33,770 bases of DNA from Thermoplasmata archaeon (GTDB lineage Archaea > Thermoplasmatota > Thermoplasmata > Sysuiplasmatales > Sysuiplasmataceae), in contig JAKABN010000007.1 of NCBI GenBank assembly GCA_021796895.1, positions 1 through 33,770 of the forward strand, written 5' to 3'. Positions 1 to 33,770 of the stretch are shown piece by piece (position 1 is the stretch's first letter; each line of letters opens with the position of its first letter). A program made the position numbers and the translations under genes. The notes under the pieces were generated by a model. The model did not search any database. It saw only the letters and a list, made by a program, of their open reading frames with translations, and was not told the DNA's origin.

Positions 1-548
1 ATCTCCTCCCTGACCTCAGGATTGTCGTAATTCAGATCAGGCTGGTTGCTGTAGAACCTGTGCCAGTAATACTGCTTGGTCCGGGGCTCCCATGCCCAGT
101 TAGACAGTTCCGTATCCAAAAATATGACTCTGGCATTGCTGTACTCGGTACCGGTGTCGCTCCAGACAAACCAGTTCCTCTTCGGCGAGTCCCTGTCTGA
201 GATCGCTTCCCTGAACCATGGACTCTGATCGGAGCAATGGTTTAGCACCAGGTCGGCTATGATGCGTATTCCCTTCGAATGGGCCTCGCCGAGTAGATTC
301 CTGAAATCCTCCAGCGTGCCGTATTCCGGCTGAATTGAGTAGTAGTCAGATATGTCGTAACCGTCGTCTTTCATCGGCGATTTGTAGAACGGAAGGAGCC
401 ACAGGCAGTCCACTCCGAGATCGTGCAGGTAATCGAGCTTCATCCTGATGCCGTTGAAATCCCCTATCCCGTCACCGTTGGAATCGTAGAACGATTTCAC
501 CGGCATCTCATAGAATATAGCATCCCTGTACCACAGATTTTCAGTCAT
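1..548 (-). CDS. treS: Trehalose synthase / maltose alpha-D-glucosyltransferase (GH13), partial; C-terminal part lies outside the window
   Basis: Reverse-strand translation from ATG at 548: MTENLWYRDAIFYEMPVKSFYDSNGDGIGDFNGIRMKLDYLHDLGVDCLWLLPFYKSPMKDDGYDISDYYSIQPEYGTLEDFR...IRIIADLVLNHCSDQ; TreS-like GH13 N-terminus. Sits directly downstream of glgE. Confidence 0.85.
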   Translation of the reverse strand, partial: MTENLWYRDAIFYEMPVKSFYDSNGDGIGDFNGIRMKLDYLHDLGVDCLWLLPFYKSPMKDDGYDISDYYSIQPEYGTLEDFRNLLGEAHSKGIRIIADLVLNHCSDQSPWFREAISDRDSPKRNWFVWSDTGTEYSNARVIFLDTELSNWAWEPRTKQYYWHRFYSNQPDLNYDNPEVREE

Positions 549-553
549 AATGA

Positions 554-2482
554 TCAAACGACCCTGAATACATGCGCCGACCCTTCGCCGGGCACCAGCC
601 TGACCTGGCTGGTGTCACCGTGCCAGGTGTGGACTTCGTCCGTAAGCAAATCCCTCATTCTGTAGCTTTCCGTGGAGGATATGCCCATCTCGGAAAGCGG
701 CACGCGCAGAAGCGCCTCGTGCGTCTCGAACGGATTCACGTTTGCAACGACCAGAACGGCGTTGTTTCCCGAAACGGACTTTCTGGTATAGCAAATCAGA
801 TTCGGATTGCCGACAGGATGAAAGCGAATGTTGCCGAACTCCTGGAGTGCCGCATTCTCCCTCCTGATTGTGTTGAGACGGGTTATGTACTTTTTTATGT
901 TTCCAGGCTTGTCCCAGTCCCTGATCCTGATTTCATACTTTTCGGAGTTCCTGTATTCCTCCCTGCCGGGCAGCGCCTCATTTTCGCACAGCTCGTAACC
1001 GCTGTAGATGCCCCACAGCGGTGAAAGGGTTGCAGCCAGCAGAGCCCTCATGATGAAGGCGTTTCTGCCTCCGGTCTGAAGGACAAAAGGCAGTATGTCC
1101 GGAGTATTCGTGAACAGCATGGGCCTGAAGAAATTTGAAATCTCAGGCCGGGATATTTCGTCGAAATACTGTTCAATCTCATAATTGAAATTTTTCCAGG
1201 TGAAATATGTGTAGGATTGCGAAAAACCGATCTTCGAAAGTTCGTACATGACCTTCGGCCGCGTGAATGCTTCCGACAGAAAGACCACGTCCGGATGATC
1301 CTTCCTCAGCTCTGCCATGACCCATTTCCAGAATGCGAAAGGCTTCGTATGGGGATTATCCACCCTGAAGATTTTTATTCCTGCGTCAATCCAGAAGTCG
1401 AAAATGCTCCTGAGTTCTTCCCAGAGTCCCTTCCAGTTTTCGTTCTCGAAATCAAGAGGGTAAATGTCGTAATATTTCTTCGGCGGATTCTCCGCATACC
1501 TGATCGAGCCGTCGGGCCTGTGGTAGAACCATTCGGGATGCTCCTTCACATAAGGATGATCGGGGGAGCATTGAAATGCGATGTCAAGGGCAACTTCAAT
1601 GTTCATGGATTTGGCCTTCAGGATCAGATGCCTGAAGTCCTCCATTGTTCCAAGCTCACTGTGTATCGATTTGTGCCCGCCATCCTCATTTCCAATCGCC
1701 CACGGACTGCCCGGGTCCCCGGGCCCGGGAGAATCACCGCCGTCTCTTCCGCGCCTGCCTGTCCTGCCGATGGGATGAACAGGAGGGAGATAGATGACAT
1801 CGAAGCCCATGGCGGCAATGTCCGCGAGCCGTCTTTCGGAGTTGGCAAACGTGCCGGATGTACCCTGCATGGATCCCTGCGATCTCGGGAAGAATTCGTA
1901 CCAGCTGGCAAAACCGGCGATTGCCCTGTCGACATATATTTCTAGCTCCTGCTCCAGACGGGTGACATTCCTTTCCTGGTATGATTTTGCAAGGGGGAGG
2001 ACGGATGGACTGCCAGCAAACAGCACCGCATCTCTGCCAGTGAGCTTCTCCAGTTTGACGGCTGCATCCAGCAGTGACTGACCGCCGTTCCCTGCATTGG
2101 CTGACATCGCGCGCAGCATCATGGCGCCAGTCCTGACGTCCGCGGAAATATCCTCTCCGGCGGAATGCCATCTGTTCAGTCTGTCCAGCCATGTGGAATA
2201 TCTGTCTGGCCATGCCTCAATGGTGAACTGGAACATGCCGTTGGAGTCCACTGTGAAATGCCCGCTCCATCTGTCGTTGTCCCCCTGCATCATCGGTGCT
2301 CTCTTCCATGCACCGCGTCCCTTTCTCCTGTAGAGCACATCGGCGGAAAGGATGTCTGTGCCGTGGGAAAATATGTCTGCACCGACAATGACGGTGTCGC
2401 CCACCCTGCGCCTGGCCGGATACCTGCCGCAGTCAATCTCCGGTTCCACGTTTTCTATCACAACAGCTCTGTTTTCAGACAT
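554..2482 (-). CDS. glgE: Alpha-1,4-glucan:maltose-1-phosphate maltosyltransferase (GlgE, GH13_3)
   Basis: 642 aa; GlgE-type motifs YLPPVHPIGRTGRRG, ALDIAFQCSPDHPYVKEHPEWF, RYAENPPKKYYDIYPLDFE, IFRVDNPHTKPFAFW, FLSEAFTRPKVM. Confidence 0.92.
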   Translation of the reverse strand: MSENRAVVIENVEPEIDCGRYPARRRVGDTVIVGADIFSHGTDILSADVLYRRKGRGAWKRAPMMQGDNDRWSGHFTVDSNGMFQFTIEAWPDRYSTWLDRLNRWHSAGEDISADVRTGAMMLRAMSANAGNGGQSLLDAAVKLEKLTGRDAVLFAGSPSVLPLAKSYQERNVTRLEQELEIYVDRAIAGFASWYEFFPRSQGSMQGTSGTFANSERRLADIAAMGFDVIYLPPVHPIGRTGRRGRDGGDSPGPGDPGSPWAIGNEDGGHKSIHSELGTMEDFRHLILKAKSMNIEVALDIAFQCSPDHPYVKEHPEWFYHRPDGSIRYAENPPKKYYDIYPLDFENENWKGLWEELRSIFDFWIDAGIKIFRVDNPHTKPFAFWKWVMAELRKDHPDVVFLSEAFTRPKVMYELSKIGFSQSYTYFTWKNFNYEIEQYFDEISRPEISNFFRPMLFTNTPDILPFVLQTGGRNAFIMRALLAATLSPLWGIYSGYELCENEALPGREEYRNSEKYEIRIRDWDKPGNIKKYITRLNTIRRENAALQEFGNIRFHPVGNPNLICYTRKSVSGNNAVLVVANVNPFETHEALLRVPLSEMGISSTESYRMRDLLTDEVHTWHGDTSQVRLVPGEGSAHVFRVV

Positions 2483-2494
2483 GGCATCATCAAC

Positions 2495-4678
2495 TCATGA
2501 ACTTTCCAGCACCAGCACGCCAAGCGGAGGCAGCGTCAGGGACAGCGACTGCGGCCGTCCGTGCCATGGGGCTTCTGCGGAAACCAGCTGACCGGGGTTA
2601 CCGACGCCGCTGCCTCCGTAGCAAAGCGCGTCGGAATTGAGCAGTTCCCTGTATTTACCCTTCCAGGGGACACCAATCAGATAACTATGGCGCGGAACGG
2701 GTGTCATGTTGAATACAAAAAGGAGGCTGTTCTTCCTGTCCTCCGCATGGCGGATGAAACTTATCACGCTGTTGTCCGCATCACCGAAATCTATCCACTC
2801 GAATCCGGAAGGCTCGGTATCCAGTGAATGCAGCTGCCTGTGCGTGGAGTAGAGAGCATTCAGGTCGCGGACAAAAAGGAGGAGTTTTCCATGCATGTCA
2901 TGATCGAGAAGATTCCAGTCCAGGCCAGATTCCTCATTCCATTCGTTCCACTGGCCGAATTCATCACCCATAAAGAGCAGCTTTTTTCCGGGGCTGCCGA
3001 ACATGTAAGCATAGCACAGCCTGAGATTGGCAAACTTCTGCCACCTGTCGCCGGGCATCTTTCCTATCATTGAAGATTTTCCGTGAACGACCTCGTCGTG
3101 CGAAAACGGAAGAATGAATCTCTCGCTGAACGCATACCATATCGAAAATGAGAGATTATTCTGGTGATATTTTCTGTGCGCAGGATCCTTGCCGAAGTAC
3201 TCGAGCGTGTCGTGCATCCATCCCATGTTCCACTTGAAATCAAATCCCAGGCCGCCGGATTCGACAGACTCGGTAACGCCGTGCCAGGCGGTCGACTCCT
3301 CCGCCACGGTAAAGACGCCGGGAAATTTTTCATGCACAATGCTGTTGAGCTTTCTCAGAAAATCCATCGCTTCGATGTTTTCCCTGCCGCCGTATCTGTT
3401 GGGCAGCCATTCCCCCTTTTTCCTTGAATAGTCGAGATAGAGCATCGACGAGACAGCGTCGATTCTGATGCCGTCCGCATGATATCTCTCCAGCCAGAAC
3501 AGCGCGCAGGAAACGAGAAAATTTCTGACTTCATTACGTCCGTAGTTGAAAATGTTTGTTCCCCAGTCAGGATGCCTTCCCATTCTCGGATCCTCGTGAT
3601 CAAAGAGATGTGTGCCGTCAAACATCGACAGCCCGTGATCGTCGTCGGGAAAATGGGCAGGCACCCAGTCCAGTATGACACCGATGCCGTTCCTGTGGCA
3701 TTCATCTATGAACCACATGAGATCTTCGGGACTCCCGTTTCTGGCGGTGGGTGAGTAGTGACTGACGACCTGATAACCCCAGGAGGCATCCAGCGGATGC
3801 TCCATGACAGGCAGAAGTTCGATGTGTGTGAATCCGAGATGTTTCACGTGCCCGATGATGTCCTTTCCAATCTCCCTGCAGCTGAAAAATGAGCCGTCCT
3901 GCTTTCTCTTCCATGATGAGAAATGAAGCTCATAGATGGAGAGAGGTGCAGAGCGGATGCTCGCCGTACTTCTTGCGGAGAGCCATTCCTGATCGCTCCA
4001 GGTATAAGCCGGCTCAGACACCACCGAACCCGTCCGCGGCCTGAGTTCTGTCCTGAAGGCATACGGATCTGCCTTTATCCGCACCATGCCGTCTATTGCC
4101 GATTTCACCGCAAATTTGTATATCTCGCCGGCCGCTATTCCTGGAACGAATAGCTCCCAGATACCGGAAAGACGGATGTTGGTCATCGGATGCATGCCGA
4201 CATGCCAGTGATTGAAATTACCGACGACAGAAACGGCAGCTGCGTTAGGAGCCCAGACAGCAAAACGGACGCCGGGCACGCCGTTTCTTTCGCGCAAGTG
4301 GGCGCCAAGCGATTCATGACTGGACAGAAGTTCACCCTTCTTGAACAGATATATATCGAAATCCGTCAGTTCCGGCTGGAAGGAGTAAGGGTCGTGCCGC
4401 CTGTGCGTGTAGCCCGATGCATCCACAAAGCAAACGACAAAACCGGAAGCAGGAACATCTCTCTTTACATCCGCACTGAAGAAGCCGCTGACGCTGTCTC
4501 TCTGCAAATCAGTTAGTCTTGAGCCGCCGTCAAGCTCGAGCCATGCCTCAACAGCAAGCGGAAGAAAGCATATCACATGATGGGCGCCTCCCTTCGAATC
4601 GTGAACGCCGAGAACGTCCATTGGAACGCATTCCTCAAAGTCCGCTATTTTCTGAAAGTCCGACTTGGCCACATCCAA
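2495..4678 (-). CDS. glgB: 1,4-alpha-glucan branching enzyme (GlgB), bacterial-type two-domain N-terminus; start is TTG 4678 or ATG 4621
   Basis: 727 aa; FAVWAPNAAAVSVVGNFNHW, VILDWVPAHFPDDDHGLSMFDGTHLFDH, GIRIDAVSSMLYLDYSR, TVAEESTAWHGVT, FILPFSHDEVVHGKSSMIGKMPGD. Confidence 0.93.
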   Translation of the reverse strand: MDVAKSDFQKIADFEECVPMDVLGVHDSKGGAHHVICFLPLAVEAWLELDGGSRLTDLQRDSVSGFFSADVKRDVPASGFVVCFVDASGYTHRRHDPYSFQPELTDFDIYLFKKGELLSSHESLGAHLRERNGVPGVRFAVWAPNAAAVSVVGNFNHWHVGMHPMTNIRLSGIWELFVPGIAAGEIYKFAVKSAIDGMVRIKADPYAFRTELRPRTGSVVSEPAYTWSDQEWLSARSTASIRSAPLSIYELHFSSWKRKQDGSFFSCREIGKDIIGHVKHLGFTHIELLPVMEHPLDASWGYQVVSHYSPTARNGSPEDLMWFIDECHRNGIGVILDWVPAHFPDDDHGLSMFDGTHLFDHEDPRMGRHPDWGTNIFNYGRNEVRNFLVSCALFWLERYHADGIRIDAVSSMLYLDYSRKKGEWLPNRYGGRENIEAMDFLRKLNSIVHEKFPGVFTVAEESTAWHGVTESVESGGLGFDFKWNMGWMHDTLEYFGKDPAHRKYHQNNLSFSIWYAFSERFILPFSHDEVVHGKSSMIGKMPGDRWQKFANLRLCYAYMFGSPGKKLLFMGDEFGQWNEWNEESGLDWNLLDHDMHGKLLLFVRDLNALYSTHRQLHSLDTEPSGFEWIDFGDADNSVISFIRHAEDRKNSLLFVFNMTPVPRHSYLIGVPWKGKYRELLNSDALCYGGSGVGNPGQLVSAEAPWHGRPQSLSLTLPPLGVLVLESS

Positions 4679-5006
4679 TCACTTCATCGATTTGTCTCTC
4701 CGGGCAGCAGGCAGACTCGGCCCTTGCCCGGTACAGCTCAGTTCAGAGCGTGGTTGCCCAATATTCTCTCTGGAAAGTTCATCAACAAAACACTAACCTT
4801 AAACCTGACGGAACGATTCGACTATCCGGCAGTCTATGAACTTGCTCTGGAGGCTGCCACCGGATATCAATCATGCACATTGGCCAGCGTTTCGAGAGTG
4901 ATGTCCGGGAGCGTCAGGAATTAACTTCGAAAGCTCAAAAGGTTAAAATAATGCTTGTCTATCGACGGACAGTAAGAGTTGAATATGCGAGGGTCGACCA
5001 GAATAA

Positions 5007-6683
5007 ATGATCGGTCTTATTCAGTCGGTAGTACTCGTCTCAGTGCTATCTGCAGGGCTATTGCTCGCCCGGATGCTGGCGCCATATATTGCTAATGTGT
5101 ATTCTTATGAATCCCGGGGGCGTCAGGATCGCCTCTTCCTTCCCATCGAGACGGCCATTTACCGCCTCTGCGGCATAAAACAGGACCGCGTCATGGAATG
5201 GAAGGAATATTTCACTGCGATGATCGTGCTCAACGGATTGATGGCGCTCATTTCATTCATAGTGCTCATATTCCAGAACAGCCTGCCTCTGGATCCTCAG
5301 GGTTTTCCGGGAGTGCGGTGGGATCTTGCGCTCAACACAGCGATGTCTATTTCCTCGAATACGAATCTTCAGCATTATGCCGGAGAGAACACCCTTTCCT
5401 ATCTGAGCCAGATGGTCGCAATCCAGTTCCTTCAGTTTACTTCGGCCGCCACAGGACTTGCCGTGGCGATCGCCGTGATACGGGGCTTCGCCGGAAAGGC
5501 GAGGGGCAAACAGGGACTTGGCAACTTCTATGTTGATTTCGTCAGATCGCTTACAAGGATCCTGCTTCCTCTGTCTTTTGTCGCAGCTCTCGTGTTTGTA
5601 TATCTGGGCGTTCCGCAGTCGCTGAACGGATATACTCCTGTGACAACAATACAGGGTGCGCAGCAGCTCATCAAGATTGGCCCCGTAGCCTCTCTTGTCT
5701 CAATCATGCAGCTGGGAACCAACGGCGGAGGTTACTACGGAGCCAATTCGGCATATCCCTTCCAGAATCCCAGCCAGGCTTCGGACCTGCTGGAAATGAT
5801 TCTCATGCTGCTCATTCCTACGGCCATGCCGTTTGTCTATGGCGAGATGCTCGGAAAGAAGAGCAGGAAGGAGGGCATCAGCATACTGGTGGCCGCATAT
5901 GCGCTCTTCATGGTGGATCTGGCAATAGCGCTCTATCCGTCGACCGCCATCGGTCCTGGAATGGAGGTGAGATTCGGTGGTTTCGCACCCGTGTTTTGGA
6001 CAGTGACCACCACAGCCGTGACGACAGGCTCAGTCAACGCGGCGCTGTCTGCGTTGAATCCTCTTGTCATAGTCTCGGCATTCATGGGCATGCTGATACA
6101 GGCCACACCGGGAGGCATCGGTGTTGGACTGGTGTACATGCTGATGTATGTGCTCATAACAGTTTTCATCGTGGGGCTCATGTCAGGGAGGACGCCGGAA
6201 TATCTGGGCATGAAAATCGGGGTGAGAGACATTAAACTTGCCGTGTTCGGTTTTCTCATTCATCCGTTCATTGTGCTTGTGCCGACATTCATGGCCTATG
6301 CGACGCGGGCCACAAGCGCGATAGGGCTCGGCACCGGCTCCATATCGTTCACGGAAGTGCTCTATGAATTCACGTCGGCGGCGGCAAACAACGGGTCCGA
6401 TTTTCTGGGCAGCGCCGCCAACACAGTTTTCTTCAATGTGTCGACTGCAATCGTAATGTGGACGGGACGATTTGTGCCTATCGCCGTAATGCTTGCAATT
6501 GCCGGCTCCATGTATTCGAGAGACAGGGGCCCGACAAACGGCGCCGGCCTAAAGACGGACAGTCTCACATTCGCTCTCGTCCTTTTTGCCACGATACTGA
6601 TTGTTGTCGTACTCACATTTTTCCCGTTCCTGGCGCTTGGACCGCTGCTCGAATTTCTGAGGGGGCATGTGAACGGATTCTGA
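5007..6683 (+). CDS. kdpA: Potassium-transporting ATPase potassium-binding subunit KdpA
   Basis: 558 aa; KdpA pore-loop motifs SSNTNLQHYAGE, LGTNGGGYYGANSAYPFQNP, FTSAAANNGSDF. Confidence 0.95.
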   Translation: MIGLIQSVVLVSVLSAGLLLARMLAPYIANVYSYESRGRQDRLFLPIETAIYRLCGIKQDRVMEWKEYFTAMIVLNGLMALISFIVLIFQNSLPLDPQGFPGVRWDLALNTAMSISSNTNLQHYAGENTLSYLSQMVAIQFLQFTSAATGLAVAIAVIRGFAGKARGKQGLGNFYVDFVRSLTRILLPLSFVAALVFVYLGVPQSLNGYTPVTTIQGAQQLIKIGPVASLVSIMQLGTNGGGYYGANSAYPFQNPSQASDLLEMILMLLIPTAMPFVYGEMLGKKSRKEGISILVAAYALFMVDLAIALYPSTAIGPGMEVRFGGFAPVFWTVTTTAVTTGSVNAALSALNPLVIVSAFMGMLIQATPGGIGVGLVYMLMYVLITVFIVGLMSGRTPEYLGMKIGVRDIKLAVFGFLIHPFIVLVPTFMAYATRATSAIGLGTGSISFTEVLYEFTSAAANNGSDFLGSAANTVFFNVSTAIVMWTGRFVPIAVMLAIAGSMYSRDRGPTNGAGLKTDSLTFALVLFATILIVVVLTFFPFLALGPLLEFLRGHVNGF

Positions 6684-6708
6684 CGTCAAGGCAAGGACAG
6701 ACGGAGAC

Positions 6709-8877
6709 ATGGATCCTGAAACACGGGGACAGGGGGAGATGGAAGACGAAGAGAGGTGGCAGCTCTCGACGGTTCTCAGGGACTCTGTACTGCGCCTGAA
6801 TCCGGTAAGACTCATATCGAATCCGGTCATGTTCGTCGTTGAGCTGACATTTTTTATCGTCGCTGTAATGGCGACGTTTCCGGGTGCGTTTTATCCGGTC
6901 GCGCATGCGAGCGAGCAGACGTTCTACGCTGAAGTGGCCTTCCTGCTTTTCCTCACTGTCTGGTTCAGCACGCTCTCAGATGCGCTTGCCGAAGCACAGG
7001 CAGGGAATACGGCGAAGAGCCTTCGCAAACTGGAAAGCACTGTAATGGCAAAGAAGATTGTCGCGGGGCAGAAGGGAAAAGGAGGAACTGCCGCCGAAAC
7101 AGTTGTGCTCACGCCATCAACAGAGTTGTGCAAAGGGGATATCGTTATCATCGAGAAAAATGACGTTGTGCCGACAGATGCGGAAGTCATCGAGGGCATC
7201 GCAATGATTGACGAGTCTCTCCTGACGGGAGAATCGGCTGCCGTAAGAAAGGCATCAGGCGATACGCTAATCGGAGGATCGAAGGTCGTGAGCGATGTCC
7301 TGAAAGCACGCATCACGGTGAATCCCGAAGAGAGTTTCATCAACCAGATGATAAAACTGGTGGAATCTTCCAAGAGGCCGAAAACGCCAAATGAGCAGGC
7401 TCTCACCATCATGCTCATCGGCCTCACCGCTATATTCACAATCATAGTGCTGTCACTGCTCGGCCTCTCGATTGAGCTGGGACTCGGAGTCGATCTTTCG
7501 GTTCTGATAGCGCTCTATGTTTGCCTTCTGCCGACCACAATAGGAGCGCTGCTTCCAGCCATCGGCATTTCAGGCATTTCGAGACTCTATGCAAGGAAGA
7601 TCGTCGCAAAGTCCGGCAGAGCGATAGAGACTGCCGGAGACGTGGATACAATTATGCTTGACAAGACCGGCACCATCACGGTTGGCAACAGAAGGGCCGT
7701 TCAGTTCATACCCTTCGAGGGACACACGGAAAGGGAGCTGGCCGAGGCGTCGTTTCTGGCATCATGGGGAGACGATACGCCGGAGGGGAGGAGCATCATC
7801 GACCTGGCATACCAGATGGGATTCTTACCACATGAAGTCAGATCGCTTTCAGGTTTGAGTTACTATGAGTTTTCTGCAGTGTCGCGGACGAGCGGCACGC
7901 ACATGAGCGAAGGTTCACAGTCATTCCATCCAAAAAGCGGCAAGATACTCGAACAGAGGGGAAGACCGAAACGAAAGTTTCTGGATGCGGAGAAGCCGGA
8001 TCTGAAGATAGACGACACTGATATTATCAAGGGGGCGCCGGATGCGATGAAAGCCGGCATGAACAGCATACCCGCGGAATTTGATTCCATAACGAATTCT
8101 GTGTCGTCCGCAGGGGACACGGCCATAGCCGTCGCGAGAAACAGGGAAGCTCTGGGCATCATAAGGCTGAAAGATGTGCTGAAGACGGGTATGAGGGAGA
8201 GGATAAACGCGCTGAAGTCGATGTCCATAAAGCCAATAATGATCACGGGAGATCACCCTGTCACCGCCAAGAGCATTGCCCGCGAGGTCGGCATAGATGA
8301 TTTCGTGCCTCAGGCCAAGCCCGAGGACAAGTATCGCAAAGTGATTGAAGAGCGGGATCAGCACAGGATAGTGGCCATGATTGGTGACGGTTCAAACGAT
8401 GCACCGGCGCTGGCAATAGCGGATGTGGGCCTTGCCATGAACTCAGGAACGGCTGCGGCAAAGGAGGCCGCCAACATGGTTGATCTGGAGTCGGACCCTT
8501 CAAAGATCATCGATGCCGTGATGGTCGGCAAACAGCTGCTGATGACGCGCGGTGCTGTGACCACATTCAGCATAGCAAATGATGTGGCCAAGTATTTTGC
8601 AATAGTGCCGGTCATGTTCGCAACGATACCGGCCCTGCATGCGCTGAATATACTGAATCTTGGCGTTCACACCGCTGTGCTTTCCGCACTCATATTCAAC
8701 GCTATCGTCATTCCTCTGCTGATACCGCTGGCCATGAGGGGCGTTTCATTCAGGCCCGCAAGCGCCATGTCCCTCTTCCTGAAGAACGCCGTCACTTACG
8801 GTATAGGCGGTGTTTTCATTCCGTTTGCGGGCATCAAACTGATAGACATCGCGCTTGGACTGATAATTGGAAGGTGA
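6709..8877 (+). CDS. kdpB: Potassium-transporting ATPase ATP-binding subunit KdpB
   Basis: 722 aa; P-type ATPase motifs LTGESAAV, MLDKTGTITVGNR, MIGDGSNDAPALAIADVGLAMNSGTAAAKEAANMVDL. Confidence 0.95.
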   Translation: MDPETRGQGEMEDEERWQLSTVLRDSVLRLNPVRLISNPVMFVVELTFFIVAVMATFPGAFYPVAHASEQTFYAEVAFLLFLTVWFSTLSDALAEAQAGNTAKSLRKLESTVMAKKIVAGQKGKGGTAAETVVLTPSTELCKGDIVIIEKNDVVPTDAEVIEGIAMIDESLLTGESAAVRKASGDTLIGGSKVVSDVLKARITVNPEESFINQMIKLVESSKRPKTPNEQALTIMLIGLTAIFTIIVLSLLGLSIELGLGVDLSVLIALYVCLLPTTIGALLPAIGISGISRLYARKIVAKSGRAIETAGDVDTIMLDKTGTITVGNRRAVQFIPFEGHTERELAEASFLASWGDDTPEGRSIIDLAYQMGFLPHEVRSLSGLSYYEFSAVSRTSGTHMSEGSQSFHPKSGKILEQRGRPKRKFLDAEKPDLKIDDTDIIKGAPDAMKAGMNSIPAEFDSITNSVSSAGDTAIAVARNREALGIIRLKDVLKTGMRERINALKSMSIKPIMITGDHPVTAKSIAREVGIDDFVPQAKPEDKYRKVIEERDQHRIVAMIGDGSNDAPALAIADVGLAMNSGTAAAKEAANMVDLESDPSKIIDAVMVGKQLLMTRGAVTTFSIANDVAKYFAIVPVMFATIPALHALNILNLGVHTAVLSALIFNAIVIPLLIPLAMRGVSFRPASAMSLFLKNAVTYGIGGVFIPFAGIKLIDIALGLIIGR

Positions 8878-9346
8878 AATGATTGAAGGAGGATTTGAGA
8901 CTGTGAAACTGAAGGAGATTGCGTTGACCGGTGCGAGGCTGGCAATACTTTCAGCGCTGGTGTGCGGACTCGTCTTTCCCGTTGTGATTACGGGTATTGC
9001 GCAGATCGCAATGCCATATCAGGCCAACGGTCAGATAGTGTATGTCAACGGCAAACCGATCGGCTCGGCGATCATAGCGCAGTCGTTCACGTCCCCTCTC
9101 TTCTTCCATCCGCGAAACAACTCGGCGTCCGGCGTCGACCCCGATATCACGCTGAACAGCGCCTATTCGCAGGTGTCGCGAATAAACGTCTCCACTCACA
9201 TACCGGTGGCTTCCCTGAAGGCGATAATCAGCAGCAATGTCATGTGGACATACTGGATTGCCGGAACACCATACGTCAGCGTGCTCAAACTCAACATGGT
9301 ACTGATGGAGAAATATCCGCAGATCTACAGCGCATTCGTTTCATGA
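8867..9346 (+). CDS. kdpC: Potassium-transporting ATPase KdpC subunit (start 8867, or ATG 8879)
   Basis: Overlaps the end of kdpB; one N-terminal TM helix; FVNGK/IAQSFTSPLFFHPRNNSASGVDPDITLNSAYSQVSRI is KdpC-like. Confidence 0.9.
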   Translation: MEGEMIEGGFETVKLKEIALTGARLAILSALVCGLVFPVVITGIAQIAMPYQANGQIVYVNGKPIGSAIIAQSFTSPLFFHPRNNSASGVDPDITLNSAYSQVSRINVSTHIPVASLKAIISSNVMWTYWIAGTPYVSVLKLNMVLMEKYPQIYSAFVS

Positions 9347-9361
9347 TTCAAAGTAACACGG

Positions 9362-9712
9362 ATGGTCCCGGATGTCGGATACATACATATAGTTAAAGAT
9401 CTCATCGAAAGGGAGAATGCGGTGATATTGTTGGCCAAGCGACTTCTGGCAATGGTGAATATCTTCGTTGAATCGCCTCTTCTCGACAATGTTGTTGCCG
9501 AGCTTGAAAAGCTTCCCAGCGTCGAGGAACTGTACGAGGTTACAGGAGAATTCGATATAGTTTCGGTCATTGTCTGTTCCGACATAGAAGAGTTCAGGGA
9601 AATACTCAAGAACAGGATAATGAAGATAGAGGGAGTGAAGAGCACTGTCACTTCAATGGTGCTGCACACACACAAGGGACCGAGACACGAGAACGGAGAG
9701 ACCAGACAGTAA
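9362..9712 (+). CDS. Stand-alone Lrp/AsnC ligand-binding (RAM) domain protein; true start uncertain (possibly ATG 9452)
   Basis: VNIFVESPLLDNVVAELEKLPSVEELYEVTGEFDIVSVIVCSDIEEFREILKNRIMKIEGVKSTVTSMVLHTHKG matches the RAM-domain pattern (EVTGEYDI, IEGVKST); no HTH. 15 nt after kdpC. Confidence 0.8.
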   Translation: MVPDVGYIHIVKDLIERENAVILLAKRLLAMVNIFVESPLLDNVVAELEKLPSVEELYEVTGEFDIVSVIVCSDIEEFREILKNRIMKIEGVKSTVTSMVLHTHKGPRHENGETRQ

Positions 9713-9866
9713 GCCGGCGCATTGAACGTGAATTTGTCTGACTGGCTGCCTTTGCGCCGCCGCGGGCAGTAACTAAATATGCATACTCTGAATTACGTCC
9801 AATACAGCGGGAAAAACGGCGGGTGATGATTAAACGGGAAAAGCCGGTGAAGGCGCGAAGGCGGGA

Positions 9867-10322
9867 TTGCTGGCAGGTGTGGCGTACGGCGTTCTTGATG
9901 CCATCATAGCGGCCGTTTTTCTGACTGTTTACAAAAACCTGATTCTGACGGTTCTGGCAAAATCGATCCCCTCCAGCGTGTCTGTGAGCGCGGCTTCGCT
10001 CTACAGCCTGGCCGTAGACATAGCAATTGCTTTTGCCATTGTGGGAGGGATAGTAATCGGAATGCTGCTCGGCGTAGTATTCAGCCTGACATTCGACCGC
10101 CTGCCGGGCAGGACCGGCATGACGAAGGGTGCATTCTTTGGCGTGGTGATGTGGTTGATATTCAATGTTCTGCTGGGGGCAGGAAACATCAGATACGGCA
10201 CGATGTTTTATGTCGCAAGTATAGCGGCAGGCCTGACGATTTCGCTCGTATTCGGCGTGATATTGGGCAGGCTGTTTGAAACAGGCATGAAACGTTTGAC
10301 TGCCCTGAATCCGGTTGTCTGA
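9867..10322 (+). CDS. Hypothetical multi-pass membrane protein; start uncertain (TTG 9867, frame open to 9834)
   Basis: Hydrophobic 151 aa ORF with several predicted TM segments and Gly-rich helices; overlaps the next membrane ORF. Confidence 0.6.
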   Translation: MLAGVAYGVLDAIIAAVFLTVYKNLILTVLAKSIPSSVSVSAASLYSLAVDIAIAFAIVGGIVIGMLLGVVFSLTFDRLPGRTGMTKGAFFGVVMWLIFNVLLGAGNIRYGTMFYVASIAAGLTISLVFGVILGRLFETGMKRLTALNPVV

Positions 10323-10344
10323 TGATTGTGAGGATGCTGCAGGC

Positions 10345-11121
10345 ATGCATGTCAGCTGGACTCTCTATCTGGCACCACTCTCCTCGATCCTGATTGGAAC
10401 ATTGCCGCTGCTCTTCTTCCGTAGGAGCCTGAAACTTTTCGGAATAGCGGCTGCATCGTACTTCACGGCCATAGCGGCGAAGATTGCAATCGAGAGTGCA
10501 TTCCACGGTTTCTTCAGCAGCCCCGGAATTGCAGCCTATCTTGCGTACGGCATCCTTACGTCGATTTTTGAAGCTGGACTCGCATATGCTTTCATACTAT
10601 TTTTCCGCAAAGCGGCAATTGAGGACGGACGTTCGGGCCTGTTCTACGGCCTGAGCCTTTCATTCTGGGAAAACACGGTATTGATCGGCTTTCTGACTGC
10701 GCCATTCAACATAATTGACCTGATTATCATTCCGTTCATCCCCGCGGGACTCCTGCCGGCCGATGCATCTTCCACCTATGCGATCAACTACCTGCCGCTG
10801 CTCCTGCCGCACATCATTGACAGGATTTCATCGCTTATTGTGCATCTCATGTTCGGCTTCGCCGCTTACGAAGCGGTGAATCAATCCAGGGTGAGCAGGA
10901 TGCTGCCGGTCATGTCCCTCGGAATGATAGACAGCATCGCTGCATGGTGGGATTTCAACAAAGGTGCAATGAGTTACCTTGACCTTTCAATAATCCTGCT
11001 TGCTGTTACGGTTACCGCGTCGTTCCTTATCCTTGCCATGACAGGAGAACTGGATGACTTCAGGCATGCGATAATAAGAGAGCTTCTCTTCGGCGGTGAA
11101 AGAAAAAGCGACGGCAAATAA
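10345..11121 (+). CDS. Multi-pass membrane protein, distantly similar to YhfC-family glutamic-type intramembrane proteases
   Basis: Start taken as ATG 10345 within ORF 10315..11121. Pattern LTSIFEAGLAYAFILFFRK...YGLSLSFWENTVLIG...DRISSLIVHLMFGFAAYEA resembles the YhfC helix order. Confidence 0.5.
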   Translation: MHVSWTLYLAPLSSILIGTLPLLFFRRSLKLFGIAAASYFTAIAAKIAIESAFHGFFSSPGIAAYLAYGILTSIFEAGLAYAFILFFRKAAIEDGRSGLFYGLSLSFWENTVLIGFLTAPFNIIDLIIIPFIPAGLLPADASSTYAINYLPLLLPHIIDRISSLIVHLMFGFAAYEAVNQSRVSRMLPVMSLGMIDSIAAWWDFNKGAMSYLDLSIILLAVTVTASFLILAMTGELDDFRHAIIRELLFGGERKSDGK

Positions 11122-11135
11122 GGAAATGGTTTGTT

Positions 11136-11162
11136 GCATCCGCGGAGCATGAGTGCGGATGC
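11136..11162. terminator. Perfect inverted repeat between convergent genes, candidate bidirectional terminator or processing hairpin
   Basis: GCATCCGC-ggagcatgagt-GCGGATGC; one extra T-A pair extends the stem to 9 bp (11135/11163). Lies between the ends of ORFs 10345..11121 (+) and 11201..13393 (-). Confidence 0.45.
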
Positions 11163-11200
11163 ACTGCCGGCAGTCTCAGATAGCCTGTGCGTTCCTACCG

Positions 11201-13393
11201 CTACTTCCCGTCCTTCTTTCCGGACTTGCCCAACATGCCGTTCTTCCTTGCAATCATGGTGATAACCGCAACGGCGACTATTGCTATCGCCACAATGACC
11301 ACTATGAAGTAGAACAGATTGGTTGATGTTATCGGGGGGTAGACTTGAGTGAATTTGAGAGCGAGCGTGGACGAGCTGGAAACAACCACAGATTTCGTGA
11401 TTTTCTGGTATACCGGTGTCAGGTCGTATGTTGTTGAGAACGAAGCGGTAACCGAATAACTGCCGCCTGCGAGTTCGAATGTTGCGTAACCGTTGTTGTC
11501 AGTCACGGCAGAAAGGAATGTTCCGGTCGAGTTGCTGAACACGTTGACAACGACATTGCCCAGAGGTGAACCGTCTGCGGACAGGGCCTTGAAGGTCATC
11601 GTGTATATGCTGCTGTTAAGGACCATTGCCGGCGCAGTCGGGTTGTTCAGAACGACATTGCCGTTGTGATAAACGAGAATTCCCTTCCAGTACACGGATA
11701 CAGCGTATACGCCATAGGGTATGACAGCCGAGGCCAGGCCCGACGCGTCCGTCGTATTGAAGCCCATGTCTATGCCCGTGGTCGAGTTCACTACGAGTAT
11801 GTTTGCCGTGGGCACGGCGCTGCCGGATGCGCTGACGACCTTGAATGACTGAGTGTATGCGTTGACATTGACAGGAACGTTTCCGTTACTGTTCATGTCA
11901 ATTTGCCCGTTGAATATCACGCTGCTGTGCCACACGACCGTCGTGGGATAGTTGCCTCCTGCCATTTCTGACATGGGATATGCACCGCTGCTTCCAGTCA
12001 CGAGCGTCGGAAGATGGGTGCCGTTCGGCGATGTCATGTAGACAAATGCGTCCGGCAGAGGCATTCCGGATTGACTCTCGAAGATGTATGTCGGCGAATA
12101 GACACTTGCCTTAAGAGTGAACGCGTTGCTTGTGTTGTTCACAATTACTGGAAATGTTCCCACGTCCACGGACTGCCAGAATACGCGTATGGTGTAGTTT
12201 CCCCCGAACACCGATATGCCGGCCACTCCGTTACTGTTTGTGCGGTTCGAGGCTATGAATGAGGTAGAGTAGTAAGCGCGTACCACCGCTCCGCTCAGCG
12301 CATTGCCCTGGGAGTCCTGGACTGTGAACAGCGCATGAACGGGCGGGAGACCGATGAACAGCTGCATGCTTCCGTACGCGTTCCTGCCGTATACTACCCC
12401 GGGAGAGTTGATGTAATTGTGCATTGTGTTGTCAGTGCCGTTGACTCTTATGGTGTAGTTACCCAGCGCAAAGCCGCTGTAGTTGAATGTGAACTTGTAG
12501 GTCATGAAGTAGCCGCTCTTGGAAAAGACGGTGGCATTCGTCATAACGCCGCTCTCCACTGTTCCGCTGGTGTTGCTTATTGCATACTGCACGGGCCAGG
12601 AGTAGAAGTCATATGCGCCCAGAGGGTCAGTCAGATTGGCAAATACGGTGACATTCTTGTTGGATGCGTTGGAGGGCAGTGAATAGAGTTTTGCTCCTGA
12701 GCTGTTGACAGCATACATGCTGTTTACCTCAAGATAGGAGGAGACCGGTAAGACTGCTTCGGAATAGTAGTACGTGCCTTTCACATGTCCCCATAGTGCG
12801 TTATAAATCTGACTCGTTCCCCCATTAACTACGATGAGGAAGGAGAGACTGTAATTTGCCTTCACGGTCATGTTTACCGTGGGACCGGTGATGTGTATCA
12901 GCGTCGGCGTCGTGCCGGGATAGGCGACATTTGTAGAAGTGGCCGGTCCCGTTGCAACGAGAGACGAAGTGCCGTTCGGGGAGTCGAGATACAGAGACAT
13001 TGTGATGTGCCCGGATGTTGGCGCAGAGCCGTTCTGTGTCATGTAAAGGTAAGTGTACATGGTGCCGTTCAGCTGCAACGGACCGGCCAGCTGCGGATAC
13101 ATTGTGAAGTTCAGGGAGAGATAATGCGTGGCGGAAATATTGTCTCCCGTATTGGCATACTGAGGAACGGAGTCGTTCCAGGTATCCGCTACGTGGAGGT
13201 GAGGAGCGCCGACAATGGTCACCGGCGACGACAGGTTGTGGAAGTACATCGTCAGATTTGTAGGCGTGGGAGGCGAGCCTGAATAAGGCACCGCAAGTGC
13301 GGGCGCAGACGCGCCCTGTATCACGAATGCGGCGGAAAGGAGCATTATAACGGTCAACAATCCTGCTTTCAGAGTCCGTCCGAGACTGATCAT
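11201..13393 (-). CDS. Large exported surface protein with repeated Ig/carboxypeptidase-regulatory-like beta domains and C-terminal TM anchor
   Basis: Likely start ATG 13393 (MISLGRTLKAGLLTVIMLLSAAFVIQGASAPALA signal peptide). N/S/T/G-rich; repeated YxxTFKALSADGSPLGNVVVNVFSNSTGT-like modules; C-terminal FYFIVVIVAIAIVAVAVITMIARKNG. Confidence 0.8.
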   Translation of the reverse strand: MISLGRTLKAGLLTVIMLLSAAFVIQGASAPALAVPYSGSPPTPTNLTMYFHNLSSPVTIVGAPHLHVADTWNDSVPQYANTGDNISATHYLSLNFTMYPQLAGPLQLNGTMYTYLYMTQNGSAPTSGHITMSLYLDSPNGTSSLVATGPATSTNVAYPGTTPTLIHITGPTVNMTVKANYSLSFLIVVNGGTSQIYNALWGHVKGTYYYSEAVLPVSSYLEVNSMYAVNSSGAKLYSLPSNASNKNVTVFANLTDPLGAYDFYSWPVQYAISNTSGTVESGVMTNATVFSKSGYFMTYKFTFNYSGFALGNYTIRVNGTDNTMHNYINSPGVVYGRNAYGSMQLFIGLPPVHALFTVQDSQGNALSGAVVRAYYSTSFIASNRTNSNGVAGISVFGGNYTIRVFWQSVDVGTFPVIVNNTSNAFTLKASVYSPTYIFESQSGMPLPDAFVYMTSPNGTHLPTLVTGSSGAYPMSEMAGGNYPTTVVWHSSVIFNGQIDMNSNGNVPVNVNAYTQSFKVVSASGSAVPTANILVVNSTTGIDMGFNTTDASGLASAVIPYGVYAVSVYWKGILVYHNGNVVLNNPTAPAMVLNSSIYTMTFKALSADGSPLGNVVVNVFSNSTGTFLSAVTDNNGYATFELAGGSYSVTASFSTTYDLTPVYQKITKSVVVSSSSTLALKFTQVYPPITSTNLFYFIVVIVAIAIVAVAVITMIARKNGMLGKSGKKDGK

Positions 13394-13422
13394 AATTATC
13401 ACTATGATTGTGTCCGGTTGAC

Positions 13423-13430
13423 TATTTAAA
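13423..13430 (-). promoter_or_regulatory. TATA-box-like element for the surface-protein gene
   Basis: TTTAAATA on the minus strand, about 30 nt upstream of ATG 13393; spacing fits an archaeal promoter with a very short leader. Confidence 0.45.
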
Positions 13431-13544
13431 CCGTCATTTATCATTTGCACTGTTCGATAATTGTCAAAGCCAGACAGTTTCATCGGTGCCGCGGATGCGC
13501 ACTGCGTGGACGTCTTTGAAAGCAGCACCAGGCGCACGCTGGCT

Positions 13545-14234
13545 TTAGGGCTGCACTGCTTTTCCCTTTCTGAATATCACCGAAATATTGTGAGTTATCA
13601 GTTTCTCCCCCGACGGAGTCGTCCTGCGCCTGAAGGCTTCCTCCCAGTCGACAGCATCGAAAGGAGCGAAAAGGCTAACGAGCTCAGCTCTTGAAACAAA
13701 CGAAGCCTGACTTCCGATACCGCACTTTCCGTTTACGGTCAGACTGCCGTTTCTTGTATCCATCGGTCCCCTTGTGTCGAGAGTGAGAATTCCATTCTCT
13801 GTCAGCATGTTGAAAAGGCACGCGGATATCCGTGAAATGTCACTTCGGGAGTATCCGTCTAGGACCTGTCTGGCTATGATCACGTCGAAGCACTCCGGTA
13901 TGAAGGGTATGCTCAGTATGCTGCCGCATACCCTGCCGGCGCCACCGTCAACGGACAGAAGCGCCTCCATGCAAAAATCCAATCCCGTTACATCTATTCC
14001 GCGTCCGAGCAGTTCAGGCATGGCAAGCATGTGCCTGATTGCCCGTCCGGTACCGCAGCCGGCATCCAGCACTCTTGAGCCCCGTTCCATGTAGCGCGCA
14101 ATGGTGCGCAGGGAGAAATCTGACAGCGGGCAGCCGCCGAGTTTCATGCCGCGGGAATAGAATCTGCGCCATCTCGCCGCAACTTTCAGCGTGTTTTCCG
14201 GTGTCTTGCCACATTTCACCTCATCATCGGACAT
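13545..14234 (-). CDS. Class I SAM-dependent methyltransferase
   Basis: 229 aa; motif I SRVLDAGCGTGRAIRHML; FDVIIARQVLDGYSRSDI. Confidence 0.8.
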   Translation of the reverse strand: MSDDEVKCGKTPENTLKVAARWRRFYSRGMKLGGCPLSDFSLRTIARYMERGSRVLDAGCGTGRAIRHMLAMPELLGRGIDVTGLDFCMEALLSVDGGAGRVCGSILSIPFIPECFDVIIARQVLDGYSRSDISRISACLFNMLTENGILTLDTRGPMDTRNGSLTVNGKCGIGSQASFVSRAELVSLFAPFDAVDWEEAFRRRTTPSGEKLITHNISVIFRKGKAVQP

Positions 14235-14247
14235 CGTCGCACTTCAA

Positions 14248-16830
14248 TCACTTTTTGATAAACAGCAATATGTCTCCGACCTGAAGAGCGTCCGCCTCGG
14301 TGCCTTCAACAATGTATGACACGGTCAGCTGGAACGCTTCTTTCTCTATCGAGAGGGTCCCTATCTTCAGGCTTCCATCCTGGTTGAGCAGCAGTGCTGA
14401 GGGATCAGCACTCTTCAGCGCCTCCGTGATGTCCTTCGCCTTCTCCCTGTACTTCGGTCCGATATACTGATAGTTTGGCTTTACGGCAGTGACCGCCCTT
14501 CTGTAGCTTCCTGCCGTCCCGAATCTGACTTCCGCCGCTCTGCAGGCGCCGGTAATGTCTACCGCCGCTGCCTTTAGCTCATCGGTGCACTGCATCATCA
14601 GTATCTGCGCAATGGGCCCGTTATAGCTTTTCTTTGCACGCCAGTCCCTGACTGCATGAACGATGTCTACTGCCGTTCTGCCTGCCCCGGTGACGACGAT
14701 ATCCTGCTGGAGAGGTTCCGGCCATCTGCACACGTGTATGCTCTTCTCCCCCGCCCTGAAAAATTCCTGATAAACCGCCTCCGTGATATGCGGCAGGAGC
14801 GGCGCCAGCATCCTGACGACGCCCATGGCGATCGTCCGCAGGATCCAGACAGAGGCGTGGTCTCCCTCCTTTGCGCGCTGCTTCACCATTTCTATGTAGT
14901 CGTCGGCAAAATCGTGCCATGCAAACTGCTCTATAACCCTCATGGCCCTGTCGAACTCATACGACTCCATGAATGCGGTGGCATCCCTCACTGCGGCGCT
15001 GTAAAGCGAAAGTATCCACGAGTCGACGGATCCGAAGTAACGCGGCATATCTTTGTCCTTCACATCGAACGAGGCGCAGAATCTGGCTATATTCCACACC
15101 TTGTTGCATAGCCTCTGTCCGTGGACAACATCCTTTTCCCTGAATGCCTGGTCTGTCCCGAGACTGCATGTAGCAGCAAAGTAGCGAAGCGCATCTGCGC
15201 CATATTTCTTTATTATCGGCACCGGATCTATCATGTTACCCAGATGGGTGTGCATGGGTGTCCTGTCTGGTGCCATGATGAAGCCCGTGATCATAATGTC
15301 ATTCCATGGGATCTCGTCAAGCAGCAGATGGGATCTGAGTATTGTGTAGTATGCCCACGTCCTTATGATCTCGTGTGCCTGACCCCTGAGGCTCATGGGA
15401 AAGAGTCGTGAAAAAAGCTTCTCGTTTCTTTCCCAGAAGGTGTTGTACAGAACGCTCACGCTGGAATCCATCCATGTGTCGAAGACGTCCGTGCTGCCCT
15501 TCAATTCTGAACCGCACTTCGGGCACGGACCAGGGGGGGAAGTTTCGAGAGGGTCGATATAGCACTGGCTTTCGACCGCAGGCACAATGTGTCCGCAGCC
15601 GGTGCATTCCCAGACCGGCAGGGGTGTGGCAAACAGCCGCTGCCTTGATATTACCCAGTCCCAGGTGAGCGATTCGGTCCAGTCCTTCAGCCGCTGCTTC
15701 ATGAACTCCGGAAACCAGCGTATCTCGGCCGCCTTCTCCATTATCTCCTTTTTGAAGTCGACGGACTTCAGGAACCACTGTTTGGTTTCGATAATCTCGA
15801 CGGGTGTGGCACAGCGCCAGCATACGCCCACGCTGTGGTCAAATGTTTCGGACTTGCGCAGCACGCCCTTTTTACTGAGCGCATCGACCATGGCCACCCT
15901 TGCATCTGCCGTATTCTTGCCTGCAAGGAAACCGGCCTGCGCATTCATCTTTCCGATGTCGTCTATGATAATGCTCACGGGCAGTTTGTGTTTGAGTATC
16001 CAGTCTGCGTCTTCCTTGTCTCCATAGGAGCAGACCATCACGGCGCCGGTGCCGAATGCCGCATCCACCCTGTCGTCCGCCAGCAGAGGCACCTCCTTTC
16101 CGTACACAGGCAGGACGGCTTTCTGACCGTTGAGTCCGGCGTGCCTCCTGTCATCCTCTCTGAACAGAACCGCCTGGCATGCTCCTATGAGTTCCGGTCT
16201 GGTGGTTGCTATGGTCACGTGCCCTCCGCCCTTGAGCACAAAGTCCACGTAGTACAATTCGGCCTTCCGCTCTTCCCTCTCCACTTCCGCATCGGCCAGA
16301 GAGGTATTGCAGTGAACGCACCAGTTCACAGGAAAAGTGCCGCGGTAGGCGAGTCCCCTGTCAAGCATACGCAGGAATGTGATCTGGGTGATTCGTCTGT
16401 ATTCGGGTGCGTCTGTCTGGTAGTATATACTCGGATCAAGACTCATGCCGAGCATTTCAAATTGAATGGTCATGGTATCGATGAACTGATTGGCATATTC
16501 CGAGCATAGGCGCAGGTAAGTCTTCCTGTCTGTGTTGAATTTGGTTATTCCGTGCTTCTTTTCGGTTGCTGTTTCGACAGGCATGCCGTTTGTGTCGAAA
16601 CATAATGGAAAAAAGATGTTGTATCCGCGCATCCTGCGATATCTTGCGGCAAAATCGAGCATAGGATATCCAGTCGCATGGCCAAGGTGCAGAGCACCGG
16701 AAGTATAGCGTGGGGGATTGTCGATACTGTAAATCTCGTCCTTCGAGGAAGGATCGAATCGATATATGTTCCACTCCTTCCACTTCTGCTGCCATCTGGG
16801 TTCTGCAGAAGTGTGGTCATACGCAGACAT
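14248..16830 (-). CDS. valS: Valyl-tRNA synthetase, archaeal type
   Basis: 860 aa; HIGH motif GALHLGHATGYPMLDF, CP1 editing region (ATTRPELIGACQAVLF, FGTGAVMVCSYGDKEDADW), zinc-binding Cys pairs, KYGADALRYFAATCSLGTDQAF. Confidence 0.9.
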   Translation of the reverse strand: MSAYDHTSAEPRWQQKWKEWNIYRFDPSSKDEIYSIDNPPRYTSGALHLGHATGYPMLDFAARYRRMRGYNIFFPLCFDTNGMPVETATEKKHGITKFNTDRKTYLRLCSEYANQFIDTMTIQFEMLGMSLDPSIYYQTDAPEYRRITQITFLRMLDRGLAYRGTFPVNWCVHCNTSLADAEVEREERKAELYYVDFVLKGGGHVTIATTRPELIGACQAVLFREDDRRHAGLNGQKAVLPVYGKEVPLLADDRVDAAFGTGAVMVCSYGDKEDADWILKHKLPVSIIIDDIGKMNAQAGFLAGKNTADARVAMVDALSKKGVLRKSETFDHSVGVCWRCATPVEIIETKQWFLKSVDFKKEIMEKAAEIRWFPEFMKQRLKDWTESLTWDWVISRQRLFATPLPVWECTGCGHIVPAVESQCYIDPLETSPPGPCPKCGSELKGSTDVFDTWMDSSVSVLYNTFWERNEKLFSRLFPMSLRGQAHEIIRTWAYYTILRSHLLLDEIPWNDIMITGFIMAPDRTPMHTHLGNMIDPVPIIKKYGADALRYFAATCSLGTDQAFREKDVVHGQRLCNKVWNIARFCASFDVKDKDMPRYFGSVDSWILSLYSAAVRDATAFMESYEFDRAMRVIEQFAWHDFADDYIEMVKQRAKEGDHASVWILRTIAMGVVRMLAPLLPHITEAVYQEFFRAGEKSIHVCRWPEPLQQDIVVTGAGRTAVDIVHAVRDWRAKKSYNGPIAQILMMQCTDELKAAAVDITGACRAAEVRFGTAGSYRRAVTAVKPNYQYIGPKYREKAKDITEALKSADPSALLLNQDGSLKIGTLSIEKEAFQLTVSYIVEGTEADALQVGDILLFIKK

Positions 16831-17041
16831 CAGACAGTCTGAAGCTGACCTGATTAAAAAAACATTACCAGAAAAAGCCGGAAAAAGCCTGAGCCGGAAG
16901 GCACATGACGCGAATATCAGGAACTTCGTTCCCCGAAGACACGCCGGATATCTATAACTATTACGGCGTTATATTCAAATAATATGTATATGTAGCGCCG
17001 TACGGTGGTCGTTCCTGGCATCTGCCGAAATAGCATCCATA

Positions 17042-17863
17042 ATGGCGGCGTTCGTCATAAGTTTCAGGGAAGCGCTTGAGGCGTCGCTTGTCGTCATCGT
17101 GCTTTCAAGCTATCTGGCTGTGACAGACGCCCGGCGCGTTCCTTACGTGTACGCGGGTGTAGCGGCCGGGGTAGCTGTTTCAGTGTTGCTTGCGATCCTC
17201 TTCGGTTATCTGTATGGTGCATTCGGGGACTATTTCGAGGCGATCATGGGAATATTCGCCGTTGTCGTTCTCACATACATGATCCTCTTCATGAAAAAGC
17301 ACTCGAAGTCGATACGTACCTCCATAGAACAGAAACTGGAAAAGAACATAGACAGTTACGGCTTTCCCGCGATATTCCTTATCAGCTTCACCACTGTACT
17401 CAGGGAAGGTGTGGAGGCGGTGATATTCATTGCCCCGTTTATTTTCATATCCGAGGCGGGAAGCGCAATAGGAGCCGCAGGGGGCATGATTGCTGTTTCT
17501 GTTCTTTTCGTCGTACTCAACAGCATGACGCGCAAAATGGACATAGGTGCCGTTTTCAGATGGACTTCAGTCGCGCTAATCGTCTTCGCGTCCGCCATAC
17601 TCGCCATAGTCATACACAACCTGGAGCGGGTCGGACTGATGCCTTCCGCCAATGTACTGCTGAGCTATCACGATACCGGCTATGTCTCTTCCATCCTGCA
17701 TTCAATTCTCACACTGCTGATAGGTTTCGACGGATCCTCGTACACGCTTGCTCAGCTTGTGGCGTATCTGGCGCTGCTCATCACGCTGTTTGCTTATTTC
17801 TTCAGGCTCGGTGAAGCCAGGAACATGCCGTCAACAGAAGCAAGGCCACAGACAGACGAGTGA
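17042..17863 (+). CDS. FTR1-family iron permease-like protein
   Basis: 273 aa, multi-TM, with two REXXE-type motifs: SFREALEASLVVIVLSSYL and VLREGVEAVIFIAPF. Confidence 0.85.
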   Translation: MAAFVISFREALEASLVVIVLSSYLAVTDARRVPYVYAGVAAGVAVSVLLAILFGYLYGAFGDYFEAIMGIFAVVVLTYMILFMKKHSKSIRTSIEQKLEKNIDSYGFPAIFLISFTTVLREGVEAVIFIAPFIFISEAGSAIGAAGGMIAVSVLFVVLNSMTRKMDIGAVFRWTSVALIVFASAILAIVIHNLERVGLMPSANVLLSYHDTGYVSSILHSILTLLIGFDGSSYTLAQLVAYLALLITLFAYFFRLGEARNMPSTEARPQTDE

Positions 17864-17868
17864 CAGCC

Positions 17869-18525
17869 TTACTCGTACACTGGATGGCCAAGATGACCCG
17901 TGTTCCTCAACTCTATCAAATCATCGAACAATTCGCTTGCCACTTTTATAACTTCATCAAATGCCAGCTGCGCCATCTTCCTGATCTCCCACTGGGCACT
18001 TACATCCAGCCGCATTATGAAGAAGTGCCGCAGGGATCTGGCGTTCGTTGTCCAGTAGAGCTTTGTCTCGGCCGCATTTGTCAGAACAAAACGTGCGTCT
18101 TCCTTTTTCACGCCAAGCTTGAGCAGAGAGGAATAGACGTCATAGCTTTTCCTTATGAAATCGTCCATTATCGACAGGGCCTCGTTCCTTTTTTCCTGTG
18201 AAACGTTCTCCAGCGACGGAAGAACATAGTTGGATTCCTTCTCGGAGACATAACGCTGACTTCTCTGACTGAAAGAACTGTGTCTGTGTCTCACCAGCTG
18301 ATGTGAGCACGCCCTGCTTATTCCCTCTACCCTGAAGGTGAAGTTTGCATGCTCGATAACATCCATATGACCATAGCTGATGATGCGCTTGATGAATGAG
18401 CCGTAATCCTCCTTTGCCTCCCTGTCGTAGCATATGCCCGCAGCACGTCCACATGCTTCCACCGGATTCGCAGTGTGATTTACCAGTTCAACCTTTAACG
18501 TGTTCACTTCTTCGGGGAATGCCAT
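17869..18525 (-). CDS. thyX: FAD-dependent thymidylate synthase ThyX
   Basis: ThyX motif RHRHSSFSQRSQRY; NFTFRVEGISRACSHQLVRHR. Start taken as ATG 18525 (MAFPEEVNTLKVELVNHT). Confidence 0.93.
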   Translation of the reverse strand: MAFPEEVNTLKVELVNHTANPVEACGRAAGICYDREAKEDYGSFIKRIISYGHMDVIEHANFTFRVEGISRACSHQLVRHRHSSFSQRSQRYVSEKESNYVLPSLENVSQEKRNEALSIMDDFIRKSYDVYSSLLKLGVKKEDARFVLTNAAETKLYWTTNARSLRHFFIMRLDVSAQWEIRKMAQLAFDEVIKVASELFDDLIELRNTGHLGHPVYE

Positions 18526-18653
18526 CGCCTGCCATAAAACTTGGCAGCGTGATATGCAGAGACTGCGGGCTACAGGCAGATTGAAGTATTTTTCCGAAAA
18601 TCGTGTACAACAGTTTAATATTATGATGACGTTCATTCGCAAAGTCAATCGAG

Positions 18654-19889
18654 TTGAGCTCTAATTTGGCCTCAGAAACAGTTAACCCTAGGGTGGGGTA
18701 CTTCAGGGTGCTCGCCAACAGGAGTTTCTTCTACCTTTGGGCAGCGACTCTTGTGTCGAGGACGGGGGATAATCTTCTATCCATAGCCATGCTGTGGTTC
18801 ATATACGGAGTGCTGACGCACAATGTCCTGTATGCGGGACTCATAGCCGCCGCATATTACGCGCCGACATTTCTGTTTGCGCCTCTATTCGGCAAGGTCG
18901 CGGACAGCTACAACAGAAAGCACGTGATGATCGCGGCAACGCTTGCAGAGATGGCATTTGCGGTGCTGCTGTACTTTTCGATTGCGCTCAAGTTGTTTGT
19001 GCTGCAAACGTCGTTCATTGCAGTTTTCTCAATAGCAAGCTTTGGATTTCTCGTCTCGATTTCAAGAAGCAGCAGCATACCTCTCACAGTTCCAAAGGAG
19101 GAGCTTACGGCCGCAAACTCTCTGCAGCAGGCCACTACACAGCTTACCAGGATATTCGGATTTCTTGCCGGAGGTGTTATGCTTCTCGCCATCGGCATAC
19201 GCGGAATAGTGCTCCTCGAGGTTGCCCTGTTCATAATCAGTGCGGGGATGTTCGTTGGAATGAATCTTTCAGAGCAGAAGAGGGATTCAAGAAAGAGAAG
19301 CGGATTCGACGGACTGCGCTATATCAGAAACAACAGACTCATGATGGAGGCGTCGATATTCCTGTCGGTGGTGAATTTCACCGGAGCAGGAATGATCGTT
19401 CTTCCTGCCATAATGGCGAAGACTGTCTTCAGATCAGGTCCGGGTGTTTTTGCATCTATCCTCGTCTTTCTTGCAGCGGGCACTGTTGCAGGGAACTACA
19501 TCGTGACAAAGTTCAATCCTGGAAGCAAAGTGGGCAGGATACTGATAATTTCAAACACAGTCGATGCCTTTCTCTACATACTGTTCGCATACTCCGGCAG
19601 CGAATTTCTGGCTGTGGCCATTTCGGTGGTGATAGGTTTCGTGGAGGGCATTTCGATAGTCCCGTTCGTCACGCTTGTTCAGGCAAGAACGCCCAACGAG
19701 CGTCTCGGGAGCGTGCTTGCGGCGCTCAGTCTTCTGCTGCTGGGCAGCGCTTCACTTTCCATGCTGAGCAGCGGTTTCCTCGTGCTGCTCCTTGGCGTTC
19801 AGGGTGTGTATCTCCTGTTCGCGGTGCTGATGCTGGCCATGTGCGCCGCAGCAACAAATATGAGAGAGCTCCGCAATGCATCATACTGA
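18654..19889 (+). CDS. MFS transporter (MFS_3-like permease)
   Basis: 411 aa, ~12 TM; FFYLWAATLVSRTGDNLLSIAMLWFIYGVL, FAPLFGKVADSYNRKHVMI, TAANSLQQATTQLTRIFG. Confidence 0.85.
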   Translation: MSSNLASETVNPRVGYFRVLANRSFFYLWAATLVSRTGDNLLSIAMLWFIYGVLTHNVLYAGLIAAAYYAPTFLFAPLFGKVADSYNRKHVMIAATLAEMAFAVLLYFSIALKLFVLQTSFIAVFSIASFGFLVSISRSSSIPLTVPKEELTAANSLQQATTQLTRIFGFLAGGVMLLAIGIRGIVLLEVALFIISAGMFVGMNLSEQKRDSRKRSGFDGLRYIRNNRLMMEASIFLSVVNFTGAGMIVLPAIMAKTVFRSGPGVFASILVFLAAGTVAGNYIVTKFNPGSKVGRILIISNTVDAFLYILFAYSGSEFLAVAISVVIGFVEGISIVPFVTLVQARTPNERLGSVLAALSLLLLGSASLSMLSSGFLVLLLGVQGVYLLFAVLMLAMCAAATNMRELRNASY

Positions 19890-19900
19890 GCGGGGAGGAA

Positions 19901-20485
19901 ATGTCTCAGAAGAAGAAGAGGAAATTTCCGGTAGGGATAGGCGACGCTTTGCTGAGTGAGGAAAGACTCAGCCTGCTTCAGCCTGCTGCGGTGATGAACT
20001 TCTTTGGCATCAGGAAGGGAAGCGTACTGCTGGACGTGGGATGCGGCCCGGGTGCCTTCCTGAGCGCCGCCTCGGAAAAGGTCGGCGAGGAAGGAAAGGT
20101 AATCGCGGTTGACATACAGGAGCAGTTCATCAGCATGGCAAAGTCAGTTGCGGAGAGCAAAGGCCTGCGAAACGTGAAGTTTGTACTGTCTGAAGAGCGC
20201 AAGATACCTCTGAGCAGCGGCACAGCCGATGTTGCCCTGATGGTCACGAGCCTTCATGAACTCGAAGGTGATGCGACGCTGAAGGAGGTGCGCCGGATTC
20301 TCAGGAAAGACGGCGTGCTTGGCGCAGTAGAATGGGAGAAAGAGAAAACTCCTATCGGCCCTCCGCTCTCCGAGAGACTGTCACAGGAAGAGGCGGAAGA
20401 GCTGATTGGCGGTGCGGGTTTCGCCATTGAAAAGATTTTCCGGGCAGCGGAGTTCCATTACGGCATATTCGCTAGAAAAATCTGA
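19901..20485 (+). CDS. Class I SAM-dependent methyltransferase
   Basis: ATG 19901 after GGAGG; MSQKKKRKFPVGIGDALLSEERLSLLQPA...GSVLLDVGCGPGAFLSAASEKVGEEGKVIAVDI. Confidence 0.85.
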   Translation: MSQKKKRKFPVGIGDALLSEERLSLLQPAAVMNFFGIRKGSVLLDVGCGPGAFLSAASEKVGEEGKVIAVDIQEQFISMAKSVAESKGLRNVKFVLSEERKIPLSSGTADVALMVTSLHELEGDATLKEVRRILRKDGVLGAVEWEKEKTPIGPPLSERLSQEEAEELIGGAGFAIEKIFRAAEFHYGIFARKI

Positions 20486-20701
20486 CATGGTTCAGAGACA
20501 CGGAGGACACGGCGCATGAAAAAGAATTGCCCTCCTCCGGTTTCAGCAGACGCGCCGGTCACTCCCGCACAGATATGACACGAATCCTGCTTCTTCAGAA
20601 GTCAATGCTGGCTTCCGGCCGCCCTGTCACTGAAAAGAAGGACAACGTTTGGCCGTATCCATTCATAAGTGTTATATTGTGCCGAATGTTGCGAGTCGTG
20701 C

Positions 20702-20869
20702 ATGAAGGATGAAGGTCTTCTGCCCGCCTCCGCAGCATTTGCCGCGCTGAGTCTGCTGGACGGTATATGGACAGCAATAGCAGTGCTGCTCCTGCTGCTC
20801 ATACTGATCATATGGCGCAGAAGAAACAGAAGGAAAAACAAGGGAAATTCTGTCTATCTTTTCCATTGA
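20702..20869 (+). CDS. Candidate small single-TM protein (55 aa)
   Basis: MKDEGLLPASAAFAALSLLDGIWTAIAVLLLLLILIIWRRRNRRKNKGNSVYLFH: one hydrophobic helix plus a basic tail. Confidence 0.35.
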   Translation: MKDEGLLPASAAFAALSLLDGIWTAIAVLLLLLILIIWRRRNRRKNKGNSVYLFH

Positions 20870-20877
20870 AAATACAC

Positions 20878-21672
20878 TCAGGCAAGTCCGGGCCTGCCAA
20901 TGAAATACTCAGTCCTGTAGACCAGCTCCACCAGCCCGTTCTTCTGGAAACGATCGAAGAGAGTACGCGCATCCGACAGCAGCGGACCGTAATCCGGAGA
21001 ACCGCGCACCGGAAGATATGACGATGACCTGAGCCTTCCCATCAGGCCGTCAAAGTCGAGGGTCTGCGAATTTGGCACCTCGCCGCAAGTGAATGGAAGA
21101 TTGCCGAAGAATTTTCCAATGACGCTTCTTTCCGAGCTCATCTGCGGCGCGCTTCCGGTTCCGTATTTTTTGAGCAGTTTGCCATACTCCGTCATGAATG
21201 GACTTGCATTGCCTGCTCTCGTATTCCAGACAATGAATACTTTTCCGTGGGGATGAAGCACCCTGAGGAATTCCGCCCGGACAGCCCCGGTGTCAAACCA
21301 GTGAAATGCCTGTCCTGCGGAAATAATATCAACGGAGCCGTCATGGAGCGCGGTCTGTTCCGCCGTCGCGCGTATGAAATGGCAGTTGCTCCTTCCGCCG
21401 AGTTCTCCTATGCAGGCATGAAGCATTTCGGAGTTGGGCTCTATGCAATACACGGTCGCACCTGTGTCTGCAAAAAGGGCGGACAGTTTACCCGTGCCGG
21501 CACCGACATCGGCGACTGATTCACCCGAATCGAAATATCCTTCCCCGGTTAACACATCCATGAGGGCGCGGGGATAAGACGGTCTGTGGAGAGCATAGTC
21601 CTCCACCCTGTTGGAGAACTTGAGTTTGCTGTCCACAGGCTGCACCTGTTGTTCTCTCTGCTTCTCAGACAT
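20878..21672 (-). CDS. Class I SAM-dependent methyltransferase, last gene of the SUF/JAMM run
   Basis: Start taken as ATG 21672 (MSEKQREQQVQPVDSKLKFSNRVEDYALHRPSYP); VADVGAGTGKLSALFADTGATVYCIEPN; AGQAFHWFD. Overlaps the JAMM gene by 8 nt. Confidence 0.85.
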   Translation of the reverse strand: MSEKQREQQVQPVDSKLKFSNRVEDYALHRPSYPRALMDVLTGEGYFDSGESVADVGAGTGKLSALFADTGATVYCIEPNSEMLHACIGELGGRSNCHFIRATAEQTALHDGSVDIISAGQAFHWFDTGAVRAEFLRVLHPHGKVFIVWNTRAGNASPFMTEYGKLLKKYGTGSAPQMSSERSVIGKFFGNLPFTCGEVPNSQTLDFDGLMGRLRSSSYLPVRGSPDYGPLLSDARTLFDRFQKNGLVELVYRTEYFIGRPGLA

Positions 21673-22087
21673 AAAGCAGCTCCTCCATGACAAAACGCGA
21701 TCTGTCATCCGCGAGTCTCCAGGAACGCATGCCGGCATTCTTGCCTGAGACCACACTGATGATAAGATAGGAGTAACCTGGCCATGCGTTCTGTCTGTCA
21801 AATTCAGACGGGACAGAAGGGTGATCCGGATGGGAATGATAATAGCCCAGCACCCTGAAACCGCCGGATGCGGATTCCTTTTCGCATTTCATGATTTCGA
21901 GAGGATCTATGACATATCTGTTCTCCCTGGATTCCGTCGCGGAATTCTTTGCCCTGCGCGATTCCGTGACCACGGAGTCGCTGCCTTTCCCGCCGACGAG
22001 GAAGCCGCAGCATTCTTCCGGGAATGTTTCCGATGCGTGCGTGATTATTGACTGGACGACATTGCTCCGCAGGTAAAGTGTCACCAT
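21665..22087 (-). CDS. JAMM/MPN metalloprotease (Mec/CysO-cysteine peptidase-like)
   Basis: 140 aa; JAMM signature: PEECCGFLVGG then GYYHSHPDHPSVPSEFDRQNAWPGYSYLI (E...HxHP...S..D). Confidence 0.9.
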   Translation of the reverse strand: MVTLYLRSNVVQSIITHASETFPEECCGFLVGGKGSDSVVTESRRAKNSATESRENRYVIDPLEIMKCEKESASGGFRVLGYYHSHPDHPSVPSEFDRQNAWPGYSYLIISVVSGKNAGMRSWRLADDRSRFVMEELLYV

Positions 22088-22123
22088 ATCACCTTCAACC
22101 GGTGCCGGGAAGACAGAGCAGTT

Positions 22124-23374
22124 TCAGGCAAACACCTTTCTGACGACGCCGAGCGCCCTGACCAGCGCATCGATATCCTGCTTCCCGTTGTATATCTGGA
22201 ACGATGCCCTGGATGCCGACGGTATACCGAGTCTGTCCATGAGCGGTTGCGCACAGTGATGTCCGGACCTGATTGCAACTCCCTCCCTTCCGAGAATTTC
22301 TGCCGTGTCATGACCGTGAACCCCCTTAAGATTGAAGGAGATGACACCGCTCCTCTCCTCAGCGTCCTTCGGACCGTAAATCTCTATGTCTTCGTTTTCC
22401 ATCAGGCGGTTCATGGCGTACGCAATTATCTCCCTGTCGTATCTCTCGACATTATCCATTCCAATCGAGGAGAGATAGTCTATGGCTGCGCCAAGGCCTA
22501 TTGCGCCGCTGATGTTTGGCGTGCCCGCCTCAAACCTGTACGGGGGTTCGGCCCATTTTGAGCCGTGCTGGTGCACCTCGCTGATCATCTCGCCGCCTCC
22601 GAAAGCAGGCTCCATACCGCTCAGCAGCTCACTGCGGCCGTACAGCACTCCGATGCCTGTAGGCGCGAGCATTTTGTGCCCCGACAGCGCGAAGAAGTCG
22701 CACTCACTCGCCTTCACATCGACGGGAATATGGGGCGCGGACTGGGCTCCGTCGACTATGAATATGGACGAATGTTCATGGGCAATCCTTCCCATCTCCC
22801 TGATCGGATTTACGGTGCCGAGCACGTTCGATGCATGGGCCACCGTCACTATTTTCGTCCTTTCGTTGATCTTGCTCTCGAAATCCCCCATGTCGATCCG
22901 TCCCCATTCGTCTATATCGGCAAATTTTACTGTCACACCCTTCCTGGAAAGCATCTGCCATGGCACGATGTTGGAATGGTGTTCCATTACAGTGGTAAGC
23001 ACTTCGTCCCCGCGCTTCAGTTTCCATGTTCCGAGACTCAATGCAAGCACGTTCAGCGCCTCTGTAGAGCCGCGAAGGAAGACAATCTCCGACGGCGACC
23101 GGGCACCGATGAAGCGGGCGGCCTTGCCCCTTGCTTCCTCGTACCGCTCCGTTGCTTCCTCGCTCAGCGGGTATATGCCTCTGTGGACATTGGCGTTGCA
23201 GCGCCTCTCAAACTCATCCACAGCATTGATCACAAAGGCAGGTTTCTGGCTCGTTGCTGCGCTGTCGAGATAGACAAGCGACTCCCTTCCCTTCTCCGAG
23301 AACATGGGAAAATCGCCCTTCAGCGGCGAAATGTCTCCAAGTCGGTCAAGGGTTCGCATGGAAGCTCCACTCAC
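22124..23374 (-). CDS. sufS: Cysteine desulfurase SufS
   Basis: 416 aa; YLDSAATSQKP, FLRGSTEALNVLA, ALSGHKMLAPTGIGVLYG (PLP Lys), VAIRSGHHCAQPLM (active Cys). Confidence 0.93.
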   Translation of the reverse strand: MSGASMRTLDRLGDISPLKGDFPMFSEKGRESLVYLDSAATSQKPAFVINAVDEFERRCNANVHRGIYPLSEEATERYEEARGKAARFIGARSPSEIVFLRGSTEALNVLALSLGTWKLKRGDEVLTTVMEHHSNIVPWQMLSRKGVTVKFADIDEWGRIDMGDFESKINERTKIVTVAHASNVLGTVNPIREMGRIAHEHSSIFIVDGAQSAPHIPVDVKASECDFFALSGHKMLAPTGIGVLYGRSELLSGMEPAFGGGEMISEVHQHGSKWAEPPYRFEAGTPNISGAIGLGAAIDYLSSIGMDNVERYDREIIAYAMNRLMENEDIEIYGPKDAEERSGVISFNLKGVHGHDTAEILGREGVAIRSGHHCAQPLMDRLGIPSASRASFQIYNGKQDIDALVRALGVVRKVFA

Positions 23375-23682
23375 AGTTCCACAAGTATATCGTCCCCCTC
23401 CACTTTAAGCTCGTACTTCTGCAGATTTTCAGTTGCAGGGGGATTCTCCACTTCGCCGGTTTCGACATTGAATCTGGACAGGTGAAGAGGGCAGACAATC
23501 GTCCTTCCCATGAGAATGCCTCTGGAGAGGTCTGCATCCTCGTGGGTGCACGTCGCGTCCAGCGCGCTGTAATTCTCGCCGAGCCTGACAACCATGATAC
23601 TGCGGCCATCAAGCTCAATCTTCTTTATGCTGCGTCCTATAAAATCGGATCGCGATGCAACTCTTGTGAACGGCAATGACAC
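23371..23682 (-). CDS. Rieske-type [2Fe-2S] ferredoxin
   Basis: 103 aa; CTHEDADLSRG and CPLHLSRFNVETGE (CxH...CxxH). Confidence 0.9.
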   Translation of the reverse strand: MSLPFTRVASRSDFIGRSIKKIELDGRSIMVVRLGENYSALDATCTHEDADLSRGILMGRTIVCPLHLSRFNVETGEVENPPATENLQKYELKVEGDDILVEL

Positions 23683-25113
23683 TCACCTGTACTTGTAGTG
23701 CCCTTCGAAAATGCTCTCTCCGGGCTCCTTGATCTGATCCTTCACATACTTCTCGAATTCGATTTCGTCGAGATGTCTGGATGCTCTGAGCGACACGACG
23801 TTGTTCCACTTGTCCTCTATCTGGAACCGCAGTTTGTCGCGCACCGTATCCAGGGGAACCCTTGATATCACAGGATCGAAGAAACCGAGTACGAGCATTT
23901 TTTCCGCCTCGTCTCGGTCGAGCCCCCTGGACTGGACATAGTACAGCTGCTGATCATCCAGCTGGGAGACGGATGCCGAATGCGTCGCCTTGACACCGTT
24001 CGTCAGTATTTCCAGTCCAGGTATGGCATCGCACCGGGCATCCTTGCTCATGAGCATGCCGTGCTCGGCAAGATAGGAATTCGTATTGGCCGCATTTTCA
24101 CCGATCCTTATCATTCCGCGGAGAAGGGCTCTGGAATGTCCCTTCAGCACGCTTCTGACCGTAATACGGCCGTTAGTTGACTCTGCATCATGATGCAGAT
24201 CGGTCACGACGTCGAACCTCTGCTTTCCGTTGCCGAACAGTATCTCGTAATCGTCCGTGGACGCGCCGCGACCGACAAATCTTGTGTCAGCGCGTGATCT
24301 CGTCACATCGGAGCCCATCATGCTGGAAACCCAGTGCATCCTGCTGTCCCCTGAGGCAAGACACCTCTTGCTTGAAAGATACACTGCGGCGGACGAAAGG
24401 TTCTCAAGTGATGCATGATGCAGTTCGGCATTTCTGCCGAGCAGCACATCAGTCACACCGGAGAATAGCGACTTCTCGGTGAAATTTTCAGGAGAGAGTA
24501 TTTCCTCGATGACAGTGGCTGCGCTGTTATCGCCCAGCTGCACGATGTTCTGGCTGAATCTCGCTGCACCCGGCACATCCTCGATGTCCAGAATGTGTAC
24601 GGGGCTTTCGAGAGCAATACCGTCGGGGACGCGCAGAAAATATCCCGTGGAGAACATTGCGCTGTTGAGTGCAACGTAGACGTCATCCTTGGGACGCAAT
24701 CCCTTCCTGTCGAATGCATCCTTCAGCATGTCTCCGTGTTTTGAGACCGCATCACGCATCTCCTCGAAAATAGCACCCTTAGGCAGGTTGGACGCCATGT
24801 GGAATGCTCCTCCTGACTGAAGCATGAAAGTACCGCTGCTGACGAGATCGGCAAGTTCTTCAGGAACGTTATCTTTCCTGGCAGGCGGTTCGGCGACCGC
24901 CGCATCCGGTGCGTCGAACCTCGCGAGTGTTTCATATTTCACATACAGCGGATTCGGTTCCACTCTGGCAGACCTGAACACCTGCAGGGCGCGTCGCCTG
25001 TATTCCTTCAGCCACGCAGGCTCGTCGCCGATCTCAGGAATATCGGACCCGGCCGGTTTGAGAATGTCGTGCACAGTCAATGCCATAACAGAGCACCGTC
25101 GATCCTGATTCAC
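23683..25113 (-). CDS. sufD: Fe-S cluster assembly protein SufD
   Basis: 476 aa, SufBD family; [83 protein letters not shown] 25113 overlaps the sufB stop; ATG 25086 is an alternative start. Confidence 0.92.
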
Positions 25114-26513
25114 CCTACGGAGCCTGTCATCTCGAGCTGTATCAGCCTGTTCAGCTCGACCGCATACTCCATGGGCAGTTCCTTCGAGAAGACGTCAAGG
25201 AAACCCATGACGATCATGTTGAGTGCGTCTGCCTCACTGAGTCCCCTGGACATCAGGTAGAACAGCTGTTCTTCGCTTATCTTCCCGACCGTCGCCTCGT
25301 GTGTCGTCGATGCCGTTTCCTCATTAATCTCGTTGTACGGGTAGGTGTCCGTTCTGGATTTCTCATCCAGCAGAAGCGCGTCGCATCTGACGCTGCTCTT
25401 CGCTGAAGTTGCACCTTTCTCTATGTGCAGGAGGCCGCGGTATGTTGTTCTTCCGCCGTCCTTGCTCACGCTCTTGGATGTTATCCTGGATGTCGTATCG
25501 GGTGCGAAATGCAGTATCTTTGCGCCGGCATCCTGGTGCTGTTCCCTGCCCGCAAAGGCCACGGAAATGACCTCGCCCTTTGCTCTGGGGCCGAGCAGGT
25601 ACACGGACGGATATTTCATAGTCAGCTTTGATCCGATGTTTCCGTCTATCCATTCCACAGTCGCGTCCTCGTGCGCGAATGCCCTCTTGGTGACAAGGTT
25701 GTAGACATTGTTGGACCAGTTCTGTATAGTGGTATAACGGACATATGCGCCCTTCTTCGCAAGTATTTCCACCACTGCGGAATGCAGCGAGTCCTTGGAA
25801 TAGGTTGGTGCGGTGCAGCCTTCGATGTAGTGTATGCGACTCCTCTCTTCTGCTATTATCAGCGTTCTCTCGAACTGACCGACGCTTCTTGCATTGATCC
25901 TGAAATATGCCTGCAGCGGTATGTCAACCTCTACGCCTTCCGGTACATAGATGAAACTGCCGCCGCTCCAGACTGCGCTGTTGAGTGCGGCAAATTTGTT
26001 GTCTTCCGGCGGTATCACCGTGCCGAAGTATTCCTTGAATATTTCCGGATGTTCTTTCAGGCCCTCGTCCGTGCCCATGAATATAACGCCTTTCTTGCTC
26101 AGGTCTTCGCGTATCTTGTGATAGACGACCTCGCTGTCGTACTGGGCCCCGACGCCGCCGAGAAACTTCTTTTCCGCCTCCGGTATGCCGAGCTTGTCGA
26201 ATGTTCTCTTTACATAATCAGGAACATCGTCCCAGCTGTCGCTGTTCTTGCCGGAGGGGGCCATGTAGTAGTATATGCTGTCGAAGTCTATCTCGGCGAG
26301 ATCCTTGCCCCAGGCGGGAAGAGGCTTGCGGTTGAACAAATCCAGCGAGCGGAGTCTGAAGTCCAGCATCCACTGGGGTTCGTTCTTGTGTTTCGATATG
26401 GCTTCAACTACCTCTCTGCTCAGACCCCTCTTGGTCTGGAAGACGTACTTCGCGTCTTCGTCGTAGAATCCATACTTGCTGTAGTCACGATCCATCGTCT
26501 GTTCGTTTACCAA
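25110..26513 (-). CDS. sufB: Fe-S cluster assembly protein SufB
   Basis: 467 aa; [108 protein letters not shown]. Confidence 0.95.
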
Positions 26514-26557
26514 TTAATCACTTCCGTTGTTTCACCATTTATGTTGATAGTCATGGG

Positions 26558-27988
26558 TCAGTACCTCGGCATGGACGAATCCACTTTTTCAGCCCATGCG
26601 TTGATGCCTCCCTTCAGATTCCTGACCTTTCTGAAACCGATGTCCTTCAGGAAATTCATTACGTAGGCGCTGCGCTGCCCCGACTTACAGTAGAGGATTA
26701 TGTCGTCTGCTGTGTTGAGTTCGCTCACCCTGGCAGGCACATCGTTCATGGGAATGAGTTTGGCGCCTTTTATGCGGCAAATCTCCCACTCCTGCGGCTC
26801 CCTCACGTCCACGAGCACCAGAGACTCGCCGGCGTCGAATTTTCTGTTCAGTTCCTCGACAGTAATCACATCCCCTTCGGCCTCGGCGTTGTGTGTTATG
26901 CCGCAGAACTGTTCGTAATCTATGAGCTCTTTGACCGTAGGATTGGTTCCGCAGACAGGGCACTCCGGATTCTTCCTGAGTTTCAGCTCCTTGAAACGCA
27001 TGCGCATCGCATCGAACAGGAGCAGTCTTCCAATCAGCGGTTCTCCCTGACCGAGTATCAGTTTTATTGTTTCCATCGCCTGAAGCGTCCCGACTGTTCC
27101 GGGCAGAACGCCCACGACTCCTCCTTCCGCGCAGGAAGGAACGAGTCCTGGGGGAGGCGGATTCTCATACAGGCACCTGTAGCACGGGCCCTTCCCTGCA
27201 TCAAACACGGATACCTGTCCCTCGAATCTGTATATCGAACCATAGACGTTTGGTTTGCCCAGTATGACGCATGCGTCGTTGACCAGGTAACGCGTGGGAA
27301 AATTGTCCGTGCCGTCGATGACCACATCGTAATTGCGTATGATGTCCAGTGCATTCTCCGACGTGATCTGAGCTTCGTGTTTGACCACGTTGATGTGCGG
27401 ATTTATACCCTTTATCTTCTCTTCCGCCGAATCGATTTTCTTCCTTCCCACATCCTTCTGCGTGTGTATGATCTGCCTCTGAAGATTGCTGAAGTCAACG
27501 GTATCAAAATCGACGATACCGATTGTTCCCACGCCTGCGGCTGCCAGATAAAGCAGCAGCGGCGAGCCGAGACCGCCTGCACCGATGACGAGGACGCGGG
27601 AATTTCTCAGCTTGAGCTGTCCCTCCAGACCTACCTCGGGGAGAAGCAGGTGCCTGCTGTATCTCTGAATATCTTCATAGGAGAATGCCTCCTCCAGTCC
27701 TGCTGCACCGCCGGCGATGGAAGGTATGATTGCAATTACATCGCCCTCCCTCACAGGAGTCCTGCCCCGTTCCAGATAACGGATATCATCCTCGTTCAGA
27801 TACACATTGACGAAGTTTCGTATCTTCCCTCCGTCATCATACAGGTGTTTCTTCAGCTGTATGCTGGATTCTGCCAGGCTATTCAGCACTTCCTCGACCG
27901 TTTCGCCCCTGAGTTCTACCGTATCCCTGTTTCCCACATACTGCCTCAGCGGCGTAGGAATCATTACCTTAACATTTGATGCCGTCAT
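26558..27988 (-). CDS. Triple-domain fusion: CysO/MoaD-like ubiquitin-fold sulfur carrier + MoeB/ThiF-type E1 + rhodanese
   Basis: 476 aa. N-terminal ~94 aa VKVMIPTPLRQYVG...KIRNFVNVYLNEDDIRYL...VIAIIPSIAGG; E1 VLVIGAGGLGSPLLLYLAAAGVGTIGIVDFDTVDFSNLQRQIIH, CYRC/CPVC zinc cysteines, VPSCAEGGVVGVLPG; rhodanese VLVDVREPQEWEI and ILYCKSGQRSAYV. Confidence 0.93.
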   Translation of the reverse strand: MTASNVKVMIPTPLRQYVGNRDTVELRGETVEEVLNSLAESSIQLKKHLYDDGGKIRNFVNVYLNEDDIRYLERGRTPVREGDVIAIIPSIAGGAAGLEEAFSYEDIQRYSRHLLLPEVGLEGQLKLRNSRVLVIGAGGLGSPLLLYLAAAGVGTIGIVDFDTVDFSNLQRQIIHTQKDVGRKKIDSAEEKIKGINPHINVVKHEAQITSENALDIIRNYDVVIDGTDNFPTRYLVNDACVILGKPNVYGSIYRFEGQVSVFDAGKGPCYRCLYENPPPPGLVPSCAEGGVVGVLPGTVGTLQAMETIKLILGQGEPLIGRLLLFDAMRMRFKELKLRKNPECPVCGTNPTVKELIDYEQFCGITHNAEAEGDVITVEELNRKFDAGESLVLVDVREPQEWEICRIKGAKLIPMNDVPARVSELNTADDIILYCKSGQRSAYVMNFLKDIGFRKVRNLKGGINAWAEKVDSSMPRY

Positions 27989-28917
27989 AAATTATCCTCC
28001 CAGAACTTTTCGCCAAGATACCGCTGGCCGCTGTCCGGAAATACCGTCACGATGTTTCCTCTCTTTTCTCTGCTGGCAATGTCCATGCATGCCTTGAGCG
28101 CCGCGCCTGAACTCACACCGAGAAGCAGTCCCTCCGTTCTGGCTGCCCTGATTACCATCTTCTGTGCATCTTCGGTACTGACGTAGATATGCTCGTCCGC
28201 AATGGATTCATCATATATGCCGGGTCTCACCGATGCATCCATTCTCTTCAGTCCCTCGATGCCGTGCAGGGGAGAGTCTGGTTCGACAGCCACCGTCCTG
28301 ACGGATTTCTTTCGCTCCTTCAGCAGGCGGCTCACGCCTGTGAAAGTTCCGCCAGTACCCAGTCCGCTTACGAAGTAATCAATTTCTCCGTCCGTCTGTC
28401 TGAGTATCTCCTGTCCCGTGGCGCAGTAGTGCGCCTTCCAGTTGCTGTTGTTGTTATACTGGTCTGCGTAAAAATAGAGATCCGGGTGTTCATCCGCCAT
28501 CTTTCTTGCAAGCCGCTGGGAACCGTCTGTGCCTTCCATTGGGTTGCTGAGAACAATTTCGGCACCGTATGCGCGGAGTATCTCCAGCTTCTCCTTCCCT
28601 ATATTTCCCGGAACCACTATCAGCGATTTCAATCCCCTGACTGCGCAGATCATCGAATATGCTATGCCGGTGTTTCCTGAGGAAGCGTCCAGCAGCACTC
28701 TGTCCTTTGTAAGTTTTCCCGAGTCTATTGCATCGTCCACTATGCTCAGAGCGGTTCTGTCCTTTACACTTCCTCCCGGGTTGAACCACTCTGCCTTTGC
28801 GTAAAGACGAATATTCGGCATGCTCTCAGTCATTCTGTCGAGCCTCAGAAGAGGAGTATTGCCAATCCTTCCGAGTATGTTGTCGCCGTACTGCATCCTC
28901 ATTTCATCGCATATCAC
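27985..28917 (-). CDS. PLP-dependent cysteine synthase family protein (CysM/CysK-like)
   Basis: 310 aa; IGNTPLLRL, KAEWFNPGGSVKDRTALSIVDDA (PLP Lys), DASSGNTGIAYSM, SGLGTGGTFTGVSRLLKE, FPDSGQRYLGEKFW. Overlaps the fusion gene by 4 nt. Confidence 0.92.
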   Translation of the reverse strand: MICDEMRMQYGDNILGRIGNTPLLRLDRMTESMPNIRLYAKAEWFNPGGSVKDRTALSIVDDAIDSGKLTKDRVLLDASSGNTGIAYSMICAVRGLKSLIVVPGNIGKEKLEILRAYGAEIVLSNPMEGTDGSQRLARKMADEHPDLYFYADQYNNNSNWKAHYCATGQEILRQTDGEIDYFVSGLGTGGTFTGVSRLLKERKKSVRTVAVEPDSPLHGIEGLKRMDASVRPGIYDESIADEHIYVSTEDAQKMVIRAARTEGLLLGVSSGAALKACMDIASREKRGNIVTVFPDSGQRYLGEKFWEDNL

Positions 28918-29291
28918 CGAACAGCGCCTCCTGCAGTCGCCTGATGCATTGTGTTAAGTGAAAGAGTAGCACACTTCATCCTTACAGCACTGAGTGGAAT
29001 GTGCAGCATCTCCTTTATGTCGTCTGCGGTAAGCTTAGCGACTTCCGCCAGCATCATGCCCTTCACCTTTTCAGTCAGCATGGAGGCTGAAGCCTGGCTT
29101 ATGGCGCATCCCCGTCCGTCGAACTTGACATCTTCAATTATGCCGTCGTTGACCCTCAGGTATACCGTTATGTCGTCGCCGCACACGGGATTATTGCCGT
29201 GGCTGAACATGTCCGGATGCTCTATAACTCCCTTGTTCTGGGGATTCTTGTAGTGTTCGATTATTTCTTCCTGATAAATATCAAATGCCAT
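28914..29291 (-). CDS. sufU: Fe-S cluster scaffold/sulfur-transfer protein SufU/IscU-like
   Basis: Start taken as ATG 29291 (MAFDIYQEEIIEHYKNPQNKG); three conserved Cys: NPVCGDDI, GRGCAISQASASML, RMKCATLSLNTM. Confidence 0.92.
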   Translation of the reverse strand: MAFDIYQEEIIEHYKNPQNKGVIEHPDMFSHGNNPVCGDDITVYLRVNDGIIEDVKFDGRGCAISQASASMLTEKVKGMMLAEVAKLTADDIKEMLHIPLSAVRMKCATLSLNTMHQATAGGAVR

Positions 29292-29304
29292 ATTGTTGCG
29301 CCTT

Positions 29305-30066
29305 CTAACCCGGTATAGCCGGCTCCTTGAGCCAGTCATATCCCTTTTCCTCCAGCTCTTTGGCCAGTTCTCTTCCGCCGCTCTTCACTATTCTGCCGTC
29401 CACTACAACGTGAACGAACTGTGGAGTGATGTACTGCAGGAGCCGCTGGTAGTGTGTAACCAGCACCAGGCCGATGCCGGGGCCGGTCATGGTGTTAATG
29501 GCGTTTGAGACAATTTTGAGAGAATCGATGTCAAGACCACTGTCTGTCTCATCCAGTATTCCAAATTTTGGCTGCAGCACTGCCATCTGCAGTACCTCAG
29601 CCCTCTTCTTCTCGCCTCCGGAAAAACCTTCATTCAGAGAGCGGCCTATGAAATTCTCGTCAATGCCCAGAAGATTCACCTTCTCCTTCAGCAGCCTGAA
29701 GAACTTCGTCGGGCTGAGCTGGTTATCCGCGTGGGAGCCGTTGTAAGCTATCCTGAGAAAATTACCCAGCCTCACGCCGGGCACTTCAACGGGGTACTGG
29801 AAGCCGAGGAATAGGCCAATCTTCGCCCTCCTGTCCGGCGTCAGTGTCATGACGTCCTGGCCATCCAGCAGAACCTGACCCCCCGTCACATGATACTTCG
29901 GGTGACCCATCAGCGCATAGCTGAGCGTGCTCTTTCCGGAACCGTTTGGTCCCATGATTGCATGGATTTCCCCCTGCCTCACGGTAAGGTTGATTCCTTT
30001 GAGTATCTTTTTTCCCTCTATACTGACCTGCAGGTCCTTAATCACAAGTTCCGAAACCATTGCCAT
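29305..30066 (-). CDS. sufC: Fe-S cluster assembly ATPase SufC
   Basis: 253 aa; Walker A MGPNGSGKSTLSYALMGHPKY, signature FSGGEKKRAEVLQMAVLQPKFGILDETDSGLDIDSL. Confidence 0.95.
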   Translation of the reverse strand: MAMVSELVIKDLQVSIEGKKILKGINLTVRQGEIHAIMGPNGSGKSTLSYALMGHPKYHVTGGQVLLDGQDVMTLTPDRRAKIGLFLGFQYPVEVPGVRLGNFLRIAYNGSHADNQLSPTKFFRLLKEKVNLLGIDENFIGRSLNEGFSGGEKKRAEVLQMAVLQPKFGILDETDSGLDIDSLKIVSNAINTMTGPGIGLVLVTHYQRLLQYITPQFVHVVVDGRIVKSGGRELAKELEEKGYDWLKEPAIPG

Positions 30067-30122
30067 GTCTCCGTTTTGAAGGACTTTCGCCTGTGTGTGC
30101 TATTCGATAATGCATTTTCTAT

Positions 30123-30132
30123 TTAAACATAT
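30123..30132 (-). promoter_or_regulatory. TATA-box-like element for the suf operon
   Basis: ATGTTTAAATAG on the minus strand, ~57-66 nt upstream of the sufC start; AT-rich divergent intergenic region. Confidence 0.4.
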
Positions 30133-30138
30133 CTTAGT

Positions 30139-30166
30139 GTCTAAATTGCATAAAATTAATATAGAC
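30139..30166. promoter_or_regulatory. Candidate operator: spaced inverted repeat in the sufC / SufR-like intergenic region
   Basis: GTCTA aattgcataaaattaata TAGAC; half-sites ~23 bp centre to centre, overlapping the likely TATA of the divergent regulator. Confidence 0.35.
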
Positions 30167-30195
30167 ATGACTTGCTGAAGTCTTTCAGTGGAATA

Positions 30196-30828
30196 ATGGA
30201 TTCTGACCTCTCCATGCTTGGCGAATCGAAGGCGAAGATCATAGCTAGCCTTGGAGAAGGAGAGAAGACGGGCCAGCAGCTTGCGGGTCTGCTCGACGTG
30301 AACACGACTGCAGTCAGGGAACACATGGATGCCCTGGAAAGAATGGGCATCATTGCGTCACGTTTCGTCAATCTGGGCGTTGGAAGACCAAGGAAGGTGT
30401 ATCATCTCACTCCCCTTGGGGTTGAACTGCTTCCGAAACATTATGACACGCTGCTTAACGTGCTCATGAGAAAAATACACGAAAAGAGCGGAGATGTTCT
30501 TCTGAGCCAGCTCATCTCTGAGGTCGTCAGGGATTTCAACAGGGATGCAGATGAGGGAAGCAGGCTCCCGATCGAGGAGCGCATCAAGAAGGTTGTGGAT
30601 TTCCTGAACCTGATGGGTTTCATGGCCACTGTGGAGAAAGATGGAGAGAGAACGTTTGTGGTCAGGCACAACTGTATTTTCAACAAGACAGCAAAGCTCT
30701 TCTCGAGCGTGCTGTGTAACGAATGCGATACATCGTTTGTAAAGGAGCCAATAGGCAAGGCGGAAGTGGAACTCATCTCGTGTATAGGCAAAGGCGACAC
30801 ATCCTGCAAAAATCTCATAAAAACGTGA
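30196..30828 (+). CDS. SufR-like winged-helix regulator with C-terminal cysteine cluster (putative Fe-S sensor)
   Basis: wHTH KIIASLGEGEKTGQQLAGLLDVNTTAVREHMDALERMGIIASRFVNLGVGRPRKVYHLTPLG; C-terminal CIFNKTAKLFSSVLCNECDTSF...LISCIGKGDTSC. Start taken as ATG 30196; divergent to sufC. Confidence 0.85.
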   Translation: MDSDLSMLGESKAKIIASLGEGEKTGQQLAGLLDVNTTAVREHMDALERMGIIASRFVNLGVGRPRKVYHLTPLGVELLPKHYDTLLNVLMRKIHEKSGDVLLSQLISEVVRDFNRDADEGSRLPIEERIKKVVDFLNLMGFMATVEKDGERTFVVRHNCIFNKTAKLFSSVLCNECDTSFVKEPIGKAEVELISCIGKGDTSCKNLIKT

Positions 30829-30921
30829 AATGCGCAACGTAAACCGAGTGTGCTGTATGCAAAGGAATTCGAAATATGTTAAATAAGTCTTTTATACCCC
30901 TCTGTTTGATTTTGTAAGTGA

Positions 30922-31926
30922 ATGTATAAGCATACTCCGCTCAAGATTGGCGCAATTCTCATTGTCGCTGTGCTGCTGATTCCGCTTGCATATAGTTCCA
31001 TTGCCCGGGCGGATAACGGCCTCCAGGACAGGGAAGTTTCGGTGGATGCGTCAAATAACGGTTATTTCAGTATAGATTCGAAGGCACTGGCGCCAGCCGG
31101 CCATGGCAACGAGTTTGAGCTTGTTTTTGCAGGAAACACATTGCTTATGACATTCAGAAACAGCACGAATCAGCAGAATTCTTCGCTTGAATTTGCTATA
31201 ACGCTCAACAAACTCATCTACGATTCTGCTTCGGGAAGCAATCAGACGCTGATTGATTTCGGTGATTCGGGTTTCTCCCTGATGGACAGCAGCACTTTCA
31301 GCAGCATCGGCATGTCTATGCCATCCAGTTTAAACAGCACCTACAAGGAATTCGGAGTGTATGTGTTGCACGAGAACACATTATTTGCCATGATAGTCCA
31401 GGTCAACGGAGCCGCTTCCGCGGTGAAAACACCCGCAATGCAGAGCTCAATGATGACGCTTACACCCAATGAGGTGAAGCTGTCGTTCATAATAATCAAC
31501 ATGAGTTTGAACATGGCGCCCATGAATCAGCAGATGTCTGGAAACATATCGCTGCAGATGAAGATAAGTGCGCCCTCTGGAGTCCCTCCTGCAGTGTCCA
31601 CAAAACACGGCTTTGCACTTAACTTTACAGAAGGGAACAACTCAGGCTACTTCGCATGGAACAGGACGGCATACTTGTCAAACGGTGGCTTGCCATGGAC
31701 GAGAACTACGGTTGGATATTCGTTCTCCGGCCAGGAACTCACCCTGACATATCCTGCTGCCCAGAAGATATTGCATGACCCGACGATGGGGATAAGTGCG
31801 CAGACGATAATCTCAGCCGTAAACAGTGTGGTCAAGGCGGCCGGAAACATAATAATATACGGCATTGCTCTGACACTTGCAATCGTGCTGGTGGCGGCTT
31901 CGGCGGCATACAGGCGCAGGAACTGA
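30922..31926 (+). CDS. Exported protein with signal peptide and C-terminal TM anchor, unknown function
   Basis: MYKHTPLKIGAILIVAVLLIPLAYSSIARA signal; N/S-rich ectodomain; C-terminal AAGNIIIYGIALTLAIVLVAASAAYRRRN. CTTTTATAC element ~30 nt upstream. Confidence 0.75.
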   Translation: MYKHTPLKIGAILIVAVLLIPLAYSSIARADNGLQDREVSVDASNNGYFSIDSKALAPAGHGNEFELVFAGNTLLMTFRNSTNQQNSSLEFAITLNKLIYDSASGSNQTLIDFGDSGFSLMDSSTFSSIGMSMPSSLNSTYKEFGVYVLHENTLFAMIVQVNGAASAVKTPAMQSSMMTLTPNEVKLSFIIINMSLNMAPMNQQMSGNISLQMKISAPSGVPPAVSTKHGFALNFTEGNNSGYFAWNRTAYLSNGGLPWTRTTVGYSFSGQELTLTYPAAQKILHDPTMGISAQTIISAVNSVVKAAGNIIIYGIALTLAIVLVAASAAYRRRN

Positions 31927-31951
31927 GCCCGCACGGCCGGAAAGTGCAGGG

Positions 31952-32233
31952 ATGTCTCTTCTAAGCTTCGCGACAGTACAGAATTTCGTGGCGGCATGGG
32001 TCACGGTGGTCGCTTTCGTTCTATTCATCATATCCGTGCTTGCATTCAGGAAGAAGAGGAGCGGAAGAATAGCAATGGTTTGTATCGCTTTCCTTCTCTT
32101 CTTCATCCAGGGCATAATACTGACCTATGAGCTCTTCTCTCCAGTCTTCGCCCTTCCGGTGTTCTTCACTGCCGTAGGACTGATAGACATAGCAATATTG
32201 CTACTGATTTTCGGCGCAACGCTGAAGAGATAG
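31952..32233 (+). CDS. Small membrane protein (3 predicted TM)
   Basis: MSLLSFATVQNFVAAWVTVVAFVLFIISVLAFRKKRSGRIAMVCIAFLLFFIQGIILTYELFSPVFALPVFFTAVGLIDIAILLLIFGATLKR; ATG 31952 within ORF 31877..32233. Confidence 0.7.
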   Translation: MSLLSFATVQNFVAAWVTVVAFVLFIISVLAFRKKRSGRIAMVCIAFLLFFIQGIILTYELFSPVFALPVFFTAVGLIDIAILLLIFGATLKR

Positions 32234-32246
32234 AGGGGATGCTCAA

Positions 32247-32798
32247 ATGGAGGATGATATCCTCGAGTTGCAGACAAGGAAGCGGATATTTGAGGAAGTC
32301 TGCAAGTTTCCCGGCCTTCATCTCAGGGAGCTGGCGCGGCAGCTGGAACAGAGTGTTCCGCTTGTGGATTACCATCTCAATTCGCTTGAAAGACACGGAA
32401 TAGTCACCGCTATACTGGACGGACAGTACAAGCGTTATTACCCGAAGGACCCCATAGGCGCTGATTTAAAGAGAGACGCGCTTTCTCAGGATGAGAAGAG
32501 GACTATAGCACTGCTCAGGCAGAGAATACCGCTTCAGATTGTTCTCTTCATTTTGAAAAATGGCTCCGCGCAGCACAAGGACATGCTCCCGACAATGGGC
32601 ATTTCGCCCTCGACTCTGTCACATCATCTGAACAAGCTGGCAAGGAGAGGCATCATAACCAAAACTGCGACCGGGGAGGACAGAGGGTACAGGCTGGCCA
32701 GCGAGACGCAGACGATGCGCCTGCTTATGAGCTACGAACCGCCGCCAGGCACGATCGTGGACAGTTTCATCGAAATATGGGAAGAGCTGAGACAGTGA
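32247..32798 (+). CDS. Tandem winged-helix transcriptional regulator
   Basis: 183 aa with two wHTH units: GLHLRELARQLEQSVPLVDYHLNSLERHGIVTAI and KDMLPTMGISPSTLSHHLNKLARRGIITKTATGEDRGYRL. Confidence 0.85.
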   Translation: MEDDILELQTRKRIFEEVCKFPGLHLRELARQLEQSVPLVDYHLNSLERHGIVTAILDGQYKRYYPKDPIGADLKRDALSQDEKRTIALLRQRIPLQIVLFILKNGSAQHKDMLPTMGISPSTLSHHLNKLARRGIITKTATGEDRGYRLASETQTMRLLMSYEPPPGTIVDSFIEIWEELRQ

Positions 32799-32860
32799 GG
32801 CGCATGGCTTAAATAGACTCAAACTGTCTGATTCCTGCGCTGCCGGGAGAAGATGGTGAC

Positions 32861-33337
32861 ATGAAAATATCAATAGATGGCTGGGATGCGGGCATCAGAT
32901 TTGTTGCAGGGCATTTCCTGCCGTCCATTGAGAAGTGCAGCAGACTGCACGGGCACAACTATGCTCTGACCATAATACTGGAAGGGGAACCTGACAGGAA
33001 CGGCATAATACTCGATTTCATAAAACTGAAAGAGGCTGCGAGCAAGCTTATCGAAAAGATTGATCACAGGATGCTGCTGCCCGATTCGGGAAAATCCATG
33101 ACTGTAAGGCGCAGCGGCGATTCCATTTCAGTGCGTTTTGGCGGAAAACGCTATCAGTTTCCGGCATCGGATGTCGTTATGATGCCCCTGGAGAATGTGA
33201 GCGCGGAGGAGCTTTCGGCGTACTTTGCGGAGGAGCTTGCACGGAGCGGCATTTTCGGCTCAAACGTGAGGTCGGTTTCCGTCGGCGTTTCCGAGGGCAG
33301 GGGGCAGGAGGCATGGACAGAGCGGCACCTGGCGTGA
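32861..33337 (+). CDS. queD: 6-carboxy-tetrahydropterin synthase / PTPS family (QueD)
   Basis: 158 aa; [41 protein letters not shown]...IDHRMLLP. Confidence 0.88.
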
Positions 33338-33770
33338 AAAAGGCAGTCCTGCTCCTTTCGGGCGGCCTCGATTCCACGACTGTAGCGGCCCTGCTGCATT
33401 CCGAGAACATGCCGTTCATAGTGCTGACAGTGGACTACGGACAGAGACACTCCAGGGAGATAGATGCCGCGCGCAGAATCGCGAGGCATTACGGCGCAGA
33501 ACAGATCGTCATGAAAATCGATTTTTCGGAAATAGGCGGCAGCGCACTGACTGATCAGGGCATCGATGTGCCGCGGGGTGGCACCACAGGCATACCCGTG
33601 ACTTACGTGCCTGCGAGAAACACGGTGTTCCTGTCCGTTGCGCTGGGAATAGCGGAGGCGAGGGAATGCGGACACATCTACGCAGGCGTCAACGCCGTTG
33701 ACTACAGCGGATACCCGGATTGCAGGCCAGAGTTCATAGACGCCTTCAACAGGATGGCTGCACTCGCCAC
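33313..33770 (+). CDS. queC: 7-cyano-7-deazaguanine synthase (QueC), partial at window end
   Basis: ATG 33313, overlapping que[65 protein letters not shown]...[44 protein letters not shown]. Confidence 0.93.

What the first reader, a model, noticed from the sequence alone, without database searches (positions are those of the whole stretch)
21665..22087. Mec-like JAMM peptidase downstream of sufS as candidate processor of the fused carrier
Seen: intact JAMM residues (E in PEECCGF; HSHPDHPSVPSEFD). Known: Mec-type JAMM enzymes release cysteine from CysO-cysteine. Inference: with the carrier in the same operon but fused internally, this enzyme might cut after Gly-Gly as well as release cysteine.
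Basis: partly seen in the sequence, partly recalled or inferred. Interest (0 to 1): 0.6.

Follow-up and report, generated by a model that had tools for sequence, protein, structure and literature searches.

The report
Protease that frees a fused sulfur carrier
In these archaea a small sulfur-carrying protein is made joined to the enzyme that activates it, and the neighbouring metal protease described here very probably cuts the two apart after a Gly-Gly (the way ubiquitin precursors are cut): lineages that lose the protease also lose the join, and where they keep the carrier beside its enzyme it ends exactly at Gly-Gly.

Summary
In detail: window 22087-21665(-) is an intact 140-aa JAMM/MPN+ protease (E25, H84, H86, S94, D97). 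It stands near the end of a SUF operon that also encodes a CysM-like enzyme and a CysO-MoeB-rhodanese fusion whose Gly-Gly (aa 93-94) is internal. (1) In a sister family, all 68 genomes with the fusion have this JAMM and none of 15 without it do. (2) Seven JAMM-less genomes (two clades) keep a free carrier ending exactly at Gly-Gly. (3) In bacterial clusters with this JAMM, all 29 unfused CysO-like carriers have extra residues after Gly-Gly, so they too need uncapping. (4) In 87 distinct fusions Gly-Gly is invariant and P1' is never proline, although P2' is proline in 48%. (5) Several genomes lack the CysM orthologue but keep fusion and JAMM. The tree puts it with cysteine-synthase/CysO-linked JAMMs, not with haloarchaeal desampylases. 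JAMM removal of Gly-Gly caps (QbsD, PtmS1, HvJAMM1 on SAMP1-MoaE) is known, and MoaD-MoeB-rhodanese fusions have been listed before; the E1 itself as the cap, coupled to the JAMM, appears to be a new variant. Cleavage and cysteine release were not measured.

The parts
21665..22087 (-). JAMM/MPN+ metalloprotease (M67 family), 140 aa; catalytic E25 (22015-22013), H84 (21838-21836), H86 (21832-21830), S94 (21808-21806), D97 (21799-21797)
26558..27988 (-). Precursor: CysO-like carrier + MoeB-type E1 + rhodanese in one 476-aa frame
27707..27988 (-). Carrier domain (aa 1-94), ends ...PSIAGG; Gly93-Gly94 at 27712-27707, invariant in 87 distinct fusions
27680..27706 (-). Linker AAGLEEAFS (aa 95-103); predicted cut Gly94|Ala95 between 27707 and 27706; within the low-confidence (probably flexible) stretch 91-115 of the model; no in-frame ATG/GTG/TTG at codons 89-125
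26561..27679 (-). E1 (MoeB; CYRC 269-272, CPVC 343-346) and rhodanese (active-loop Cys434 in CKSGQRS) part freed by the cut
27985..28917 (-). CysM-like PLP cysteine synthase (predicted partner of the matured carrier)
22124..23374 (-). sufS cysteine desulfurase, immediately upstream of the JAMM
23371..26513 (-). Rieske ferredoxin, sufD and sufB between the fusion and sufS
28914..30066 (-). sufU and sufC at the head of the operon
20878..21672 (-). Class I methyltransferase; its ATG (21672) overlaps the JAMM stop by 8 nt (ATGTCTGA); role unknown
30172..30828 (+). SufR-like regulator, divergent from sufC
   Evidence: TIGR02702, 52 bits, below its cut-off

Best explanation
The JAMM is the maturation protease of the sulfur carrier encoded in the same operon. 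The carrier is made as the N-terminal part of its own activating enzyme, so its Gly-Gly carboxyl end is blocked. The JAMM hydrolyses the bond after Gly94, freeing a CysO-like carrier with a Gly-Gly end and a separate MoeB-rhodanese (MoeZ-like) enzyme. That enzyme then adenylates and thiocarboxylates the carrier, and the CysM-like enzyme uses it to form a carrier-cysteine adduct. Because the adduct is also an amide after the same Gly-Gly (Gly-Gly-Cys), the same active site most likely releases cysteine and recycles the carrier. Shown here: intact protease, fusion, covariation, capping pattern. Inferred: the cut itself, its exact bond, and cysteine release.
For: Family f9 (103 genomes): 68/68 genomes with the fusion have the JAMM, 0/15 without it do (Fisher 8e-17; 7 state changes for each trait on the E1 tree). 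Seven JAMM-less genomes in two clades keep a free carrier whose stop codon directly follows Gly-Gly. In bacterial clusters with the same JAMM, all 29 unfused CysO-like carriers carry residues after AGG, whereas 21 of 23 other Ubls of the class end at GG and the other two are MoaD-MoaE fusions. 87 distinct fusions: GG 87/87, P1' Pro 0/87 (Ser/Ala/Thr 70) against 48% Pro at P2' and 16% in the linker. At least seven genomes lack the CysM orthologue but keep fusion and JAMM. JAMM tree: window inside a supported clade (SH-aLRT 95) of cysM/Ubl-linked JAMMs including SRU_2040. One bacterial locus fuses CysM to the JAMM (L134), favouring the cysteine-release role. Precedents: HvJAMM1 cuts SAMP1-MoaE precisely after its C-terminal glycines, dependent on jamm1 in vivo (PMC4443979); PtmS1/QbsD uncap carriers (PMC6006322); DR0402 cuts MoaD-MoaE (PMC8832034).
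Against: No cleavage was measured. On well-supported branches only 2 of the 7 independent contrasts remain. In eight of the 15 fusion-less genomes no CysO-type carrier abuts the E1 gene (G345 has a GG-ending one about 1 kb away), so one block deletion could explain those. G097 (another family) has a related JAMM with a free GG-ending carrier, so coupling is not universal. The genome holds two other Ubls that already end at GG, so a matured fused carrier may not be strictly needed.
Confidence: 0.82

Rival explanations
1. The JAMM is only a Mec-type hydrolase that releases cysteine from carrier-Cys; the fusion acts uncut or is cut by another protease.
For: In the window and most relatives the JAMM sits with a CysM-like gene; a CysM-JAMM fusion exists; in M. 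tuberculosis Mec hydrolyses CysO-Cys (PMC3227635) and CysO already ends at GG.
Against: At least seven genomes without the CysM orthologue keep fusion and JAMM; JAMM absence follows absence of the fusion; unfused carriers with this JAMM are capped after GG.
Confidence: 0.08
2. The JAMM is a desampylase that removes ubiquitin-like conjugates from many proteins, and its place in the operon is incidental.
For: Its only NCBIfam hit is haloarchaeal desampylase NF041370 (94.6 bits); the closest fold is PfJAMM1-SAMP2.
Against: Below that family's cut-off of 130 bits; haloarchaeal desampylases fall outside its clade; conserved linkage to CysM/CysO/MoeB-rhodanese. It could be an extra activity.
Confidence: 0.06
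3. Fusion and JAMM covary only because adjacent genes are deleted together, without functional coupling.
For: In f9 the genes lie as cysM-JAMM-[carrier-E1-rhodanese], so one deletion can remove cysM, JAMM and the carrier part.
Against: Two JAMM-less clades keep the carrier, ended by a stop exactly after Gly-Gly; in the window's own family the JAMM is four genes away yet retained; the capped free carriers and the P1' pattern do not depend on f9 deletions.
Confidence: 0.04

Closest known systems
QbsD (thioquinolobactin) and PtmS1 (thioplatensimycin) JAMM proteases with capped sulfur carriers
   Same: A JAMM encoded beside a carrier with residues after Gly-Gly; uncapping precedes thiocarboxylation (PMC6006322).
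HvJAMM1 on SAMP1-MoaE and DR0402 on MoaD-MoaE
   Same: JAMM cleavage of a linear Ubl fusion after Gly-Gly (PMC4443979, PMC8832034).
   Different: The fused partner is the acceptor enzyme MoaE (Moco synthesis), not the E1; SAMP1-MoaE is an engineered fusion in Haloferax.
M. tuberculosis CysM-CysO-Mec with MoeZR
   Same: Same enzyme set: CysM-like, CysO-like, MoeB-rhodanese, JAMM (PMC3227635).
   Different: M. tuberculosis CysO is a separate protein ending at GG; a SUF link is not part of that pathway as described in the passages read.
Operon types 4b/4c of Iyer et al. 2006 (Ubl, E1-rhodanese, JAB, cysteine synthase)
   Same: Same gene set, including Salinibacter ruber, whose JAB SRU_2040 falls in the window's JAMM clade (PMC1779556).
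   Different: Carrier-E1-rhodanese fusions or carrier maturation are not described for this type in the passages read.
MoaD-MoeBR fusions listed in a 2024 survey of archaeal fusions
   Same: The same fused architecture, chiefly in unclassified Euryarchaeota and Poseidoniales, possibly from Acidobacteria (PMC11237513).
   Different: Treated there under molybdopterin synthesis, without a link to CysM or to a JAMM for this fusion in the passages read.
CsRpn11 and the Caldiarchaeum ubiquitin precursor
   Same: A JAMM cuts a precursor exactly after Gly-Gly, and residues after the cut affect the rate (PMC6043591).
   Different: True ubiquitin conjugation system; only distantly related JAMM.

Membership tests
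JAMM/MPN+ metalloproteases | Catalytic E plus HxH-x7-S-x2-D | tested here: met
   E25, H84, H86, S94, D97
JAMM/MPN+ metalloproteases | MPN fold | tested here: met
   AF2 pLDDT 94; PDB matches PfJAMM1, Rpn11, BRCC36
JAMM/MPN+ metalloproteases | Zn-dependent isopeptide/peptide hydrolysis | not testable with these tools
   needs an assay
Mec (CysO-cysteine hydrolase) | Encoded with CysM and a CysO-like carrier | tested here: met
Mec (CysO-cysteine hydrolase) | Groups with mycobacterial Mec in a tree | not tested
   no Mec sequence was held; Rubrobacter CysM/CysO-linked JAMMs do fall in the clade
Mec (CysO-cysteine hydrolase) | Releases cysteine from CysO-Cys | not testable with these tools
   needs an assay
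Haloarchaeal desampylase (NF041370, HvJAMM1-like) | Score above the curated cut-off of 130 bits | tested here: not met
   94.6 bits
Haloarchaeal desampylase (NF041370, HvJAMM1-like) | Groups with haloarchaeal desampylases | tested here: not met
   three plasmid-borne desampylases lie outside the window's clade
Carrier-uncapping JAMM (QbsD/PtmS1 type) | Partner carrier has residues after Gly-Gly | tested here: met
   fusion in the window; 29/29 capped free carriers in related clusters
Carrier-uncapping JAMM (QbsD/PtmS1 type) | Protease removes the cap | not testable with these tools
   only covariation is available
CysO sulfur carrier | Beta-grasp domain closest to CysO, ending in Gly-Gly | tested here: met
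   CysO is the best PDB hit, 1.7e-14
CysO sulfur carrier | Gly-Gly at the free C-terminus as translated | tested here: not met
   internal at aa 93-94 of 476; free only if cleaved

The most novel reading that the evidence does not exclude
Ubiquitin-style precursor processing is an obligatory, conserved step of a CysO-type sulfur pathway in many Thermoplasmata and bacteria. The carrier is made capped, either by a short tail or by its own E1-rhodanese as a 1:1 zymogen, and one JAMM does both jobs with the same Gly-Gly|X cut: maturing the carrier and releasing cysteine. The fusion would keep the carrier inactive until cut, so the JAMM gates sulfur flow.
Probability: 0.55. Interest if true: 0.68.

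Novelty: new variant of a known kind. Interest (0 to 1): 0.56.

Why it matters
It proposes a function for two listed but unexplained features, carrier-E1-rhodanese fusions and the JAMM beside them, and points to a prokaryotic ubiquitin-like precursor whose cap is its own activating enzyme. Natural absences of the protease together with the fusion give a ready-made test, and the enzyme pair is small enough to assay directly. It also warns that CysO-like carriers cloned from such clusters would be inactive precursors unless trimmed to Gly-Gly.

Tried and rejected
Internal translation start for the E1 half: no ATG/GTG/TTG in frame at codons 89-125, rejected for the usual start codons. Original QbsD/QbsE paper not held; used as cited in PMC6006322. 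Plasmid search gave mostly phage-tail JAB domains and only a few useful relatives. The defence-system library hit only through the generic JAB and E1 folds; no E2-like gene is among the operon genes annotated here, so an anti-phage conjugation system was rejected. A first count of catalytic positions was off by one because the row lacked Met1; corrected. One DNA reference was out of frame and was not needed again.

Full report
What is there. The window is a whole contig of an archaeal draft genome (2.07 Mb, 78.8% complete); a same-family genome is recorded as 'Thermoplasmata archaeon' (G004 contig C30 and L110 share the contig length 133123). On the minus strand lies one run of genes: sufC, sufU, a CysM-like cysteine synthase, a carrier-E1-rhodanese fusion, sufB, sufD, a Rieske ferredoxin, sufS, the JAMM, and a methyltransferase whose start overlaps the JAMM stop. 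The order is the same in congeners and the sister genus. The JAMM at 22087-21665 is intact and confidently folded. The fusion's first 94 residues resemble M. tuberculosis CysO most among solved structures, with the CysO chain end falling on window Gly94; the rest is MoeB plus rhodanese with its cysteines. Four other Ubls of the same genome were seen: two end exactly at GG, one ends GGRCS and one GGS.

Association across genomes. Among 60 relatives the JAMM's closest homologues are found in the families that have the fusion (f1, f9, f21). In f9 and f21 the order is cysM-JAMM-[carrier-E1-rhodanese], directly adjacent. In a wider draw of 293 genomes of the phylum, genomes of f40 and f48, whose MoeB-rhodanese lacks the carrier part, do not appear in the JAMM list, while nearly all genomes with a full fusion do. 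G313 has a stop after the carrier and no JAMM; G100 has its fusion at a contig end, and G005's SUF cluster ends at a contig edge where the JAMM would follow.

The natural experiment. In family f9 (103 genomes) I scored fusion and JAMM at E<1e-6. All 68 fused genomes have the JAMM; all 15 with an unfused E1-rhodanese lack it (Fisher p 8e-17). On a tree of 65 E1-rhodanese sequences each trait changes seven times, and apart from G005 (contig edge, left out of the JAMM scoring) every row has the same state for both. Counting only well-supported branches leaves two independent contrasts, so the phylogenetically strict test is not significant by itself. Seven of the JAMM-less genomes, in two clades (G313, G374, G400, G408; G342, G343, G344), keep a carrier next to the E1, and in each the stop codon follows Gly-Gly immediately (e.g. 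...IVPALAGG-stop in G313). The remaining eight have no CysO-type carrier abutting the E1 (G345 has a GG-ending one about 1 kb away) and could be single deletions. Conversely, G353, G383, G384, G386, G363, G258 and G261 lack a close CysM orthologue (only 39-42% identical, longer frames remain, probably cystathionine beta-synthase) yet keep fusion and JAMM, and even the fast-evolving JAMMs among them keep H, H, S and D. So the JAMM tracks the fusion rather than CysM.

Bacterial relatives. A scan of named genomes with the JAMM alignment returned 80 loci, mostly from Acidobacteria, Armatimonadetes-type, Rubrobacter and Deltaproteobacteria records, many with cysM-JAMM-fusion, others with cysM-JAMM-carrier-MoeZ as separate genes. 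In all 29 complete unfused cases the carrier has residues after AGG: short tails such as VCR, AL, TALRCICS or GRCK, and a few long ones (Fisher test against seven uncapped carriers of JAMM-less genomes, p 1.2e-7). As a control, 21 of 23 other Ubls from the window's class end exactly at GG; the other two are MoaD-MoaE fusions, both from genomes with a JAMM homologue.

Cleavage-site pattern. Over 87 distinct fusions the carrier ends in GG every time (AGG 86, SGG 1), followed by a linker of 7-42 residues. P1' is Ser, Ala or Thr in 70 and never Pro; P2' is Pro in 42; linkers are 16% Pro (naive p 2e-7; the sequences are related, so this overstates the evidence). Without cleavage there is no evident reason for an internal GG to be invariant or for Pro to be avoided at exactly that position. 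In the AlphaFold2 model residues 91-115 have pLDDT under 50, in keeping with an exposed tether. No usual start codon lies in frame in the linker, so the E1 half is not obviously made by internal initiation.

Phylogeny. In a tree of 127 JAMMs the window lies in a clade of 94 (SH-aLRT 95), nearly all cysteine-synthase/carrier-linked, with SRU_2040 of Salinibacter ruber, an organism whose operon was listed as type 4c in 2006. Haloarchaeal desampylases, PfJAMM1, DSY2949 and the JAMMs of the two MoaD-MoaE genomes lie outside it. Many inner branches are weak (143 columns). Fused and free states are intermingled, so fusion arose or was lost repeatedly beside the same JAMM family.

Mechanism. Known: Mec releases cysteine from CysO-Cys and MoeZR thiocarboxylates CysO (PMC3227635); JAMMs uncap carriers (PMC6006322) and cut Ubl fusions after Gly-Gly (PMC4443979, PMC8832034, PMC6043591); a MoaD-MoaE fusion of M. 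tuberculosis must be cut between Gly82 and Ser83 to work (PMC4326299). Inferred here: the window JAMM cuts Gly94|Ala95. An E1 cannot adenylate a blocked carboxylate, so the fused carrier needs a cut to act as a sulfur carrier. The carrier-Cys adduct, as an amide after the same Gly-Gly, is chemically the same kind of substrate, which makes one enzyme for both steps the simplest reading. One bacterial locus (L134) fuses CysM to the JAMM in one frame, which fits the cysteine-release role.

Novelty. The fusion has been listed before as MoaD-MoeBR (PMC11237513) and JAMM uncapping is known. I found no paper in the held library that links the two or notes the E1 as the cap; that library lacks most subscription journals. 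I therefore rate it a new variant of a known kind.

Noticed in passing
L126, L129, L131, L156, L162, L167, L170, L174 (carrier C-termini): Free CysO-like carriers, mostly from Acidobacteria records, share a short tail after Gly-Gly with a C-x-C pattern (e.g. TALRCICS, SMIRCICS, RPLRCACS, MPLRCVCS); a conserved propeptide with two cysteines is unexplained.
   Followed up: no
G000:C166:15717-15953 (L108) and G003:C1:174162-174398 (L311): A second, MoaD-like Ubl of the window's genome ends VSGGRCS, and its counterpart in G003 ends GGLCL; it may be another substrate of the JAMM.
   Followed up: partly
L068/L069 with L022/L023 (G055, G030): Two genomes of the class encode MoaD-MoaE fusions and a distant JAMM, parallel to Deinococcus DR0402 and its MoaD-MoaE substrate.
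   Followed up: no
L134:1-1467; possibly L227: CysM and the JAMM are fused in one reading frame in a Vicinamibacteria record; L227 shows a similar frame with a damaged CysM end.
   Followed up: partly
window 30172-30828: A SufR-like regulator stands divergent to sufC; homologues stand at the same cluster in family f9.
   Followed up: partly
window 20878-21672: A class I methyltransferase is apparently translationally coupled to the JAMM (8-nt overlap) and follows it in several relatives; role unknown.
   Followed up: no
window 23371-23682: A Rieske-type ferredoxin gene sits inside the SUF operon between sufD and sufS in the family's genomes examined.
   Followed up: no
L115, L133, L161 (Fimbriimonadales/HR15) and L137, L139, L188 (Brocadia, Jettenia): cysM-JAMM pairs without any carrier or E1 nearby; their carrier must be encoded elsewhere or be different.
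   Followed up: no
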